Shown: piece after piece, positions 1 to 64,000 of the stretch
Position numbering within the stretch: the first letter of the stretch is position 1
Layout of the letters: every line of letters starts with the position of its first letter
Source: Piscibacillus halophilus
Lineage (GTDB): Bacteria > Bacillota > Bacilli > Bacillales > Alkalibacillaceae
Direction: 5' to 3'
Length of the DNA: 64,000 nt
Assembly: GCF_900110685.1 (NCBI RefSeq)
Contig: NZ_FOES01000003.1
Location: 62,001 to 126,000 of the forward strand
Notes under the pieces: generated by a model
What the model saw: only the letters and a program-made list of their open reading frames with translations
What the model was told of the DNA's origin: nothing
Databases searched by the model: none
Made by a program: the position numbers and the translations under genes

Positions 1-473
1 AAAAACGGCATGGATTAGTTAATCTTGTGACCAAACCGATTAATCATGATCAATCCAATACTTATACTTATTTGTACTTCATCACGTTTATAAGAAGTGG
101 TGACTATTTCGGGATGTATTTAAGGTTAATTGGGTTAACTATTTTCTTCATTTTCTGGGTGCCTTTATTTTGGGGTAAGCTTATTTTTGCGATCTTGTTC
201 TTGTTTGTGACTGGATTTCAATTCATCACCATCTATAATCACCATAAAACATTAGATTGGATTCAGCTTTATCCAGTCGCTCAGCATGTACGAAAGAAGG
301 CTGTCCATCAATTAATCTTTCTATTAATGCTAGCGAAGGTTGTAGTTGTATTTGTACTATTCATGTTTGCTAGTGATCTTGTAGACGCTATCATATATGC
401 TGGGGTTGGGTTAGCTTTCACTCTACTTTTTGAAAACTTTTATGTAAAAGCACGAATAGAACGAATGAGTTAA
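1..473 (+). CDS. ecsB: ABC transporter permease EcsB, C-terminal part (5' end outside window)
   Basis: The frame is open from base 3 to the TAA at 471-473, so about 156 C-terminal residues are visible and the true start lies upstream. The segment has at least four hydrophobic stretches separated by short basic loops and ends in a basic tail. A motif of the type LYPV near the middle resembles the C-terminal half of EcsB, the membrane subunit that pairs with the EcsA ATPase and affects secretion and protease processing in Bacillus. The nearby yhaA gene fits the ecs locus of B. subtilis, although ecsC is not here. The family assignment rests on remembered resemblance and context; another multi-pass permease is possible. 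Confidence 0.68.
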   Translation, partial: KRHGLVNLVTKPINHDQSNTYTYLYFITFIRSGDYFGMYLRLIGLTIFFIFWVPLFWGKLIFAILFLFVTGFQFITIYNHHKTLDWIQLYPVAQHVRKKAVHQLIFLLMLAKVVVVFVLFMFASDLVDAIIYAGVGLAFTLLFENFYVKARIERMS

Positions 474-478
474 AAGGA

Positions 479-516
479 ATGTGTATGCCAATTATAAGCG
501 GGCATACACATTTTTC
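479..516 (+). terminator. Rho-independent terminator after ecsB
   Basis: A perfect 11-bp inverted repeat, ATGTGTATGCC (479-489) with GGCATACACAT (501-511), encloses an 11-nt loop and runs into TTTTTC. Confidence 0.88.
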
Positions 517-540
517 TTTATTGAAGAGGAATAGGAAAGT

Positions 541-708
541 TGCAAATTAAAAGAGAAAACCTGCAAGTAAGGACCTGAAACTTACAAGTAAGAGTAGGGA
601 ACTTGCAAGTAAGATACAGGGACTCGCAAATAGAAGATAAAAATCTACAAATTGCTGAGGTCTTCCTGCAAATAAAAGTGAGAAATCTGCAAATAGACCA
701 AGAACTGT
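541..708. repeat. Intergenic array of eight 21-bp degenerate tandem units
   Basis: A core of the form (T/C)(G/A)CAA(A/G)T recurs with its first base at 541, 562, 583, 604, 625, 646, 667 and 688, which is exactly 21 bp every time. The flanking bases of each unit are purine-rich and diverged. The array lies between the ecsB terminator and the promoter of the next gene and fills most of the only gene-free stretch over 300 bp (474-828). Its 21-bp period makes one minus-strand frame read as a seven-residue repeat of the type ICRFxxx, but that frame has no ribosome-binding site. I know of no assigned function. The unit is too short and has no spacers, so it is not a CRISPR array. Confidence 0.85.
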
Positions 709-757
709 AATCAAGCTTCATGTTATTTTAGTGCGTTAATGCGTTTACTAGGTGTCA

Positions 758-786
758 TTCACAAAACTAGATTCGAGTGTTAAAAT
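758..786 (+). promoter_or_regulatory. Candidate sigma-A promoter for the YitT-family gene
   Basis: TTCACA (758-763), a 17-bp spacer and TAAAAT (781-786). A TG one base before the -10 makes it an extended -10. It lies 43 bp before the start codon. Confidence 0.55.
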
Positions 787-828
787 CATCACGGCTTAGT
801 TATTTGACAGGAGAGAGGGAAAGCAGAG

Positions 829-1683
829 ATGGTAACAAGACATAATGGACGAGTCCCTATATGGCAACAATTGTTCTATATCATCATTGGATCAGCGATT
901 GTAGCGTTATCATTTAATGGTTTTTTATTACCTAACTATATAGCTGCTGGTGGTGTGAGCGGGATTAGTACGATTACTGAATATCTTTTTAATTTAGAGC
1001 CCGCATATGTGATTTGGGGAGTTAATGTACCTGTTTTAATGTTGGCGTTTTTCTTAATTGGAAAAGGTTCAGCCTTACGCTCAGTAGCAGGTTCACTCGT
1101 TTTACCTTTTTTTGTATTTTTAACGCGAAATATTGAGCCGATCTCGGAAGAAGTTATATTAGCTTCCATCTTTGGCGGACTCGGTGTAGGAATTGGTTTA
1201 GGAATTGTATATTTAGGAGATGCTTCAACGGGTGGCACTTCATTAATAGCACAAATGATTTATAAGTATTCTAGTCTGTCTTTAGGGACAAGTTTAGCTA
1301 TTATCGATGGGTTAATTGTTTTAACAGCGATTATTGTTTTTGATGTCGAATTAGGTTTGTTTGCCTTAATTGGGTTATTTATGACAAGTAAGTCTATTGA
1401 TCTTGTTCAAACAGGCTTTAATCGAACAAAAGCAACACTTATTGTTTCTGGAAAACATCGAGAAGTCCAGCAGGCCATTTACGACAAAGTTGATCGTGGT
1501 GTTACACGTATATCAGCGCAAGGTGGTTTTACGGAACAGGATCGCCCAGTCCTAATGTGTGTGGTCAATCAAACAGAGATTAGTAAACTAAAACGAACGA
1601 TTAAAGAAGCAGACCCAGAAGCTTTTGTCATTGTAATGGATTCATCAGAAGTGTTAGGTAGAGGGTTCTACCAAACAAGTTAA
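829..1683 (+). CDS. YitT-family (DUF161/DUF2179) membrane protein
   Basis: A 284-residue protein with about five or six N-terminal membrane segments followed by a soluble C-terminal domain of about 80 residues, the layout of the YitT family (DUF161 membrane part plus DUF2179). The glycine-rich loops AAGGVSG and GDASTGGT and the C-terminal segment with RGVTRISAQGGF are typical. The ATG follows AGGAGAGAGGG by 9 nt. The gene is monocistronic between an extended -10 promoter and the damaged ybjQ-type gene. A second paralogue lies at 40441-41295. Family function is not firmly established, and transport or sensing would be a guess. Confidence 0.88.
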   Translation: MVTRHNGRVPIWQQLFYIIIGSAIVALSFNGFLLPNYIAAGGVSGISTITEYLFNLEPAYVIWGVNVPVLMLAFFLIGKGSALRSVAGSLVLPFFVFLTRNIEPISEEVILASIFGGLGVGIGLGIVYLGDASTGGTSLIAQMIYKYSSLSLGTSLAIIDGLIVLTAIIVFDVELGLFALIGLFMTSKSIDLVQTGFNRTKATLIVSGKHREVQQAIYDKVDRGVTRISAQGGFTEQDRPVLMCVVNQTEISKLKRTIKEADPEAFVIVMDSSEVLGRGFYQTS

Positions 1684-1747
1684 AGGTAAAATGTCTCTAA
1701 GTATCGAACCAGAGAACTAGACCATTTAAGTAGAAAGGATGTTTCGA

Positions 1748-2063
1748 ATGATTGTTACAACGACTAATCTAAATTGATGGAAGAGAAATTGAAGAATATG
1801 TTGATTTAGTTTCTGGACAAACGATTATGGGGGCGAACGTTGTGAGAGACTTCATGGCCAGTATTACAGATGTGGTTGGTGGTCGAAGTGCTCAATATGA
1901 GAACAAGCTTAATCAAGGGAAAGAGTTGGCGATTAAGGAAATGAAAGAAGAAGCAGCTGAACGTGGCGCTAATGCTGTCGTTGGTGTCGATTTAGATTTT
2001 GAAACATTAAGAGATGGAATGATGATGATTGTAGCAAGTGGTACAGCAGTAATATTGAAATAA
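1748..2063 (+). pseudogene. YbjQ/UPF0145-family gene broken by a one-base frameshift
   Basis: A good ribosome-binding site (GAAAGGA, 1734-1740) precedes ATG at 1748, which begins MIVTTTNLN and then meets TGA at 1775-1777. One frame over, from 1773, the sequence continues as IDGREIEEYV and then runs through the family's MGANVVRDF and VVGGRS motifs to TAA at 2061-2063. Joined, the two parts make about 105 residues, the usual length of this pentameric, putative heavy-metal-binding family. There is one base too many around 1769-1772. A +1 ribosomal shift at the TGA would also restore the frame, and a sequencing error cannot be excluded. An internal ATG at 1827 exists but lacks a convincing ribosome-binding site. 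Confidence 0.8.
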
Positions 2064-2067
2064 ACCA

Positions 2068-2100
2068 AAACAATCCCAGTCAACTCAACTGGGATTGTTT
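2068..2100. terminator. Bidirectional terminator between ybjQ-type gene and yhaA
   Basis: A perfect 13-bp repeat, AAACAATCCCAGT and ACTGGGATTGTTT, with a 7-nt loop lies between two convergent genes and is flanked by A on the left and T on the right. Confidence 0.85.
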
Positions 2101-2109
2101 CATGCTGAT

Positions 2110-3279
2110 TTAGCTTTCCTGATATTTTTTATAACCATGAACGAGAGCTTTAGCTGCGATTGGTAAAGCTTCTTCATTAATATCAAATTTAGGGTGATGG
2201 TGCGGATAATCATGACCCTCTATTTTTGCACCAGTGAAGAAAAACGTCCCCGGGCGTTCTTCTAAATAATAAGCAAAATCTTCTCCTCCCATGACAGGTG
2301 GAACTTCATTCACTTGATTAACACCAGGAATATCTTTTCCTTCATTTAAGTAATATTCCGTTTCCGCTGGATGGTTAATGACAGGCGGGTATCCCTTAAC
2401 ATAGTCAAGCTCGTATTCTGCATCATAACTTTCAGAAATTCCCTTTAAAACTTTATGCATTTCATCAATAATTTGATCTTGAACGTTTTTATCTAAATAA
2501 CGAACGGTACCTTGTAATCTTGCTGTATCTGGAATAACATTAAATGCTTCGCCAGCTTCGATTACCCCAATAGTTAGGACAGCAGATTGAAGTGGATCAA
2601 GTCGGCGACTTACAACCTGTTGCAACTCAACAATTGCTTGACCAGTCATAACAACGGGGTCCTTTGTTTGGTGAGGCATGGCGCCATGTCCGCCTTTTCC
2701 TTTAAACGTGATTTCAAAACGGTCAGCACCAGCCATAAACGCGCCATTCGTGGTTTCTATTGTATGGACTGGGGTTGTTGCCCAAAGGTGAGTACCAAAA
2801 ACAGCATCAACACCTTCTAAAGCACCATCTTCAATCATTGGTTTAGCGCCACCAGGAGCATATTCTTCTGCTGGTTGATGTAAAAATACCATGGTACCTT
2901 CTAATTCATCTTTAAAAGGAAGAACAGCTTCAGCGACTGCAAGAAGACTTGCTGTATGACCATCATGACCACATGCGTGCATGACTCCGTCTACTTTAGA
3001 TTTATATGGAACATCATTTTCTTCTTGGATAGGAAGGGCATCGAAATCAGCTCTTAAGGCAACGGTTTTACCCGGCTTTCCTCCAACAATTTTTGCTATG
3101 ACTCCATAACCACCAATATTTTTTTGATAAGGAATTTCTAATTCATCGTATCGATTACAAATATATTTAGATGTTTCTTTTTCTTCAAAAGATAGCTCAG
3201 GATGTTGGTGTAGATAACGTCGATCTTCTACCATCCGATTATAGAGCGCATCAATTTTTTCGTATATTTGCTCCCACAT
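2110..3279 (-). CDS. yhaA: M20D-family amidohydrolase/peptidase (YhaA-like)
   Basis: A 389-residue metal-dependent amidohydrolase of the M20D type, which cleaves N-acyl or aminoacyl amide bonds of amino acids (relatives include IlvA-associated hippurate hydrolases and N-acetyl-diaminopimelate deacetylase). Metal ligands are visible in HACGHDGHTAS near residue 100 and PAEEYAPGG near residue 136, with the dimerisation/lid domain between about 180 and 290 and a late HHH cluster in the C terminus. The ATG follows AGGAGG by 9 nt. It is convergent with the preceding gene. In B. subtilis yhaA lies by the ecs genes, which agrees with ecsB upstream. The natural substrate cannot be told from sequence. 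Confidence 0.85.
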   Translation of the reverse strand: MWEQIYEKIDALYNRMVEDRRYLHQHPELSFEEKETSKYICNRYDELEIPYQKNIGGYGVIAKIVGGKPGKTVALRADFDALPIQEENDVPYKSKVDGVMHACGHDGHTASLLAVAEAVLPFKDELEGTMVFLHQPAEEYAPGGAKPMIEDGALEGVDAVFGTHLWATTPVHTIETTNGAFMAGADRFEITFKGKGGHGAMPHQTKDPVVMTGQAIVELQQVVSRRLDPLQSAVLTIGVIEAGEAFNVIPDTARLQGTVRYLDKNVQDQIIDEMHKVLKGISESYDAEYELDYVKGYPPVINHPAETEYYLNEGKDIPGVNQVNEVPPVMGGEDFAYYLEERPGTFFFTGAKIEGHDYPHHHPKFDINEEALPIAAKALVHGYKKYQES

Positions 3280-3398
3280 AATATATGACCTCCTATTCCC
3301 TTAATTAAATAGAGTATATCAGAAATGTATGAATATGATAATTAATCAAACTTCATTTCCTCCGTCTCAAGGCTGAGTCATAAACAACCTTAAGAATG

Positions 3399-3427
3399 TT
3401 ACAAATCAAAATTAAAGGTAGTATGAT
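3399..3427 (+). promoter_or_regulatory. Candidate sigma-A promoter of liaFSR
   Basis: TTACAA (3399-3404), a 17-bp spacer and TATGAT (3422-3427) imply a leader of about 110 nt. A short inverted repeat, CTCAAGGCTGAG (3366-3377), lies just upstream and could be an activator site, though I cannot tie it to LiaR. Confidence 0.5.
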
Positions 3428-3546
3428 AGAATTAATAAAAATTAAAGTGAATGAATATTCGCTTCATAATACCTCTAGTCTAATATTACTAATGAATTTA
3501 AAGGATATTCTTCGACTTTAACGAATAAAATTTGTAGGTGAGTTAA

Positions 3547-4422
3547 ATGTTTAATAAATTCTTCTCGAAAATGGCTAAATGGACGATTGCTCTAATGCTT
3601 ATAGGTTTTGGTATTGCCTTGATCCTACAAAATCTAAGTATTATTTCCCTGGAAATGTCGAATGTTGTCTGGAACTCTTGGCCTATAATTATTGTATTAA
3701 TTGGTTTAGTATCGTTTTCAAATTATTTTATTCCATACAAATCAGGCAGCTGGAAGTTTGGCTCCTTCTTAATAGTCTATGGTGCTTTACTATGGGCTGG
3801 AAATTTTAATTATATTGAGTTTGGTTTAATTGATGTTTGGAAATTATGGCCACTTATCTTAATTTATATTGGCACAAACATTTTAGCTGGCCGCAAAACG
3901 GTTTCAATTTATGTGGATTCAACAGATGGAGAAGACGCTCATAAAGACCAAGACTTTATAAAAACACAATCAACTTCCAATGGCTCGGAATATAATCACA
4001 AGGTAGAGTCTGAAGACCAAAAAGAAAAGACAAAAGGCGATTTTTATTATCACTATAAAAGACAACGACACTTTATTTCAGATATTAATTATTCAAAAGA
4101 TAATTGGGAAGTCAAGGATATGGATTTGTGGACTGGTATAGGTGATTTGTATTTTGATTTTTCAAAAGCCTATATTCCTAATCACGAAACTAAAATTCGT
4201 TTGCGTGGTTATATTGCGGATATCCATATGAAGCTTCCTGAAAATGTTGCTTATAAAATCTATGCCAATGTCAAAATTGGTGATGCAAAGGTCTTTAACC
4301 AAAATCGTACAGGTATAGGTAGTGCTGTGACTTATGTATCTGATAATTATGACACGGCGACTAAAAAAATTGATATTCATATGGATTATAAAATCGGAGA
4401 CATAAGGGTTAATTACGTTTAG
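3547..4422 (+). CDS. liaF: LiaF-type inhibitor of the LiaRS two-component system
   Basis: A 291-residue membrane protein: four hydrophobic segments in the first 115 residues, a charged linker (about 125-165) and a C-terminal beta-rich DUF2154 domain with a pattern like DLWTGIGDLYFDFSKA. In B. subtilis and S. aureus (VraT) this protein keeps the LiaS kinase off until the cell wall is stressed. The ATG follows TAGGTGA. It is the first gene of a tight three-gene operon, with 11 nt to liaS. The linker is longer and more acidic than I remember for B. subtilis LiaF. No liaI or liaH gene precedes it here. Confidence 0.88.
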   Translation: MFNKFFSKMAKWTIALMLIGFGIALILQNLSIISLEMSNVVWNSWPIIIVLIGLVSFSNYFIPYKSGSWKFGSFLIVYGALLWAGNFNYIEFGLIDVWKLWPLILIYIGTNILAGRKTVSIYVDSTDGEDAHKDQDFIKTQSTSNGSEYNHKVESEDQKEKTKGDFYYHYKRQRHFISDINYSKDNWEVKDMDLWTGIGDLYFDFSKAYIPNHETKIRLRGYIADIHMKLPENVAYKIYANVKIGDAKVFNQNRTGIGSAVTYVSDNYDTATKKIDIHMDYKIGDIRVNYV

Positions 4423-4433
4423 GAGCGATGTTA

Positions 4434-5471
4434 ATGTTGAAAAAGCTCAAGGGGATTCGCTTCCAGATGATGCGAACGGAACTATATATTATTTATTTTT
4501 CTTTATTAGTTATTTCATTAATATCTTTTTTTACTTATTCAGTGTTTAAACCTGAGTGGCTATATTTAGAAGCCATTTTCTTTCTATTAATTATGAATAT
4601 CGTGATTATGACACCTGTTGGCTTATACGTCATTTATAAACAAACTAAATACATTAAAGATCGCCTTCATGCTTTTTCAATTTTTGTATCAATGCTTCAA
4701 CAAGGTAAATATAGTGCTAAGTTATTTTTAGAAGAATCTGAGGATGAATTAGATAATTTTACTGAAGAATTAAATGATCTAGCTAATAAGATGAAGGATC
4801 AGGTTAATACGCTTCAAAGGTTGGCTGATGAAAAATCTGAGTATGCCCAACAAGCTCACATTGCTGCAACAATGGAAGAAAGACAGCGACTTGCTCGTGA
4901 TTTACATGATGCTGTTAGCCAACAATTATTTGCGCTTACCATGATGTCGCAAGCCACGGTCAAATTAATCGATCAAAAACCAACTAAAGCCAAAGAACAA
5001 ATAATGGAAATTTCAGAGATGGCATTGCAGGCACAAAATGAGATGAGAGCATTACTATTACATTTGCGTCCAATCTATTTATCTGGCGAACCATTACATG
5101 AAGGAATTGTTAGATTAATAGAAGAGTTAAAGAAGAAATCGACATTACATTTCGATTTAGATATTGATGAAATCGAACTATCACAATCTAAAGAAGAGCA
5201 TATATTTAGAATGGTTCAAGAAGCTTTATCAAATATTTTAAGACACGCGAATGCTCAAAACGTAAAGGTGGAACTAAAAAATCGAGATCAAGAAATCTTC
5301 ATTCATATTGACGATGATGGGGTAGGATTTAAAGCTAATGAACAGTTAGAACAAAAAACCTCTTATGGGTTAAAAACAATGAAAGAACGATGTGAGGAAA
5401 TAGGCGGCACCCTAAGAATTAAATCTCAAGAAGGCCAGGGAACATATATTGATATTAGGATACCAAAGTAG
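4434..5471 (+). CDS. liaS: Sensor histidine kinase LiaS (VraS-type)
   Basis: A 345-residue kinase of the HisKA_3/NarL class that senses cell-envelope stress. Two membrane segments lie in the first 75 residues with almost no extracellular loop, followed by a HAMP-like stretch, the phosphoacceptor box RQRLARDLHDAVSQQ (His near residue 155) and an ATPase domain with EALSNILRHANA and DDGVGF. ATG 4434 is chosen over ATG 4428 because AGGAGC sits 7 nt from 4434 but only 1 nt from 4428. The gene ends 11 nt before liaR, so the two are probably translated together. Confidence 0.92.
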   Translation: MLKKLKGIRFQMMRTELYIIYFSLLVISLISFFTYSVFKPEWLYLEAIFFLLIMNIVIMTPVGLYVIYKQTKYIKDRLHAFSIFVSMLQQGKYSAKLFLEESEDELDNFTEELNDLANKMKDQVNTLQRLADEKSEYAQQAHIAATMEERQRLARDLHDAVSQQLFALTMMSQATVKLIDQKPTKAKEQIMEISEMALQAQNEMRALLLHLRPIYLSGEPLHEGIVRLIEELKKKSTLHFDLDIDEIELSQSKEEHIFRMVQEALSNILRHANAQNVKVELKNRDQEIFIHIDDDGVGFKANEQLEQKTSYGLKTMKERCEEIGGTLRIKSQEGQGTYIDIRIPK

Positions 5472-5482
5472 GAGTGGTGAAT

Positions 5483-6127
5483 GTGGACCCAATTAAAGTG
5501 TTGGTCGTGGATGATCACGACGTGGTACGTAAAGGAATTATTACTTACCTTATGACAGAAGAAGATATAGAAATCATTGGAGAAGCTTCAAGTGGATTTG
5601 ATGGAGCTGATTTAGCACGAGATTTGAACCCGGACGTTATTTTGATGGATTTAATCATGGAGAACGGTACTGGAATTGATGCAACAGAACAAATTATGAA
5701 AACGAACCCAGATACTAAAATTATCATCCTTACAAGTTATTATGATGATGAAAAAGTGTTCCCAGCTCTTGAAGCAGGAGCATTTAGTTATATGTTGAAA
5801 ACGTCATCTGCAGATGAAATAGCTTCAGCAATTAAAAAAGCAGCAAAAGGAGAAAATGTCATAGAACCTAAAGTTGCAGGAGCGATGATGAATCGCATTC
5901 GTACACCTGAACGAATGCCACATGAATTACTTACAGAAAGAGAACTAGAAGTATTAATTTGTATTGGTAATGGTCTTACGAATAATGAAATTAGTGAAAA
6001 ATTATATATAGGAATTAAGACAGTTAAGACACACGTCAGTAATATTTTAAGTAAGTTGGATGTTCAAGACCGAACTCAAGCAGCTGTGTATGCCCATCGA
6101 AATGGGTTAATGAAGGAAACAAAGTAA
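5483..6127 (+). CDS. liaR: Response regulator LiaR (VraR-type)
   Basis: A 214-residue NarL-type regulator. The receiver domain (about 1-120) shows VVDDHD, the phosphorylated Asp in PDVILMDL and the switch Lys in YMLKT. The LuxR-type helix-turn-helix (about 145-210) begins LTERELEVL and contains KTVKTHVSNIL. It is the partner of the LiaS kinase just upstream. The start is taken as GTG 5483 because AGGAG (5470-5474) is spaced 8 nt from it; GTG codons at 5474 and 5477 overlap or abut the ribosome-binding site. Its target genes are not visible in the window beyond possible autoregulation. Confidence 0.92.
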   Translation: MDPIKVLVVDDHDVVRKGIITYLMTEEDIEIIGEASSGFDGADLARDLNPDVILMDLIMENGTGIDATEQIMKTNPDTKIIILTSYYDDEKVFPALEAGAFSYMLKTSSADEIASAIKKAAKGENVIEPKVAGAMMNRIRTPERMPHELLTERELEVLICIGNGLTNNEISEKLYIGIKTVKTHVSNILSKLDVQDRTQAAVYAHRNGLMKETK

Positions 6128-6199
6128 AGGGAGAATCTATTGATTTTCCTTTTTATTTTCCCTTCATAAAATATAGAATTGGTATTAAATCTGTTCGGA

Positions 6200-7138
6200 T
6201 TATGATGACGTCCATTGCCCTCCATTAACGTGAAGCGTTTGCCCAGTTACAAATCGTGAATCATCGGAAGCGAGATAAACAAAGGTAGGGGCAACTTCAA
6301 ACGGCTGACCTTGCCGCTGCATTGGATTACCGGCTAATGTCACTTCATCCGCAGAGAAGCTAGATGGGATGAGTGGTGTCCAAATACGTCCAGGTGCAAT
6401 GGCGTTTACCCGTATCCCCTCTTTAACTAAATTATTTGCTAAGGCTCTCGTGAAACCAATATTAGCCCCTTTAGTTGCAGTATAATCAATCAATTGATCG
6501 TTCCCTTCGTAAGTTACGATCGATGAAGTATTGATAATGGAACTACCAGCCTTCATGTATGGAAGTGCTGCACGTGTCGTGTAGAAATGAGAGTAAATGT
6601 TTACTTTAAAAGTATCATCGAACTGTTCATCAGTAATATCTAGTAAACTCAATTGTTGAAATTGAATCCCGACATGATTGCAAAGTATGTCTAGTTGCCC
6701 ATATGTTTGGATGGTTTTTTCTACGATGTCATTACATTGTTGTTTCTCTCTTAAATCGCCTGGTAATAATAAACAGTGCTGACCTATTTCTTCAATTCTT
6801 GACTTAGTGCGATTTGCATCCTCGTGCTCATCTAGATAAGCAATGGCAACATCTGCCCCTTCTTTAGCAAATGCGATTGCAGCTGCAGCACCTATTCCAC
6901 TGTCACCACCTGTAATTAACGCGACCTTTCCGACTAGTTTTCCACTTCCCTTATAATTAGGATTTTCAATAATCGGTCTTGGAACCATCAACTTTTCTAC
7001 ACCAGGTTGGCGAAATTGTCGTTGTTCTGGAACGGTGATTGGAATTTCTTCGTATCGAGTTATTTTTCCATAATTGGGATACATCGGGTAGTTTTGTTCA
7101 TCTGTTTTATTTTGATGTTTGTGTTGATCCTCTGACAT
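6200..7138 (-). CDS. SDR-family oxidoreductase (general stress protein 39-like)
   Basis: A 312-residue short-chain dehydrogenase with the family's roughly 50-residue proline-rich N-terminal extension, as in YhxC/YdaD-type stress proteins. The cofactor motif GGDSGIG is near residue 75, the catalytic YTATK near 218, and the [11 protein letters not shown] segment near 250. The usual NNAG motif after strand 4 reads NHVG here, an uncommon change. The ATG follows AGGAGG by 9 nt. The gene is convergent with liaR and transcribed alone. The substrate is unknown; NADP preference would be a guess. Confidence 0.87.
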
Positions 7139-7302
7139 ATCATTATCCTCCTAGAAGTAGCCATTTTTCAATACATTATGTTACATAGGCGAATTAAGTG
7201 CATGGCTAAACTTAATAAGTCAATATGTATAAACACAAGATTGCTGTACTAGCTCAAGATCTAGAAAGATTGAATATGATAAAAAGGGAGAGGAATAATC
7301 TT

Positions 7303-7485
7303 ATGGAGGCGAGCAATTTGTATTATTATAATCCAGAAGTAAAATTTTTGTTAGTTAATCATTCCGAAGAAATGGTTGAATTGTTATATGATTTCAACTC
7401 TCACACGTGGGAAATGCCTGAAATTGGACCAAGACCCCCATATTATGATAATCCACGGTATGAACCATACTATCCAGTGATCTAG
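7303..7485 (+). CDS. Small Tyr/Pro-rich hypothetical protein
   Basis: From ATG 7303, placed 10 nt after GGGAGAGG (7285-7292), the product is 60 residues. It has an acidic, hydrophobic first half and a C-terminal tail with PRPPYYDNPRYEPYYP. An in-frame ATG at 7225 would add 26 residues, but no ribosome-binding site precedes it. A strong terminator follows. I do not recognise the family. Tyr-Pro tails of this kind occur in small coat or surface-associated proteins of spore formers, but that is only a resemblance. Confidence 0.6.
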   Translation: MEASNLYYYNPEVKFLLVNHSEEMVELLYDFNSHTWEMPEIGPRPPYYDNPRYEPYYPVI

Positions 7486-7503
7486 TTATCGTTCATTTTC
7501 TTT

Positions 7504-7534
7504 AAACCTTAAAAAATAGTTTTAAGGTTTTATA
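7504..7534 (+). terminator. Terminator after the small Tyr/Pro-rich gene
   Basis: An 11-bp perfect stem, AAACCTTAAAA and TTTTAAGGTTT, has a 5-nt loop and is followed by TATAT rather than a clean T-run. Confidence 0.65.
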
Positions 7535-7725
7535 TAAACAAATATCTTTAATTTAAGATAAATTCAAGATATTATTTGGACTAGATATATATAGAAAGTT
7601 CATTTAAGAATTAATATTTCTTTTAATAACCGGGTATAAGAAGAACAGTTGTACATTAAAGCTACACTTTTTTAATGGAGGTGGTTCTTAATACTTTGAT
7701 AGGAGGCAAGAAGGGAGATTAATCG

Positions 7726-8403
7726 ATGGGACTTTTAGACAAGTTAATTGGCAAACCAAAATCTAATTCAAAGGAGATGGAAAAAGTGGCGAACGTTAAA
7801 TTAGCGGTAGTATTTTATAGTATGGGTGGTACGAACTATCAATTAGCAAAGTGGGCTAAAGAAGGTGCTGAAGAAGCTGGAGCTGAAGTGAAATTATTAA
7901 AAGTTGAAGAGTTAGCACCCCAATCAGTGATTGAAGGTAATGAAGCATGGAAAGCGACTGTCGATGCTACGAAAGATGTACCAGTCGTACAATCAGATGA
8001 TGTTGAATGGGCAGATGCTATTATTTTCAGCACACCAACACGATTTGGTAATATGGCGGCACAAATGAAACAATTCCTCGATACTCAAGGTGGACTTTGG
8101 GCGAGTGGTAAGACAGTTAATAAAGTTGTAAGTGCGATGTCTTCTGCTCAAAATCCTCATGGCGGGCAAGAAGCTACCATTCTTTCCCTATATACTTCAA
8201 TGATGCACTGGGGCGCGATTATAGCAACTCCTGGTTACACAGATCAGGTCCTATTCGGTGCAGGTGGTAATCCATACGGCACTAGTGTAACGGTCGACCA
8301 AGATGGTAACATGGTTGAAGATGTTGAAGGTGCGGTTAAACACCAGGCGAAGCGTACTGTAGATGTGGCCAAGTGGGTTAAGAATGGATCACAAAACACT
8401 TAA
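7726..8403 (+). CDS. WrbA/flavodoxin-like NAD(P)H:quinone oxidoreductase
   Basis: A 225-residue flavodoxin-fold protein of the WrbA type, which reduces quinones with two electrons. It shows the FMN phosphate loop FYSMGGTNYQ, PTRFGNMAAQMKQFLD, and the C-terminal GxNPYG motif. A 20-residue, lysine-rich N-terminal extension precedes the fold. Two starts are plausible: ATG 7726 with AAGGGAG 8 nt upstream, and GTG 7786 with AAAGGAG (7770-7776) 9 nt upstream; the second gives the usual family N terminus. The gene is transcribed alone and ends before a bidirectional terminator. Confidence 0.87.
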   Translation: MGLLDKLIGKPKSNSKEMEKVANVKLAVVFYSMGGTNYQLAKWAKEGAEEAGAEVKLLKVEELAPQSVIEGNEAWKATVDATKDVPVVQSDDVEWADAIIFSTPTRFGNMAAQMKQFLDTQGGLWASGKTVNKVVSAMSSAQNPHGGQEATILSLYTSMMHWGAIIATPGYTDQVLFGAGGNPYGTSVTVDQDGNMVEDVEGAVKHQAKRTVDVAKWVKNGSQNT

Positions 8404-8468
8404 TGAGTGAAATAATTTATTTATAAATTTCTACTCTATTTGATAGTGGGCAATTGTTCAATAATCTT

Positions 8469-8501
8469 AAAGCAGATGTATCGAGATACATCTGCTTTTT
8501 A
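8469..8501. terminator. Bidirectional terminator between flavodoxin gene and hmoB
   Basis: AAAGCAGATGTA (8469-8480) pairs with TACATCTGCTTT (8487-8498) around a 6-nt loop and runs into T residues, between convergent genes. Confidence 0.88.
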
Positions 8502-8543
8502 AATGTTATAATATTTAGTTGAAAAATTACCACTCTATGTTTG

Positions 8544-9032
8544 TTAAGGCTCAATGACATCAAGTTGAGTAACATATGAATGTCCAGATACATAAGTAGG
8601 CGATTCTTCTTGTTTAGCATGGGATTTTTTAAAGTCCTGAGAATTTCTCCATTGCATAAAATCGTCTACTTGTCTCCATTGAGTTAGAATCACATAAGTA
8701 TTGTCTCTGGTTGGGCGGAGGATTCTAAAGGCTACAAAACCTTCTGCTGATTCAATACTACCAGAGCGTTGCTTGAATTTATTTTCGAGTATCGGTCCGC
8801 CTTCAGATGTAACAGGGATATTATTTAAAACGATATACCCATATGGCTTTAAATCGCCAATTGCTTCAACAATGTCGTACTCTCTAGGCTCTTTTAAAAC
8901 ATGTTGTTCTTCATCTTCAATGATTGCTCTCGCATCGCCATCTAATTCTTCCATGACAATTAGCTTTTCATTTTGATCCCTTAATGAAAGTAAAAAGTCT
9001 TTAGTACCGAGAGTCATCCATAATTTTTTCAT
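8544..9032 (-). CDS. hmoB: Heme-degrading monooxygenase HmoB
   Basis: A 162-residue protein with a variable N-terminal half and a C-terminal ABM (antibiotic biosynthesis monooxygenase) fold of the IsdG type. Visible features are the FKQRSGSIE segment, WRQVDDFMQWRNSQDF and a late HSYVTQ; family members open heme and release iron. It sits divergently next to pbpF and the hemEHY operon, exactly as yhgC/hmoB does in B. subtilis, so a role in heme turnover beside heme synthesis is reasonable. The 3' end is convergent with the flavodoxin gene. Confidence 0.9.
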   Translation of the reverse strand: MKKLWMTLGTKDFLLSLRDQNEKLIVMEELDGDARAIIEDEEQHVLKEPREYDIVEAIGDLKPYGYIVLNNIPVTSEGGPILENKFKQRSGSIESAEGFVAFRILRPTRDNTYVILTQWRQVDDFMQWRNSQDFKKSHAKQEESPTYVSGHSYVTQLDVIEP

Positions 9033-9149
9033 AGAATATTCACCAATCCTTCATAATCTCTTTAGTTTAGAACTTTTAACAAGTGTACTATAATGTAGAA
9101 AGTTTGAGACAAACTATAACAAAAGAATGTTTAGATGAGGTGGCTAGTT

Positions 9150-11306
9150 TTGAAGTGGTTAAAGCCATTCAATGAAAAGTATCCACGTTTTAAGTGGTTT
9201 GTATACAGTATAGCAGGTTTTATTGTCATAAGTTTATTGGGCTATTTGTTCATTTTACTCGGTGGACGATTTGTTGTGGATGAGAAAAATTTTGTGTTGT
9301 CTGAGTCTACGGTGTTATTAACGGAAGATGGAGAGGAAATTATTAAGCTTTATGATGAAAATCGGACATACGTTCCAATTAACGATATTCCGGATCATGT
9401 CAGACAAGCTTTTCTAGCGATTGAAGATCACCGTTTTTATGACCACGCAGGAGTGGACTTTTGGGCTGTGACAAGAGCATTGTCACGAGACATCCTTACT
9501 TTAAGTAAAGCAGAAGGAGCTAGTACCATCACCCAACAGCTTGTAAAAAATGTTGAATTGACTAATGATAAATCTTGGATGCGTAAGACGAAAGAAGTGA
9601 TGGGTGCAATCTATTTAGAACGTGTAAAAACGAAAGACGAAATATTAGAGTATTATTTAAATGAGATTTACTTTGGTCATGGAATTTATGGAATTGAAGC
9701 AGCTTCTCAATACTTTTTCTCAAAGTCAGTAGAAGAATTAAACTTATCAGAAGCGGCAATGTTAGCTGCCATGCCTAAAGCTCCAAATCGCTACTCACCA
9801 TTAAACAATGAAGAGTTAACTTTGGAGCGCCGTAACTTAGTGTTAGAGCGGATGTATAATTTAGACATGATCGATGCGGATAAGTTGAAGCAAACAACTG
9901 GCAAAACATTGGGGTTAAATCTAGGTGAGCATGAAGAAAACCAATGGTTAAACAGCTACATAGATTTAGTAGTTGATGAAATCGAAGACATTTATAACTT
10001 AAGTCGTCAAGAAATTTATACTGGCGGGTACGAAATTACGGTAGGGCTAGACAAGCAAGCTCAATCCATTATTTATCAAGAACTTCAAAATGATAAGTAC
10101 TTTCAAGGGTCAAAAGACAATACGGAAGCAGCTGTTGTTATATTAGACCAACAATCCGGAGCGATACGGGCTGCGGTAGGTGGTAGACAATACAATCGTG
10201 GGGATTTAAACCGAGTTAAAGTTAAGCGACAGCCTGGTTCAACTATCAAACCATTAGTCGTTTACGGCCCAGCTTTAGAGGAAAGTTATTTTGCGCCTTA
10301 TACTATTTTAAAAGATGAGTTGAAGCAATATGATGGTTATGAGCCACGAAATCATAATGATTCATACGTAGGAGACATCACCTTATATGATGCTTTAAGG
10401 CTGTCAAAAAATACAACTGCAGTATCAGTATTAAATGAAATTGGGATTGATAAAGGTAAAAGTTATTTAGAAAAAGTAGGCTATGAACTAAACGATCAAG
10501 GGTTATCAGTCGCTCTTGGTGGACTTAAAAAAGGACTCACTCCTTTACAAATGGCAGCGGCTTATCGGACTTTTTATGATGAAGGATTTTATATTAAACC
10601 TTATTCTGTTATAGAAATAAAAAATCGAGATGGACAAACGTTAGAGAATTCACGTGAAGAATCTCAACGATTATTTTCAAAACAAACATCATGGTATTTA
10701 ACTAGAATGCTTGAAGCGGTGGTTGAGGATGGTACGGCAAGTACTAGTCAATATCCTAAAGGTTTTGCAGGTAAAACTGGGTCTACTCAACACCCTCATG
10801 TAGAAGATGGTTATAAAGATGCTTGGTTTGTTGGGTTTAATCCTACTTACACTATTGCTACTTGGATTGGCTATGATCAAAGTGATGAGGAGCATTATTT
10901 AACTAAAGGCAGTTCACTTGCAACCCAATTATCTAGCAGTGTTATGACACAGCTAGATGCTATTCATGGTTTTCCAGCAACATTTAATAAACCTGAAGAC
11001 GTTGAAGATTTAGAAGAACCGATTAGACTTCCATCGATTGAAGATTTTGATGCGAGGTTCTCTGTTGGTCTATTTGATGGATTATATATTGAGTTAACTT
11101 GGACAGCTAGTGATGACGATCGTGTCGAATATCATGTTTACAAAGAGTCAAATGGAAAACAAGAATTGGTCGGACGGGTAAAAGGAAAAGGGCGATATAT
11201 CGATCATTCTGTTGAATATATTAACAATCCGACCTATTTTGTTGTCCCTGTAAATCCGCACAATGATCAAAGTGGTTCTCCTTCAAATAAAAGTCGAGCG
11301 TTTTAA
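9150..11306 (+). CDS. pbpF: Class A penicillin-binding protein PbpF
   Basis: A bifunctional cell-wall synthase of about 718 residues (B. subtilis PbpF is close to this). A cytoplasmic tail and one membrane anchor lie near residues 20-40. The glycosyltransferase domain carries EDHRFYDHAG and EGASTITQQLVKN. The transpeptidase domain carries the active-site STIK within RQPGSTIKPL, SKN and KTGST. A fibronectin-like C-terminal segment follows. TTG 9150 has GAGGTGG 6 nt upstream, while the in-frame ATG 9135 has no ribosome-binding site and overlaps that signal, so TTG is preferred. PbpF acts in vegetative and spore peptidoglycan synthesis in B. subtilis. Confidence 0.9.
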   Translation: MKWLKPFNEKYPRFKWFVYSIAGFIVISLLGYLFILLGGRFVVDEKNFVLSESTVLLTEDGEEIIKLYDENRTYVPINDIPDHVRQAFLAIEDHRFYDHAGVDFWAVTRALSRDILTLSKAEGASTITQQLVKNVELTNDKSWMRKTKEVMGAIYLERVKTKDEILEYYLNEIYFGHGIYGIEAASQYFFSKSVEELNLSEAAMLAAMPKAPNRYSPLNNEELTLERRNLVLERMYNLDMIDADKLKQTTGKTLGLNLGEHEENQWLNSYIDLVVDEIEDIYNLSRQEIYTGGYEITVGLDKQAQSIIYQELQNDKYFQGSKDNTEAAVVILDQQSGAIRAAVGGRQYNRGDLNRVKVKRQPGSTIKPLVVYGPALEESYFAPYTILKDELKQYDGYEPRNHNDSYVGDITLYDALRLSKNTTAVSVLNEIGIDKGKSYLEKVGYELNDQGLSVALGGLKKGLTPLQMAAAYRTFYDEGFYIKPYSVIEIKNRDGQTLENSREESQRLFSKQTSWYLTRMLEAVVEDGTASTSQYPKGFAGKTGSTQHPHVEDGYKDAWFVGFNPTYTIATWIGYDQSDEEHYLTKGSSLATQLSSSVMTQLDAIHGFPATFNKPEDVEDLEEPIRLPSIEDFDARFSVGLFDGLYIELTWTASDDDRVEYHVYKESNGKQELVGRVKGKGRYIDHSVEYINNPTYFVVPVNPHNDQSGSPSNKSRAF

Positions 11307-11350
11307 GAAGCCAAGACATGAATTTTCTTTAGACATTCTGGGGCAAATTC

Positions 11351-11377
11351 ATGACAATTCCTATAGATTGCTATACA
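11351..11377 (+). promoter_or_regulatory. Possible promoter of hemEHY
   Basis: ATGACA (11351-11356), a short 15-bp spacer and an extended -10, TGCTATACA (11369-11377). The region also holds a spaced inverted repeat, CATGAATTT with AAATTCATG. The promoter call is tentative. Confidence 0.3.
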
Positions 11378-11442
11378 CTAGACCTTTTTTCTTATATAGT
11401 GGTATTGGATTAAATGGTCGAGAATGAAAGGTGAAATGTTAG

Positions 11443-12477
11443 ATGAAAGAATTTAATGATACCATTTTACGAGCTTATAATGGTGAAAAAACAGACTACA
11501 CGCCACTTTGGTTCATGCGTCAAGCAGGACGTTCACAACCCGAGTATCGCAAACTGAAAGAAAAATATTCTTTGTTTGAAATTACGCATCAACCAGAGCT
11601 TTGTGCCTATGTGACTGAGCTGCCAGTTGTTAACTATCATACAGATGCAGCGATATTATATAAAGACATTATGTCTCCACTTCCACCAATTGGTGTAGAT
11701 GTTGAAATCAAAAAAGGGATAGGTCCCGTAATTGATAATCCTATTCGTTCGAAAAAAGATATTGACCGTTTAGGTGAGTTAGATCCTGAAAATGATTTAC
11801 CGTATGTTTTAGAAACGATTAGAATTTTAACAGAAGAAAAGCTTAATGTACCTTTAATTGGTTTTAGTGGTGCACCATTTACGTTAGCAAGCTATATGAT
11901 TGAAGGTGGACCATCAAAACAATACAATAAAACTAAAGCTATGATGTATGGGGACTCTGAAACTTGGTTCGCCTTAATGGACAAATTAGGGGAATTAGTT
12001 ATAGAGTATACAAAGGCACAAATTAAAGCCGGAGCACGTGCCATACAAATTTTTGATTCTTGGGTAGGAGCTGTTAGTGCTCAAGACTACCGTATATTTA
12101 TTAAGCCAGTTATGGAAAGGATTTTTACCGCCCTTAAAGAGGAAAATGTCCCAACCATCTTGTTTGGTATAGGAGCTAATCATTTATTATTAGAATTTAA
12201 TGATTTACCTGTATCAACAGTTGGGCTTGACTGGAGAACATCCATTACTGAAGCTAGACAAATGGGAATTACTAAAACCGTTCAAGGTAACCTTGATCCT
12301 GCTGTATTGTTAGCAGATTGGGATATCATTGAAGCTAGAACTAAAGAAATTCTAGATCAAGCTAAGAACCAGGATGGGGGTTATGTGTTTAACCTCGGTC
12401 ATGGCGTCTTTCCAGAAGTGGAACCAGATACATTAAAACGACTTTCACACTTTGTACATGAATATTCAGCAAAATAA
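11443..12477 (+). CDS. hemE: Uroporphyrinogen decarboxylase HemE
   Basis: A 344-residue enzyme that decarboxylates uroporphyrinogen III to coproporphyrinogen III. Signature sequences are [14 protein letters not shown] near the N terminus, [17 protein letters not shown], the region around LDWR and NLGHGVFP near the C terminus. The ATG follows AAAGGTGAA. It is the first gene of hemE-hemH-hemY with a 14-nt gap to hemH. The length and all expected motifs are intact. Confidence 0.97.
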
Positions 12478-12491
12478 AGGAGATGAAAAAC

Positions 12492-13421
12492 ATGGCAACC
12501 AAAAAAGTAGGACTACTCGTAATGGCCTATGGTACGCCATACAAGGAAGAAGATTTAGAACGATATTATACTCATATCCGTCATGGAAGAAAGCCTTCTG
12601 ATGAAGCATTAGAAGATTTACGCAGTCGTTACGAAGCCATTGGTGGCATTTCACCACTTGCAAGAATTACTCAAGAACAAGGTGAAGCGTTAGAAGCTAA
12701 ACTTAATGAAGAACAAGATGACGTACAGTTCAAACTTTATCTTGGTTTAAAACATATTGATCCATTTATTGAAGATGCGGTGGAACAAATGGCTAAGGAT
12801 GGCATCAAAGAGGCCGTTAGTATTGTGTTAGCACCACATTACTCAACATTTAGTATTAAATCTTATAATGGACGTGCTCAGGATGAAGCATCTAAGCATG
12901 GTATTCAGCTAAAATCAGTCGTTGATTGGTATAATGAGCCAGGTTTTATTAATTACTGGGTTGAGCAAATTAATAAAGTTTATGGTTCTATGCCTGAAGA
13001 TGAAAGAGAAAATGCTTGCTTAATTGTTTCAGCTCATAGTCTTCCAGAGAAGATTATTCAAGATGGAGACCCTTACCCTGATCAATTACAAGAGACAGCA
13101 GATCTGATTGCCAAAGAAGCGGGTATTACAGATTATGAAATTGGTTGGCAAAGTGAAGGAAATACGCCTGAACCATGGTTAGGCCCTGATGTTCAAGATT
13201 TAACGCGAGACTTATTTGAACAGAAAGGCTATCAAGCATTTGTATATGCACCGGTTGGATTTGTTTCTGACCATTTAGAAGTTTTATTTGATAACGATGT
13301 TGAATGTAAAGATGTCTGTGATGATATACAAGCTTCATACTACCGTCCAGAAATGCCTAATACACATCCGAAGTTTATTGAAACTTTATCTAAAGTCGTT
13401 TTAGACACAATGAAAGGCTAG
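12492..13421 (+). CDS. hemH: Coproporphyrin ferrochelatase HemH/CpfC
   Basis: A 309-residue ferrochelatase that inserts iron into coproporphyrin III in the Gram-positive heme route. [10 protein letters not shown] opens the protein, the metal-site His falls in [10 protein letters not shown], and [15 protein letters not shown] and the later Glu in [10 protein letters not shown] are present. ATG 12492 is chosen over ATG 12483 because the AAGGAGA signal is 9 nt away from 12492 but only about 1 nt from 12483. It is sandwiched between hemE and hemY in one transcript. Confidence 0.95.
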
Positions 13422-13430
13422 GCGTTGTTC

Positions 13431-14810
13431 ATGCGTAAGCGAGTTGTTGTTGTCGGCGGAGGCATTACTGGGCTTACCGCTGCTTATTATTTAAAAAAGG
13501 AACAATCTCATAACATCGACCTTACATTAATTGAAGCGACTAACCGTTTAGGTGGAAAGATTGATACGATGAGAAAAGACGGTTTCACCATTGAACGTGG
13601 TCCTGATTCATTTTTAGAACGTAAAACAGATGCTAAACAGCTAGTAGAAGATTTGGGTTTAGACGATGAATTGGTTCGCAATGCTACTGGACAGGCATTT
13701 ATACTGTCCCATGACCGTCTTCACCCAATTCCAAAAGGGTCCAAGATGGGGATCCCACTTGAATGGAAGCCGTTTTTGCAGTCTTCATTATTTACACCAC
13801 GTGGTAAAATCGCTGCATTTAATGACCTTGTAAAAGGACGTTCTAATGAGCATGGAGACCAATCTGTCGGTCTTTTCTTCAGGCGTCGATTAGGAAATGA
13901 AGTGGTCGATCGGTTAATTCATCCTTTAATCTCTGGTATATATGCAGGGGATATCGATTATTTAAGTTTACAAGCAACATTCCCACATTTTAAAGATGTA
14001 GAACAAAATCATAGAAGCTTAATTAAAGGGTTAAGAAAAGCCAGTCAGAATGAAACTAAACAACAAAAACAAGGGCAGTTTTTAACCTTAAAGTCAGGGT
14101 TGCAACCGATTGTCAATCAGCTTGAAAAAGAAATAGGGGAGCAAAACATCCTATTAAATAGTAAAGTTACGCATGTAGAGAAAAAAAATGATTCTTATCT
14201 TTTACGAGTGGACCATCAAGAAGAACCAATTGAAGCTGATTTTGTTATCATGACAACTCCACATAGAATAACGGAAAAAATCTTTAGTCAGTATGATTTT
14301 ATGCATCATTTCACAGAAGCTAAAAGTACATCAGTTGCCAATGTGGCATTAGCATTTGAAAAAGATGCTATTGATAATTTACCTCACGGAACTGGCTTTG
14401 TCGTATCTCGAAAAGAACGTTATCGGATTACAGCATGTACATGGACACATAAAAAGTGGCCTCATACAACACCAGATGGACATATTTTAGTACGTGCTTA
14501 TGTTGGTAAACCTGGTGACGAAGAAGTATTAGACAAAACGGATGAACAGATTGAAAGCATTGTATTAAAGGATCTTCAGACCATCATGGAGATCAATAAA
14601 CCACCACTATTCAAAGTTGTATCAAGATGGTATGATGCGATGCCGCAATATACAGTTGGTCATATGGATCGACTAATAGAATTAGAAGGCAAGTTATCTG
14701 AACACCTTCCAAATATCTTTCTTGCTGGCGCATCTTACCGCGGAGTAGGGTTACCTGATTGTATGAAGCAAGCGAAAGCTGTTATACAACAAATCAAACA
14801 AAAAATATGA
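13431..14810 (+). CDS. hemY: Coproporphyrinogen III oxidase HemY (HemG/CgoX type)
   Basis: A 459-residue FAD enzyme that oxidises coproporphyrinogen III (or protoporphyrinogen IX). The dinucleotide-binding motif VVVVGGGITGLTAAYYL is at the N terminus, with NRLGGKI and GPDSFLE next and a C-terminal FAD contact LAGASYRGVGLPDC. ATG 13431 is preferred; a TTG lies 6 nt upstream. The ribosome-binding site is weak, consistent with translation coupled to hemH, which ends only 9 nt before. A strong terminator closes the operon. Confidence 0.93.
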   Translation: MRKRVVVVGGGITGLTAAYYLKKEQSHNIDLTLIEATNRLGGKIDTMRKDGFTIERGPDSFLERKTDAKQLVEDLGLDDELVRNATGQAFILSHDRLHPIPKGSKMGIPLEWKPFLQSSLFTPRGKIAAFNDLVKGRSNEHGDQSVGLFFRRRLGNEVVDRLIHPLISGIYAGDIDYLSLQATFPHFKDVEQNHRSLIKGLRKASQNETKQQKQGQFLTLKSGLQPIVNQLEKEIGEQNILLNSKVTHVEKKNDSYLLRVDHQEEPIEADFVIMTTPHRITEKIFSQYDFMHHFTEAKSTSVANVALAFEKDAIDNLPHGTGFVVSRKERYRITACTWTHKKWPHTTPDGHILVRAYVGKPGDEEVLDKTDEQIESIVLKDLQTIMEINKPPLFKVVSRWYDAMPQYTVGHMDRLIELEGKLSEHLPNIFLAGASYRGVGLPDCMKQAKAVIQQIKQKI

Positions 14811-14822
14811 ATGAATAAAAGA

Positions 14823-14856
14823 AAAGCACCTAGATGACTCCATCTAAGTGCTTTTT
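14823..14856 (+). terminator. Terminator of the hemEHY operon
   Basis: AAAGCACCTAGATG pairs with CATCTAAGTGCTTT (one mismatch) around ACTC, followed by a T-rich run. Confidence 0.88.
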
Positions 14857-14899
14857 CTGTTTTAGGGACCTGTTTAGCTACAGGCCATTATGGCAATGA

Positions 14900-15028
14900 T
14901 TAAATGACGGTAGAACACTTTTCACACTTATTCGTGTAGCAATCTGCTTGTTCTTCCATCTCCTTTTTACAAGCGGCACATTTCTTCTTAGGAAGGTTTT
15001 TAAAAAACTGAACGGGTGATAGTAACAT
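14900..15028 (-). CDS. yhfH: YhfH-family small zinc-ribbon protein (42 aa)
   Basis: A 42-residue protein read from ATG 15028 with AGGAGGA five bases upstream, ending at TAA 14900-14902. It contains a CxxC pair at residues 17-20 and another at 35-38 with an extra Cys at 30, a zinc-ribbon pattern, and the FFKNLPKKKC start that marks YhfH-type proteins. It lies between hemY and the divergent yhfI as in B. subtilis. A promoter with a palindromic operator lies directly upstream. The function of the family is unknown to me. Confidence 0.85.
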   Translation of the reverse strand: MLLSPVQFFKNLPKKKCAACKKEMEEQADCYTNKCEKCSTVI

Positions 15029-15057
15029 GAGATTCCTCCTCGTGTCCTTTTAATTAT

Positions 15058-15086
15058 ACTATACTGTATTAATACAGTTTTGTTAA
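15058..15086 (-). promoter_or_regulatory. Promoter of yhfH with a 16-bp palindrome filling its spacer
   Basis: On the minus strand TTAACA (15081-15086), a 17-bp spacer and TATAGT (15058-15063). The spacer is almost wholly the perfect palindrome ACTGTATTAATACAGT (15063-15078), the layout expected of a repressor operator. It may also control the divergent yhfI. Confidence 0.6.
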
Positions 15087-15130
15087 TACCTTTTTCTGTT
15101 TTAGTACAAAAAATAGGAGGTAAGACCTAT

Positions 15131-15868
15131 ATGGAGGTTAAAGTAATTGGTTTTTGGGGAGCTTATCCCGAAAAAAATGAAGCAACTTCTTGTTATTTGT
15201 TGAAACGTGGAGATTATCAATTGGTCATTGATTTAGGAAGTGGTGCATTATCCAGACTTCAAAACTACATCAATTTAAAGGATCTAGATGCAGTGGTTTT
15301 GTCACATTTTCACAATGACCACATTGCTGATGTTGGTTCATTGCAATATGCATGCTTAGTGGAGGAACAGCTCAAGCAACGATCCAATAAACTACCAATT
15401 TACTCGCATCAAAAAGACCCACAAGCTTTTCAACAATTAACACACCAAGCAACTGTTGGACGAGCCTACCAAGCAAACGGTTCTCAAACTATTGGTCCAT
15501 TTAACTTTACATTTTTAGCTACAAAACATCCAAAGCATTGCTACGCTATGCGTATTGAGCTTGACGGTTTAACAGTCGTATATACAGCTGATACGTCATA
15601 CTTTGAAGAACTGGACACATTTTCTAAAGGAGCGGATTTACTAATTGCCGAAACAAGTTTTTACAAAGGAATGAATGGCAAGAGTGCAGGCCATATGACG
15701 AGTGAAGAAGTAGGGCGATTAGCAACTAAGGCAGGGGTTAAAGAGTTGTGGCTCACACATTTGCCACACTTCGGAGATCATCAGCAACTACTCTCTGAAG
15801 CAGCTGAGCACTTTACTGGTAAAATTGAACTCGCCCACGAAGGCTTAACTTGGGCTCGTAAAGATTGA
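15131..15868 (+). CDS. yhfI: Metallo-beta-lactamase-fold hydrolase YhfI
   Basis: A 245-residue metallo-beta-lactamase-fold protein, of the RNase Z-like or phosphodiesterase-like small subclass. The zinc site SHFHNDHIAD is near residue 58, with further ligands at the His of TKHPKHCY, the Asp of YTADTS and the His of LTHLPH. ATG 15131 is chosen because AGGAGG lies 10 nt upstream; an upstream in-frame codon at 15080 has no such signal. The neighbours yhfH and lplJ match B. subtilis. The substrate is unknown. Confidence 0.87.
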   Translation: MEVKVIGFWGAYPEKNEATSCYLLKRGDYQLVIDLGSGALSRLQNYINLKDLDAVVLSHFHNDHIADVGSLQYACLVEEQLKQRSNKLPIYSHQKDPQAFQQLTHQATVGRAYQANGSQTIGPFNFTFLATKHPKHCYAMRIELDGLTVVYTADTSYFEELDTFSKGADLLIAETSFYKGMNGKSAGHMTSEEVGRLATKAGVKELWLTHLPHFGDHQQLLSEAAEHFTGKIELAHEGLTWARKD

Positions 15869-15927
15869 AGTTAAGTCCGAAGTTCTATAAAATGATATAG
15901 GAAGAAACTATTAGGAGGATACATACT

Positions 15928-16935
15928 ATGCTTTATTTTATAGATAATGAAAACATTACAGATCCTTATATCAATTTGGCAATAGAAGAATATGTTTTAA
16001 ATCACCTAAATATTAGTGATGACCAACAATATCTATTGTTTTATGTAAACGGTCCATCGATTATTATTGGACGAAACCAAAATACGATTGAGGAAATCAA
16101 CACGGATTTTGTCGATGCCAACAATATTAAAGTTGTACGCCGGTTATCTGGTGGGGGAGCCGTTTATCACGATTTAGGTAATCTTAACTTTAGTTTCCTT
16201 GCCAAAGATGAAGGAGATAGCTTTAGTAACTTTGCGAAGTTTACTCAACCAGTAGTTGATGCGTTACAAAAACTTGGAGTTAATGCAGAACTTTCTGGTC
16301 GTAATGATTTAACAGTAGATGGACGTAAAATCTCAGGTAATGCTCAATTTACGAAAAAAGGTCGTATGTTTAGTCACGGAACCTTAATGTATGATTCTGA
16401 GGTTGAAAATGTCGTGTCTTCACTTAAGGTTAAATCTGAAAAAATTCGTTCTAAAGGAATCAAATCGATTCGTAGTCGTGTAGCCAACATTTCTGAGTAC
16501 TTAAATGAGAAAATGACGATGAATGAGTTCAAGGAGATTTTGTTGAAATACATTTTTGATGTTGAAGATGTAAAAGATGTACCACGTTATGAATTAAAAG
16601 AAGAAGACTGGAGGAAAATTAACGAGATTTCAGAGAATCGATATCAGAAATGGGAGTGGAATTATGGACACTCACCAAAATTCAACATCCAACATTCAAA
16701 ACGAATTGAAGGTGTCGGTTCTTACGATGTTCGTTTGGAAGTCAAAAAAGGCATTATTGAAGATGTCACGATCTTTGGAGATTTCTTTGGAATTGGTGAA
16801 GTATCTGAACTTGAACAAGTGCTGAAAGGTGTCAAATATGAACGAGCTTCTATCAAAGAAGCTACTCAAGATGTGAACATTCAGCATTATTTAGGAAAAA
16901 TCGAAGAAGAAGATTTCTTATCATTAGTTTATTAA
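15928..16935 (+). CDS. lplJ: Lipoate-protein ligase LplJ
   Basis: A 335-residue ligase that activates lipoate with ATP and attaches it to lipoyl domains such as those of E2 subunits and GcvH. Visible features are the RRLSGGGAVYHDLGNLNFSF motif near residue 70, GRNDLTVDGRKISGNAQ with the catalytic Lys near residue 135, and the C-terminal accessory domain from about 245. AGGAGG stands 9 nt before the ATG. It has its own terminator and follows yhfI as in B. subtilis. Confidence 0.94.
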   Translation: MLYFIDNENITDPYINLAIEEYVLNHLNISDDQQYLLFYVNGPSIIIGRNQNTIEEINTDFVDANNIKVVRRLSGGGAVYHDLGNLNFSFLAKDEGDSFSNFAKFTQPVVDALQKLGVNAELSGRNDLTVDGRKISGNAQFTKKGRMFSHGTLMYDSEVENVVSSLKVKSEKIRSKGIKSIRSRVANISEYLNEKMTMNEFKEILLKYIFDVEDVKDVPRYELKEEDWRKINEISENRYQKWEWNYGHSPKFNIQHSKRIEGVGSYDVRLEVKKGIIEDVTIFGDFFGIGEVSELEQVLKGVKYERASIKEATQDVNIQHYLGKIEEEDFLSLVY

Positions 16936-16941
16936 AAGTTG

Positions 16942-16976
16942 AACCACAGCTATGGGATTGATAGCTGTGGTTTTTA
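16942..16976 (+). terminator. Terminator of lplJ
   Basis: A 12-bp perfect stem, AACCACAGCTAT and ATAGCTGTGGTT, has a 7-nt loop and is followed by TTTT. Confidence 0.92.
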
Positions 16977-17049
16977 AATTAGAAGCATTTTATGTGAATA
17001 GTAAATATTAAAATACTCTTACAATTTTGAATAAAGAAAGCCCTTACAC

Positions 17050-17078
17050 TTGAAGGATTCCCTAATATAAATTATAAT
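17050..17078 (+). promoter_or_regulatory. Sigma-A promoter of yhfL
   Basis: TTGAAG (17050-17055), 17 bp, TATAAT (17073-17078). A second TATAAT at 17089-17094 abuts the FadR-type operator. Confidence 0.6.
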
Positions 17079-17092
17079 AAATTCAGAATATA

Positions 17093-17112
17093 ATGAATGA
17101 TTATTCATTCAT
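17093..17112 (+). promoter_or_regulatory. FadR (YsiA)-type operator upstream of yhfL
   Basis: TGAATGATTATTCATTCA (17094-17111) matches the B. subtilis FadR consensus TGAATGAMTANTCATTCA except for one degenerate position, and lies just downstream of the promoter. FadR represses fatty-acid degradation genes until long-chain acyl-CoA binds it. Confidence 0.82.
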
Positions 17113-17137
17113 ACTTTCCATGAGGGGGATTATACAT

Positions 17138-18679
17138 ATGAATCTGAGTGACCAGTTGTCGTTAACTGCAAGGGAAAATCTGGCTAAAACGGCATATGTG
17201 TTCAATGGGGAAGAAACGAACTACCAAACACTTGAAGGTTCAGTCACAAAGTTTGCATCTAGCTTGCAAGAGTTAGGTTATCAGAAAGGTGATCACATTG
17301 CTTTAGTGGTTGGAAACACCCCGCATTTTATCATCGGTATGTATGGGGCATTACGTCTGGGTTTAACCGTTATTCCAGTAAACCCAATTTATACAGCTGA
17401 TGAAATCGCTTATATCTTGAACAATGGTGATGTTAAAGGTGTTATTACACTTGATGTATTGATGGAAAAGTTTGAGAAGATGGACAAGATGTTTCCGAAT
17501 ATAGAACATTATATAGTGGGTGAGACAACACCTGATTATGATGTGAATCAGTCTTCTTTAAGTGAACGTTCGTTTTCATTTACAAAACTTGTACATGGTG
17601 GCAGTCTCGAGCTTGAAAGACCTATGCTTCACGATGATGAAACCGCTGTTATTCTTTATACTTCTGGGACAACAGGTAAGCCAAAAGGTGCCATGCTCAC
17701 TCATAAAAACTTGTATTCTAATGCGAAGGACGTAGCAGAATACTTAGAAATTGGAGCAAATGATCGTGTAATTGCAGCACTACCAATGTTCCATGTATTT
17801 TGTTTAACAGTCGCTTTAAATGCTCCGTTGGTCAGTGGAGCAACCGTGTTGGTGGTTCCTAAATTTTCACCAGAAGCTGTTTTTCAAATTACAAAAGATT
17901 TTAACGCCACAGTTTTCTCTGGGGTACCGACCATGTACAACTATTTATTACAATACCCTAATGAAGATGAAAAAGATTTTTCTTCTATAAGATTATGTAT
18001 CTCAGGTGGTGCATCAATGCCAGTGGCTTTATTAGAAAAATTTGAAGAGCGCTTTGATGTACGGGTATCTGAAGGTTATGGATTATCTGAAGCATCACCT
18101 GTAACTGCGTTTAATCCATTAGATCGTCCACGTAAAGCTGGATCAATTGGAACTAATATTGTGAACGTTGAAAATAAAGTCGTCGATGAAAATGGAAACG
18201 AGTTACCTCCTGGTGAGGTAGGAGAATTGATTGTACGTGGTCCGAATGTAATGAAGGGTTATTATAAAATGCCTGAAGAAACGGAAGCATCCATAAAAGA
18301 TGGTTGGTTATACACAGGCGATATGGCACGAATCGATGAAGAAGGTTACTTCTACATTGTAGATCGTAAAAAGGATTTAATCCTTGTTGGAGGATATAAC
18401 GTTTATCCGCGCGAAGTCGAAGAAGTTTTATATAGTCATGGTCAAATTAGTGAGGTCGCAGTAATTGGTGTGCCTGATCCTAATTTAGGTGAAGCAGTGG
18501 TTGCCTTCGTTGTTTCGACTGATGAATCTGTGACTGAAGAAGAACTTTTAGAACTATCGAAAGAGAAGCTTGCTAAATATAAAGTACCGAGTGAAATTCG
18601 CTTCCTTGACGAGTTACCCAAAAATACAACCGGAAAAATTTTAAGAAGAAGTTTAAAAGAACAACTCGCAACACAATAA
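17138..18679 (+). CDS. yhfL: Long-chain fatty-acid-CoA ligase YhfL
   Basis: A 513-residue AMP-forming acyl-CoA synthetase, the same length as I recall for B. subtilis YhfL/LcfB. The ATP-binding motif LYTSGTTGKPKGAMLTH is near residue 168, YGLSEASP near 330, TGDMARIDEEGYFYIVDRKKD near 405, and the catalytic Lys sits in TGKILRR at the end. ATG 17138 follows a GGGGG stretch by about 9 nt; the upstream ATG at 17093 is inside the operator. The FadR-type site implies induction by long-chain acyl-CoA and a role in fatty-acid use. Confidence 0.93.
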   Translation: MNLSDQLSLTARENLAKTAYVFNGEETNYQTLEGSVTKFASSLQELGYQKGDHIALVVGNTPHFIIGMYGALRLGLTVIPVNPIYTADEIAYILNNGDVKGVITLDVLMEKFEKMDKMFPNIEHYIVGETTPDYDVNQSSLSERSFSFTKLVHGGSLELERPMLHDDETAVILYTSGTTGKPKGAMLTHKNLYSNAKDVAEYLEIGANDRVIAALPMFHVFCLTVALNAPLVSGATVLVVPKFSPEAVFQITKDFNATVFSGVPTMYNYLLQYPNEDEKDFSSIRLCISGGASMPVALLEKFEERFDVRVSEGYGLSEASPVTAFNPLDRPRKAGSIGTNIVNVENKVVDENGNELPPGEVGELIVRGPNVMKGYYKMPEETEASIKDGWLYTGDMARIDEEGYFYIVDRKKDLILVGGYNVYPREVEEVLYSHGQISEVAVIGVPDPNLGEAVVAFVVSTDESVTEEELLELSKEKLAKYKVPSEIRFLDELPKNTTGKILRRSLKEQLATQ

Positions 18680-18697
18680 TAAAGTAATCGCTTTCAA

Positions 18698-18732
18698 AAT
18701 ACCTTGGTTGAAATGACCAGGGTATTTTTTTT
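18698..18732 (+). terminator. Terminator of yhfL
   Basis: AATACCTTGGT pairs with ACCAGGGTATT (one mismatch) and is followed by eight T residues. Confidence 0.9.
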
Positions 18733-18744
18733 GTTAAAAAGGGG

Positions 18745-18773
18745 TTGATTTTTCATTAGAAGATCCATATACT
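18745..18773 (+). promoter_or_regulatory. Sigma-A promoter of the TrpXYZ-like ABC operon
   Basis: TTGATT (18745-18750), a 17-bp spacer, TATACT (18768-18773). The leader to the start codon is about 70 nt, too short for a T-box, and I see no T-box motif. Confidence 0.6.
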
Positions 18774-18850
18774 AGTTATCAACATTTCAAAATTACTTTA
18801 ACACATAAAAGCACACAAGCATAAAAGTGATAAAAAGAGGGGGAGTAGTC

Positions 18851-19867
18851 ATGAAGAGATTAATGACGTTATTAACTATGGTTTCTATGGTATTGGTATT
18901 AGCAGCATGCGGTACATCGTCCGATGCGGAGAGCAATGGCGGATCATCAGAAAATGGTAATGAAGAACAGACTTTCACAGTCGGGATCTCTCAAATTGTT
19001 GAACATCCATCTTTAAATAGAGCGACAGAAGGATTTAAGGAAGCTTTATTAGATGCAGGATTAGATGTAGAGTTCGTTGAGGAAATAGCACAAGGTGACA
19101 ATAATAATAACCAAATGATCGCACAGAAGTTTGTTTCAGATGAGGTAGATTTAATTTTTGCTAATTCGACTCCGAGTGCCCAGAGTGCTTTAAATGAAAC
19201 ATCTGACATTCCGGTCGTCTTTACATCCGTCACGGATCCTGTTGGTGCAGAGTTGGTTGAATCGATGGAAGAACCAGGAGGTAACGTTACTGGAACAGCT
19301 GATATGCATCCAGAAACATTACCAAAAACAGTTGAGTTAATAAGCGATTTAGATCATGAAACAGTCGGACTTATTTATAATGCTTCTGAGCAAAATTCAG
19401 TTGCACAAATTGAATCTGTTAAAGAGTTAGCAGAAGAAAATGGATTAGATACAACTGAATCAACAGTTTCATCTTCATCAGAGGTTAAGCAAGCAGCTGA
19501 ATCGTTAGTCGGAAAAGCTGATGTTTTCTTAGTTATTACAGACAATACAGTTGTTAGTGCATTAGAGACCATGTTAATGGTTGGGCAAGATCACAACGTA
19601 CCAGTTGTTGTAAGTGAGCATGATTCAGTTAAACGCGGAGGATTTGCAGCATACGGATTTGATTACTTCGATATTGGCTTTGAAGCAGGTGAAAAAGCTG
19701 TTGAAATATTAAAAGATGGTAAATCTCCAAGTGAGATTCCAGCTCAATACCCACAAAACTTAAAGTTAATGATTAATGAAGAAGCAGCAGAACGTATGGG
19801 TGTTGAATTATCAGATGAGATTAAAGAGGAAGCAGAACTTGTAACAACCGAGAAAGACGACGAGTAG
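18851..19867 (+). CDS. Lipoprotein substrate-binding subunit of a TrpXYZ-like ABC importer
   Basis: A 338-residue lipoprotein of the ABC_sub_bind family (PF04392, TrpX/YtrX group). The signal peptide ends in the lipobox LAAC at about residue 20 and is followed by a Ser/Glu/Asn linker. The two-lobe periplasmic-binding fold starts at TVGISQIVEHPSLNRA. The motif ANSTPSAQSAL and the segment PVVFTSVTDPVGA are typical. ATG 18851 follows GAGGGGGAG. Streptococcal relatives import tryptophan, but related systems carry other ligands and no tryptophan-specific regulation is visible here. It is the first gene of a three-gene operon. Confidence 0.85.
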   Translation: MKRLMTLLTMVSMVLVLAACGTSSDAESNGGSSENGNEEQTFTVGISQIVEHPSLNRATEGFKEALLDAGLDVEFVEEIAQGDNNNNQMIAQKFVSDEVDLIFANSTPSAQSALNETSDIPVVFTSVTDPVGAELVESMEEPGGNVTGTADMHPETLPKTVELISDLDHETVGLIYNASEQNSVAQIESVKELAEENGLDTTESTVSSSSEVKQAAESLVGKADVFLVITDNTVVSALETMLMVGQDHNVPVVVSEHDSVKRGGFAAYGFDYFDIGFEAGEKAVEILKDGKSPSEIPAQYPQNLKLMINEEAAERMGVELSDEIKEEAELVTTEKDDE

Positions 19868-19879
19868 AGGAGAGTTAAT

Positions 19880-20893
19880 ATGGTTAGTGCATTATACGGC
19901 GCAGTTGAATCAGGATTAATTTACGCTATTATGGCGCTTGGCGTTTACATTTCATTTAGAATACTAGATTTTCCGGACCTAACGGTAGATGGTAGTTTTG
20001 TGACGGGTGGTGCTGTTGCCTCTGTGATGATTGTGGGAGGAACGTACCCGATTGTCGCTACTCTTGCAGGGGCTGTAGCGGGATTAATAGCCGGATTGAT
20101 CACTGGACTCCTTCATACAAAAGGAAATATTAATCCATTACTAGCAGGGATTTTAATGATGATTGCACTGTATTCTGTCAACTTGCGCATAATGGGACAG
20201 CCAAACATACCAATGCTCAACGAGACAACATTGTTCACGATGTTGTCTTCGTGGTGGATGAACTTAAACATTGACCAACTATTTATGGCACCATTTGAAT
20301 GGTTAGGAATGGCTAGTTTTGCCCCCAGAACGTTTTACATCATTGTTTCTATGATTGTGATCGTGTTAGTTGTGAAAAAATTACTAGACTTTTTCTTAAG
20401 AACTGAAGCAGGCATTACATTACGTGCAACAGGTGATAACCAAAGCATGGTGAAAAGCTTTTCAACAAACACGAACCTTTACATTATGATTGGTATGGGA
20501 CTTTCTAATGCATTAGTCGCATTAAGCGGTGCTTTAGTTGTACAGTTTAACGGCTTTGCTGATGTGAACTTAGGGGTTGGAATGATCATCATTGGTCTAG
20601 CTTCTGTCATTATTGGTGAGGTTTTATTTGGTAAAGATAAAATCATCCGTATGACATTGGCTGTTATATTAGGCTCGATTGTGTATCGTGCGATTTATTC
20701 GCTGGCCTTACGAGTTGATTTTCTTGAAGCGAGTGATATGAAACTGATCACAGCCATTATTGTCATATCAGCTCTGGTCATTCCGAACAGTCTAGAGAAA
20801 TCGAGAGCGAAACGTGAATTCAAAAAATCTAAGCAACGAGCAGCATTAAACCGCGAACAAGAAGGAGAGGTTCAACATGCTTCAGCTAAATAA
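19880..20893 (+). CDS. ABC importer permease (TrpY-like)
   Basis: A 337-residue integral membrane protein with about eight or nine hydrophobic segments, similar to branched-chain/nucleoside-type permeases (BPD_transp_2). It has DLTVDGSFVTGGAV near the N terminus and TGDNQSMVKSFSTNT in a cytoplasmic loop, where the ATPase is expected to dock. The C-terminal tail is strongly basic. GAGGAGAG precedes the ATG. It lies 12 nt after the binding-protein gene and overlaps the ATPase gene by 17 bp, so the three are surely one transcript. Confidence 0.9.
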   Translation: MVSALYGAVESGLIYAIMALGVYISFRILDFPDLTVDGSFVTGGAVASVMIVGGTYPIVATLAGAVAGLIAGLITGLLHTKGNINPLLAGILMMIALYSVNLRIMGQPNIPMLNETTLFTMLSSWWMNLNIDQLFMAPFEWLGMASFAPRTFYIIVSMIVIVLVVKKLLDFFLRTEAGITLRATGDNQSMVKSFSTNTNLYIMIGMGLSNALVALSGALVVQFNGFADVNLGVGMIIIGLASVIIGEVLFGKDKIIRMTLAVILGSIVYRAIYSLALRVDFLEASDMKLITAIIVISALVIPNSLEKSRAKREFKKSKQRAALNREQEGEVQHASAK

Positions 20894-21674
20894 TATTCAT
20901 AAAACCTTCTATCCCAATACTCCAGATGAACGTCGAGCATTAGATAACGTTTCACAAAGCTTGAACCCAGGTGACTTTGTCACGATTATCGGGAGTAATG
21001 GGGCAGGAAAATCAACCTTGCTAAACATTTTAGCTGGAACTCTCTTGCCAGATGAAGGAGATGTCTGGATTGACGGGCAAGATGTCACCGCATGGCCGGA
21101 AGAAAAGCGCGCTAAACTTATTGGTCGCGTGTTCCAAAATCCGCTCATGGGAACGGCTCCAGGGATGACTATTGAGGAAAACATGATGATTTCATTAGGG
21201 CGTACTCAACGTCGCAGTCTATTTAAAGGTGTTACAAAAAAAACGCGCGAACGATTTCGTGAACATTTATCAACACTAGAAATTGGATTAGAAAATCGCT
21301 TGAATTCGAAGGTTGGACTGTTGTCTGGTGGTGAACGACAGGCGTTATCTCTACTTATGGCAACATTCACTGAACCTAAAATATTATTGTTAGATGAGCA
21401 CACAGCAGCTCTTGACCCCTCTAAGGAATCACTCATTATTAATCTAACAAAAGATCTTGTAGAGAAGCACCAGCTCACAACCGTCATGGTCACTCACCAG
21501 ATGGAACAGGCGATTGATTTAGGGAACCGCCTTTGGATGATGGATGAAGGAAACATCATTTTTGAGGCAAATGAACAGGCGAAAAAAGATCTCACGGTCC
21601 CAGATTTATTAAATGAATTTGAAAAAGTTCGCGGTAAACGCATGGCCAATGATAGAGCATTGTTGGCGAAATAG
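20877..21674 (+). CDS. ABC importer ATPase (TrpZ-like)
   Basis: A 265-residue ATP-binding subunit. The Walker A motif GSNGAGKST is near residue 40, the ABC signature LSGGERQAL near residue 144, Walker B ILLLDEHTAALDP near residue 165, and the switch His in VTHQME. The ATG lies within the end of the permease gene and has AAGGAGAGG upstream, so translation is probably coupled. A stem-loop with a T-run follows the gene. Confidence 0.93.
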   Translation: MLQLNNIHKTFYPNTPDERRALDNVSQSLNPGDFVTIIGSNGAGKSTLLNILAGTLLPDEGDVWIDGQDVTAWPEEKRAKLIGRVFQNPLMGTAPGMTIEENMMISLGRTQRRSLFKGVTKKTRERFREHLSTLEIGLENRLNSKVGLLSGGERQALSLLMATFTEPKILLLDEHTAALDPSKESLIINLTKDLVEKHQLTTVMVTHQMEQAIDLGNRLWMMDEGNIIFEANEQAKKDLTVPDLLNEFEKVRGKRMANDRALLAK

Positions 21675-21682
21675 ATTAAAGG

Positions 21683-21727
21683 ACTGCCCCCAATAGTCAT
21701 TCAAAGTGACGAATTGGGACAGTTTTT
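21683..21727 (+). terminator. Terminator of the TrpXYZ-like operon
   Basis: An imperfect stem pairs ACTGCCCCCAAT with the region AATTGGGACAGT and is followed by TTTTTT. Confidence 0.8.
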
Positions 21728-21758
21728 TATCTTAAATTTTAGTTTTTATTAAAAAATG

Positions 21759-21812
21759 AAAAAGTACTTTAATAAACTTTTTTTGTGGTTTTTTGTCTAA
21801 AAACATTCATTT
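21759..21812 (+). promoter_or_regulatory. Possible ComK boxes upstream of comK
   Basis: Two A-run/T-run elements resemble the ComK half-site pattern AAAA-N5-TTTT: AAAAAGTACTTTA (21759-21771) and AAAACATTCATTT (21800-21812). Each has a mismatch. The whole leader (21728-21910) is very AT-rich, so chance matches are likely. ComK activates its own gene in B. subtilis. Confidence 0.3.
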
Positions 21813-21921
21813 TAGGCTTTATTTTTTTATTTTCTTTGAAAAAATCTCGAATTAGGTTATTTAACTTTTTGAGGTAATTTTTATATATTTTTTCACAGAA
21901 AGATCGAGAGGGGGAATTCAA

Positions 21922-22434
21922 ATGAAGTTTAACGATACGCCAAAAGTGACTGGAAAAACGTTAGCCATTCTACCTTACGAAATTAATGAAGATAACGTAG
22001 GTTCGCATGTATTAGAAAAAGGTAGAGAATATCATACTCATTTAAACCCTAGACAATTGATGGACCAAGCCTGTAAAGAATTTGGTTCGGATTTAAGAGG
22101 GCGAATTAATGGGACCCAATATGTAGCAGGTCTTAACCGCAAAGCACCAATTGCTATAGATACATATAGTAAGGTTTTCTTTTTGCCAACCTCTTCACCA
22201 AGGTCAAACGAATGTGTATGGATTTGTTATAACCATATTTTATACATTGAAAAAGTTAAACCGAAACTAACGCGTGTTCATTTTAATAATGGCGAAACCC
22301 TTCTATTAAATATTTCATACTCATCCTTAAATAACCAAATTCAAAAAACAGCACAGTATCGAAACTTGCTTGAAAAGAGAGTTAATAAGCTTCAGAAAGA
22401 AATCGAGCATGATCTTTTAGAGCTTCAATCATAA
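21922..22434 (+). CDS. comK: Competence transcription factor ComK
   Basis: A 170-residue protein that drives the competence (DNA-uptake) genes in Bacillus. The family core is clear: KAPIAIDTYSKVFFLPT near residue 73 and CVWICYNHI near 97. A charged helical C-terminal tail follows; in B. subtilis the C terminus is needed for multimer formation and degradation via MecA. The ATG follows GAGGGGG. The last 53 bp overlap the 3' end of the convergent yhjD. B. subtilis ComK is somewhat longer (about 192 residues). The med gene, a ComK activator, is at 58224. Confidence 0.9.
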   Translation: MKFNDTPKVTGKTLAILPYEINEDNVGSHVLEKGREYHTHLNPRQLMDQACKEFGSDLRGRINGTQYVAGLNRKAPIAIDTYSKVFFLPTSSPRSNECVWICYNHILYIEKVKPKLTRVHFNNGETLLLNISYSSLNNQIQKTAQYRNLLEKRVNKLQKEIEHDLLELQS

Positions 22435-22771
22435 GTTCTTGATAGATGTTTTCAACTTTTTTTCGGACGGCGGGGTTAAAATACCGTCGTTCTTCTTCGT
22501 ATCCTCGGGCTATAAATAAGTAAGTGGAAAATGTATCATTTTTTTGAATGAATACGACATCGAGTTTTCCTTTTCTCATCTGGCTCCTCAAATTTTTTCG
22601 CTCATTTTTCGCCAAAGAATCCATATGACGTAATAATTTTATATAGGGCTCTTTAATTTTAAAGGCTCCATTCTCTATGTGTTGTAAATCTTTCTGTAAT
22701 ACTACGATGGCCATGGATAAGAATAAAAAACGTGAAGTTATTTTAAACTCTTCTTCTGTTAAGTATCGCAT
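22382..22771 (-). CDS. yhjD: YhjD-like hypothetical protein
   Basis: A 129-residue, largely helical protein with one moderately hydrophobic segment near the N terminus (FLFLSMAIVVL) and a basic middle. ATG 22771 is chosen because GGAGGG (22781-22786) is 9 nt away; ATG 22780 would touch the signal. It is convergent with comK and overlaps it by 53 bp. Position between comK and the DedA gene, and size, agree with B. subtilis yhjD, whose function I do not know. Confidence 0.65.
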   Translation of the reverse strand: MRYLTEEEFKITSRFLFLSMAIVVLQKDLQHIENGAFKIKEPYIKLLRHMDSLAKNERKNLRSQMRKGKLDVVFIQKNDTFSTYLFIARGYEEERRYFNPAVRKKVENIYQELMIEALKDHARFLSEAY

Positions 22772-22916
22772 GGTGTTCATCCCTCCACATGTTATCGAAC
22801 GTATGTTCTTATTATATGCGATTGTTACATAATATTCAACTTTACTGTAGTATGCAAAATATGTGAATTTGAGATAAAATAGAGGGTAGACGAGATAGAG
22901 ATAGGAGCTAAGCCTA

Positions 22917-23576
22917 ATGAACCAGGATTACTCGAATTTAGACGAAATAAAAGATATGATATCTGATTCAGTCGTAGGGAGTTTTATTGTTCAACTATTA
23001 GAGTTTTACGGTAGTTTTGGCCCGATTCCTGGGCTTTTGTTACCATTTATAGAAGCGTTTTTTCCGTTTCTACCTATAATTGTATTTATTTTAGCTAATT
23101 CAATTGTCTATGGTTTAATCTTTGGTTTTTTATTTTCGTGGGTTAGTGCCTCAGCCGGGGCTATTTTAGTTTTTATTTTAATTCGTAAAATGGAAAAATT
23201 TCGTTGGGTAAGACGCATAAAGGAGCAAAAGCAGGTTCAAAAAATCACATCATTTTTTGAACGTCATGGTTTTGGACCATTATTCTTATTATTAAGCTTT
23301 CCGTTTTCGCCATCTGCGCTAGTTAACGTCGTGGCAGCTTTTACACGTATGTCGATTCAACAGTTCGCGTTGGCAGTTCTTTTAGGAAAAGCTGTTATGA
23401 TCTTTTCTGTCTCATTCGTTGGTGACAGTATTGCTTCATTTGCTCAAAACCCTATGAAAACCATTATTGTTGGGGTAGCGATAGGGCTATTCTGGTTAAT
23501 AGGAAAGTTTATAGAAAAGAAAATTCAAACTTCAGCCGATCGAACGTATCGTGAAGAAATAGAGAATAGGGAGTAA
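22917..23576 (+). CDS. yhjE: DedA/VTT-family membrane protein YhjE
   Basis: A 219-residue membrane protein of the DedA (SNARE-associated/VTT) family. It carries the re-entrant motif PFIEAFFPFLPI near residue 45, the FxxxG motif FERHGFGPLFLL near residue 115 and NVVAAFTRMS near residue 140. DedA proteins of this kind have been linked to undecaprenyl-phosphate or phospholipid flipping. It precedes addB by 11 nt, and in B. subtilis yhjE also lies just upstream of the addBA region. The sipV gene found there is missing. Confidence 0.87.
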   Translation: MNQDYSNLDEIKDMISDSVVGSFIVQLLEFYGSFGPIPGLLLPFIEAFFPFLPIIVFILANSIVYGLIFGFLFSWVSASAGAILVFILIRKMEKFRWVRRIKEQKQVQKITSFFERHGFGPLFLLLSFPFSPSALVNVVAAFTRMSIQQFALAVLLGKAVMIFSVSFVGDSIASFAQNPMKTIIVGVAIGLFWLIGKFIEKKIQTSADRTYREEIENRE

Positions 23577-23587
23577 GGAGGATCGAG

Positions 23588-26500
23588 ATGGCCTTACAAT
23601 TTATATTAGGACGTTCGGGTTCAGAATTCGGGCATTACGTATTGAATGAGATCACCGAGGAAATGAAGCAGGATCCACAAGGTGATCCTATTTTTTATTT
23701 AGTCCCTGACCAAATGGCCTTCCAGCAAGAATATGATTTGATTAGACAATCAGGTATTAACGGGTCGATTCGTGCTCAAGTGTTTAGTTTTTCTCGTTTA
23801 GCTTGGTACATTTTTAATGAAGTTGGCGGGGCAACCAAGCCATTTATCACATCAACTGGAATTCAGATGATGTTAAGGAAACTGGCTGATGAACATAAGG
23901 AAGAGTTACTCGCGTTCCAAGAAGCTGTTGATAAACAGGGGTTTATTGACCATTTAGAAAAAATGATAACTGAGCTTAAACGTTATCGAATAACACCTGA
24001 AGCCTTACATAGCATTATGATGGAAATGTCGAAGTTTCAACATACCCAGCCTAATGAAGTGGCGCTTAAAAATAAATTAAACGATTTAGCGCTTATTTAT
24101 TATGAATTAGATCAACAACTTAGAGGACATTACATCGATCATGAAGATCAATTAGAATTGATGGTTGAAAAAATCCGTGAAACCGGCATTTTAAGTGAAT
24201 CCACTATATATATAGATGGATTCCACCGTTTTACACCACAAGAATATTATGTGTTGGAAGCCTTAATGAAGTATGCCAAAGATGTCAAAATAACACTTAT
24301 GATTAATCCTGGTGTATCAGATGGAAGTGAATTGGATTTATTTTACCAAACTAAAACGACTTATGACATGATCCTAGGAATGGCTGAAGAAACCGAAATT
24401 GAAATAGAAGAACCTTATTATTTATCACCTCAGCTTCGTTTTAAAGGTAATAGAGGTCTAGAACATCTAGAGCGATATTTTGAAACGCAACCCGTCCCCA
24501 AATTTGATGGTAAAGCACCATTAAAATTAGTTGAAACGGTTCACCCACGTGCGGAAGTGGAAGGGGTTGCTCAAGAAATCACGCGCTTAGTGCGTGATGA
24601 AGGTTATCGCTATCGTGATATGGCATTATTAATCCGTCAACCTGAGGTTTATCATGACCTCATTGAGACGATATTTGAAGATTATCAAATTCCGGTTTTT
24701 ATTGATGAAAAGAAAACGATGTTAAATCATCCTTTTGTAGAATTGATTCGAACGGGCTTAGAAGTCGTAGATAGCAATTGGCGTTATGATGCTATATTTC
24801 GTCTGTTAAAGACAGGGTTTGTATTGCCTAATCATGAAGAGTTCCCTCTTAACGAAGAGGCGATTGATACATTAGAGAATTATGTATTAGAGTATGGTAT
24901 TCGCCGGCGTGAGCAATGGTTATCTAATGAAAAATGGCCATATCAGAAATTTACGGGTTTAGACTTTCGACGTCAAACAGATGAAGAAAAAGAGATGGAA
25001 GACCGAATTAATGCATATCGTGACCAAGTTGTATCAGCATTAAAATGGTTTGACCACCAGATTAGAGAAGTTAAAACTATTGCAGAAAAATGTCAGGTGG
25101 TTTATCAATGGTTAGACCATTTAGATGCCCCACGTTCATTAGAGAAACTTCGAGATCAATACGATGAAGCAGGGCGTGTTGAAAAAGGTCGTGAACAAGA
25201 ACAGGTATGGCAAGCGGTCATGGAACTTTTTGATGAGATGGTAGAGATGATTGGTGAAGATCCAATATCTAACCAAACGTTCTTATCCATTGTAGAAGCT
25301 GGATTTGATACGTTGACATTTGCCCAAGTGCCTCCAACCATTGATCATGTCATTATCGGTAGTATTGAGCGTTCGCGTTTGTCGGATATTAAAGCGGGTT
25401 TTGTGTTAGGTGCGATTGAAGGGGTGTATCCTCTTAAGCCACCTGGTGAAGGAATGGTCACGGACGATGAGCGACTTATTTTAGAAGAACATGGAATCAC
25501 GTTAGCAGACCGTGCTGATCGTGTTCTGTTAGATGATCGTTTTTATATGTATATCGCGTTTACATTGGCATCTGAAAAGCTTTGGGTTAGTTATCCATTA
25601 AGTGATGAAGAGGGGCGTTCTAAGGTTCCAGCTCCAATTGTCAAACGTCTTCAGACAATGTTTCCTCATGCCGAGCGTAAATTTATTATGGATGATGAAG
25701 ACGAACAAGACCCAATGCGCTTTATTACAAACCAAGAAAAATCTCGTGCTATTTTAACAGCTGAGCTATCCAAATTTTTACGTGGATATCCCGTAGCGGA
25801 TGTATATTGGGATACGCTCCATTGGTATATCGAACATGAAATAAAAAATGGGATTACCCACCGAGTGTTACAAAGTTTATTTTATCGTCCTGAGCCTAAG
25901 AATCTTGAATCGAATACGGTTGATCAATTATATGATCAAACCATCCGATCAAGTGTTTCAAGATTAGAAACGTATCATCAATGTTCCTATCGCTATTTCG
26001 CTCAGTACACATTAGGATTAAATGAAAGAAGTACCTTCCAATTAGCAGCACCGGATATAGGACAATTATTCCACGAGTCATTACGTGCTATTACCGAGTG
26101 GGTGTATGAAGAAGGAAAAGCCTTTTTTGAACTGACAGATGACGAGATTAGAGCTTATGCGCGCCGAGCTGTAGAAAAATTAGCACCTGTTTTAAACCAT
26201 CAAATATTATTTAGTTCTAATCGTTATCAATATATTTTAAGAAAACTTGAACAGGTGATCATCCGTGCGACGAACGTTTTAGCTTATCAAGCGAAGCATT
26301 CAAAGTTCTCACCTGCAGGAATTGAAATCGGATTTGGACGCCGACATAAATTGCCGCCTCTACAGTTAAGCCTACCCAAAGGTTATCAACTTGAGTTAAG
26401 TGGCCGTATAGACCGAGTGGATCAGGCAGAAATTGATGATCAATTATATTTAAGAATTATAGATTACAAATCGAGTCAAAAAGATTTGAGTTTAGTAGAT

Positions 26501-27073
26501 GTGTATTATGGGTTAGCTTTACAAATGTTAACGTATTTAGATGTGGTCTTAACACATTCATCAAGCTGGGTAGGTAAACAAGCTGAGCCAGCTGGTGTTC
26601 TATATTTTCACGTACACAATCCGACGATATCAGATCCAAAATCATTGGATGAAGACACGATTGAAGAAGAAATGATTAAAGCGTTTAAGATGAAAGGTTT
26701 ATTGTTAGAAGATGAAGAGGTTGCAACTGCCATGGACCAATCGATTGATTCCGGTATGAGTAAAATAGCTCCTTTCGGTGTTAAAAAAGATGGTTCATTC
26801 CGAAGCGGTTCCAAAACGGTTGACCAAGAAGTTTTCAACCGTATGAATGAGTACGTTCGAAATGTTATGACGAATGCAGGGCAAGACATTGTTAATGGTC
26901 AAGTAAAATTGAACCCATTCCAAAAGAAAGATTTGGTGGCTTGTACTTATTGTCCATTTCAGTCCGTTTGTCAATTTGACCCAACTTTAGAGGAGCACGA
27001 GTACCGTCGATTAAAAGAGGAGCCTGATTCCGTTATGTTAGAGAAAATCTTAAAACGAGAGGGGGAGTTGTAA
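23588..27073 (+). CDS. addB: ATP-dependent helicase/nuclease subunit AddB
   Basis: An 1161-residue subunit of the AddAB double-strand-break resection complex; B. subtilis AddB is about 1166. The nuclease motif IIDYKSS has its Asp at residue 959. The four iron-sulfur Cys are at 799, 1119, 1122 and 1128 (CxxCxxxxxC), each two residues before the positions I recall in B. subtilis. The striking change is at the N terminus, where the expected Walker A GRSGSGKT reads GRSGSEFGHY, removing the Lys-Thr pair that binds ATP. The stop codon directly abuts the addA start codon. The rest appears complete and under selection. Confidence 0.95.
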   Translation: MALQFILGRSGSEFGHYVLNEITEEMKQDPQGDPIFYLVPDQMAFQQEYDLIRQSGINGSIRAQVFSFSRLAWYIFNEVGGATKPFITSTGIQMMLRKLADEHKEELLAFQEAVDKQGFIDHLEKMITELKRYRITPEALHSIMMEMSKFQHTQPNEVALKNKLNDLALIYYELDQQLRGHYIDHEDQLELMVEKIRETGILSESTIYIDGFHRFTPQEYYVLEALMKYAKDVKITLMINPGVSDGSELDLFYQTKTTYDMILGMAEETEIEIEEPYYLSPQLRFKGNRGLEHLERYFETQPVPKFDGKAPLKLVETVHPRAEVEGVAQEITRLVRDEGYRYRDMALLIRQPEVYHDLIETIFEDYQIPVFIDEKKTMLNHPFVELIRTGLEVVDSNWRYDAIFRLLKTGFVLPNHEEFPLNEEAIDTLENYVLEYGIRRREQWLSNEKWPYQKFTGLDFRRQTDEEKEMEDRINAYRDQVVSALKWFDHQIREVKTIAEKCQVVYQWLDHLDAPRSLEKLRDQYDEAGRVEKGREQEQVWQAVMELFDEMVEMIGEDPISNQTFLSIVEAGFDTLTFAQVPPTIDHVIIGSIERSRLSDIKAGFVLGAIEGVYPLKPPGEGMVTDDERLILEEHGITLADRADRVLLDDRFYMYIAFTLASEKLWVSYPLSDEEGRSKVPAPIVKRLQTMFPHAERKFIMDDEDEQDPMRFITNQEKSRAILTAELSKFLRGYPVADVYWDTLHWYIEHEIKNGITHRVLQSLFYRPEPKNLESNTVDQLYDQTIRSSVSRLETYHQCSYRYFAQYTLGLNERSTFQLAAPDIGQLFHESLRAITEWVYEEGKAFFELTDDEIRAYARRAVEKLAPVLNHQILFSSNRYQYILRKLEQVIIRATNVLAYQAKHSKFSPAGIEIGFGRRHKLPPLQLSLPKGYQLELSGRIDRVDQAEIDDQLYLRIIDYKSSQKDLSLVDVYYGLALQMLTYLDVVLTHSSSWVGKQAEPAGVLYFHVHNPTISDPKSLDEDTIEEEMIKAFKMKGLLLEDEEVATAMDQSIDSGMSKIAPFGVKKDGSFRSGSKTVDQEVFNRMNEYVRNVMTNAGQDIVNGQVKLNPFQKKDLVACTYCPFQSVCQFDPTLEEHEYRRLKEEPDSVMLEKILKREGEL

Positions 27074-30000
27074 ATGAAGTGGACGAAGGAGCAAGAGCTA
27101 GCTATTTATGAAGATGGAAAAGATGTCTTAGTTGCCGCTGCAGCCGGTTCTGGTAAGACTGCCGTATTAGTTGAACGAATCATTCAGAAAATGCTACGCG
27201 AAAAGGAACCCTATAATATTGATGAAATGCTCGTCGTAACGTTTACCAATGCAGCGGCTCAAGAAATGCGCACGCGTGTTGGAGCTGCGATTGAGAAAGC
27301 GTTACAATCAAATCCTGATTCCATTCATTTAAAGAAACAGTTGTCATTATTACAACGAGCTAGTATTTCTACTCTCCACTCGTTTTGTATGGAAGTCGTT
27401 CGTAAATATAGTTATCAATTAGACTTAGATCCTAGTTTTCGGATTTTAGATGATACAGAGGCCGAGCTTCTTCGAAATGATGTCATTCAAGACATATTTG
27501 AAGAATGGTATGGCAAGGAAGGAGAGGAACAAGAAGCGTTTTTCCGTTTTGTCGATAGTTTTTCAAATGATCGTGACGATGCGAAGGTTGAAACGCTTGT
27601 ATTAAAAATGTATGAGTTTGCCATGCAAAATCCTTGGCCATATGAATGGTTAGACCAAGTGAAACAAACCTATCAATTACCCGAAGGTGCATTATTGGAT
27701 GATTTGCCATGGATGCCAATTGTACGTGACGATCTAAAGGAAAACCTCGAAGCGATGCTGTTTGACGTTAATCAAGCATTGGATATGGCTCAGGATGTAG
27801 GTGGCCCGGAGCATTATGTCCCGACACTACAAGAAGATAAACTGCAAATTGAACGTGTGATAGAGTCTGTCGGTGCGCCTTGGGATCAGTTACGCCATAT
27901 CGTTAAAGAAAATGAAAAGTTCGGTGCTTTATCGCGTAAGAAAGTAGAATGTGATGAAGACTTAAAAGAAGCGGTTAAAGATATACGAAACCGTTATAAG
28001 GACCGAATGAAAAAGCTAGTAGAACGCTGGTTTAACCGTCAACCTGAATCATTGATGAATGATTTACATCAGTTAAAACCGTTAATGGATCAACTAATCG
28101 TTTTAGTTAAACAGTTCCATGAGCGCTTTCAACAGGCTAAGAAAGATCAAGCAATGGTTGACTTCTCTGACTTAGAGCATTATTGCCTTGAAATTTTGCT
28201 AGATGAAGAAGCGACACCTGATCATTTAGTAGGTTCTACGGTGGCCAAGCATTTTCAAAGTCAATTTAAAGAAGTGTTAATTGATGAGTATCAAGATACA
28301 AACTTAGTTCAAGAGACAATCTTACAACTCGTTACTCAGGGTGAACAAGCTGGTAACTTATTTATGGTTGGAGATGTGAAACAAAGTATCTATCGTTTCC
28401 GACATGCTGAACCAACGTTATTTATGAATAAGTATAAGCATTTTAAATTAGAAGATCATCCTGCTTTAAGAATTGACTTAGCTCGGAACTTCCGTAGTCG
28501 TCGAGAAGTGCTGGATTCAACTAATTTTATTTTTCGTCAATTACTGGATGAACGTGTTGGTGAGATGGAATATGACAAAGATGCAGAATTAATATATAGT
28601 AATCAAGTTTACGAACAATTGACGACTACGGATGTTGATACAGAATTACACATCATAACGCAAGATGAGCTTGAAGATGAATCTGTTTCTGACGAATGGA
28701 AATATATTGAGAAAGCACAACTTGAAGCTAGGGCATATGCAAAAAAGATTCAAAGTTGGGTTGGGACAAACGGTCAAGAGCCAATGCAAATCATTGATAA
28801 GGAAACAGAACAAGTTCGAAACTTGCAGTATCGTGATATTGTTATTTTGATGCGTTCCATGACGTGGGCGAGCGTAATCGTGGAAGAATTAAAACAGCTT
28901 GGAATACCCGTTTATGCCGATATCTCCTCAGGATATCTTGAAGCCATGGAAGTACAAATTATGTTAAACGTATTAAAAACAATCGATAATCCGCAACAAG
29001 ATATTCCGCTTGCCAGTGTATTAAAGTCACCCATTGTCGGTTTGAATGAAGATGACCTTGCCAATATCCGACTATATGGAAAAAATCAGCCGTTTTATGT
29101 TGCGATGAAAGCGTATATTCAACAGGGCGACCATGAGTTGGTCATCCGAAAGTTAAAAGCGTTTTTAAATATGTTTGAGTCATGGCGTGAGGAAGCACGC
29201 TATGGAGCTTTATCGAAACTTATTTGGCAAATTTACCGAGATACAGGTTACTTTGAGTTTGTTGGTGGGACACCTGGTGGAAAACAACGTCAAGCTAATC
29301 TCAGAGCTTTATATGACCGGGCGCGTTCCTACGAGACCACCTCTTATCGCGGGCTTTATCGTTTCCTTCGTTTTATTGAGCGTATGGAAGAACGTGGTGA
29401 GGACCTAGCTTCTGCACGTGCTTTAGGTGAACAAGAAGACGTTATACGCATGATGACTATTCATAAGAGTAAAGGGCTTGAGTTTCCAGTTGTCATCTTA
29501 GGTGCTGCTGATAAAAACTTTAATGAGATGGATTTTAAATCTCAGTATTTACTTCATAAGGATTATGGGTTTGGAGCTAAATATTTAGACGTTGATAAAC
29601 GATTAATGTTTACAACCTTTCCGTTTGAAGCGATTAAAGTTGCTTTAAAGCGCGAGATGTTAGCGGAGGAAATGAGAATATTATACGTGGCCTTAACGCG
29701 TGCAAAAGAAAAATTGACTATAGTAGGTACCGTAAAAGATTTCGAGAAGCGGTTAGCTAAATGGAATGAGGTGGCTACTCATTTGGAATGGGTTTTACCA
29801 CCACATATCAGAACCGATCAGGCTACGTATTTAAATTGGATTGCCACAGCATTAGTTCGTCATGAACATGCGGAACCGATTCAGATTAATGGAATTGGAT
29901 CGGGTGTACCAACTTCTATAAGTCAAGATAATTCAAAATGGAAAATCCTTGTTCAACATGCTAGTGAATTAATGGATCCTGATTGGATTACCGTCAAGCG

Positions 30001-30793
30001 TAACGATCAATTAGAAAAGGTCATTAAGGATTGGGATACGTCACATATACAGGACAAATCCGATCAATATGAAGAAGTCGATCGCCGTCTGACCTTTGTC
30101 TATCCTTATCAAGGTAGTGCTTATAAACGAGCTAAACAGACTGTTACAGAGCTGAAACGGTTAAGACAAGTTCCAGATGATTATAGTAGTATGGACCTTA
30201 TAAAAAAACAACCGAAGATGCGCTTTCAACGACCTCGTTTTATGCAAAATGATTCTAAGAAATTAACTGCGACTGAAATCGGTAGTGCTATGCACACTGT
30301 GATGCAGCATCTCCCATTTAATCGTAATTGGACGAAGATTAGTTTGATTGATTTTGTTGATGGACTCGTTTTAAAAGAAATTTTAAGAGAAGAAGAAGCA
30401 GAAGTGATCGATTATGATGCTATTTTAAGACTCTTAGAGAATGACATTGGTCATAAACTGCAATCTGCTCAAAACATTAAACGGGAGTTGCCATTTACAA
30501 TGGAATTGCCTGCGTCAGAAGTTTATCCCGATTGGAACAATCCAGTTGAGGAATCCGTCATCATTCAAGGGGTCATGGACTGTCTCTTTGAAACTGAAGA
30601 TGGTTGGTATTTATTAGATTATAAAACAGATTCAATCTTTGGTGAATTAACAGAACAAAAGGTCAAGGAACTTGAAGAGCGATATACCGTTCAAGTTGAA
30701 CTTTATAAACGAGCAGTTGAAACAATATGGCATATTAGTCTTCAGCATGTTTATCTATATTTCTTTGAAAAAGATCTATTGCTGGAGCATTAA
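27074..30793 (+). CDS. addA: ATP-dependent helicase/nuclease subunit AddA
   Basis: A 1239-residue UvrD-like helicase with a C-terminal RecB-type nuclease. Walker A AAAAGSGKTAVLVE is near residue 27. Walker B VLIDEYQDTN has its Asp near residue 404. Motif III GDVKQSIYRFRHAEP, the helicase segment MTIHKSKGLEFPVV and ALTRAKEKL are present, and the nuclease core LLDYKTD has its Asp near residue 1182. GAGGGGGAG precedes the ATG, which follows the addB stop with no gap. It is the motor that powers the complex and should be fully active, unlike the altered ATP site of AddB. The sbcDC genes that follow addA in B. subtilis are absent. Confidence 0.97.
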   Translation: MKWTKEQELAIYEDGKDVLVAAAAGSGKTAVLVERIIQKMLREKEPYNIDEMLVVTFTNAAAQEMRTRVGAAIEKALQSNPDSIHLKKQLSLLQRASISTLHSFCMEVVRKYSYQLDLDPSFRILDDTEAELLRNDVIQDIFEEWYGKEGEEQEAFFRFVDSFSNDRDDAKVETLVLKMYEFAMQNPWPYEWLDQVKQTYQLPEGALLDDLPWMPIVRDDLKENLEAMLFDVNQALDMAQDVGGPEHYVPTLQEDKLQIERVIESVGAPWDQLRHIVKENEKFGALSRKKVECDEDLKEAVKDIRNRYKDRMKKLVERWFNRQPESLMNDLHQLKPLMDQLIVLVKQFHERFQQAKKDQAMVDFSDLEHYCLEILLDEEATPDHLVGSTVAKHFQSQFKEVLIDEYQDTNLVQETILQLVTQGEQAGNLFMVGDVKQSIYRFRHAEPTLFMNKYKHFKLEDHPALRIDLARNFRSRREVLDSTNFIFRQLLDERVGEMEYDKDAELIYSNQVYEQLTTTDVDTELHIITQDELEDESVSDEWKYIEKAQLEARAYAKKIQSWVGTNGQEPMQIIDKETEQVRNLQYRDIVILMRSMTWASVIVEELKQLGIPVYADISSGYLEAMEVQIMLNVLKTIDNPQQDIPLASVLKSPIVGLNEDDLANIRLYGKNQPFYVAMKAYIQQGDHELVIRKLKAFLNMFESWREEARYGALSKLIWQIYRDTGYFEFVGGTPGGKQRQANLRALYDRARSYETTSYRGLYRFLRFIERMEERGEDLASARALGEQEDVIRMMTIHKSKGLEFPVVILGAADKNFNEMDFKSQYLLHKDYGFGAKYLDVDKRLMFTTFPFEAIKVALKREMLAEEMRILYVALTRAKEKLTIVGTVKDFEKRLAKWNEVATHLEWVLPPHIRTDQATYLNWIATALVRHEHAEPIQINGIGSGVPTSISQDNSKWKILVQHASELMDPDWITVKRNDQLEKVIKDWDTSHIQDKSDQYEEVDRRLTFVYPYQGSAYKRAKQTVTELKRLRQVPDDYSSMDLIKKQPKMRFQRPRFMQNDSKKLTATEIGSAMHTVMQHLPFNRNWTKISLIDFVDGLVLKEILREEEAEVIDYDAILRLLENDIGHKLQSAQNIKRELPFTMELPASEVYPDWNNPVEESVIIQGVMDCLFETEDGWYLLDYKTDSIFGELTEQKVKELEERYTVQVELYKRAVETIWHISLQHVYLYFFEKDLLLEH

Positions 30794-30807
30794 GAGGTGT
30801 TATAAAA

Positions 30808-31263
30808 ATGATCAAAGGTTTATATGAAGCCCATCTTCCAGTCAGTGATCTCACTAAATCAATAGATTTTTATACTAATTTAGGTTTAGAGTTAGCTCAT
30901 AAAGGTGAATCAGTGACATTTTTCTGGATTGAAAAAGGGAAAAGCTGGCTAGGTTTATGGGAAACTGAACGAGTTGAAACACCTTATCATCCATCATTAA
31001 GGCATGTGGCATTTCAAGTTGAGCTTCATGATATCCAAATTGCGAAGAAGTGGTTAGAGGAGAGAGGGGTACAGGTTCGAGAAACGTTTGGCTTTAAGCC
31101 AGAAGATCAACCACTCGTACTTCCTAATCATCCTCAATCTCATGCTGCCATCTACTTTCATGATCCAGATGGGAACTCGCTTGAGTTTATCACACCTTTA
31201 ATACTAGATGAGGAAATCGATTTTAGTATGATGGAATTAGAAGAATGGTATAAAAGATTTTAA
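30808..31263 (+). CDS. VOC-family (glyoxalase/bleomycin-resistance fold) protein
   Basis: A 151-residue single-domain VOC protein. It starts with KGLYEAHLPVSDLTKSIDFY, whose His is a likely metal ligand. RHVAFQVE holds a second His in the middle, and YFHDPDGNSLEF ends the fold, which is the usual metal site (H...H...E). It lies 14 nt after addA with GAGGTG as ribosome-binding site, so it is probably cotranscribed, and a terminator follows. The substrate is not predictable; dioxygenases and thiol-transfer enzymes share this fold. Confidence 0.8.
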   Translation: MIKGLYEAHLPVSDLTKSIDFYTNLGLELAHKGESVTFFWIEKGKSWLGLWETERVETPYHPSLRHVAFQVELHDIQIAKKWLEERGVQVRETFGFKPEDQPLVLPNHPQSHAAIYFHDPDGNSLEFITPLILDEEIDFSMMELEEWYKRF

Positions 31264-31269
31264 TTAATA

Positions 31270-31308
31270 GGGCTGCCTCAATCATATAATTGAGACAGCT
31301 CCTTTTTT
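31270..31308 (+). terminator. Terminator after addBA-VOC
   Basis: A stem with small mismatches, GGGCTGCCTCAAT against ATTGAGACAGCTCC, is followed by TTTTTT. Confidence 0.83.
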
Positions 31309-31370
31309 AGGACACTATTGATTTAGTTCTAATCGACCTAAAATAACCTATGATTAATTTTAATGACATA

Positions 31371-31401
31371 AAAACACACGCTCACGATTTTGTGAGCGTG
31401 T
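31371..31401 (-). terminator. Terminator of the gerP operon
   Basis: ACACGCTCAC (31376-31385) pairs with GTGAGCGTGT (31392-31401). On the minus strand it runs into TTTT. Confidence 0.8.
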
Positions 31402-31406
31402 ATATT

Positions 31407-31625
31407 TTAGGCATTTCCAGCAATAGGCTGGTCGTTGACATCTGGATCAAATGGATTAGTTGTACTAACTAAGTTATTGGTACAAATAAAATCGCCTGTA
31501 TTTAATGAACCAGAGCCAGCATTGGTTTTTCCGGAGCTTTTGGGAGCTATATAAAAAGCATCTCCAAAATTAACGGTACCGCCGCCGACGCTGTTAATTT
31601 TTAAAGGTCCTACAATTGAAGGCAT
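31407..31625 (-). CDS. gerPF: Spore germination protein GerPF
   Basis: A 72-residue last gene of gerPA-F. It opens with PSIVGPLKINSVGGG and continues with VNFGDAFYIAPKSSGKTNAGSG, the family pattern shared with GerPA. GerP proteins are made late in the mother cell and help germinants pass through the spore coat. AGGTGA precedes the ATG. It is paralogous to GerPA at the other end of the operon. Confidence 0.94.
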   Translation of the reverse strand: MPSIVGPLKINSVGGGTVNFGDAFYIAPKSSGKTNAGSGSLNTGDFICTNNLVSTTNPFDPDVNDQPIAGNA

Positions 31626-31633
31626 ATTTTCAC

Positions 31634-31993
31634 CTACTTATTGTTTATTAGGATACGTCTGTGCCTTAGAATACTAATAGCTTTTCCGTGTTTAAATGAT
31701 CCAATATGGTTGACTGAGGATCCTGTTACACCATTGATATTAATCGATTTAACACGGATAGGTTGGCGATCCACACGGCTAACAGTTGTATTAGTTGGTT
31801 TTAGAAAGTTAGGTAGTGGTTCTTGCATGACGGTCTCATCGTCTGTTACGTATTCTCTAATGAATACAGGATTTTCTTTTTGAACGGCTCTAGCGATGGA
31901 GAATGGGTAAACTCCAACACTATCTCCAACCTGTATGGTTCCGCTCAAATCAACAGAGTTACAGAAATAAGATTTAACTTTCGAATCTCGCAT
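31634..31993 (-). CDS. gerPE: Spore germination protein GerPE
   Basis: A 119-residue protein from ATG 31993 (B. subtilis GerPE is about 123). It opens with MRDSKVKSYFCNSVDLSGTI and carries IQVGDS and ARAVQKENP. The N-terminal extension from an upstream in-frame ATG at 32095 lies inside gerPD and has no ribosome-binding site, so it is rejected. The gap to gerPD is 4 nt, with GTAGG inside the end of gerPD serving as ribosome-binding site. Confidence 0.9.
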   Translation of the reverse strand: MRDSKVKSYFCNSVDLSGTIQVGDSVGVYPFSIARAVQKENPVFIREYVTDDETVMQEPLPNFLKPTNTTVSRVDRQPIRVKSININGVTGSSVNHIGSFKHGKAISILRHRRILINNK

Positions 31994-31997
31994 TCTA

Positions 31998-32183
31998 TTA
32001 CCTACCCGATACAGGACCAAAAGGGAATACACTTTCAAATACATATGATTCAGGGGGCGTATCAAAACGAGATGCCAATTGTAGATGCTCGACATCTCCT
32101 ATAATAAATAGTGAAGAGGTCGATACACCGTTTATATCAATATGCTGAACATTTAATTCATCATTATAAATATTAACTTTCAT
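31998..32183 (-). CDS. gerPD: Spore germination protein GerPD
   Basis: A 61-residue protein starting MKVNIYNDELNV and containing INGVSTSSLFIIGDV, the GerPD pattern. ATG 32183 is chosen because AAAGGAG (32194-32200) is 10 nt away; ATG 32192 is only 1 nt from it. The start overlaps the end of gerPC by 11 bp, indicating coupled translation within the operon. Confidence 0.9.
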   Translation of the reverse strand: MKVNIYNDELNVQHIDINGVSTSSLFIIGDVEHLQLASRFDTPPESYVFESVFPFGPVSGR

Positions 32184-32763
32184 CTTCTTCATTCTCCTTT
32201 AACTGGTTTAGAAAAAGGTCAATCCCTTGAGTGATTTCTTTTTGGATATGCTGAATTAGCGCAGGGATTTGTTCGCGTTCGATAATGACTCGACCATTTT
32301 GTTGTATTTGCGAGGTGTGTTCTTTAATTCGTTGCGGGAGTTGATTTTTTATATCTTGATATAATACATGCTTTTGTTGTTGATCGATTTCGATATCATA
32401 ATCCTGTGCAAATTGGTTTAAAACTTCTGGGAGTTCTTTTCTTAAAAATGGCATGAGTTGGTTATAGATTTGTTGTTCCATTGGTGTAAAGCTACTTTCA
32501 GGTGATTCTTCTGGTAAGTCAAGTTGTTCAAATGGCAAGTCATTTTGAGGAGTTAGACCAATATTTAAAGTACCTTCAAGCGTTTCAATCTTTAATTGTT
32601 CGAAGTTGTATTCAATCGTTTCAGCCATAGCTTTGGAGCCTTGTTGTTGTTCAATTAGGGTATCCATTTTTTCATTTAGTTCTTGAATGAGAGCATATTG
32701 TTGGTTTATTTTTTGTTCTAAATATGCTAGGTGTTGCCATATAGAATTTGATTGATCCTTCAT
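32173..32763 (-). CDS. gerPC: Spore germination protein GerPC
   Basis: A 196-residue protein, far larger than its operon partners. The N-terminal third is a predicted coiled coil rich in Gln and Leu (IWQHLAYLEQKINQQYALI), followed by the family's IEYNFEQLKIETLEGTLNIG near residue 65 and a helical acidic C terminus. ATG 32763 has AGGAGGA 10 nt upstream; the earlier in-frame ATG at 32862 overlaps gerPB and lacks a signal. GerPC is thought to act as an assembly partner of the small GerP proteins. Confidence 0.9.
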   Translation of the reverse strand: MKDQSNSIWQHLAYLEQKINQQYALIQELNEKMDTLIEQQQGSKAMAETIEYNFEQLKIETLEGTLNIGLTPQNDLPFEQLDLPEESPESSFTPMEQQIYNQLMPFLRKELPEVLNQFAQDYDIEIDQQQKHVLYQDIKNQLPQRIKEHTSQIQQNGRVIIEREQIPALIQHIQKEITQGIDLFLNQLKENEEDES

Positions 32764-32812
32764 GCTAACTAACTCCTCCTTGCACTCTTTATAATAATTT
32801 ATGAGTATATGC

Positions 32813-33028
32813 CTAATTAGTGAAAGGAATGAATGGTAACTGCATAGATGGAGTTGCTCCACCTTGTGGTTCTGCTTCCTCTACTGGACCTGTGTATCCA
32901 CCTGTATTATATGCATTAGAAACCGCTTGGATTGTGCCTGAACTTCCAATCTGGAGTACAGATGAATTAGTAATAGATTCCACTTTTAAGAACTGAATAG
33001 ATATTTGTTGTTGAATGGTTAGACACAT
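32813..33028 (-). CDS. gerPB: Spore germination protein GerPB
   Basis: A 71-residue protein with LKVESITNSSVLQIGSSGTIQ and a flexible Gly/Pro C-terminal half, as in GerPB. ATG 33028 is 9 nt after GAGGTG, a signal that overlaps the gerPA stop; the start at 33043 lies within that signal. It is the second gene of the operon. Confidence 0.9.
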   Translation of the reverse strand: MCLTIQQQISIQFLKVESITNSSVLQIGSSGTIQAVSNAYNTGGYTGPVEEAEPQGGATPSMQLPFIPFTN

Positions 33029-33039
33029 GTTAAGACACC

Positions 33040-33243
33040 TCAATAATCAATGTGGTCTTGATCAAATACGACTGTATCCGATTGACCAAGACGAACGCGA
33101 ATGCCATTGCCGGTATTAAAAGAACCTCCTCCAGCATAGGTCTTTGCAGAACTAATAGGCTGAATATAGTAAGCATCTCCTATATGAAATACTCCAGAAG
33201 ATGAAACTGAGTTAACTTTAATGGCACCGACGAATGCAGACAT
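33040..33243 (-). CDS. gerPA: Spore germination protein GerPA
   Basis: A 67-residue first gene of the operon, with AFVGAIKVNSVSSSGVFHIG and DAYYIQPISSAKTYAG; GerPA and GerPF are paralogues. ATG 33243 is 8 nt from AAAGGAG; an upstream ATG at 33261 precedes that signal and is not used. The sigma-K-like promoter directly upstream agrees with late mother-cell expression. Confidence 0.92.
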   Translation of the reverse strand: MSAFVGAIKVNSVSSSGVFHIGDAYYIQPISSAKTYAGGGSFNTGNGIRVRLGQSDTVVFDQDHIDY

Positions 33244-33263
33244 CGTGATAACTCCTTTCATCT

Positions 33264-33290
33264 TAATATATGTTCTTGAAACGGAATTGT
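33264..33290 (-). promoter_or_regulatory. Sigma-K-like promoter of gerPA-F
   Basis: On the minus strand AC (33289-33290), 16 bp, and CATATATTA (33264-33272), an exact match to the sigma-K pattern AC-N16-CATANNNTA. Transcription would start at about 33257, leaving a leader of only about 14 nt. Confidence 0.6.
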
Positions 33291-33314
33291 TATAGATAAC
33301 CTACTCGCAAAAAA

Positions 33315-33323
33315 TGTTATAAT
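33315..33323 (+). promoter_or_regulatory. Extended -10 promoter of the DUF418 cassette
   Basis: TGTTATAAT, an extended -10 element (TG-N-TATAAT), lies 22 bp before the start codon. The -35 region (GATAAC) is poor. Confidence 0.45.
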
Positions 33324-33345
33324 ACTCTGAAAGAGGTGAAGAGTT

Positions 33346-34518
33346 TTGCAACCATTAAATCCAACTAATAATCGCATAGAATCAATCGATACTGTAAGAG
33401 GTTTTTCTTTACTAGGGATTTTAATTGTTAATCTATTAAGTTTTCATTCTCCACACTTTATATATGGAGGATTAAAGGATTTTTATGGTAACGGATTTGA
33501 TGCATTATCACTCGCATTTATTGATATATTTGCACAAGCTAGTTTTTACCCGCTGTTTTCGATGTTATTTGGTGTTGGAATTTATATGATGTATGAAAAG
33601 TTAGAACAACGTGGTGCTAAGACGATGTCGATTATTCGACGACGAATGTTGATTTTGTCTATATTCGGTCTTATTCATGGATTATTTATTTGGTATGGAG
33701 ACATCTTGCTTACTTATGGGATTGTAGGATTCATAAGTTTGCTATTTTTGAAAAAAACAATTCAATCCCTCGTTAAATGGTCATTTTCTTTGTTACTTTC
33801 GGTGTCAGCAATTCTGGTCTTACTAGTATTTCCTGTCCGAAATGAACTAGAGGAAATTAGCGTTAATCATCAAGGTATTCAAGCGGCATATGACAATTAT
33901 ACCGGAACGTTATTATCAGCTTTAAATCAAAACATAGCTGATTGGGTATATTCCAACGATCCGTTTACGTGGATTTTCTCTATTTTTACTATCTTACCAA
34001 TGTTTTTATTAGGAATGATGATTCAAAAAAATGGATGGACAAGGGATCCTAAAGCAAGCTCATCTTCAATCAACAGATGGCTAATAGGAGCTTTTACGCT
34101 TTTTGTCCTGTTTAAAATTGGACCTTATTTCTTTGGGAATCCTCTTTGGTTTGAAAGTGCACAAGATACAATCGGTGGTTCAGCATTAAGTGTTTTTTAT
34201 TTCTTAGGAGCATTGGTTCTTTTTAACAGAAGGAATTTTCATTGGTTAAAGGGAATATTATCAAAAGTTGGCAAATTATCATTAACAAATTATTTAATGC
34301 AATCCTTATTAGGGATCGTTATCTTTTACGGCTTTGGATTAAATTTATATGGTAAACTTCATGCCTTTACATTAATTACGTTGGCCATTTTATTGTTTAG
34401 TGTTCAAATTCTATTTAGTCATTGGTATGTAAAGCGCTTTCGATTTGGTCCTTTTGAGTGGATATATCGGTCGTTAACTTACAGACAAAAGCAGCCGTTT
34501 GTTAAAAAGGGTGATTAA
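33346..34518 (+). CDS. DUF418-family membrane protein
   Basis: A 390-residue protein with about nine or ten membrane segments. The N-terminal motif RIESIDTVRGFSLLGILIVN and the C-terminal DUF418 domain with GKLSLTNYLMQS and RFGPFEWIYRSLTY are typical of the YeiB/DUF418 group. TTG 33346 follows AAGAGGTGAAG by about 5 nt. It is the first of three touching genes. The group resembles acyltransferase-3 membrane proteins, but the function is unknown. Confidence 0.87.
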   Translation: MQPLNPTNNRIESIDTVRGFSLLGILIVNLLSFHSPHFIYGGLKDFYGNGFDALSLAFIDIFAQASFYPLFSMLFGVGIYMMYEKLEQRGAKTMSIIRRRMLILSIFGLIHGLFIWYGDILLTYGIVGFISLLFLKKTIQSLVKWSFSLLLSVSAILVLLVFPVRNELEEISVNHQGIQAAYDNYTGTLLSALNQNIADWVYSNDPFTWIFSIFTILPMFLLGMMIQKNGWTRDPKASSSSINRWLIGAFTLFVLFKIGPYFFGNPLWFESAQDTIGGSALSVFYFLGALVLFNRRNFHWLKGILSKVGKLSLTNYLMQSLLGIVIFYGFGLNLYGKLHAFTLITLAILLFSVQILFSHWYVKRFRFGPFEWIYRSLTYRQKQPFVKKGD

Positions 34519-35715
34519 ATGAAACAGAAATGGTTAAGAGATGAGTCCGAACAATGGGTGAATGAGGGGATCATAAGACCTGAACAACGAGATGCTATTA
34601 TGAGTCGTTATAAAGGTCGGGATCGTCTTTCCCTTATTTTCTTCTTGTCTGCCTTATTAATTGGTTTATCTTGTCTTAGTTTCGTAGCTGCTAATTGGCA
34701 AGTCATTCCAGAACTGATTAGAATGTTGATCATTATATTATTTATGGTTGGTTTTTACATACTCGGCCACGTATTCGAACAAAGAGCAAACCCGTATTAC
34801 GGAATGATTTCATATGTAGTCGCATTGTCCATTTTCGGCGCAGGTATATTTTTAGTAGGTCAGATGTACCATTACACGATGAATAGTGTGTTTGCGTTTA
34901 TTGTTTGGGCGATAGTTGCTTATTTACTTTATCTAAGTCGTCCGTATTTCTTCATTTTTTTATCAGGGTTAGCCATTGTAACCGTAGGTGCTATATATGG
35001 TCTAGCGAATATGCATGCGTTTGACTGGTGGTTATTTGCTTTATTCGTCATCGGCTATGGAAGTATTGTATTAATTCAAAATAACCGACTGATTTCATAT
35101 TTCTTTGCTATTTCATATAGTATTCAATTAATGGGTTACACAATGGATTATTTAGGGAGTTACTATTGGTTTTCCGTTTTTGGTTTGCTGTTATACCTCT
35201 TTGGTTTAGTCGTTTATAAAGAACAAATAAGTATTCCTTTTAGACGAACACCTTTAGTCATCATGTTTGGTTTATTACTGATTCAAACTTTGATATTTGA
35301 ATTTTCATATAGACCTGAAGTACATGTTGTCTTTTGTTTGATTTTAACAGTCATGCTCATCATAGCTATTGTTATGATTTCTAGAAAAAATCATTTGCTA
35401 AAGCTCTCCCAGCTCGTAATCTTTTTACCGATTTTTTTAGCCGGTGATTTGAGCCAATTTTTAGCTTATATTGTGTTATACGTGTTTTCGGTAGGTATGA
35501 TTTTAGATGGATATCAGAGTGATCATGAGAGAAGGTTTCATTTCGGAACTGGAGCCTTCCTATTAACGACGTTGACCGTTTATGTTCAAGTAGCTTGGGG
35601 CTTTTTAAATCAATCATTATTCTTTTTACTTGGAGGCATTATATTATTTTTCATTGGGTTTCTACTGGAGCGTAAACGTAAAACGATGACAGGTCAGAAG
35701 CGAAAGGGTGTATGA
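34519..35715 (+). CDS. DUF2157-family membrane protein
   Basis: A 398-residue protein with a short soluble N terminus (WVNEGIIRPEQRDAIMSRY) followed by about ten to twelve hydrophobic segments, the layout of DUF2157. The ATG follows the DUF418 stop directly, and the stop overlaps the start region of the next gene. DUF2157 and GDYXXLXY proteins are commonly adjacent or fused in other bacteria, which supports both calls. No biochemical role is known to me. Confidence 0.83.
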   Translation: MKQKWLRDESEQWVNEGIIRPEQRDAIMSRYKGRDRLSLIFFLSALLIGLSCLSFVAANWQVIPELIRMLIIILFMVGFYILGHVFEQRANPYYGMISYVVALSIFGAGIFLVGQMYHYTMNSVFAFIVWAIVAYLLYLSRPYFFIFLSGLAIVTVGAIYGLANMHAFDWWLFALFVIGYGSIVLIQNNRLISYFFAISYSIQLMGYTMDYLGSYYWFSVFGLLLYLFGLVVYKEQISIPFRRTPLVIMFGLLLIQTLIFEFSYRPEVHVVFCLILTVMLIIAIVMISRKNHLLKLSQLVIFLPIFLAGDLSQFLAYIVLYVFSVGMILDGYQSDHERRFHFGTGAFLLTTLTVYVQVAWGFLNQSLFFLLGGIILFFIGFLLERKRKTMTGQKRKGV

Positions 35716-35717
35716 TG

Positions 35718-36254
35718 ATGCAACGTATTTGGAATAAATTAAAGAAACGATTGCTTCTGATTGTCATCATACTCCAGGTTTTATTTCTGACTGTGATGGC
35801 AGGGTTAAATTACGTTGTTGAAGAATTTGGAGATATCATTTATTTAGAGACAGAACCATATGACCCAAGAGACGTATTTTATGGAGATTATGTTCATCTA
35901 AATTATCCAATTGAAGAAATTTTCCCATCCTATTGGTTTGGTAGCGAAAAAGTGAAACGTAATAAAGTGATTAATGTTTTACTGAAACCTGATGAGCGTG
36001 GGATTTATAAAGTTAAAGCTGCATCAGACAAATCATTAGATCCAAATGAGGATGAAGTCGTCATTCGTGCGCGTTATTTATATAAAGATCATGACAACGT
36101 ACGTCACGTGACTTATGGGTTAAATCGATATTACATTGAAGAGGGGACAGGTGAAGAATTCGACACGGTTAATCAGAAAATGATTGTAACAGTCGCTTTA
36201 TCGCCTTGGGGTCAAAAGAAAATACTCGAAGTAGACGAATTAGAACAACAATAA
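35718..36254 (+). CDS. GDYXXLXY-domain membrane-anchored protein
   Basis: A roughly 178-residue protein with one N-terminal membrane segment and an extracytoplasmic domain carrying the signature GDYVHLNY and, upstream, EPYDPRDVFYGD. Three ATG codons occur in a row (35712, 35715, 35718); the last is best spaced (7 nt) from AAAGGGTG. The gene overlaps or touches the DUF2157 gene. It probably forms an envelope complex with DUF2157, but this is inference from genomic pairing. Confidence 0.85.
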   Translation: MQRIWNKLKKRLLLIVIILQVLFLTVMAGLNYVVEEFGDIIYLETEPYDPRDVFYGDYVHLNYPIEEIFPSYWFGSEKVKRNKVINVLLKPDERGIYKVKAASDKSLDPNEDEVVIRARYLYKDHDNVRHVTYGLNRYYIEEGTGEEFDTVNQKMIVTVALSPWGQKKILEVDELEQQ

Positions 36255-36283
36255 AAACGCAGGTATAAATCCTGCGTTTTTAT
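36253..36283. terminator. Terminator between the DUF418 cassette and rocD
   Basis: An 11-bp perfect stem, AAAAACGCAGG and CCTGCGTTTTT, with a 7-nt loop lies between convergent genes. Confidence 0.9.
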
Positions 36284-36317
36284 TTATTTTCTATTGATCA
36301 AATTAATTTATCAACTA

Positions 36318-37511
36318 TTAAAGTACTTCCTTAATTTTCTCAATCGCCCATTCTAAGTCTTTCTTGTCAATGACAAGTGGTGGAGCGAAGCGGATGACAT
36401 TCTCGTGTGTTTCTTTACATAAAAGACCTTTTTCCTTCAGTTGTTCACAATAAGTACGAGCTGGTTCAGTGAGTTCAACACCAATAAATAATCCTTTACC
36501 ACGTACTTCTTTAATTTTTGGATTATTGATGGATTTAAGCTCGTGTAGCATATACTCACCAAGTTCTTTAGAACGGTCTGCTAATTTTTCTTCTTCCAAT
36601 ACTTCTAGTGCGGCTACCGATACTGCACAAGCTAGAGGGTTTCCGCCAAACGTCGACCCGTGAGAACCTGGGTTGAAGACTCCTAATACATCTTCATTAG
36701 CCACGACACAAGAAATTGGAAAGACACCACCGCCTAATGCTTTACCTAAGATTAGTACATCTGGTTCAACGTTTTCCCAATCGCAAGCGAACATTTTCCC
36801 TGTACGAGCTAGCCCAGCTTGTATTTCATCAGCAATGTATAACACATTATTTTCTTTACATACATCATAGGCTTCTTTTAAGAAACCTTCTGGTGGCATA
36901 ACAATTCCAGCTTCACCTTGAATAGGCTCAAACAAGAATGCTGCAGTATTTTCAGTAATAGCTTCTTTTAATGCATCTACATCTCCATAAGGAATGAGCT
37001 TAATTCCAGGTAGCAATGGTCCGAAACCACGCTGATATTCTTCTTCAGATGAAAGTGATACGGCAGTCATGGTACGTCCATGGAAGTTACCAGTACATGC
37101 GATAATTTCTGCCTTACCATCTTCGACACCTTTAACGTCATATGCCCAGCGACGTGCTGCTTTAATCGCTGTTTCAACAGCTTCCACACCTGTGTTCATC
37201 GGTAAAGCCATTTCTTTATTTGTTAGCTTACAAATTTTTTCATACCAAGGTCCTAATTGATCATTATGGAATGCACGTGATGTTAAAGTAACGCGATTAG
37301 CTTGATCGGTGAGTGCATTTATAATTTTTGGGTGGCGATGTCCTTGGTTAACTGCTGAATAAGCACTTAACATGTCAAGATAGCGATTGCCTTCAGGATC
37401 TTCCACCCAAATTCCTTCTGCTTTAGATACAACAATTGGTAATGGCTTGTAGTTTCTTGCACCGTACTGGTCTGTTTGTTCAATAATTGAATGGCTAGTT
37501 TTTGTTGTCAT
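36318..37511 (-). CDS. rocD: Ornithine aminotransferase RocD
   Basis: A 397-residue class III aminotransferase that moves the delta-amino group of ornithine to 2-oxoglutarate, giving glutamate semialdehyde in arginine breakdown or proline synthesis. The PLP Lys is in ILGKALGGG, the nearby Asp in [14 protein letters not shown], and [16 protein letters not shown] and the N-terminal [10 protein letters not shown] are typical of OAT. GGAGGG precedes the ATG. It is a single gene, convergent with the cassette upstream and divergent from yisL. I found no sigma-54-type -24/-12 element. Confidence 0.93.
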
Positions 37512-37575
37512 GAAATCCCTCCATTTATGTAATCGTTACCATACATTATAACCTTTTGTATGTTTTGTTTCAAAG

Positions 37576-37605
37576 TTGTCAACAATTTTATCGCACAACT
37601 ATGTT
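37576..37605 (+). promoter_or_regulatory. Possible promoter of yisL
   Basis: TTGTCA (37576-37581), an 18-bp spacer and TATGTT (37600-37605), in the divergent rocD-yisL region. Confidence 0.35.
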
Positions 37606-37639
37606 TAAAAATGGTAGTATATGAGTAAAGGAGGAATGC

Positions 37640-38035
37640 ATGATGAGTGATGTTTTTTATTACAATACTCACTTACATATTACCACTTGGGTAATAGGAA
37701 TCATCTTGTTTTTAGTTGTATTGAATTTACTGAAAAAATCAAATGAAAAAGCTGCAAAAATTACACATATGGTATTACGATTATTCTATCTTTTCATTAT
37801 AATTACAGGAGCTCTTCTATGGTTTAATAACTATAGCCAAGCCGGTGGAAGTTTGTTCACTGAATCAGTTGTGAAGTCTCTTGCTGGTGTTTGGGTTATT
37901 GGTGCAATGGAGATGGTATTAGGAGCAACTAAAAGAGGTAAATCAGCATTTGCTGGTTGGTTACAATTAATTATAGCGTTAATTTTAGTACTTGCGCTTG
38001 GTTTTGGAAAATTACAATTAGGAATACTACCTTAA
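37640..38035 (+). CDS. yisL: YisL/DUF1516-family membrane protein
   Basis: A 131-residue protein with four membrane segments. The N-terminal YNTHLHITTWVIG and the later GVWVIGAMEMVLG are characteristic of the DUF1516 (YisL) family. AAAGGAGG precedes twin ATGs at 37640 and 37643, and either may be used. It is followed by a small terminator. The function of the family is unknown. Confidence 0.83.
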   Translation: MMSDVFYYNTHLHITTWVIGIILFLVVLNLLKKSNEKAAKITHMVLRLFYLFIIITGALLWFNNYSQAGGSLFTESVVKSLAGVWVIGAMEMVLGATKRGKSAFAGWLQLIIALILVLALGFGKLQLGILP

Positions 38036-38042
38036 GGTTGTA

Positions 38043-38066
38043 AAAGTCCCCGCTGTGGGGCTTTTT
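38043..38066 (+). terminator. Terminator of yisL
   Basis: A short GC stem, CCCC with GGGG, is extended by AAAG/CTTT and followed by T residues. Confidence 0.7.
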
Positions 38067-38095
38067 GTATGTGACGGAAAGAGAGTGAACAATCC

Positions 38096-39406
38096 ATGAA
38101 GTTGAAAATGTCTTTCGTATTAGTCTTGTTAATTTCATTGATTCCAATGTCGGTACAAGCTGAAGAGGATCAATCCGTTTATTACTATATTTTAATAGAT
38201 CGATTCGAAAGTGGAGAGGAAAACGGTGAAATAGTAGATATTGATGACCCAGCTGCTTTTCAAGGTGGAGACTTTGCAGGAATTATGAACCGAGTGGATC
38301 ATTTAGATACATTGGGAGTAACACATGTCATCTTGTCTCCGATATTTGAGGCAAATGAATATACAGGGATGGATGTATCGTCATATGACCACATTCAAGA
38401 GACGTTTGGAACTGAAGAAGAGCTGAACCAATTAATCAATACGTTGAATGACCACAACATAGAGGTCATCTTACATTTCCCTATAAAAGATGGAGTGGGA
38501 GAGTCGGAATGGTTATCTCAGTTAAAATCATGGGAAGAACAATTACCTATTGATGGCTATTATATTTCAGAAATTGAACGCTTTTCAAATGATTTATGGG
38601 AATCAGCGATTCGGGAAGTGAACGGATCATTAATAGGTGAAACGAATGAAAATATTGACGAATATTTAAAGTTAGGTTTTGACAAAGTACATGACCGTTC
38701 CAACCAGGAGGCATTGAAGTCTTATTTTAGTCAGCCAGATCAATCGGTTGATGAGTTATTAGAAGGCTCTAACATAGAAGATAAGCGTGTCATACAGTCT
38801 ATGGACTTTATAGATACGAATCGTTTTACCCATGAATTTTCAGAGACGGGAAGCCACCCAGTCACCTACTGGAAATTAGCCTTAACTTACTTAATGACCG
38901 TTTCAAATGATACCCTCATATATCAAGGTTCTGAAATACCTTTAGACGGAGTTAAAGAAGATTTAAGTCATCATCAGTTAATGAACTTCTTAGCTGGTGA
39001 GGATCAACTCATTCGACATATAGAGAAGATTACGAATGCTTATGATGATCTTCCTTCGTTAGCCATGGGTGATTTGGAATTATTACATGCTGAAGATAGT
39101 TATTTAGTTTTTAAAAAAAGTTATGAAGATGAAAATACGATTGTTGCTATTAATACGAGCACGACCCAACAAAGAACTGACATTGAGTTAGAGGACGGTC
39201 AAGAATTAAGAGGATTGTTAGAAGATGATTTAATAAGACAAAATGATGATGGTACGTATTCAATCACCGTGGATCGAGAAGCCTCAAATATTTTTATGGT
39301 TCAAGAAAACACAGGATTTTATTGGCCTTTAATTTTTATATTTGCTGGAGGAATGACTATATTTATAATTTTTACGGTGATGATGTATCGAAAAAATAAA
39401 ACTTAA
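38096..39406 (+). CDS. Membrane-anchored GH13 alpha-amylase-like protein lacking the catalytic nucleophile
   Basis: A 436-residue protein: signal peptide (about 1-23, ending SVQA), an amylase-type barrel (about 26-330), a beta-rich C domain (about 335-405) and one C-terminal membrane segment with a basic tail. The start YYYILIDRFESG and the GDFAGI segment are typical of GH13. Region II, normally GFRxDxxKH, reads GYYISEIER at residues 154-162, with Ser where the nucleophile Asp belongs. Region I has lost its Asp and NH pair (ILHFPIKD). Region IV has Ile for His. The acid/base Glu (LIGE) and one region IV Asp remain. Glycoside hydrolysis is therefore unlikely; carbohydrate binding is possible. 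Confidence 0.8.
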   Translation: MKLKMSFVLVLLISLIPMSVQAEEDQSVYYYILIDRFESGEENGEIVDIDDPAAFQGGDFAGIMNRVDHLDTLGVTHVILSPIFEANEYTGMDVSSYDHIQETFGTEEELNQLINTLNDHNIEVILHFPIKDGVGESEWLSQLKSWEEQLPIDGYYISEIERFSNDLWESAIREVNGSLIGETNENIDEYLKLGFDKVHDRSNQEALKSYFSQPDQSVDELLEGSNIEDKRVIQSMDFIDTNRFTHEFSETGSHPVTYWKLALTYLMTVSNDTLIYQGSEIPLDGVKEDLSHHQLMNFLAGEDQLIRHIEKITNAYDDLPSLAMGDLELLHAEDSYLVFKKSYEDENTIVAINTSTTQQRTDIELEDGQELRGLLEDDLIRQNDDGTYSITVDREASNIFMVQENTGFYWPLIFIFAGGMTIFIIFTVMMYRKNKT

Positions 39407-39412
39407 TAAGAC

Positions 39413-39457
39413 TAAAAAGCTGTATAAAAGGGTATTCCTTTTATACAGCTATTTTTT
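39413..39457. terminator. Bidirectional terminator between amylase-like gene and degV
   Basis: A 14-bp perfect stem, AGCTGTATAAAAGG and CCTTTTATACAGCT, with a 5-nt loop has A and T tracts on either side. Confidence 0.9.
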
Positions 39458-40309
39458 CACTTCATTTAGGAAAAACAGTGCGATTGTACCAGGGCCAGCG
39501 TGAGCTCCAATTGCGGATCCAATAGAATGTACGATAACTTTATTAGGATTTAATTCCTCTTGTATTAATTCTTTTAATTTATTGGCATTTTCTGCATCGT
39601 CACCATGTGTAATGGCTATTGTTTGTTGGTCAAAATCTTTGCCTCTTTCTTGCATTAAGTCAACCATACGGCGTAGAACTTTCTTAGAACCACGAATCTT
39701 TTCAAGAGGTACAAGTTTGCCTTCTTCTACATGTAATAATGGTTTTATTTTTAATAGACTGCCTACAAATGCTTGGGTTCGACTTACACGGCCACCACGA
39801 TATAAATATTCTAAGTCATCTACTGTAAAGATATGTTCAATATTATTAACAAAGTGGTTAGCTAAGTCTAGAATGTCTTGAACTTCTGCTCCTTGTTGGG
39901 CTAGTTCAGCAACATGATAAGCGATCAATCCGCATCCCATTGAAGCAGCTTTTGTATCAATAACGTAAATATCTGCCTCAGGGTATTCTTCAAGTACTTG
40001 ATCTCGAGCGATGACAGCACTTTGATAGGTACCAGATAATTCAGATGAGAAGGCTAAGTAAATAATGGCTTTACCTTGCTTAGCATGTTTAGCAAAGACT
40101 TTTTGAAATGAATCAGGAGTAGCCTGTGCCGTCTTGGGGCTTTTGCCGTCACGCATCGCATGGTAGACAGTTGTTGATTCAATTGTCTCACCATCTAAAT
40201 AATCTTGGTCGTCTAAGTGTACAATGAGAGGGACAGATTCTATTTGATATTGTTCTTGGATGTCTTTTGGTAAATCGGCGGCTGAATCGATTACAATTTG
40301 AACATTCAT
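39449..40309 (-). CDS. yitS: DegV-family fatty-acid-binding protein (YitS-like)
   Basis: A 286-residue DegV protein. These bind a long-chain fatty acid in a two-domain pocket, and some act with fatty-acid kinase (FakB subunits). Features are IVIDSAADLPKD at the N terminus, SPKTAQATPDSF near residue 55, IDTKAASMGCGL near 115, RGGRVSRTQAF near 170 and the C-terminal SIGSAIGAHAGPGTIAL. AGGAGG precedes the ATG. Its position next to a YitT-type gene matches yitS-yitT in B. subtilis, but here they are divergent. Confidence 0.88.
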   Translation of the reverse strand: MNVQIVIDSAADLPKDIQEQYQIESVPLIVHLDDQDYLDGETIESTTVYHAMRDGKSPKTAQATPDSFQKVFAKHAKQGKAIIYLAFSSELSGTYQSAVIARDQVLEEYPEADIYVIDTKAASMGCGLIAYHVAELAQQGAEVQDILDLANHFVNNIEHIFTVDDLEYLYRGGRVSRTQAFVGSLLKIKPLLHVEEGKLVPLEKIRGSKKVLRRMVDLMQERGKDFDQQTIAITHGDDAENANKLKELIQEELNPNKVIVHSIGSAIGAHAGPGTIALFFLNEVKK

Positions 40310-40440
40310 GGATTTCCTCCTAAAATAATGAAATATAGAATATGTATTTTCGAAAAATTTGTGACAATATTAACGCTATTCTTTATATTAGTTTATATGT
40401 CATAGGTTAAAACGTCAATGAGATATTAATGGGGGTTAAT

Positions 40441-41295
40441 ATGTTTATATTTGAATTAAAGCGTTTTGTAATAGTAATTGTAGGTGCGATTTTAAACGCC
40501 CTTGCATTAAACCTCTTCTTAATCGAAGCAAATGTTTATGCAAGTGGTTTTACAGGTGTCGCACAGATGACTTCAAGCATTTTTCAAGACTTTTTAAATA
40601 TTGATATTAGTACCGGTATTATTTTATTCCTTCTAAATATACCAGTAGCCATCTTAGGTTGGTTAAAAGTAGGTAGAGGCTTTACAGTTTATAGTGCAAT
40701 CTCTGTTGCGGTCACAACCTTTTTCTTAGAGACGATTCCATTAATGAACTTAGCCGAAGATATTTTACTAAATGCTGTTTTTGGGGGTATTTTAGCAGGT
40801 GTTGGTGTTGGAATAACCCTTAAGTGGGGTGCTTCCACTGGGGGAATGGATATTATTGCGATGGTCCTTTCTCGAATTAAGGATCGACCAATTGGAATTT
40901 ATTTTTTAGTATTAAATAGTGTTATCATTTTCCTTGCAGGGTGGTTATATGAACCCGAAAAAGCGTTATATACTTTAGTAACGCTTTATGTTACGACAAG
41001 AGTTATTGACGCGATTCATACTAGACATGAGAAATTAACAGTCATGATTATCACAGCGAAAGGTGAACGATTAACAAAGGCTATTCATTCAAATATGGTT
41101 CGCGGTATTACGAGTGTTCCTGCTAAGGGTGCCTTTACAAATGAGCCTAGAGAAATGTTAATGATGGTTATTACTAGATATGAGTTATACGACTTACAAC
41201 AAATTGTCAAAGAGGTAGATCCTAATGCCTTTACGAACATTGTTCAAACAGCTGGTATTTTTGGATTCTTTAGAAAAGATGACGAAAAATTGTAA
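40441..41295 (+). CDS. yitT: YitT-family (DUF161/DUF2179) membrane protein
   Basis: A 284-residue protein, paralogous to the gene at 829-1683, with N-terminal membrane segments and a soluble DUF2179 domain. Family motifs are ASGFTGVAQM near residue 35, LKWGASTGGMDIIA near 122 and RGITSVPAKGAFTNEPREMLM near 220. ATG 40441 is preferred because TGGGGGT lies about 5 nt upstream; ATG 40429 lacks a signal. The neighbourhood with degV and the BsuPI gene identifies this copy as the yitT orthologue. Confidence 0.87.
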   Translation: MFIFELKRFVIVIVGAILNALALNLFLIEANVYASGFTGVAQMTSSIFQDFLNIDISTGIILFLLNIPVAILGWLKVGRGFTVYSAISVAVTTFFLETIPLMNLAEDILLNAVFGGILAGVGVGITLKWGASTGGMDIIAMVLSRIKDRPIGIYFLVLNSVIIFLAGWLYEPEKALYTLVTLYVTTRVIDAIHTRHEKLTVMIITAKGERLTKAIHSNMVRGITSVPAKGAFTNEPREMLMMVITRYELYDLQQIVKEVDPNAFTNIVQTAGIFGFFRKDDEKL

Positions 41296-41361
41296 CGTTT
41301 CTCTTTATGGTACGACTATGTATTAAAAGGTTGTTCTTGAACCGTAGAGGAGGCAACGTTG

Positions 41362-42261
41362 ATGAAAAAGGTTATACCTTTTATATTGATTCTATTCATG
41401 TTCGCGTGTGGTACGTCGACTAATGATTCTAATTCGGATGATCCGTCACAAGGTAATTCTGGAACAGAGGAACCAATAGAGGAGGAAGATCGTATGAATG
41501 ATGATTCAAACTCAAATCAATCGGAAATGGTTTTAGATGATCTAGAATTTACATCTGAAGTAGAACCCAGTGATGAGCAAGTGAATTTTTATATGACGTT
41601 AACGAATCATAGTGATGAAACGGCTGAAATCGCCTTTAGCTCGGGGCAACAATACGAAATAACTGTTACTGATCCTGATTCTGGTGAAGTGGTATATAAA
41701 TTCTCTGAAGGTATGATGTTTACAGAGGCTATAGAGTATAAGGAACTAGAACCGGATGAATCATTGAAATGGGAACAATCATGGGACTATAAGCAAAATG
41801 GGGAAAAGGTGGAGGCTAAAGACTATGAAGTTCGTTTAGAGCTTTTACCGATGACCATTAATGGTGAAAAGCCAGATGATCTTACTCCTTTAATAAAAGA
41901 GCAGACATTAACTGTTTCAAACTCAGATGAACAGGAACAGGCTGAATCTGGATCTGAAGATTACTTTCGTAACGTACAGGTAACTGGAGAAAATGGTCAG
42001 TATAAAGTGAAAGGTGAAGCCAGAGTTTTTGAAGGATCATTCCATTATGTCGTTGAAGATGGGCATCATGTTTATGTTGAAGAGCAGACAGTTCAAACAG
42101 GAGGTGCACCAGGTTGGGGAACTTTTGATTTTCAAGTTAACATTGATAAAGAAGAACTACCTGAACATGGTGTTTTGACTCTAGTACTTTATTTGGATGG
42201 ACCTAAAGAAGGCGAACCAACTGGCCATCATTTTGTGACACTAGAAGATTTTAATCCTTAA
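41362..42261 (+). CDS. Lipoprotein with BsuPI and Gmad2 domains
   Basis: A 299-residue lipoprotein. A short signal peptide ends in the lipobox FAC at about residue 16, followed by a Ser/Asp/Glu-rich linker to about 55. The first domain (about 58-190) resembles the intracellular proteinase inhibitor BsuPI. The second (about 200-299) resembles the Gmad2 immunoglobulin-like domain of spore-germination proteins (GEARVFEGSF, GGAPGWGTFDF). B. subtilis has the one-domain ipi gene next to yitT, so this is the positional counterpart, but exported and extended. ATG 41362 follows AGGAGG by 8 nt. Confidence 0.78.
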   Translation: MKKVIPFILILFMFACGTSTNDSNSDDPSQGNSGTEEPIEEEDRMNDDSNSNQSEMVLDDLEFTSEVEPSDEQVNFYMTLTNHSDETAEIAFSSGQQYEITVTDPDSGEVVYKFSEGMMFTEAIEYKELEPDESLKWEQSWDYKQNGEKVEAKDYEVRLELLPMTINGEKPDDLTPLIKEQTLTVSNSDEQEQAESGSEDYFRNVQVTGENGQYKVKGEARVFEGSFHYVVEDGHHVYVEEQTVQTGGAPGWGTFDFQVNIDKEELPEHGVLTLVLYLDGPKEGEPTGHHFVTLEDFNP

Positions 42262-42293
42262 AATGGACCATGATTATAAGATTAATAAATAAT

Positions 42294-42336
42294 AAAAAGA
42301 AGGCAATTTGCATATATAGCAATTGCCTTCTTTTTA
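42294..42336. terminator. Bidirectional terminator between BsuPI and Nfu-N genes
   Basis: A 15-bp stem, AAAAAGAAGGCAATT and AATTGCCTTCTTTTT, with a 12-nt loop lies between convergent genes. Confidence 0.93.
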
Positions 42337-42600
42337 TTAGTAACCATAATGTTCAAATACAGCTTCAACTTTCGGAATTAATTGATCCCATTCAGCATCA
42401 AAAGTTTTATTCACTGTAATGAAATTATGATATCCGAATACATTATCGACACCTTCTAATTTCATTAAATCATTTAAAATATTATGTTCGCTCGTTTCAC
42501 CTTGCATGACAGAAATACTGTCATCACCTTCAAAAATCACTTTGTCGACAGTGAATTTCATTGCATTTGGGTTAGGAGTCGCTTCTGCAATGACGCTCAT
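42337..42600 (-). CDS. Stand-alone Nfu/NifU N-terminal-domain protein
   Basis: An 87-residue protein opening with AEATPNPNAMKFTVD, the hallmark of the Nfu N-terminal domain (PF08712), and ending shortly after ITVNKTFDAEWDQLIP. The C-terminal CxxC iron-sulfur scaffold domain is absent and the protein contains no Cys at all, so it cannot itself hold a cluster. GGGAGG precedes the ATG. It may bind or regulate a cluster-assembly partner; yitW (SufT-like) is elsewhere in the window. Confidence 0.82.
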   Translation of the reverse strand: MSVIAEATPNPNAMKFTVDKVIFEGDDSISVMQGETSEHNILNDLMKLEGVDNVFGYHNFITVNKTFDAEWDQLIPKVEAVFEHYGY

Positions 42601-42680
42601 TCAAGATCCCTCCCTAATATTTTCTCTACTAATATTAGCACGAAACTTGTCATTTAAAAAGAAAAGTGTTGAAATCAGTA

Positions 42681-43532
42681 CTATTTCGATAAATGTTTAA
42701 TATTTTTATGTTTGAAAAAAGCTTGTAAAAATTTCTGTGCGATTGGACCAGGTTTTCCATTATTAATCTGAACATCATCGATTTTAATGACCGAAATCAC
42801 TTCAGAGGTTGTGGATGAAATAAATACTTCATCAGCATTTTTTAATTCTTCAATAGAGTACACTTCTTCAACAATTGGTATGTTTAACAGTTCAGCTAAG
42901 TAAAAAAGATAAAGCCTTGTGATGCCATTAAGAATGTAGTGATTAGCTGGATGTGTTTTAACAACACCGTCTTTTACTATGAAAACGTTGGTCGAGCTTC
43001 CTTCCGTTACATGGTTATAATCACGATATAATATGGCTTCTTTTGCACCTGCATCAAGCGCACTTTGCTTAGCCATAACATTTCCAAGTAAATTTAAGCT
43101 TTTAATATCGCATCTTAGCCAACGTAAATCTTCATGTAGAATGGCTTCAATACCCTTCTCCTGAGATTCTAATGGTCTTGTAACTGGAATTGGATAAGCT
43201 ATTAATGTCGGTTGTGTGTGTTTAGGGAATGGATGAGATCTAGGTGATGCCCCACGAGAAATTTGTAAATAAATCCCTCCGTCTTTAAAATTATTCATTT
43301 CCACTAATTTTTGTAGTTGGTCTGCTAAATTATGGTGGTGGATATCATAATTAATTTTAGCTTCTTCTAAACTATAAATGAGGCGCTTCAAGTGATCATG
43401 TAATAAAAAGAACTCACCGTCGTAAACCCGAATAACTTCATAGACACCATCACCAAATTGATTAGCACGGTCTTCAATATCAATTAGACATTCATTTCGG
43501 TTAACAAATTCATCATTTAATAATACAAACAA
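42681..43532 (-). CDS. dat: D-amino acid aminotransferase (class IV)
   Basis: A 283-residue PLP enzyme that interconverts D-alanine and D-glutamate type substrates, supplying D-amino acids for peptidoglycan. Visible are FGDGVYEVIRVYDGEFF near residue 27, the PLP Lys in RWLRCDIKSLNLLGNVM near residue 145, the conserved Glu in EGSSTNVFIV and ISSTTSEV. The start is TTG 43532 behind GAGAGGGTGA. Branched-chain aminotransferases share the fold, but the sequence follows the D-amino acid group closely. Confidence 0.9.
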   Translation of the reverse strand: MFVLLNDEFVNRNECLIDIEDRANQFGDGVYEVIRVYDGEFFLLHDHLKRLIYSLEEAKINYDIHHHNLADQLQKLVEMNNFKDGGIYLQISRGASPRSHPFPKHTQPTLIAYPIPVTRPLESQEKGIEAILHEDLRWLRCDIKSLNLLGNVMAKQSALDAGAKEAILYRDYNHVTEGSSTNVFIVKDGVVKTHPANHYILNGITRLYLFYLAELLNIPIVEEVYSIEELKNADEVFISSTTSEVISVIKIDDVQINNGKPGPIAQKFLQAFFKHKNIKHLSK

Positions 43533-43593
43533 AATCGTTCACCCTCTCATTGCTGTTATAAAAATAGTATACTGAATTATGAAATATGTAAAT

Positions 43594-43624
43594 AAAAGAG
43601 TTGCTTTAAAAAAGCAACTCTTTT
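43594..43624 (-). terminator. Terminator of the phn transporter operon
   Basis: A 14-bp perfect stem, AAAAGAGTTGCTTT and AAAGCAACTCTTTT, has a 3-nt loop, immediately after the last phnE. Confidence 0.9.
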
Positions 43625-43629
43625 ATTAA

Positions 43630-44427
43630 TTAAACTAAACGTTTTCTAATTTTAGTTGATATAAAATCAATTATTGAAACTACTACGATAATACCTAATA
43701 ATATTAACCCTAATTGTTCCCAGTTTCTATTAGCAGCAGCGATTACAATAAGTGTACCGATACCACCAGCACCAACTAATCCTAAGATAGTCGAGGCTCG
43801 AATATCGATTTCAAACCGGTATAGAGCAAACGATAAAAATTCTGGTAAGACTTGCGGGAAAATCGCATAGAATAGGATTTGTATCTTATTTGCTCCATTT
43901 GCTTCCATAGCTTCAACAACCTTCATATCAATACTCTCAATAATTTCAGCATATAACTTACCTAACATTCCAAATGCTGTTAACCCAATTGTTAAAACAC
44001 CAGCGAATGGACCAGGTCCAATGGTAATAACAAATAAAATCGCTAAAATTAACTCTGGAAATGTACGGTCTAGGATTAAGATCCATTTACCTAAAGTGTT
44101 CCAGATAGGAGATTTAACCATATTTTTAGCTGCCCAAAAACCAAATGGAATTGCTAATATAGCAGCTATTAATGTGCCGGCATAAGCAATGAAAATGGTT
44201 TCGATAATGTAATCCCATACTTTTTCAGTTTGAGACCAATCCGGATTGAAAAGTTTAGGAATAACACGTTCAAACTTTTCACCTAAATTATTAAAAATTG
44301 ACCAGTCAGCGCGATCATAAACACCTTTAAATGCCCAAACATAAATAACCCCAATTATGATCAATATAATCCAATTTCGAACTCTTTTTTTCTTTTGATG
44401 TGGTTTCGGTGGTAATATACCGTTCAT
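43630..44427 (-). CDS. phnE: Phosphonate-type ABC transporter permease PhnE (second copy)
   Basis: A 265-residue permease with about six membrane segments. The ATPase-docking EAA loop is EAMEANGANKIQILFYAIFPQ. The C-terminal half has RASTILGLVGAGGIG, the family signature. Its ATG overlaps the stop of the first phnE by one base (TAATG), so the two permeases are probably made in equal amounts and form a heterodimer. A terminator follows. Confidence 0.92.
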   Translation of the reverse strand: MNGILPPKPHQKKKRVRNWIILIIIGVIYVWAFKGVYDRADWSIFNNLGEKFERVIPKLFNPDWSQTEKVWDYIIETIFIAYAGTLIAAILAIPFGFWAAKNMVKSPIWNTLGKWILILDRTFPELILAILFVITIGPGPFAGVLTIGLTAFGMLGKLYAEIIESIDMKVVEAMEANGANKIQILFYAIFPQVLPEFLSFALYRFEIDIRASTILGLVGAGGIGTLIVIAAANRNWEQLGLILLGIIVVVSIIDFISTKIRKRLV

Positions 44428-45236
44428 TATACAACTCTCCTTCTAAGCATGTTACTAATTGTTTCTATAATGATGACTGCGACAAGTAAAACAATTAGTA
44501 TAGCCATGACGTTTTGATACTTTAAGAAGTTTAATTGTGTGTCAATAATGGTTCCAATACCACCAGCACCAACGAAACCTAATACTAGAGAAGCTCTTAC
44601 GTTTAGTTCGAAAACGTATAAACCATATGAAATAAATTGAGGTAATACTTGTGGTACAACCCCATACCAAATAACCTGGACAATATTACCTCCAGTTGAA
44701 CGAATCGCGTCTAACTGTCGAGCATCTATTGTTTCGATTGTCTCACTCAATAATTTAGCTAATAACCCTAATGAGAAAATGGTTAAGGCTAAGATCCCTG
44801 GGATAATTCCAATACCAAATAAACTAACAAAGATTGTTGCTAATAATATATCTGGAATCGTACGTAAGATATTTAAGAAAGTACGAGTTATTTGGTAAAT
44901 GAATTTATTAGTCGTTATAGTATTAGCTGCCAAGAGACTGGCAGGAATACAAATTAAGACTGAGAATGTTGTAGCGACAACTGCAATTTGGATCGTCTCT
45001 ACTAGTGGATCTATAGCTAAAGGTATATATTCCCAATTTGGTGGAAACATCGAAGCTAACTTTTTAACTATATCTGGAAAATCTAGAAAAAGAGTTAGAA
45101 AGTCTGAACCTGTTTCACTTAAACTGTAAAAGTAAAATAAAATGACTATTAAAAATATAATAGAGATTTGCGTCTTAAGTTTTCGAGGGTAGAGTGAGTA
45201 AACATTTGAATTCTGCTTATTATTCTTCTCCGTCAT
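44427..45236 (-). CDS. phnE: Phosphonate-type ABC transporter permease PhnE (first copy)
   Basis: A 269-residue permease with the EAA loop DAIRSTGGNIVQVIWYGVVPQ and RASLVLGFVGAGGIGTIID. ATG 45236 is preferred over GTG 45245 because GAGGAAG lies at proper distance from the former. It overlaps the end of phnC by 17 bp. It is similar to the following gene, so they arose by duplication. Confidence 0.92.
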   Translation of the reverse strand: MTEKNNKQNSNVYSLYPRKLKTQISIIFLIVILFYFYSLSETGSDFLTLFLDFPDIVKKLASMFPPNWEYIPLAIDPLVETIQIAVVATTFSVLICIPASLLAANTITTNKFIYQITRTFLNILRTIPDILLATIFVSLFGIGIIPGILALTIFSLGLLAKLLSETIETIDARQLDAIRSTGGNIVQVIWYGVVPQVLPQFISYGLYVFELNVRASLVLGFVGAGGIGTIIDTQLNFLKYQNVMAILIVLLVAVIIIETISNMLRRRVV

Positions 45237-46005
45237 CAGATTCACTTCCTCTTAAGTCATCTTCACGAATCGGACGATTATAAATTTGTTCAAATGTTTT
45301 TTCAGATACATCACTCGCTGGGCCGTCAAAAACAACCTCGCCATCTCGCATTCCAATAATTCGATCAGCATATTCCATAGCCATATCAATAAAGTGAAGG
45401 TTTACAATAGTTGTAATATTATCTTCCTTATTAATACGTCTTAAATACTGCATAACTTGATGTGAAGTGGGAGGGTCAAGACTTGCTACTGGTTCATCTG
45501 CTAAAATAACTTTTGGATCTTGAGTTAATACACGCGCGATACTAACACGTTGTTGTTGACCACCACTTAATTGGTCAGCACGTTGGTATATGTAATTTTC
45601 GATATTGACACGTTTAAGGTTTTCGTAGGCTTTTATTTTATCTTCTTTAGGATATAAGTTGAAAATGCTTCTAAATGTACCAGTATGTCCCAATCTACCA
45701 CTTATCGTATTCTTGAACACACTTGAACGATTGACTAGATTATAGTTCTGGAAAATCATCCCCACTTTAGTCCGAAGCGTCCTGAGACTTTTGCCACTTA
45801 ATTCGAGAACATTTTCATCTTCAACCCATAATTCACCTTCAGTTGGTGTTACCATCCGGTTAATGCTCCGTATGAAAGTTGATTTTCCTGCTCCTGATAA
45901 TCCAACAATAACGACAAATTCGCCTTCATTAATGGTTAGATTAACATTTTTCAACCCAGGTGTTCCGTTTGGGTAAACTAACGAAAGATTATTAAAAGTA
46001 ATCAT
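45220..46005 (-). CDS. phnC: Phosphonate-type ABC transporter ATPase PhnC
   Basis: A 261-residue ATPase. Walker A GLSGAGKST is near residue 35, the Q-loop lies in GMIFQNYNLV, the signature LSGGQQQRVSIARVL near 145, Walker B VILADEPVASLDPP near 165, and the switch His in VNLHFID. The NRSSVFKN stretch after the Q-loop is typical of PhnC. AAAGGAAG precedes the ATG. It is separated from phnD by a hairpin. Confidence 0.94.
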   Translation of the reverse strand: MITFNNLSLVYPNGTPGLKNVNLTINEGEFVVIVGLSGAGKSTFIRSINRMVTPTEGELWVEDENVLELSGKSLRTLRTKVGMIFQNYNLVNRSSVFKNTISGRLGHTGTFRSIFNLYPKEDKIKAYENLKRVNIENYIYQRADQLSGGQQQRVSIARVLTQDPKVILADEPVASLDPPTSHQVMQYLRRINKEDNITTIVNLHFIDMAMEYADRIIGMRDGEVVFDGPASDVSEKTFEQIYNRPIREDDLRGSESDDGEE

Positions 46006-46026
46006 TGAGGACTTCCTTTCTTATTT

Positions 46027-46058
46027 AAAAAATAGGGAGAGTGATTATTCTCTCCCTA
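46027..46058 (-). terminator. Intercistronic hairpin between phnD and phnC
   Basis: TAGGGAGAG pairs with CTCTCCCTA around an 8-nt loop. On the minus strand it is followed by ATTTTTT. It probably ends some transcripts after phnD, so the binding protein is made in excess over the membrane parts. Confidence 0.75.
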
Positions 46059-46089
46059 GTGACATCGATATTTAAATGATGATTAAGAT

Positions 46090-47004
46090 TTATTCATCTA
46101 AAACACTTTCATCTAATTCTAATTTCTCGTATGTTTCTTTTACAACATCGAAGTCAGATCTTTCTGCTTCAATAATGGCGTCCCAATTATAAACTTCATT
46201 CATAATTTGAATCATTTCTTCATCATCGTTGAAGCTTAAGAACGCTTCTTTAATATCTTGAATAAGTTCATCGTCCAAAGAACTAGGAACTGTGATGGTG
46301 TCATTTGGAATAGGATCAGTTTCACCAATTCTCTTAAGATCATCTTTAATAGTTGGATAATCTTCTTCCATTGTGTCACGTACATCATCAAATGTTGTTG
46401 CAATGTCAGCCTGTCCTTCTAAAACAGCTACTGCTGATGCATCATGACCACCACTGCTAATAGTGCCACCAAAGAATTCTTCTTGTAATTCAGTCGTACT
46501 TCCAATATCGAACATTTCCATTAGTTGTGATGCAGGGAAAAGATAACCTGAAGTTGATGATGCATCTCCATAAGCCCAAGTCATTTCTCCAGCATGTTCT
46601 TCTAAGTCTTCTAAACTATTAACTGGTGAATCAGCTCGTACTAGATATTGGGCAACATACGTTGCACTACCATGTCGTTCAGATTTTAAAATTGGCTCTA
46701 CCTCATATTGGCTGTCAGCTAAAACAAAACCAAACGCTGGTATAAAACCGATATGAACTGTTCCAGCACCAAGAGCTTCAACTAAGGCACTGTAACTTGT
46801 CATCGTTTCAGCCTCTACATCCTTGTCTAAAACTTCTCCAAGCTTATCAGCTAATGGCTCTGCTGTTTCTGCAATTTTGTCAGAGTCTTGTGATGGTACA
46901 AATCCCATAACTAGTTCGTCCGGGTTAGCGGAATCGCCACTTGAACCACAAGCAGCTAAAAACATTAAACTAACTGCCATAATTAGCATAAAATATTTTT
47001 TCAT
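46090..47004 (-). CDS. phnD: Phosphonate-type ABC transporter substrate-binding lipoprotein PhnD
   Basis: A 304-residue lipoprotein: signal peptide with lipobox LAAC at about residue 19, then a PhnD/SsuA-type binding fold beginning LVMGFVPSQDSDK. WAYGDASSTSGYLFPASQL and GGTISSGGHDASAVAVLEGQ are the ligand-contact segments of phosphonate/phosphite binding proteins. AAGGGGGAG precedes the ATG. No C-P lyase, phosphonatase or phosphite dehydrogenase gene accompanies it in the window, so the ligand stays open among phosphonates and phosphite. Confidence 0.9.
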   Translation of the reverse strand: MKKYFMLIMAVSLMFLAACGSSGDSANPDELVMGFVPSQDSDKIAETAEPLADKLGEVLDKDVEAETMTSYSALVEALGAGTVHIGFIPAFGFVLADSQYEVEPILKSERHGSATYVAQYLVRADSPVNSLEDLEEHAGEMTWAYGDASSTSGYLFPASQLMEMFDIGSTTELQEEFFGGTISSGGHDASAVAVLEGQADIATTFDDVRDTMEEDYPTIKDDLKRIGETDPIPNDTITVPSSLDDELIQDIKEAFLSFNDDEEMIQIMNEVYNWDAIIEAERSDFDVVKETYEKLELDESVLDE

Positions 47005-47084
47005 TATAACTCCCCCTTAATATTGTTGAAACAATTTAATTATAAATTAACGACTATTATTAATACAACACAATTTTAGAAAAA

Positions 47085-47111
47085 TTACATACATTTACAC
47101 AATTTTTACAA
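47085..47111 (+). promoter_or_regulatory. PhoP-box-like direct repeats upstream of phnD
   Basis: TTACAT (47085), TTACAC (47095) and TTACAA (47106) resemble the PhoP half-site TT(A/C)ACA with a 10-11 bp period. They lie 80-107 bp before phnD, upstream of a TATAAT on the minus strand (47039-47044). PhoP sites can occur on either strand. The centre is somewhat farther upstream than usual, so the call is tentative. The repeats also overlap the T-tract of the terminator to the right. Confidence 0.4.
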
Positions 47112-47140
47112 AAAATGCGACACAGTTCGAACTGTGCCGC
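47112..47140 (-). terminator. Terminator of the yitU-DUF3813 segment
   Basis: GCGACACAGTT (47117-47127) pairs with AACTGTGCCGC (47130-47140) with one mismatch. On the minus strand it is followed by TTTTTT. Confidence 0.85.
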
Positions 47141-47150
47141 AAATAATAAG

Positions 47151-47375
47151 TTATTTTAACTTGTTATTTAATTTTTGTTCAAACTGTTTTAATTCTTGTT
47201 CTTCTTCTTGAGAGGGTGAGCCTTGTTCATATGCGGATTGGATACCTTGTTGTGCACTTCGTACAGCTTCTTCATCATTGGCTAGGTGATTTTGATGGTT
47301 TTGATTATTTTGTCTAGCTCTATTTGTTAATTTTTGCACAGTCTGTTTCGCTTGTTGAAGAAAGTTATTCTCCAT
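47151..47375 (-). CDS. Small DUF3813-like protein
   Basis: A 74-residue, highly hydrophilic helical protein rich in Gln, Glu and Asn, starting MENNFLQQAKQTVQKL and containing EEAVRSAQQGIQSAYEQ. It resembles the DUF3813 family, members of which lie beside yitU in Bacillus. Its ATG overlaps by one base the stop of the 41-residue gene upstream, and AGGAGGA inside that gene is its ribosome-binding site, so translation is coupled. The function is unknown. Confidence 0.7.
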   Translation of the reverse strand: MENNFLQQAKQTVQKLTNRARQNNQNHQNHLANDEEAVRSAQQGIQSAYEQGSPSQEEEQELKQFEQKLNNKLK

Positions 47376-47500
47376 TAGAATCCTCCTCGTGTATGACGGT
47401 CGGCTTCAGCTTTTTTGCGATTTTTATCTGTAAATTTTTCTTGGTTGATTGAAGCTGTTTTGTTTTTTCTTTTTCGTTTGTAGATCGGTTGCGATTTCAA
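47375..47500 (-). CDS. Basic 41-aa microprotein coupled to DUF3813 gene
   Basis: TTG 47500 follows GGGAGGA (47507-47513) by 6 nt and opens a 41-residue frame ending at TAA 47375-47377, which overlaps the next ATG as TAATG. The first half is strongly basic (YKRKRKNK) and the C terminus is ADRHTRGGF. The frame is too short for most gene callers. The good ribosome-binding site and the overlap argue that it is translated. I do not recognise a family. Nucleic-acid binding is suggested by charge only. Confidence 0.6.
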   Translation of the reverse strand: MKSQPIYKRKRKNKTASINQEKFTDKNRKKAEADRHTRGGF

Positions 47501-47520
47501 ATAAAATCCTCCCATCTAAC

Positions 47521-47561
47521 TAAAAAGAAAACCTGAACACAGTTGTTAACCGTGTTCAGGT
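47521..47561 (-). terminator. Terminator of yitU
   Basis: ACCTGAACAC pairs with GTGTTCAGGT around a 10-12 nt loop. On the minus strand it is followed by a T-rich tract. Confidence 0.87.
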
Positions 47562-47595
47562 ATATTTTGTGCAGAATGATGAAAAATATAAATAG

Positions 47596-48432
47596 TTAAT
47601 CTTGGCTAATTAAGGGTGTTTTAATGTTTAAATACTCCTCAATGAATTGTGCAACACCATCATCATGGTTTGTTAAAGTCACTTCTTTTGCTAATGACTT
47701 TAATTCTTCAATGCCGTTAGCCATAGCAACACCAACGCCAGCATAATCGATCATTTCAAAGTCGTTATCTTCATCACCGAAAGCAATGACTCGATGTTGC
47801 GGTATGCCGTATTCTTCGGCAACTTTTTTTACACCAATAGCTTTATGAAGTCCAGAACGAATAATCTCAATCACGTGGAAAGGTGCTCCCCATTTACGGT
47901 GATCAATGACAGATGTGTGTCTTTCCTCGAGAATTTGACGAATTTGATTGACACCTTCTTCATATGGGTGAACTAATAATGATGAAGGGTCCCCAGTTAG
48001 AGTATTTTTTAAGTCACCAATTTTAGCGGGTTGCTCTAAACCTTCAAGGAAAAATTGGTTAAAGATATGTTCGCTTTCTTTGTTTATAAAGACTTGGTCC
48101 ATAATTTCTGCCATAATATTTTGTACGCCAATTTCAGTTGAAGTATCGATAATATCTAATGCAACATCCTTTGGGAGTGGTGAGTGCATATGGTCCCAAT
48201 TTTGATCTAATGGGTGGTGTATATATGCACCGTTCATATTGACAATCGGTGTATTCAACTCAAGTTGTTGATAAAACTGTTTACTTACTCGATAAGGTCT
48301 ACCAGTAGCAATCATGACAATATGACCTTGTTCTCTCACAGCTTTAAGCGTTTCAATCGTGCGTTTAGAAATGATTTTATCATTGTTAAGAAGTGTTCCG
48401 TCTAAATCTAATGCAATTAGATGTTTCTCCAT
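47596..48432 (-). CDS. yitU: Cof-type HAD-family phosphatase YitU
   Basis: A 278-residue haloacid-dehalogenase-like phosphatase, Cof/class IIB type. Motif I LIALDLDGTLLN has the nucleophile Asp near residue 8, motif II is ATGRP, the motif III Lys is near residue 198 (GLHKAIGV), and motif IV is AFGDEDNDFEM. Members hydrolyse small phosphates such as flavin precursors and sugar phosphates. GAGGTGAG precedes the ATG. It is divergent from yitV, as neighbouring orthologues in B. subtilis are adjacent. Confidence 0.92.
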   Translation of the reverse strand: MEKHLIALDLDGTLLNNDKIISKRTIETLKAVREQGHIVMIATGRPYRVSKQFYQQLELNTPIVNMNGAYIHHPLDQNWDHMHSPLPKDVALDIIDTSTEIGVQNIMAEIMDQVFINKESEHIFNQFFLEGLEQPAKIGDLKNTLTGDPSSLLVHPYEEGVNQIRQILEERHTSVIDHRKWGAPFHVIEIIRSGLHKAIGVKKVAEEYGIPQHRVIAFGDEDNDFEMIDYAGVGVAMANGIEELKSLAKEVTLTNHDDGVAQFIEEYLNIKTPLISQD

Positions 48433-48576
48433 CGTTTCTCACCTCTTCAGCTCTCATTAAGTACCTAATTAACTCATTTTACCATGTATATACGTTATTG
48501 TGAATATCCACTAAGTTTGAAAGCGTATTAGCAATGATTTATTATAGTAATAAAATGATTGAGAGGGGACACATAC

Positions 48577-49341
48577 ATGATTGTCATAGATCGCATTCAA
48601 GTAAAAGATATACCAGTATTAGAAGTTGTAGATCATGAAAAAATAGATCATCCACTTCCGATTATGATATATTTCCACGGTTTTACAAGCTCTAAAGAAC
48701 AAGATTTACCTCAAGCTTATTTAATGGCTGAAAAAGGTTACAGAGTATTCCTGCCTGATAGTTTGCATCACGGTGAACGAAAAGTTGAAGAAGATTCCCA
48801 TAAAATACAAGGTGACTTTTGGAAAATTGTGATTCAGAATTTAGAAGACTTAAATCAGCTATATTTATATATTAAAGAGCATGATTTAGCATTAGATGAC
48901 CGGATTGGAATTGCGGGTACGAGTATGGGAGGAATTACAGTTTCTGCTGCTTTAACTCGTTTCCAATGGGTTAAGGCTGCAGGTATAATGATGGGGTCGG
49001 CTAGAATCAGTGATATGGCTGCTTATTTACTCAAAAGCATTCAAAAACAAGGGGTTAACTTACCTTTAACTGCAGAGGAAATTAATCAACAATTAAAGTC
49101 ATTAGAACCTATTGATTTATCTAAACAACTTGAGAAATTAGGTAATCGTCCAATCTTTATTTGGCATGGAGAAAGTGACCATACGGTTCCTTATCAGCAT
49201 TCAATTTCTTTTGTTGAACAATTAAAAGTAGCCGGTTACCCTGAAGACCGTTATCAATTCATTTCTGAGCCGAATCGTGATCATAAAGTTAGCCGAGAAG
49301 CTAAATATGCCCTAAGGGACTTTTTCTCTACACATTTATAG
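48577..49341 (+). CDS. yitV: Alpha/beta-hydrolase esterase YitV
   Basis: A 254-residue alpha/beta hydrolase. The oxyanion segment IYFHGFTSSKE is near residue 25, the nucleophile elbow GTSMGGITVSAAL has Ser near residue 115, the catalytic Asp probably lies in WHGESDHTVPY, and the His in NRDHKVS near residue 235. ATG 48577 follows GAGAGGGGA by 7 nt; the TTG at 48559 is rejected because it precedes that signal. B. subtilis YitV is of the same length. The natural ester is unknown. Confidence 0.88.
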   Translation: MIVIDRIQVKDIPVLEVVDHEKIDHPLPIMIYFHGFTSSKEQDLPQAYLMAEKGYRVFLPDSLHHGERKVEEDSHKIQGDFWKIVIQNLEDLNQLYLYIKEHDLALDDRIGIAGTSMGGITVSAALTRFQWVKAAGIMMGSARISDMAAYLLKSIQKQGVNLPLTAEEINQQLKSLEPIDLSKQLEKLGNRPIFIWHGESDHTVPYQHSISFVEQLKVAGYPEDRYQFISEPNRDHKVSREAKYALRDFFSTHL

Positions 49342-49485
49342 GATAGAAGTATGATTTTCTTCATATTAAAATCTAGTAGATTAGCAAAATGCACAAACAA
49401 AATCATAGAATTCTACATATTTTCTAGTAATGTTATGAAGATTTGAACGATAAAATGTCTTAAGAACTGTTAAGGGGGAATATAT

Positions 49486-49950
49486 TTGGACCTTAAAGAA
49501 TTTAGAAATTGTTTGGGTCGTTTTGCAACTGGGGTGACGGTGGTCACTTGCAATGAGGGAGAACAATGTCATGGCTTAACGGCTAATTCATTTACATCTG
49601 TTTCACTTGATCCACCACTTGTATTGGTTTCAATTGACAGAGATACGAAAGCCTTTCAAAAACTAAAGGATAATCGTTTTATTGTCAATATTTTATCCAT
49701 TGATCAACAAGATACAGCGATGCATTTCGCAGGTAAACCATGTGAAGATTTACCTTTTGAATGGATTGAAACTGATTTTGGCCATCGTATTCAAGATTCA
49801 TTGGCTTATATTGAATGTGAGCCGTGGGCGGAATATGATGGAGGCGATCATGTGTTATTTTTAGGAAAAGTTGTTAACTTTGAATATCAAGAAGGTGAGC
49901 CACTAGGGTTTTATGGTGGTAAGTTTTCTAAAATTGTACAGGAATCATAA
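49486..49950 (+). CDS. Flavin reductase (HpaC-like)
   Basis: A 154-residue flavin reductase domain protein, family of HpaC/PheA2, which supplies reduced FAD to two-component monooxygenases. The signature FATGVTVVTC is near residue 14, GLTANSFTSVSLDPPLVLVS follows, and the segment GDHVLFLGKV lies near the C terminus. TTG 49486 follows AAGGGGGAA. It lies 0.8 kb before an HpaB-family oxygenase in the same orientation and is the natural candidate partner. A terminator follows. Confidence 0.88.
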   Translation: MDLKEFRNCLGRFATGVTVVTCNEGEQCHGLTANSFTSVSLDPPLVLVSIDRDTKAFQKLKDNRFIVNILSIDQQDTAMHFAGKPCEDLPFEWIETDFGHRIQDSLAYIECEPWAEYDGGDHVLFLGKVVNFEYQEGEPLGFYGGKFSKIVQES

Positions 49951-49956
49951 AGTTTT

Positions 49957-49990
49957 AAGGCTGACCCAAGAAAGGGGACAGCCTTTTCTT
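49957..49990. terminator. Terminator between the two flavin reductase genes
   Basis: AAGGCTGACCC pairs with the region GGGGACAGCCTT (one mismatch) and is followed by TTCTTT, between convergent genes. Confidence 0.83.
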
Positions 49991-50005
49991 TATGCTAAAA
50001 ACTAC

Positions 50006-50626
50006 TTATTCACCTTTACTCGGGCGTTCTAAAAAAATATTTTCACTTAATTGAGCATAGTTGGGTCCGGCTAATCTTGCGATAGGATTTAACTGTTCAG
50101 CTAAAATGCGTCCGTTATCATAAATGGCATCGTCAATGTGATATTTAATCACCTTTCCTATGAATAGATCATTGTTACATTCTTGATTTTCTTCTAACGG
50201 AATATGTTGAAATAATTTACACTCTAACCTTACTTTGGCTTCTTTAACTCCTGGAACGTCAATTTCTGTACTGTCAATAGGTGACAATCCGACACGTTCT
50301 ACCTCACTCACACTATCCGAATAAGGTGCCGATGTTTGATTCATTGTTTCTAATAAATCCATATCAAGAATATGAACAACAAACTCACCTTTTTCTAAAA
50401 TGTTTTGTGCAGTATGTTTTTTGATTTCTCCTTTAATCCTTCCAACAGATAAAACAATTAATGGTGGAGTTCCAGCAACCATATTAAAGAAACTAAATGG
50501 CGCTGCATTTAATACCCCCTTTTCATTTAAAGATGTTACGAATGCAATAGGTCTCGGTATGACACTGCCACTTAAAAGCTTGTAGTTGTCTTTTGGACTA
50601 AGATCAATTGGATTAATAGACTTCAT
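50006..50626 (-). CDS. Flavin reductase-like FMN-binding protein (YwrF-like)
   Basis: A 206-residue split-barrel FMN-binding protein of the flavoredoxin/YwrF group. PRPIAFVTSLNEKGVLNAAPFSFF near residue 22 is the family motif, and GKVIKYHIDD lies late. ATG 50626 follows AAGAGGTGA. It is divergent from the monooxygenase gene, so it could be a second reductase for the pathway or act on another flavoprotein. The in-frame extension upstream to 50722 has no ribosome-binding site and would cover the promoter region. Confidence 0.85.
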   Translation of the reverse strand: MKSINPIDLSPKDNYKLLSGSVIPRPIAFVTSLNEKGVLNAAPFSFFNMVAGTPPLIVLSVGRIKGEIKKHTAQNILEKGEFVVHILDMDLLETMNQTSAPYSDSVSEVERVGLSPIDSTEIDVPGVKEAKVRLECKLFQHIPLEENQECNNDLFIGKVIKYHIDDAIYDNGRILAEQLNPIARLAGPNYAQLSENIFLERPSKGE

Positions 50627-50725
50627 CAAATCACCTCTTTTTTTAGGATAGCATATTATAGCATATTTCGTTTTATAAATAATCGTCATATAACTAGATT
50701 CTATTAATAAACATAGTATCAAGGA

Positions 50726-50739
50726 CGTAAGCGCTTACT
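50726..50739 (+). promoter_or_regulatory. CcpA binding site (cre) upstream of the aromatic operon
   Basis: CGTAAGCGCTTACT contains the perfect palindrome GTAAGCGCTTAC and matches the cre consensus TGWAANCGNTNWCA except at the two ends. It lies 29 bp before the start codon and just downstream of a possible -10 (TAGTAT, 50714-50719), a repressing position. Confidence 0.75.
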
Positions 50740-50767
50740 TAGATTATTTTTAAGAGGGGGAAATTGT

Positions 50768-52306
50768 ATGGATAGTAAGGTTAAAAGTAGACCTCTCACT
50801 GGACAAGAGTATCTTGAAAGTCTAAGAGACGGTAGAGAAATCTGGATTCACGGAGAAAAAGTCGAGGACGTGACGACGCACCCGGCTTTCCGTAATGCAG
50901 CACGTTCAATTGCTAGATTATATGATGCTCTTCATGATGAGAAAACAAAAGATATTTTAACCTGTGCAACAGATACAGAAAGTGGTGGATTTACTCATAA
51001 ATTTTTTACAATAGACAAGACCACTGAAGACCTCGTGGCAAGCCGTGATGCGATTGCAGAGTGGGCGAAGTTAACGTACGGGCAAATGGGACGTTCACCA
51101 GACTATAAAGCCGCATTTCTAGCAACATTAGGGGCTGATCCTGATTATTATGCTCCGTATCAAGAGAATGCCAAGTATTGGTATAAAGAAGCGCAGGAAA
51201 AGCTTTGGTATTTTAATCATGCGATTATTAATCCACCGGTTGATCGTAACAAACCAATGGAAGCGGTTAATGATGTATTTGTTAAAGCGGTTGGAGAAAC
51301 AGACGAAGGGGTCATCGTCAGTGGAGCTAAGATGGTTGCGACTGGTTCTGCCTTAACAAACTACAATTTTGTCGCGCATTACGGTGCCATTCCAGTTGAT
51401 AATGAAGATATGGCGTTAGTATTTGTCGCTCCAATGAACACACCAGGCGTTAAGTTAATATCTCGACAAAGTTATGAGATGGTTTCAGCAGTTATGGGTA
51501 GCCCGTTTGATTATCCATTAAGCAGTCGTTTTGATGAGAATGATGCGGTATTAGTGTTCGATGAAGCGGTCATTCCGTGGGAGAACATTTTAATTTATAA
51601 AGATGTAGAAAAAGCAAACTCTTTCTTCCCTGAAAGTGGATTTTTAAATCGGTTTACATTCCACGGGGTAACACGCCTAGCAGTCAAATTAGATTTTATG
51701 GCCGGATTGTTATTAAAAGCCATTAAAACAAACGGAACAGATGAATTTCGTGGAGTACAGGCCAACGTTGGAGAAGTATTAGCTTGGCGTAATATGTTCT
51801 GGTCGCTCAGTGATTCAATGGCTAAAACCCCAGACCCAGGCAGGGGAGGCACGGTCTTGCCGAACTTAAATTACGGTCTAGCTTATCGGGTATTTATGAC
51901 CATTGGTTGGCCAAGGGTTAAAGAAATAATTGAAAATGTGGTAGCTGGCAGCTTAATTGTACAGCCATCTAGTGCTGAAGACTTTAAAAATCCTGAATTA
52001 AGGCCATTATTAGATCGATTATATAGAGGGTCTAATGATATTGAAGCATTAGACAAAATTAAACTGATTAAATTGTTGTGGGATTCGATTGGTTCAGAGT
52101 ATGGTGGCCGTCATGAGCTTTATGAACGTAATTACTCTGGTAATCATGAAAACATCCGTTTAGAAAACTTGGTAGCTGCACAAGGTTCAGGTCTAGCAGA
52201 TGAATATATTAAGTTCGCTGAAATGTGCATGTCTGATTACGATTTAGACGGTTGGACGAATGATACATGGATTAACCCAGATGATATTAATTTATTTAAC
52301 AAATAA
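50768..52306 (+). CDS. HpaB-family FAD-dependent aromatic monooxygenase (phenol/4-hydroxyphenylacetate hydroxylase type)
   Basis: A 512-residue oxygenase component that uses reduced FAD to hydroxylate phenolic rings ortho to the hydroxyl. N-terminal SRPLTGQEYLESLRDGREIW, TGSALTNYNFVAHYGAIP near residue 197, SSRFDENDAVLVFDEAVIPWE near 255 and LYRGSNDIEALDKIKLIKL near the end are family patterns. AAGAGGGGGAAA precedes the ATG. It is the first gene of a run with an intradiol dioxygenase 14 nt downstream, which points to conversion of a phenol into a catechol. The exact substrate (phenol, 4-hydroxyphenylacetate, chlorophenol or salicylate-like) cannot be read. Confidence 0.88.
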   Translation: MDSKVKSRPLTGQEYLESLRDGREIWIHGEKVEDVTTHPAFRNAARSIARLYDALHDEKTKDILTCATDTESGGFTHKFFTIDKTTEDLVASRDAIAEWAKLTYGQMGRSPDYKAAFLATLGADPDYYAPYQENAKYWYKEAQEKLWYFNHAIINPPVDRNKPMEAVNDVFVKAVGETDEGVIVSGAKMVATGSALTNYNFVAHYGAIPVDNEDMALVFVAPMNTPGVKLISRQSYEMVSAVMGSPFDYPLSSRFDENDAVLVFDEAVIPWENILIYKDVEKANSFFPESGFLNRFTFHGVTRLAVKLDFMAGLLLKAIKTNGTDEFRGVQANVGEVLAWRNMFWSLSDSMAKTPDPGRGGTVLPNLNYGLAYRVFMTIGWPRVKEIIENVVAGSLIVQPSSAEDFKNPELRPLLDRLYRGSNDIEALDKIKLIKLLWDSIGSEYGGRHELYERNYSGNHENIRLENLVAAQGSGLADEYIKFAEMCMSDYDLDGWTNDTWINPDDINLFNK

Positions 52307-52320
52307 GGGGGATTATATCG

Positions 52321-53088
52321 ATGAGTGAGACAAAAACGAACACTCGCGTGAGTGAAATTTTTGATTTGTTCTATAAACATTTAAATAACTTTTTAAAAGA
52401 GGCAAATCCGAATCATGAAGAATACACAGAGTTTGTGAAGTGGGCAGATCGCTTAGGGCGTACAGGAGAATTACCATTATTCATGGATGTATTTATTGAA
52501 TCATCGGTGCTTAAAAATATGTATGCTGATAAGCCAGGGACAGAGCCTTCATTATTAGGACCGTATTATGTAGAAGGTGCGCCTATTTTAGAAAAACCTT
52601 ATAAACTACCAATGCGAGAAAATGAAAAAGGTGAAAAGCTTAAGTTCTCTGGAACTGTTAAAGATGTTAACGGAGAACCGTTAGCGAATACATTAGTGGA
52701 TATGTGGCAGGATGACGCGGATGGCTATTATTCATCCTTTGATTCAGATGCACCGCCTTATAATTTGCGAGGAAGATTCTATACGGATGAAAATGGTTAT
52801 TTTGAGGTTGATACGATTGTGCCAATTCCGTATCAAATACCGACAGCTGGACCAACAGGAGAATTTCTCAAAATGATAGATCAGCACCCATATCGACCAG
52901 CTCATTTGCATATTATGTTTAAACATAAAGGGTATGAAACTTTAATTACACAGGTGTTCTTTGAAGGTGACGAATGGCTCGAAAGCGATGTAGCAGATGG
53001 AGTACGTCCATCCTTGATGACCAAGTTATATGATGGCGGCGACTATAAGAAAGCCTCACTTGATTTCGTCATGCGAAACGAGGAATAG
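52321..53088 (+). CDS. Intradiol ring-cleavage dioxygenase (catechol 1,2-dioxygenase type)
   Basis: A 255-residue non-heme Fe(III) dioxygenase that opens a catechol between its hydroxyls to a cis,cis-muconate. It has an N-terminal helical dimerisation domain (about 1-85) and a C-terminal beta-sandwich. Iron ligands are seen as the Tyr of LLGPYYVEG, the Tyr of PPYNLRGRFYT, and the two His of RPAHLHIMF. The N-terminal domain excludes the protocatechuate enzymes and suits catechol or hydroxyquinol dioxygenases. It is cotranscribed with the monooxygenase; a partial terminator follows. Confidence 0.9.
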   Translation: MSETKTNTRVSEIFDLFYKHLNNFLKEANPNHEEYTEFVKWADRLGRTGELPLFMDVFIESSVLKNMYADKPGTEPSLLGPYYVEGAPILEKPYKLPMRENEKGEKLKFSGTVKDVNGEPLANTLVDMWQDDADGYYSSFDSDAPPYNLRGRFYTDENGYFEVDTIVPIPYQIPTAGPTGEFLKMIDQHPYRPAHLHIMFKHKGYETLITQVFFEGDEWLESDVADGVRPSLMTKLYDGGDYKKASLDFVMRNEE

Positions 53089-53098
53089 GAGTAACATG

Positions 53099-53136
53099 AA
53101 GGAGGTTGTTTTAGCATTAAGACACCCTCCTTTTTC
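53099..53136 (+). terminator. Terminator-like hairpin within the aromatic cluster
   Basis: AAGGAGG pairs with CCTCCTT, extended imperfectly by TGT/ACA, and is followed by TTTTTC. It separates the oxygenase pair from the downstream genes. Confidence 0.7.
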
Positions 53137-53174
53137 TTTCTTAATTATTTATTTTTCAACTGGAGGAGTCGATC

Positions 53175-54329
53175 ATGGACTTATTAATTAAACATATTAC
53201 GACAGATATCATTGACATACCCATTAAACGTCCTCATCAATTTTCGACTGAAAAGATTACAACTAAAAGTTTTATGATTGTAAGATTACACCTTACTAAT
53301 GATATAGAAGGCATTGGAGAAGGCACGACGCCAGGAATTTGGTGGAATGGTGAAAGTGTCGAAACGATGAAATTAGTGGTAGATCAATATATTAAACCTC
53401 TTTTATTAGGAAAAGATCCACGTTATGTCGAACAAATTTTAGCCTTAATGGATCGTCACATCCGTGGTAATTCCTTTGCGAAAGCGGCAGTTGAAATGAG
53501 TATATATGATGCCTTAGGACACGTCTTTCAGGTACCTGTTCATCAATTGCTTGGTGGGGCATTTACAAAAGAAGTTCCAATTAGGTGGGCGCTTGCCAGT
53601 GGTTCAATAGAAGGCGATATAAATGAAGGGATTGAACTTTATCAAAACCATACCTATCAAACTTTTAAGATCAAATCTGGGAAAGAATCTCCTGAAAAAG
53701 ACGTGATTCGTTCTATAAAAATAGCTGAAGGTCTTCAAGGTTACTCGGCTATTGGCGTTGACCCTAATGGTTCTTGGAATCGATTGATGACCAAAAAATG
53801 GATGGAGGAACTTAATCAAGCTGGCGTCGAATTTTTAGAACAACCATTAGCACCAGAAGATATTGATGGGATGAGTGACTTAGTTTCGATGAAGAGAGTA
53901 CCGATCATGGCTGATGAAGGCATTGCTTCTATTCATGATGCTAGACAAATCGTTGAAAAGAAAGCCGCTGATATCTTCTCATTAAAAATTCATAAATTTG
54001 GCGGTATGCGTCATACGCTTAAAGTAGGAGCACTTGCTGAGAGTGCTGGAATCTGTTGTTTTGGCGGAACTTCATTAGAGACTTCTATTGGAACAGCAGC
54101 GAATCTCCATGCCTTTTGTACCTTACGTAACTTGGATTATGGAGCTGAAATTTTTGGACCTGATTGGTTAAAAGACGATCTTGTTGTAGAGCCGTTGAAA
54201 TCTAAAAAAGGAACCTTAACACTACCTGAAAAACCAGGGCTTGGGATTGAGTTAGATGAGACGAAGTTTACGCAATACAAACGTCATAAGGAGGAGAACT
54301 CTTGGAACACTACGATGCGCCAACCTTAA
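53175..54329 (+). CDS. Muconate cycloisomerase-like enolase-superfamily enzyme
   Basis: A 384-residue enolase-superfamily protein of the muconate lactonising subgroup. Catalytic residues fit: KxK in TFKIKSGK near residue 163, metal ligands Asp in GVDPNGSW, Glu in LEQPLAPED and Asp in MADEG, and the opposite Lys in LKIHKFGG. It should cyclise cis,cis-muconate to muconolactone, which fits the intradiol dioxygenase upstream. Other family members racemise dipeptides or make succinylbenzoate, so the assignment depends on context. The gene overlaps the DUF3237 gene by 28 bp. Confidence 0.87.
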   Translation: MDLLIKHITTDIIDIPIKRPHQFSTEKITTKSFMIVRLHLTNDIEGIGEGTTPGIWWNGESVETMKLVVDQYIKPLLLGKDPRYVEQILALMDRHIRGNSFAKAAVEMSIYDALGHVFQVPVHQLLGGAFTKEVPIRWALASGSIEGDINEGIELYQNHTYQTFKIKSGKESPEKDVIRSIKIAEGLQGYSAIGVDPNGSWNRLMTKKWMEELNQAGVEFLEQPLAPEDIDGMSDLVSMKRVPIMADEGIASIHDARQIVEKKAADIFSLKIHKFGGMRHTLKVGALAESAGICCFGGTSLETSIGTAANLHAFCTLRNLDYGAEIFGPDWLKDDLVVEPLKSKKGTLTLPEKPGLGIELDETKFTQYKRHKEENSWNTTMRQP

Positions 54330-54772
54330 CCTTTTTATTTGATATGGAACTAACCGTTGATCAGCCATACCATTTAGGTGTAACACCAAAAGGGAATCGG
54401 AGAATTATTCAAGTTAATGATGGTTATTTTAGAGGAAGTATTTTAAACGGCACCGTGATTCCTGGGGGAGATGATTGGATAACAGTGTTAGAAGACGGAA
54501 CCATTATTCAAGATGTGCGTATTTTGCTTAAAACATATGATGGCGCATATATTGCGATGACGTATAGAGGAATACGGACAGGTACTAGTGACGTTTTAAA
54601 AAGATTAGATCGAAACGAAGAAGTGAATTTAAACGAGTATTACTTTACAACACAACCTGTGTTTGAAACTTCATCTAAAAAATATGATTGGTTAAATAAA
54701 CGAATTTTTGTAGCGCAAGGAAGAAGAATGCCAGGGAAAGTCAACTATTCTATTTACACGGTTGGTGAGTAA
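54302..54772 (+). CDS. DUF3237-family protein
   Basis: A 156-residue protein of the DUF3237 family, a small beta-barrel: GVTPKGNRRIIQVNDGYFRG near residue 27, NGTVIPGGDDWITVLEDG near 50 and DGAYIAMTYRGIRTG near 80. TTG 54302 lies inside the end of the cycloisomerase gene with AAGGAGGAG 6 nt upstream, so both are coupled. The alpha/beta-hydrolase gene follows after 3 nt. In ordinary catechol pathways a muconolactone isomerase (CatC) stands between these two enzymes, and none is present; this protein may fill that step. Its function is not established. Confidence 0.82.
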   Translation: MEHYDAPTLTFLFDMELTVDQPYHLGVTPKGNRRIIQVNDGYFRGSILNGTVIPGGDDWITVLEDGTIIQDVRILLKTYDGAYIAMTYRGIRTGTSDVLKRLDRNEEVNLNEYYFTTQPVFETSSKKYDWLNKRIFVAQGRRMPGKVNYSIYTVGE

Positions 54773-54775
54773 TCT

Positions 54776-55660
54776 ATGCTTAAAATGTGGCGTAAAAAGT
54801 TTTTGAAAAACGGTAAACAACTTTTTATACATGAAACTCCAGGGGAGAAGGGAACGATTATTGGTGTTCATGGCTTGACGGGTCACCACATGCAATTAGG
54901 ACATTATCAAAAAGCATTTGAAAAGCAATTCCGTATGATTACTTATGATTTGAGAGGACGGGGTAAAAGTTCGGAGGCTGATCCATCTACATGTATTGAT
55001 CAGCATGTAGATGATCTCGTTGAGCTAATAGATTTACTAAAAGTTGAACGCCCGATCCTTATGGGGTATTCCATGGGGGCGTATATTTGCTTGAAAGCCG
55101 CTTCTCGATTAGAAAATGTAGGAGCCGTTATATTATTAGATGGAGCAGCAGAAACTGATGAAGGTCAAAAAGAATTAATCCTTCCGTCCTTAGTAAGATT
55201 AAAAACACCATATTCGACGCGGTTAGATTACATTACTCAAACTCGCAAGGCATATGAAAAATTAGGAATAAGATGGTCTGAGCATATGAACCGAATTGTC
55301 AATTATGAAATAGAAAAGCAAGGAGATCATTGGGAGCATAAGTCAAATTCGAAATTAATTGAAAAAGATTTTATGAGCTTTTTTGATTATAACGTGGAAC
55401 AATATGCACCATCCATTACAGCACCCGTATTATTAGTGCAGGCAACTGGGCATATGGTTGGAAGACGCCCACTTTTTTATGACTTTCAATTTTATAAGCT
55501 TGAACAACTAATAAATACCATTGAGACAATTAAGACAAAGGCCAATCATTTAACACTTGTGTTTAATAAACAAGTAGAACTAGAGTGGAGAATGTTAGAC
55601 TTTTTGAATCGTCATTTTTCTTTAATAGATCATGAGTCAACGTATTGTCAAAATCGTTAA
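54776..55660 (+). CDS. Alpha/beta hydrolase, possible 3-oxoadipate enol-lactonase
   Basis: A 294-residue alpha/beta hydrolase. The oxyanion HG is in GVHGLTGHH near residue 29, the nucleophile Ser in LMGYSMGAYI near residue 102, and the catalytic His probably in KANHLTLV near residue 263. YDLRGRGKSS is typical of the PcaD/CatD-like and epoxide-hydrolase-like group. Following a cycloisomerase and DUF3237 in one transcript, it would be expected to open the enol-lactone to 3-oxoadipate. The protein is longer than classical PcaD (about 260), so other ester or C-C hydrolase roles are possible. Confidence 0.8.
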   Translation: MLKMWRKKFLKNGKQLFIHETPGEKGTIIGVHGLTGHHMQLGHYQKAFEKQFRMITYDLRGRGKSSEADPSTCIDQHVDDLVELIDLLKVERPILMGYSMGAYICLKAASRLENVGAVILLDGAAETDEGQKELILPSLVRLKTPYSTRLDYITQTRKAYEKLGIRWSEHMNRIVNYEIEKQGDHWEHKSNSKLIEKDFMSFFDYNVEQYAPSITAPVLLVQATGHMVGRRPLFYDFQFYKLEQLINTIETIKTKANHLTLVFNKQVELEWRMLDFLNRHFSLIDHESTYCQNR

Positions 55661-55749
55661 GAAGAATATATATTCCTTAGCCATTGTTCTTTAAAAAATA
55701 ACGAAAACATGTTTATAATAGAGTAGAGAATGTTGAAGGAGGACTGACA

Positions 55750-56061
55750 ATGGATAAGGCTTTAGAAGAAAACCTTTGGGGTGCGCTTGAAAACGTCATT
55801 GACCCTGAACTAGGTATTGATATCGTCAACCTTGGTTTAGTTTATGGCGTTGACTTAGATGATGAAGGTTCAGCAACGGTTACTATGACATTAACTGCAA
55901 TGGGTTGTCCGCTTGCTGGTACGATTGAACAAGATGTCAAACGTGCACTTTCTGATATCCCTGAAGTTGACAATACAGTGGTTAATATCGTATGGAACCC
56001 GCCATGGACGAAAGAACGTATGTCTCGCTATGCGAAAATCGCTCTTGGAATTCCAGACTAA
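55750..56061 (+). CDS. yitW: SufT-like iron-sulfur assembly protein YitW (MIP18/DUF59)
   Basis: A 103-residue MIP18-family protein. It contains ENVIDPELGIDIVNLGLVYG near residue 11 and TAMGCPLAGTIEQDV with the conserved Cys near residue 55. Such proteins help deliver iron-sulfur clusters to target enzymes. AAGGAGG precedes the ATG. In B. subtilis yitW directly follows yitV; here the aromatic cluster separates them. Confidence 0.92.
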   Translation: MDKALEENLWGALENVIDPELGIDIVNLGLVYGVDLDDEGSATVTMTLTAMGCPLAGTIEQDVKRALSDIPEVDNTVVNIVWNPPWTKERMSRYAKIALGIPD

Positions 56062-56084
56062 AAAGATAAATTGATTAAGTAAAG

Positions 56085-56116
56085 ATGATCTCGACTATTT
56101 TCGAGATCATTTTTTA
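56085..56116 (+). terminator. Terminator of yitW
   Basis: A 10-bp perfect stem, ATGATCTCGA and TCGAGATCAT, is followed by TTTTTT. Confidence 0.93.
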
Positions 56117-56132
56117 TTAATGTTTTATATAT

Positions 56133-56174
56133 ATAAAGCCCAGAAAGAGACTGTGATAGTTCTCTATTTGGGCT
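56133..56174 (-). terminator. Terminator of uppP
   Basis: A long stem with two mismatches, AGCCCAGAAAGAGA against TCTCTATTTGGGCT, lies on the 3' side of the minus-strand gene. Confidence 0.75.
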
Positions 56175-56185
56175 AATCTTATGTC

Positions 56186-56998
56186 TTAGAAAAATAAAAA
56201 CACTATAGCTCCTACAATGAAGCAGTAGAAAGCAAAATATTTAAGGTTCCCAGATTTCATAATGTCAATGAACCATAATAAAGCGAAATAAGAAGCCACA
56301 ATAGCCCCAATTAAAGCGACTAAAAGTAAAATAAATTGGCCAGAGAAGGCTTCATTTCCTGCAATATCGCTAACTGAAAATACCATGGTTCCAATGCTGA
56401 CCGGAATATACATCAAGAATGAGAATCTAAGAGCAGACGATCGATTAAATCCAACTAACATGGCTCCGACAATTGTTGCCCCTGATCGACTAATTCCAGG
56501 AATTAATGCAATGGCTTGCGCAATCCCGACCATGAAAGCATCTTTAATCGTAATCTCATCATCAGTTTTGAACCCTTTGAGGTTGCGAATAATCCATAAA
56601 GCAATTCCAGTTAAGATTAATGTAATTCCAACGACTTTAATATTGTGACCAATTATACTGTCAATATGGTCTTCAATTAAGACTCCTAATAAACCTGCGG
56701 GGATCGTAGCAACAACTAATAATAAAATATAATTGAAGTCAGAACGATAGCTCGAATCTTTTTGGAAAATAAATTTTGAGCCATTGACTGTGAGTCTGAT
56801 TAAATCATTTCGGTATATGATCAGTACAGCGATTAATGAACCAAAATTAATGAATCCTTCAAAGGTGATTGGTAAGTCAATTTCTAATAAGTTTCTAACG
56901 ATTAATAAGTGACCGCTCGAAGAAATCGGGATGGGCTCAGTAAAACCTTGGAAAAGCCCTAAGAATAAATACTTTAATAATTCAATTAGTTCTTGCAT
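56186..56998 (-). CDS. uppP: Undecaprenyl-diphosphatase UppP (BacA)
   Basis: A 270-residue membrane phosphatase that recycles undecaprenyl diphosphate to the monophosphate carrier for cell-wall synthesis and confers bacitracin tolerance. The active-site regions are FQGFTEPIPISSSGH near residue 14 (Glu and His) and PGISRSGATI near residue 163 (Arg). About eight hydrophobic segments are present. ATG 56998 follows AGGAGG by about 7 nt; the longer reading from 57022 starts before that signal. The EPIPISSSGH variant (not EFLPVSSTGH) marks a subgroup. Confidence 0.9.
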   Translation of the reverse strand: MQELIELLKYLFLGLFQGFTEPIPISSSGHLLIVRNLLEIDLPITFEGFINFGSLIAVLIIYRNDLIRLTVNGSKFIFQKDSSYRSDFNYILLLVVATIPAGLLGVLIEDHIDSIIGHNIKVVGITLILTGIALWIIRNLKGFKTDDEITIKDAFMVGIAQAIALIPGISRSGATIVGAMLVGFNRSSALRFSFLMYIPVSIGTMVFSVSDIAGNEAFSGQFILLLVALIGAIVASYFALLWFIDIMKSGNLKYFAFYCFIVGAIVFLFF

Positions 56999-57073
56999 TA
57001 TAAAACCTCCTAAATTGTGCACATAACCTAGTTTTTTTGAATAAGTTAATCTTGAAAAGGGAGGTAAGATTCT

Positions 57074-57373
57074 GTGAATACTTATTCAAAGGATCATATT
57101 TTAAATTTATGTAAAAGTCACATGAAACAGTACGTGCTTGTTGAAACTCAACAAGGTGAACAACTTCAAGGTGTTATAGTAGACATGGACGATGAAAATG
57201 TCTATTTAGTTACACCGGTTATTCATCAAGAACAAAGAAATCCTTACGCATATGGGTATGGATACGGATCGCCTTATGGGTATGGTTATGGGTATCCTCC
57301 AAGCGTAGGATTGAGAAGACTTATTTTACCATTAACAGCAATCGCGGCGTTAAGTTTGTTACCTTGGTATTAA
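57074..57373 (+). CDS. Small Sm-like protein with Gly-Tyr-rich repeat and hydrophobic tail
   Basis: A 99-residue protein from GTG 57074 behind AAAAGGGAGGT. Residues about 15-50 look like an Sm-type beta domain (VLVETQQGEQLQGVIVDMDDENVYLV). Residues 55-76 are a Gly-Tyr repeat with YGYGYGSPYGYGYGY. The last 20 residues are hydrophobic with LPLTAIAALSLLP. A 15-bp perfect terminator follows. I know similar unnamed small proteins in spore-forming Bacillaceae but no function. A coat- or membrane-associated role is possible; RNA binding is only suggested by the fold-like pattern. Confidence 0.7.
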   Translation: MNTYSKDHILNLCKSHMKQYVLVETQQGEQLQGVIVDMDDENVYLVTPVIHQEQRNPYAYGYGYGSPYGYGYGYPPSVGLRRLILPLTAIAALSLLPWY

Positions 57374-57375
57374 AA

Positions 57376-57420
57376 AAGAGGTTGACTCAACGCCTTATGA
57401 TTTGAGTCAACCTCTTCTAT
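57376..57420. terminator. Bidirectional terminator before yjzD
   Basis: A 15-bp perfect stem, AAGAGGTTGACTCAA and TTGAGTCAACCTCTT, with an 11-nt loop lies between convergent genes. Confidence 0.92.
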
Positions 57421-57600
57421 TTAATACGACGAGTCATCCTTAATAACGCCTTCACCAAGAACCACTGAGGAAATAGTGAAGATTACCGTTAATACGATTG
57501 CGAGTGGGAAGCTAAATGTGTCTCCAGTCATGCTTGTGATTACATATACAACCATTAAGCTTAATAGGAAACCCCAAATGACTGTCCAAATTAAACGCAT
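57421..57600 (-). CDS. yjzD: DUF2929-family small membrane protein YjzD
   Basis: A 59-residue protein from ATG 57600 (6 nt after GAGGTGA) to TAA 57421-57423. It has two hydrophobic segments split by TSMTGDTFSFP and a short acidic tail, the DUF2929 pattern with the RLIWTVIWGFLLSLMVVYV opening. In B. subtilis yjzD lies in the same neighbourhood near med and fabHF. The function is unknown. Confidence 0.82.
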   Translation of the reverse strand: MRLIWTVIWGFLLSLMVVYVITSMTGDTFSFPLAIVLTVIFTISSVVLGEGVIKDDSSY

Positions 57601-57715
57601 AGTATGTCACCTCATTTTATATACATTGCAAATTACAGTTTACCAAAGGTTTAGAAAAAAATAAATAACGAATATGTGACGTTTTTATGCAATCATAAAA
57701 AAGGTGGATTACACA

Positions 57716-58141
57716 ATGAAAGTATTTATTAAAGGTTGTTTTCAAAAGATCGCATTTCAACTCATCCATGAGCTCGTGGACCAAGGTTTTGAGGTTTTTG
57801 GATTTGATGAAGTGGATTCAGATGATGAAAAGTTCGATCGTTATGCTATGGTAGGAAGAAATTCAGCTTTCCATTTAGAAAATTCAATTGAAGACTCATC
57901 TCAGTATGAGTATACTTATGATTTTACAATTGAAGATGGATTATGTACGTTTAAAGATGGTGAACAAACCGTATTAAAAATTTATATTGATTGTTTTGAT
58001 GCTCATGAAGAACGCGATCAAATAACATCTGAACATATTTCAAAATGGTTAGCTAGTTTACAACAATATACCTCATTACCAGATCAAATTCATTTAAACG
58101 GTGAGGAAGTTAACGGGGTTCATATTATAAAGATAGAGTAA
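57716..58141 (+). CDS. Hypothetical protein upstream of med
   Basis: A 141-residue acidic protein from ATG 57716, which follows AAGGTGG by 8 nt; an upstream in-frame codon at 57704 lies within that signal. It starts MKVFIKGCFQKIAFQLIHEL, similar to the first strand and helix of nucleotide-sugar/dinucleotide-binding folds, but lacks a GxxGxxG motif. It lies just before med, where B. subtilis has the unstudied yjaU/yjaV genes. I cannot assign it a family. Confidence 0.6.
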   Translation: MKVFIKGCFQKIAFQLIHELVDQGFEVFGFDEVDSDDEKFDRYAMVGRNSAFHLENSIEDSSQYEYTYDFTIEDGLCTFKDGEQTVLKIYIDCFDAHEERDQITSEHISKWLASLQQYTSLPDQIHLNGEEVNGVHIIKIE

Positions 58142-58223
58142 ATTTTGAACACATATGGTTGCTATGTTCTCTGAAAAGTTACAAAATATAAGTAGGACTT
58201 ATTTAGGTATCGGAGTGCTAGAT

Positions 58224-59177
58224 TTGAAAAAATACTTGTTATTATTAGGCTTAGCCTCAACGGTTTTCTTATTGGTCAGTTGTGGACAAGTTTTCAATAA
58301 AGGACAATTAAATAATGTCGGTCTACTCTTGGATGGTACTATTCATGATGAAACGTGGGGTAAAGGAGCTTATTTAGGAGCTTTGGAGATCAAAGAAGAA
58401 CATAATATCAGTGTTTTAACGAGAGAAAATGTATCGACCATACGTGAGACAGAAGAACACGTGAAGGATATGAAACGGCAGGGAGTCAATTTAGTTTTTG
58501 GGCACGGCTCAGAATTTGGGAAGTATTTTGATCAATTAAATGAGGCGTACCCTGATATGCATTTTGTCTACTTTAACGGAAATACATTTGATCAAAATAT
58601 TACGAGTATACACTTTGATGGTTATGAGATGGGCTATTTTGCAGGCGTATTATCAGCAAAGGTGACTCAGACAAACGAAATTGGTATTATTTCTGCTTTT
58701 GAGAATCAACCAGAAGTTCAAGGCTTTTTTGAAGGCGTTAAAGATACAGACCCTAGGGTTAATCTTCATTTAAGATCTGTTTTTGATTGGTATGACCAGC
58801 AACGAGCGTTGTTATTATTTAAAGATTTATTAGCTGATAATATTGATATCGTCTATCCAGCAGGAGATGGATTTAATATCCCCATCATCTTAGAAGCAGA
58901 AAAACATGATATTTATTCGATTGGTTATGTAAGTGAGCAAAATGAAGTGGCCCCTGAGTCTGTGATCACCAGTACCATTCAAGATTTAGAAAAAATATAT
59001 GTTAATATCGCTAATCAATTTGATCAAGGTGAGTTACCATCAGGGGTTATTCATTATGGATTTGATAATGAATATATTTATTTAGGAGAGTATGGTGACA
59101 CGGTTAGTGATGAAGTTAAAGAAGAAGTGGATGCGGCGATTAATCGTTATTTAGAAAGCGGAAGTTTAAAGAATTAG
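58224..59177 (+). CDS. med: Positive regulator of comK, BMP-type lipoprotein Med
   Basis: A 317-residue lipoprotein from TTG 58224, which sits 6 nt after GGAGTG; the length equals that of B. subtilis Med. The signal peptide ends in the lipobox LVSC near residue 19. The mature part has the BMP (PnrA-like nucleoside-binding) fold: GLLLDGTIHDETWGKGAYLG, GHGSEFGKYF, HFVYFNGN and GYEMGYFAGVLSA. In B. subtilis Med raises comK expression. The comZ gene that forms a pair with med there is missing, since only 86 bp lie before fabH. The upstream in-frame start at 58155 would destroy the signal peptide. Confidence 0.85.
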   Translation: MKKYLLLLGLASTVFLLVSCGQVFNKGQLNNVGLLLDGTIHDETWGKGAYLGALEIKEEHNISVLTRENVSTIRETEEHVKDMKRQGVNLVFGHGSEFGKYFDQLNEAYPDMHFVYFNGNTFDQNITSIHFDGYEMGYFAGVLSAKVTQTNEIGIISAFENQPEVQGFFEGVKDTDPRVNLHLRSVFDWYDQQRALLLFKDLLADNIDIVYPAGDGFNIPIILEAEKHDIYSIGYVSEQNEVAPESVITSTIQDLEKIYVNIANQFDQGELPSGVIHYGFDNEYIYLGEYGDTVSDEVKEEVDAAINRYLESGSLKN

Positions 59178-59198
59178 TCTTTTCTTCCGTTTATTTTT

Positions 59199-59227
59199 TT
59201 GATAAAATTATAACCAGGTCATAATAT
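59199..59227 (+). promoter_or_regulatory. Promoter of fabH-fabF
   Basis: TTGATA (59199-59204), a 17-bp spacer and TAATAT (59222-59227). The spacer is occupied by the FapR-like operator. A TATAAT at 59233-59238 is a weaker alternative -10. Confidence 0.55.
59208..59224 (+). promoter_or_regulatory. FapR-like operator of fabH-fabF
   Basis: TTATAACCAGGTCATAA is a 17-bp near-palindrome (7 of 8 base pairs) that matches the FapR consensus TTAGTACCWGGTACTAA at 13 of 17 positions. It lies inside the promoter. FapR represses lipid-synthesis genes until malonyl-CoA releases it. Confidence 0.65.
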
Positions 59228-59263
59228 ATGATTATAATAGTTTGTAATGAGGAGATGACCAAA

Positions 59264-60199
59264 ATGAATGCTGGTATTTTAGGTACAGGACACTATGTTC
59301 CTGAACGTGTTTTAACGAATAAGGACCTAGAGAAAATGGTTGATACTTCGGACGAATGGATTCAAACTAGAACAGGTATTGTCGAACGGAGAATTGCACC
59401 TGATGACATTGATACGTCTGATATGGCATATTATGCAGCAGTTCAGGCAATGGAAGAAGCAGAAGTAAAAAGTGAAGACATAGACATGATTTTAGTCGCA
59501 ACTGTGACACCTGATATGGGATTTCCATCTGTTGCTTGTCAAATCCAAGAGCGACTTGGAGCGTTTAATGCATCTGCAATGGATTTAAGTGCAGCTTGCG
59601 CAGGATTTATGTATGGGATGGTAACAGCTAAACAATTTATCGAAAGTCAAACTTATAAAAACATTCTAGTTGTTGGTGTAGAAAAATTATCTAAAATAAC
59701 AAACTGGGAAGATCGTAATACGTCTGTATTATTTGGCGATGGAGCAGGAGCAGCTGTTCTTGGACCCGTATCGAAAGATCGAGGAATCTTATCTTTTGAA
59801 TTAGGTGCAGATGGAACTGGTATCCCGCATTTACATCAAGATGGTGATTATATTTATATGAATGGTCGTGAAGTATTTAAATTTGCGGTTAGACAAATGG
59901 GAGAGTCGGCTTTAAATGTAGTCGAAAAAATTAATCTAACAAAAGATGATGTCGATTATTTAATTCCTCACCAAGCAAATATTAGAATTATGGAAGCAGC
60001 AAGAGAAAAACTAGATATACCGGTTGAAAAAATGTCAAAATCAGTTCATAAATATGGCAACACTTCAGCTGCATCGATTGCAATTGCGTTGTCTGAAGAC
60101 GTTAAAGAAGGTAAGATTAAAAAAGATGAATTGATTGTCCTAGTTGGATTTGGTGGCGGACTAACATGGGGTGCCGTTGCTTTACGTTGGGGAAAATAA
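59264..60199 (+). CDS. fabH: Beta-ketoacyl-ACP synthase III FabH
   Basis: A 311-residue enzyme that starts fatty-acid chains by condensing acyl-CoA with malonyl-ACP. The active-site Cys is in [10 protein letters not shown] near residue 112, with the His in [10 protein letters not shown] and the Asn in [12 protein letters not shown] 59264 is 9 nt from AGGAG; ATG 59255 is only 1 nt from it. It is the first gene of fabH-fabF, 18 nt before fabF, and is probably repressed by FapR. Confidence 0.96.
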
Positions 60200-60217
60200 G
60201 AGGAGGTTAGAATAACA

Positions 60218-61450
60218 ATGTCTAAAAGAAGAGTAGTTGTAACAGGACTAGGGGTTGTATCTCCGGTCGGAAATGATGTTAACACATTATGGAATAATAT
60301 TACGTCAGGTCATGTCGGAATTGGTGAGTTAACTAAACTAAATCCTGATGATTTTTCAGTTAAAATTGCTGGTGAAGTAAAAGATTTCGATCCTAAAGAG
60401 TATATGGAAAAACGTGAAGCTCGAAAGATGGACTTATTTACTCAATATGCAGTTGCTGCTTCAAAGATGGCAGTTGAAGACTCTGGGCTTGAGATTACGG
60501 AAGAAAATGCTTCACGAGTTGGAGTGTGGATTGGTTCTGGTATTGGTGGTATGACCACATATGAAGAAAGCTTCCGAAAATATATGGATAAAGGGAGAGT
60601 CAGTCCTTTCTTTATCCCGATGATTATTCCTGATATGGCATCTGGCCAAGTTTCTATTTTACTCGGAGCAAAAGGAATAAACTCTTGTTCAGTAACAGCG
60701 TGCGCGTCAGGCACCAATTCCATTGGTGATGCCTTTAAAGTGATTGAACGAGGCGATGCTGATGCGATGATTACAGGGGGAGCAGAAGCTCCATTTAACC
60801 ATATGTCATTAGCTGGTTTTTCATCAATGGGAGCACTATCGACGAATACGGATGCTCAGACCGCTAGTCGCCCATTTGATCAGAACCGTGACGGATTTGT
60901 CATGGGTGAAGGTTCGGGTGTTATTGTATTAGAGTCACTAGAATCAGCTCAGCAACGTGGAGCGAATATCTATGCAGAAATTATTGGTTATGGTTCAACT
61001 GGTGATGCATACCATATCACAGCTCCTGCCCCTGAAGGTGAAGGTGCTGCAAGAGCCATGCAACAAGCATTAGAAGATGCTGAAATTAATGCTGATGAAA
61101 TGGATTATATTAACGCTCACGGTACAAGTACTGAGTACAATGATAAGTACGAAACGACAGCTGTTAAGACTGTGTTTAAAGATCATGCTTATCAATTAGC
61201 CATGAGTTCTACAAAATCAATGACAGGTCACCTATTAGGTGCAGCAGGTGGAGTAGAAGCGATTATCACAGCTCTTAGCCTTAAGAATAATATCATGCCT
61301 CCAACGGTTAATTATGAAACACCAGATGAAGACTGTGATTTAGATTATGTAGCAAATGAAGCGCGAGAAAAGGAATTAAACGTTGCCATGACGAACTCAC
61401 TTGGATTTGGTGGACATAACGCTTCATTAGTATTTAAAAAGTTTCAATAA
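60218..61450 (+). CDS. fabF: Beta-ketoacyl-ACP synthase II FabF
   Basis: A 410-residue elongating condensing enzyme of type II fatty-acid synthesis, target of cerulenin-type inhibitors. The nucleophile Cys is in [15 protein letters not shown] near residue 163, with His in [11 protein letters not shown] near residue 300 and [15 protein letters not shown] near 335. AGAGGAGG precedes the ATG by about 10 nt. Cotranscribed with fabH and followed by a terminator. Confidence 0.97.
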
Positions 61451-61460
61451 TTTACGAATC

Positions 61461-61493
61461 AACTGTCCTAAAGATCTTTAGGGCAGTTTTTTG
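61461..61493 (+). terminator. Terminator of fabHF
   Basis: AACTGTCCTAAAGA pairs with TTTAGGGCAGTT (one mismatch) and is followed by TTTTTTG. Confidence 0.92.
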
Positions 61494-61519
61494 TTGTTTT
61501 AGAAGCTTCTACTTAGATA

Positions 61520-61560
61520 AAAAAACACCAGTTATGATTGAAACTTTCATAACTGGTGTT
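61520..61560 (-). terminator. Terminator of the LCP gene
   Basis: AACACCAGTTATGA pairs perfectly with TCATAACTGGTGTT around a 9-nt loop; on the minus strand it is followed by TTTTTT. Confidence 0.93.
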
Positions 61561-61568
61561 AGGGATTT

Positions 61569-62594
61569 CTATGATTCATCGTTAGGTTCTGTCTCTTCAT
61601 CAGATTCGTCACGTCGAGTCAAGTCTTCCGTACTTGGCTGACTAGTTAGAAATTCATTTAAGGCAGATCTATTTTCTTCTAAATTCAATTCTAGTACCGC
61701 ACCTGCATGGCTATAAGTTTCATCTGTGAATGTATCATCCATCGGAATTCTCATAGTTTCAATTTCGTCAGGGGTTTCTAGGAAAAATTCAGAGGCAATA
61801 GATAAAATTTTACCCGTATCCATATTGGTGTCAATATAGGGTTGTAAAGTTCCAACGGTTCTAGGTAATTTCATAATACTAGTAAATGATAAAACCTCAT
61901 CTTTTAAAGCGCTCATGACCTCTTGTTGACGTCTGACACGTCCGAAATCATTTTCATGATCACTTCGAAAACGTGCGTAATCAAGTAGTTGCTCTCCGTC
62001 TAATTTTTGGATGCCTGGATGTAGATCAATATCCGTATGGATCATTCTTTTTTGGACGTTCATCTCAATTCCTTCTGGCGCAACGGTATCTACAATATTC
62101 TCGAACCCTTTAAAGTTGACGATTGCATAATAGTTTACATCAATATCAAAATTCTCTTTAATCGTTTGCCTTAATAGTTCTGGCCCACCCATAGAAAAAG
62201 CTGAATTAATTTTATTGTATCCGTGACCTGGTATTTCAACATATGTATCTCTCATGAGCGAAACGAGTTTAGCACGATTATGTTTGACATCATATTGCCC
62301 AATCATGATGGTATCCGTTCTAGAGCTACCATTTTCACTTAGATCTTCACCTAAAAGCAACACATTGATAACATCGCTATTTAATTCCTCAATACCATTA
62401 AATTCATCTTCGTATTGGTCACTTTTATCACTATCTTTATATTGCTCCATCTCTTTTTCAGCTGCATATTTTCCAGCTTGAAATTCATATGTAAAATATG
62501 CGGCAAAAATAAGAACTAATGAACCTACGATAAGTAGTATTTTTTTTCTTTTATGTTTTCGCTTTACTTTTTTTCGATCCTTTCTTTTTTCCAT
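61569..62594 (-). CDS. LytR-CpsA-Psr (LCP)-family cell-wall polymer ligase
   Basis: A 341-residue membrane-bound LCP protein that attaches teichoic acids or other polymers to peptidoglycan. A very basic cytoplasmic tail (KRKDRKKVKRKHKRKK) and one membrane segment (about 24-42) are followed by an acidic linker. The LCP domain carries SRTDTIMIGQYD, the catalytic Arg in LMRDTYVEIPG, and YARFRSDHENDFGRVRRQQEV. ATG 62594 follows AAAGGAG; the extension from 62615 is not needed. A Glu/Asp/Ser tail ends the protein. Which polymer it transfers is not clear. Confidence 0.9.
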   Translation of the reverse strand: MEKRKDRKKVKRKHKRKKILLIVGSLVLIFAAYFTYEFQAGKYAAEKEMEQYKDSDKSDQYEDEFNGIEELNSDVINVLLLGEDLSENGSSRTDTIMIGQYDVKHNRAKLVSLMRDTYVEIPGHGYNKINSAFSMGGPELLRQTIKENFDIDVNYYAIVNFKGFENIVDTVAPEGIEMNVQKRMIHTDIDLHPGIQKLDGEQLLDYARFRSDHENDFGRVRRQQEVMSALKDEVLSFTSIMKLPRTVGTLQPYIDTNMDTGKILSIASEFFLETPDEIETMRIPMDDTFTDETYSHAGAVLELNLEENRSALNEFLTSQPSTEDLTRRDESDEETEPNDES

Positions 62595-62736
62595 TGTTTT
62601 CTCCTTTCTATACATTTAACAACCTAATTTCTATGTATTTTAAATTTATTATACAAAGGTAGATTCAATTAAATATTTTTAATATTTTTACATATACATT
62701 ATTATAGACGATTGGACAAGCCTGGAGGTTTCTAAA

Positions 62737-62943
62737 ATGTTGCCTTTAATTTTATTTTTAATTGGATTTGGTTTTTGTTGTGTTGGTGGAGTTTCAATAA
62801 TTGGATATTTAAATTATTTGCCTGTAGGGATGAGCACATACGATTTTATACTGTTTATCTATACGCGCCCAGAGTGTTATTTGCTTCCAGGCGGTTTAAT
62901 ATTAATCTTTATTGCTATGTATATTAACCCATTTGATTCATAA
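62737..62943 (+). CDS. Small hypothetical membrane protein
   Basis: A 68-residue protein with two hydrophobic segments (about 1-24 and 48-64) and a central loop YLPVGMSTYDFILFIYTRPECY. TGGAGGT precedes the ATG by 8 nt. It stands alone between the divergent LCP gene and yjbA. The family is not recognised. Confidence 0.65.
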   Translation: MLPLILFLIGFGFCCVGGVSIIGYLNYLPVGMSTYDFILFIYTRPECYLLPGGLILIFIAMYINPFDS

Positions 62944-63013
62944 AATTTAAGAATAAAAATAAGTCACTTGGTCATAATGAGCATAAATGGAGGATTATGA
63001 AAAGTGAGGGATT

Positions 63014-63775
63014 ATGATGTTATATGTACATGATATTTGGGTAAATTGGTTTGAAGGTGAAGAGAATGGGTACAACGTATGTCAGTTTCATGAATGGCGT
63101 AAAGATGACTCGATTGAGCTTTTAGACCAAATCCCAGTTGTGCACGTAGAAGAAGACCTTTATGACTACATAGAAAACAACATGCAAGATATCCCAAAAC
63201 CATTATTAGAGCAAGTATACCAGCGCGCTTATTTAAAAAAACATCATAAGAGAATCCCCTTAGACTATGCGTTTGTGGTGACGGATGGAGCTCATGCTCT
63301 AGTGGTTGACACGTTAGGTTATGACATTCCAGTTAGAAAGAGTAGACTAATTCCACGCCAAGAAAGGCTTGTATTGGATTTAGTTAAGCAAAAAGAACCT
63401 TTAACTTACTCTTTTAAGAGGCCAAAAAGAACGAAAGAGCATCATTTATTATCTCTAGAACCAGTTTATATGGTTGGTCTAACAAGAAAAGAAAGACAAC
63501 TGAAACATCTTCTTATGCTCATGATTGATCAATTAAATCAGAGTCAACGTATCGATGAATTGAGGTACTGGTTAACAGAGTGGAAGCCTGAATGGTATGA
63601 AAATATTCAGGATATTACATTTGATCAAGGTTACGACTTATTATTATCTGAAGTTAAAGTCGGATGGAGTGCCAAACACGAAGAGTTATGTGAGAAAATG
63701 GCTAAAGGGCAACCGTTCTTTGAACGTCTTTGGGAAATGGAACAACGTAAGAAAAATGTTTTAAAAGGTTCATAA
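63014..63775 (+). CDS. yjbA: YjbA-family protein
   Basis: A 253-residue soluble protein of the YjbA family, conserved next to trpS in Bacillus. It opens with [22 protein letters not shown], then carries [16 protein letters not shown], and has a Trp-rich C-terminal half ([13 protein letters not shown]). Twin ATGs lie at 63014 and 63017 after GTGAGGG. It is convergent with trpS, as in B. subtilis. No catalytic motif is evident and the function is unknown. Confidence 0.87.
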
Positions 63776-63779
63776 GCTA

Positions 63780-63815
63780 AAGGGCAATCCGTTAAAGTCG
63801 GATTGCCCTTAATTT
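63780..63815. terminator. Bidirectional terminator between yjbA and trpS
   Basis: A 12-bp perfect stem, AAGGGCAATCCG and CGGATTGCCCTT, with a 7-nt loop lies between convergent genes. Confidence 0.9.
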
Positions 63816-63818
63816 ATT

Positions 63819-64000
63819 TTATCTTTTTAAATGTACCCGTCCGATTCCCATTGCTTTTTTAGCTTTGTTTAACATTTTTGATGCTACAAAATTAGCTTTT
63901 TCACGACCGTGATCTAAAATTTCATCTAATTCATCGGACTCATACAGTTCATAATATCGTTTTTGAATGCTAGCGATTCTTTCTGACACAATTTGAGCGA
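63819..64000 (-). CDS. trpS: Tryptophanyl-tRNA synthetase TrpS, C-terminal end (partial)
   Basis: An open minus-strand frame runs from the right edge to TAA at 63819-63821, giving about 60 C-terminal residues. It contains YYELYESDEL, then HGREKANFVASKMLNKAKKA and MGIGRV, the pattern at the end of class I TrpS. The position next to yjbA in opposite orientation is the same as in B. subtilis. The start and active-site motifs lie outside the window. Confidence 0.88.
   Translation of the reverse strand, partial: AQIVSERIASIQKRYYELYESDELDEILDHGREKANFVASKMLNKAKKAMGIGRVHLKR

Follow-up and report, generated by a model that had tools for sequence, protein, structure and literature searches.

The catechol ortho pathway needs CatA, CatB, CatC and CatD, with CatC as the small muconolactone delta-isomerase. 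Which protein, then, takes the CatC step in a cluster of Piscibacillus halophilus where a DUF3237 protein is encoded between catB and a hydrolase gene? An earlier note on this DNA had listed an intradiol dioxygenase, a muconate cycloisomerase, the DUF3237 protein and an alpha/beta hydrolase in that order, and had suggested that the DUF3237 protein might stand in for CatC. Pfam and NCBIfam annotation of the window (the whole stretch of 64,000 nucleotides that was analysed, part of contig 35 in a genome of 2.99 Mb, 83 contigs and 99.98% completeness) returned these genes in the same order and at the same coordinates, within the following set of features.

48559..49341, plus strand: esterase-like alpha/beta hydrolase (PF00326, 57 bits)
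49486..49950, plus strand: flavin reductase (PF01613, 129 bits; StyB/HpaC-like, under the equivalog cut-offs)
50006..50722, minus strand: second, divergent flavin-reductase-like protein (PF01613, 82 bits)
50768..52306, plus strand: HpaB-type flavin monooxygenase (PF11794/PF03241; TIGR02310, 706 bits, under the cut-off of 885)
52321..53088, plus strand: intradiol dioxygenase, probable CatA (PF00775, 164 bits)
53098..53133, plus strand: terminator-like hairpin with a downstream T run in the catA-catB gap (-17.5 kcal/mol; z -4.9 relative to shuffled sequences)
53175..54329, plus strand: muconate cycloisomerase, CatB, clade 1 of the CatB tree (TIGR02534, 389 bits, over the cut-off of 335)
54302..54772, plus strand: DUF3237 protein (PF11578, 158.6 bits, cut-off 24)
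54776..55660, plus strand: alpha/beta hydrolase (PF00561, 60 bits)
55750..56061, plus strand: SufT/PaaD-like protein (PF01883, 76 bits)

The tight spacing noticed earlier also holds, in that catB and the DUF3237 gene overlap by 28 nt and the hydrolase starts 3 nt past the DUF3237 stop. The DUF3237 gene begins with a TTG codon, preceded by the ribosome site AAGGAGGAGAA.

Taken together, the products of these genes would lead from phenol to 3-oxoadipate. The monooxygenase, whose best solved relative is the chlorophenol-4-monooxygenase 4oo2, probably hydroxylates phenol to catechol, with phenol as the presumed substrate, and the flavin reductase at 49486..49950 is probably its partner; neither gene appeared in the earlier note, and from their place upstream the two could supply catechol to the cluster. 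Catechol would be cleaved to cis,cis-muconate by the intradiol dioxygenase, probably a catechol 1,2-dioxygenase, which reaches the cut-off of no catechol or chlorocatechol model in NCBIfam and has as its nearest solved chains the catechol and chlorocatechol 1,2-dioxygenases 3i4y, 3hgi and 2boy, ahead of hydroxyquinol enzymes. CatB, with the solved relatives 4m0x, 1nu5, 3i4k and 1muc and a chloromuconate cycloisomerase as the best match, would turn muconate into muconolactone, the DUF3237 protein would convert muconolactone to 3-oxoadipate enol-lactone, and the alpha/beta hydrolase would release 3-oxoadipate for CoA transfer and then thiolysis. The enol-lactone hydrolase (CatD) role is our proposal for this last protein, which has PcaD as its best NCBIfam match and fails the PcaD equivalog TIGR02427 at 54 bits against a cut-off of 256. 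The genes for CoA transfer and thiolysis, pcaIJF, are unlinked to the window cluster, and the closest PcaF in the genome is 48% identical. On contig 72, a PcaI/PcaJ-like pair (L064:14938-16261; 61/55%), with the PcaF-like thiolase (48%) nearby and an IclR-like regulator as well, may encode the final steps of the pathway away from the cluster. The low PcaD score, the want of a close PcaF and the unlinked position of this pair weigh against the scheme.

Since the hairpin lies between catA and catB, the catB-DUF3237-hydrolase genes may form a separate transcription unit. We spotted the hairpin in the sequence and then folded it; a promoter and terminator scan did not list it. In that scan, terminator-like sites were commoner than chance (12 versus 4.1 in shuffles) and promoter-like sites were no commoner than in shuffles (18 versus 25). 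Beyond the core genes, three genomes of the window's family (L010, L011 and L060) keep the esterase-like gene and, as a separate observation, the SufT/PaaD-like gene adjoining the cluster, and the second flavin-reductase-like gene recurs in L011 and L060. The esterase-like protein, which may or may not belong to the pathway, reaches 190 bits against the NCBIfam esterase model PRK10566 (cut-off 201).

Several of these matches bear on an alternative, namely that the DUF3237 protein isomerises or dehalogenates substituted (methyl- or chloro-) muconolactones, the chemistry for which MmlI and ClcF are the model, and that it handles plain muconolactone only on the side. For both CatB and the monooxygenase the best solved match is an enzyme of chlorinated compounds, a chlorocatechol 1,2-dioxygenase ranks just behind the catechol 1,2-dioxygenases for CatA, and the esterase-like gene also matches the dienelactone hydrolase family PF01738 at 33 bits (cut-off 21), a score below those of PF00326 and the esterase model. 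We nevertheless consider this alternative unlikely. In relatives of the cluster, the linked pcaI, pcaJ and pcaF genes and PcaR-type regulators described below fit plain 3-oxoadipate, and none of the annotated neighbours was recognised as a maleylacetate reductase, many neighbouring open reading frames being without annotation.

A muconolactone isomerase role for the DUF3237 protein presupposes that CatC is not encoded elsewhere. The earlier note saw no CatC-like gene, and a profile search with PF02426 gave zero matches across the whole genome, so that a CatC hidden outside the window was rejected for this genome. At an E value of 0.001, the DUF3237 protein itself was reported by PF11578 alone, with no match to PF02426. 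Wider surveys used a class sample of 398 genomes from the window's class and a denser sample of 261 genomes of family f19; the PF02426 search covered the window genome, as the one genome of its family, and the 398 class genomes, nine of which are among the 43 CatB genomes of f19. CatC was found in just three class genomes (G057, G121 and G299, at 40 to 50 bits), all of them without CatB over its cut-off. As to whether DUF3237 excludes catC, none of the 13 CatB genomes of this sample has CatC. As to the comparison with CatC made earlier, the position between catB and the hydrolase stands; the size class is a loose fit, with 156 amino acids set against a CatC profile of 90 positions.

The arrangement in the window is not chance, because it recurs in distinct loci. 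We defined an operon branch as DUF3237 proteins at least 52% identical to the window protein, which comprises 31 distinct loci, the window included. In 25 of these, catB lies within 2.7 kb of the DUF3237 gene, so that its coupling to ortho cleavage, raised as a question by the earlier note, extends well beyond this genome, and in 28 of the 31 the hydrolase lies within 76 nt. All six loci without a linked catB (L010, L011 and L013 to L016) belong to the window's own family; outside that family, CatB was found within 2.7 kb in 23 of 23 distinct operon-branch loci read, a further G605 copy being left out. Fourteen loci came from a scan of named genomes, and seven further loci came from the window's family. 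Every one of the 14 named loci has CatB in the stretch of DNA read, judged by similarity to the window's or the type-2 CatB (see below), 13 have the hydrolase directly after DUF3237 (the contig ends in L017), and 11 have a PcaI gene. The order catB-DUF3237-hydrolase-pcaI-pcaJ-pcaF is complete in eight of the 14 (L018 to L021, L024 and L028 to L030) and runs as far as pcaJ in two more (L022 and L023), and some of the named loci have a divergent PcaR-type gene ahead of the operon.

Representative neighbours support these assignments: PcaI scores 241 bits (cut-off 128.5), PcaJ 257 (cut-off 244) and PcaF 587, just under its cut-off of 597, a PcaR-family regulator scores 332 bits (cut-off 285), and a protein related to the phenol regulator MobR scores 137 (cut-off 999). 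With PcaI, PcaJ, PcaF and PcaR-type neighbours linked to it, the operon appears to handle 3-oxoadipate, and by its gene content looks like a beta-ketoadipate pathway with DUF3237 in the CatC slot. Inside several of the clusters there is also a short protein with an FAD-synthetase domain (L021:4209-4751, PF06574; L018:4135-4722; L025:9319-9864), which might provide the monooxygenase with flavin of its own.

The loci that fit poorly are all close to home. The window's family is represented by 22 genomes, and CatB was searched in the eight that have DUF3237; five of these (G003, G004, G005, G010 and G021) have an intact operon-branch DUF3237 and no CatB above the cut-off. Their weaker matches to the CatB model, the best at 130 to 257 bits against a cut-off of 335, could in principle serve as CatB. 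In G021, and likewise at L010, catA is the only ring-cleavage or lactone gene adjoining DUF3237, and in G003, G004 and G005 a flavin reductase-DUF3237-hydrolase group adjoins an aldehyde dehydrogenase gene, as read at L014:8755-10782, L015:206-2186 and L016:8886-10887 in genomes without CatB over the cut-off. G009 divides the genes between two places, a window-like catA-catB-hydrolase locus without DUF3237 (L060:9570-11615) and another with DUF3237, a weak relative of the CMD protein introduced below and a second hydrolase beside pcaIJF (L013:8986-11046).

Loci of this kind are what would be expected if DUF3237 and the hydrolase were a wider lactone-handling pair that was recruited to catechol breakdown and that, in the absence of CatB, serves another lactone or tautomerises the ring-cleavage product. 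Either the pair or DUF3237 by itself does persist in those five genomes (L010, L011 and L014 to L016). However, L010:9911-11218 and L011:8719-10944 are syntenic with the window, with catA and DUF3237 intact and the monooxygenase and catB gone from the same place, which looks like decay, and the constant company of CatB outside the family also argues against the idea. A general lactone-handling pair is in our judgment distinctly improbable, and the muconolactone step remains the better account of the operon branch.

The distribution of DUF3237 among genomes that have CatB points to the same step. CatB exceeds its cut-off in 13 of the 398 class genomes, and DUF3237 is present in 32, seven of which are among the 13. 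All seven carry an operon-branch protein with catB within 2.7 kb. The remaining six CatB genomes carry a different type of operon, in which a CMD-family protein takes the place of DUF3237: the CMD query scores at least 210 bits in exactly these six among the CatB genomes and is absent from the seven DUF3237 genomes at an E value of 1e-10, so that the 13 divide into seven and six with no overlap. Within f19, CatB occurs in 43 of 261 genomes and DUF3237 in 13, consisting of 11 CatB genomes with a catB-linked gene and two genomes with a distant relative. The CMD search, which took in 80 of the f19 genomes including all 43 with CatB, found the protein (205 bits or more) in 32 of the 43, and all 11 with DUF3237 lack it; every one of the 43 therefore carries one of the two proteins and never both. 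Nine CatB genomes are common to both surveys, which together contain 47, split into 14 with DUF3237 and 33 with CMD; one genus, g103, alone contributes ten of each. Close relatives share ancestry, so these counts are not independent. Confinement of the CMD protein to CatB genomes was considered and rejected, since nine of the 37 CatB-less f19 genomes examined carry it, all in one genus.

The second operon type (type 2) comprises catA, a hydrolase, in some cases a Na/sulfate-type symporter, the CMD protein, pcaI, pcaJ and CatB, often with pcaF, and its CatB is 32 to 38% identical to that of the window. In G289 the CMD gene is instead part of a separate flavin reductase-monooxygenase-CMD-catA cluster. 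The CMD protein (for example L048:7353-8072, L044:7020-7727 and L093:6932-7639) has two domains and about 240 amino acids, and the five rows tested belong to the same Pfam family as PcaC. PcaC itself converts carboxymuconolactone to 3-oxoadipate enol-lactone, the same product that CatC makes from muconolactone and that we propose for DUF3237, and in type-2 operons this PcaC relative occupies the slot that DUF3237 fills elsewhere; the PcaC fold, however, is all-helical and unrelated to the DUF3237 barrel. A predicted model of the CMD protein lies nearest to the 4-carboxymuconolactone decarboxylase 4g9q (Z 16.1, 3.1 A over 188 residues), tied with 2q0t, and is also near AhpD (Z 13.6), so the fold alone does not decide its function. 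AhpD bears a CxxC motif, and an AhpD-type peroxidase was rejected because the motif is absent from all 15 CMD rows read, one of which is the weak L013 relative (the G567 gene was left out). On the strength of its sequence family and its place, the CMD protein is a candidate for a second CatC replacement, a case that suggests a PcaC relative turned into a CatC.

A tree of 41 CatB proteins resolves two deep clades. In clade 1 all 21 are accompanied by DUF3237 (in G009 by a copy elsewhere in the genome), and in clade 2 there are 15 with CMD and five with DUF3237, the latter on three lineages. The clade-2 combination with DUF3237 is seen directly in L028, which reads catB-DUF3237-hydrolase-pcaI-pcaJ-pcaF-catA, and in L075. 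Mapped onto the tree, the exchange between DUF3237 and CMD takes three changes, or two to three in bootstrap trees, with the qualification that the well-supported branches alone force one change and that the bootstrap had not fully settled. The two proteins may thus have been swapped in up to three CatB lineages.

For a protein that is swapped with a PcaC relative, that is encoded between catB and the hydrolase, and whose genomes lack CatC, the simplest reading is that it catalyses the CatC step. We therefore consider it likely that the operon-branch DUF3237 protein is a muconolactone isomerase non-homologous to CatC. Gene order, conservation, the lack of any CatC match and the distribution all favor the replacement that the earlier note had suspected; because five close relatives keep DUF3237 without CatB over the cut-off, and because the activity is inferred, this amounts to genomic support and not to proof. 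With somewhat less assurance, our judgment leans toward the broader reading that Bacilli replaced CatC twice, by the DUF3237 barrel and by a helical, PcaC-like protein of two domains, and that either can take the other's place. If they are interchangeable in the catechol pathway, muconolactone isomerisation would have at least three unrelated solutions.

What could the barrel do to muconolactone? The isomerisation is a proton shift on an oxygen ring, and CatC accomplishes it with a ferredoxin-like fold. CatC and DUF3237 share the pathway and operon position and, as we propose, the reaction, but have no sequence match, and a family of 90 positions is set against a beta-barrel of 156 amino acids. 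Our predicted model, built from 30 sequences (mean pLDDT 92.9), has the DUF3237 barrel and superimposes on 3c5o with Z 24.1 and 1.5 A over 154 residues. Lower matches, with Z near 9, are allene oxide cyclases, dirigent proteins and Diels-Alderases, which may merely share a common barrel arrangement. Nine residues (R33, D58, R92, E122, T123, Y128, T61, Q70 and Y113) are kept in 26 of 26 operon-branch rows and D57 in 25 of 26. Four outgroup rows of the same alignment share R33, D58, R92, E122, T123 and Y128 wholly or mostly and differ at D57, T61, Q70 and Y113. Both groups, chosen by conservation, are candidates for catalytic residues: in the barrel pocket, a carboxylate would remove the proton at C4 and give it back at C2, and arginines would grip the substrate carboxylate. 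The UPF0311 structures 3g7g, 3c5o and 4pux have the same family and fold (Z 22 to 24) but lack the D57 and Q70 of the operon branch, and their entries name no function.

The phrase "of unknown function", applied to DUF3237 earlier, proved too broad. The pinoresinol-pathway protein PinX contains a DUF3237 domain and shows 42% identity to PhcG and 38% to PhcF (PMC12607616), and PhcF and PhcG are described as decarboxylating and opening a phenylcoumaran ring (PMC11323797, PMC12997858). The fungal enzyme PhnH, which matches our model, closes an oxygen ring by hydroalkoxylation, and on the basis of calculation and docking a glutamate is proposed to transfer the proton (PMC8704240). PhnH (6jjs, 6jjt) has the same fold as the model (6jjs: Z 19.3, 2.0 A over 129 residues), whereas it acts in herqueinone biosynthesis, is 29% identical in the structural alignment and has a lysine at R33 in the profile alignment. 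Oxygen-ring reactions are thus within the DUF3237 repertoire. PinX, PhcF and PhcG, set against the window protein by description only, resemble it in PinX's DUF3237 domain and, on our proposal, in acting on an oxygen ring that has a neighbouring carboxylate, and differ in their substrates and pathways and in the loss of CO2. No connection between DUF3237 and muconolactone appears in the titles and abstract openings of the open-access papers found on DUF3237.

These enzymes suggest a further alternative, in which the DUF3237 protein would resemble PhcF, PhcG and PinX in being a decarboxylase or lyase that opens a ring, and would act upstream on a plant phenolic, thereby feeding catechol or phenol into the operon. 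The kinship of PinX with PhcF and PhcG favors it, as do other DUF3237 genes on plasmids, one in a ferulate cluster and one beside the gene of a carotenoid oxygenase that we read as lignostilbene-type. We give it hardly any weight, because an upstream lyase leaves unexplained why CatB genomes have DUF3237 or CMD and never both, and because no such neighbour was recognised among the annotated genes around the operons, where many open reading frames lack annotation.

Other branches of the family set the limits of the isomerase reading. A single function for all DUF3237 proteins was rejected, because 25 of the 32 class-sample genomes with DUF3237 fall outside the operon branch. Four of these (G172, G183, G108 and G399) have proteins 30 to 34% identical to that of the window, and the other 21, at 40 to 62 bits, were placed outside the branch by their low scores; the one locus read among them, in G281 (L063), has no match to the window protein at 1e-5. 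The f19 proteins outside the branch are those of G619 (30%) and G624 (35%) and a second G595 copy (38%), the second G605 copy being left out. DUF3237 also occurs in 45 plasmid records, of which six contexts were examined, one of them unannotated. In the five others, all of other branches, catB was absent among the annotated neighbours, the plasmid gene tables being incomplete. These other contexts limit the isomerase reading to the operon branch.

If the proposal is true, it gives a specific and easily assayed function to one branch of a domain of "unknown function", and it would close the catechol pathway, on paper, in those Bacilli whose genomes gave no catC in these searches. It would also be a case of non-homologous replacement with two mutually exclusive stand-ins. 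The likely finding is in this respect broader than the one first proposed for this locus: two unrelated stand-ins for CatC may serve the same step within one bacterial class.
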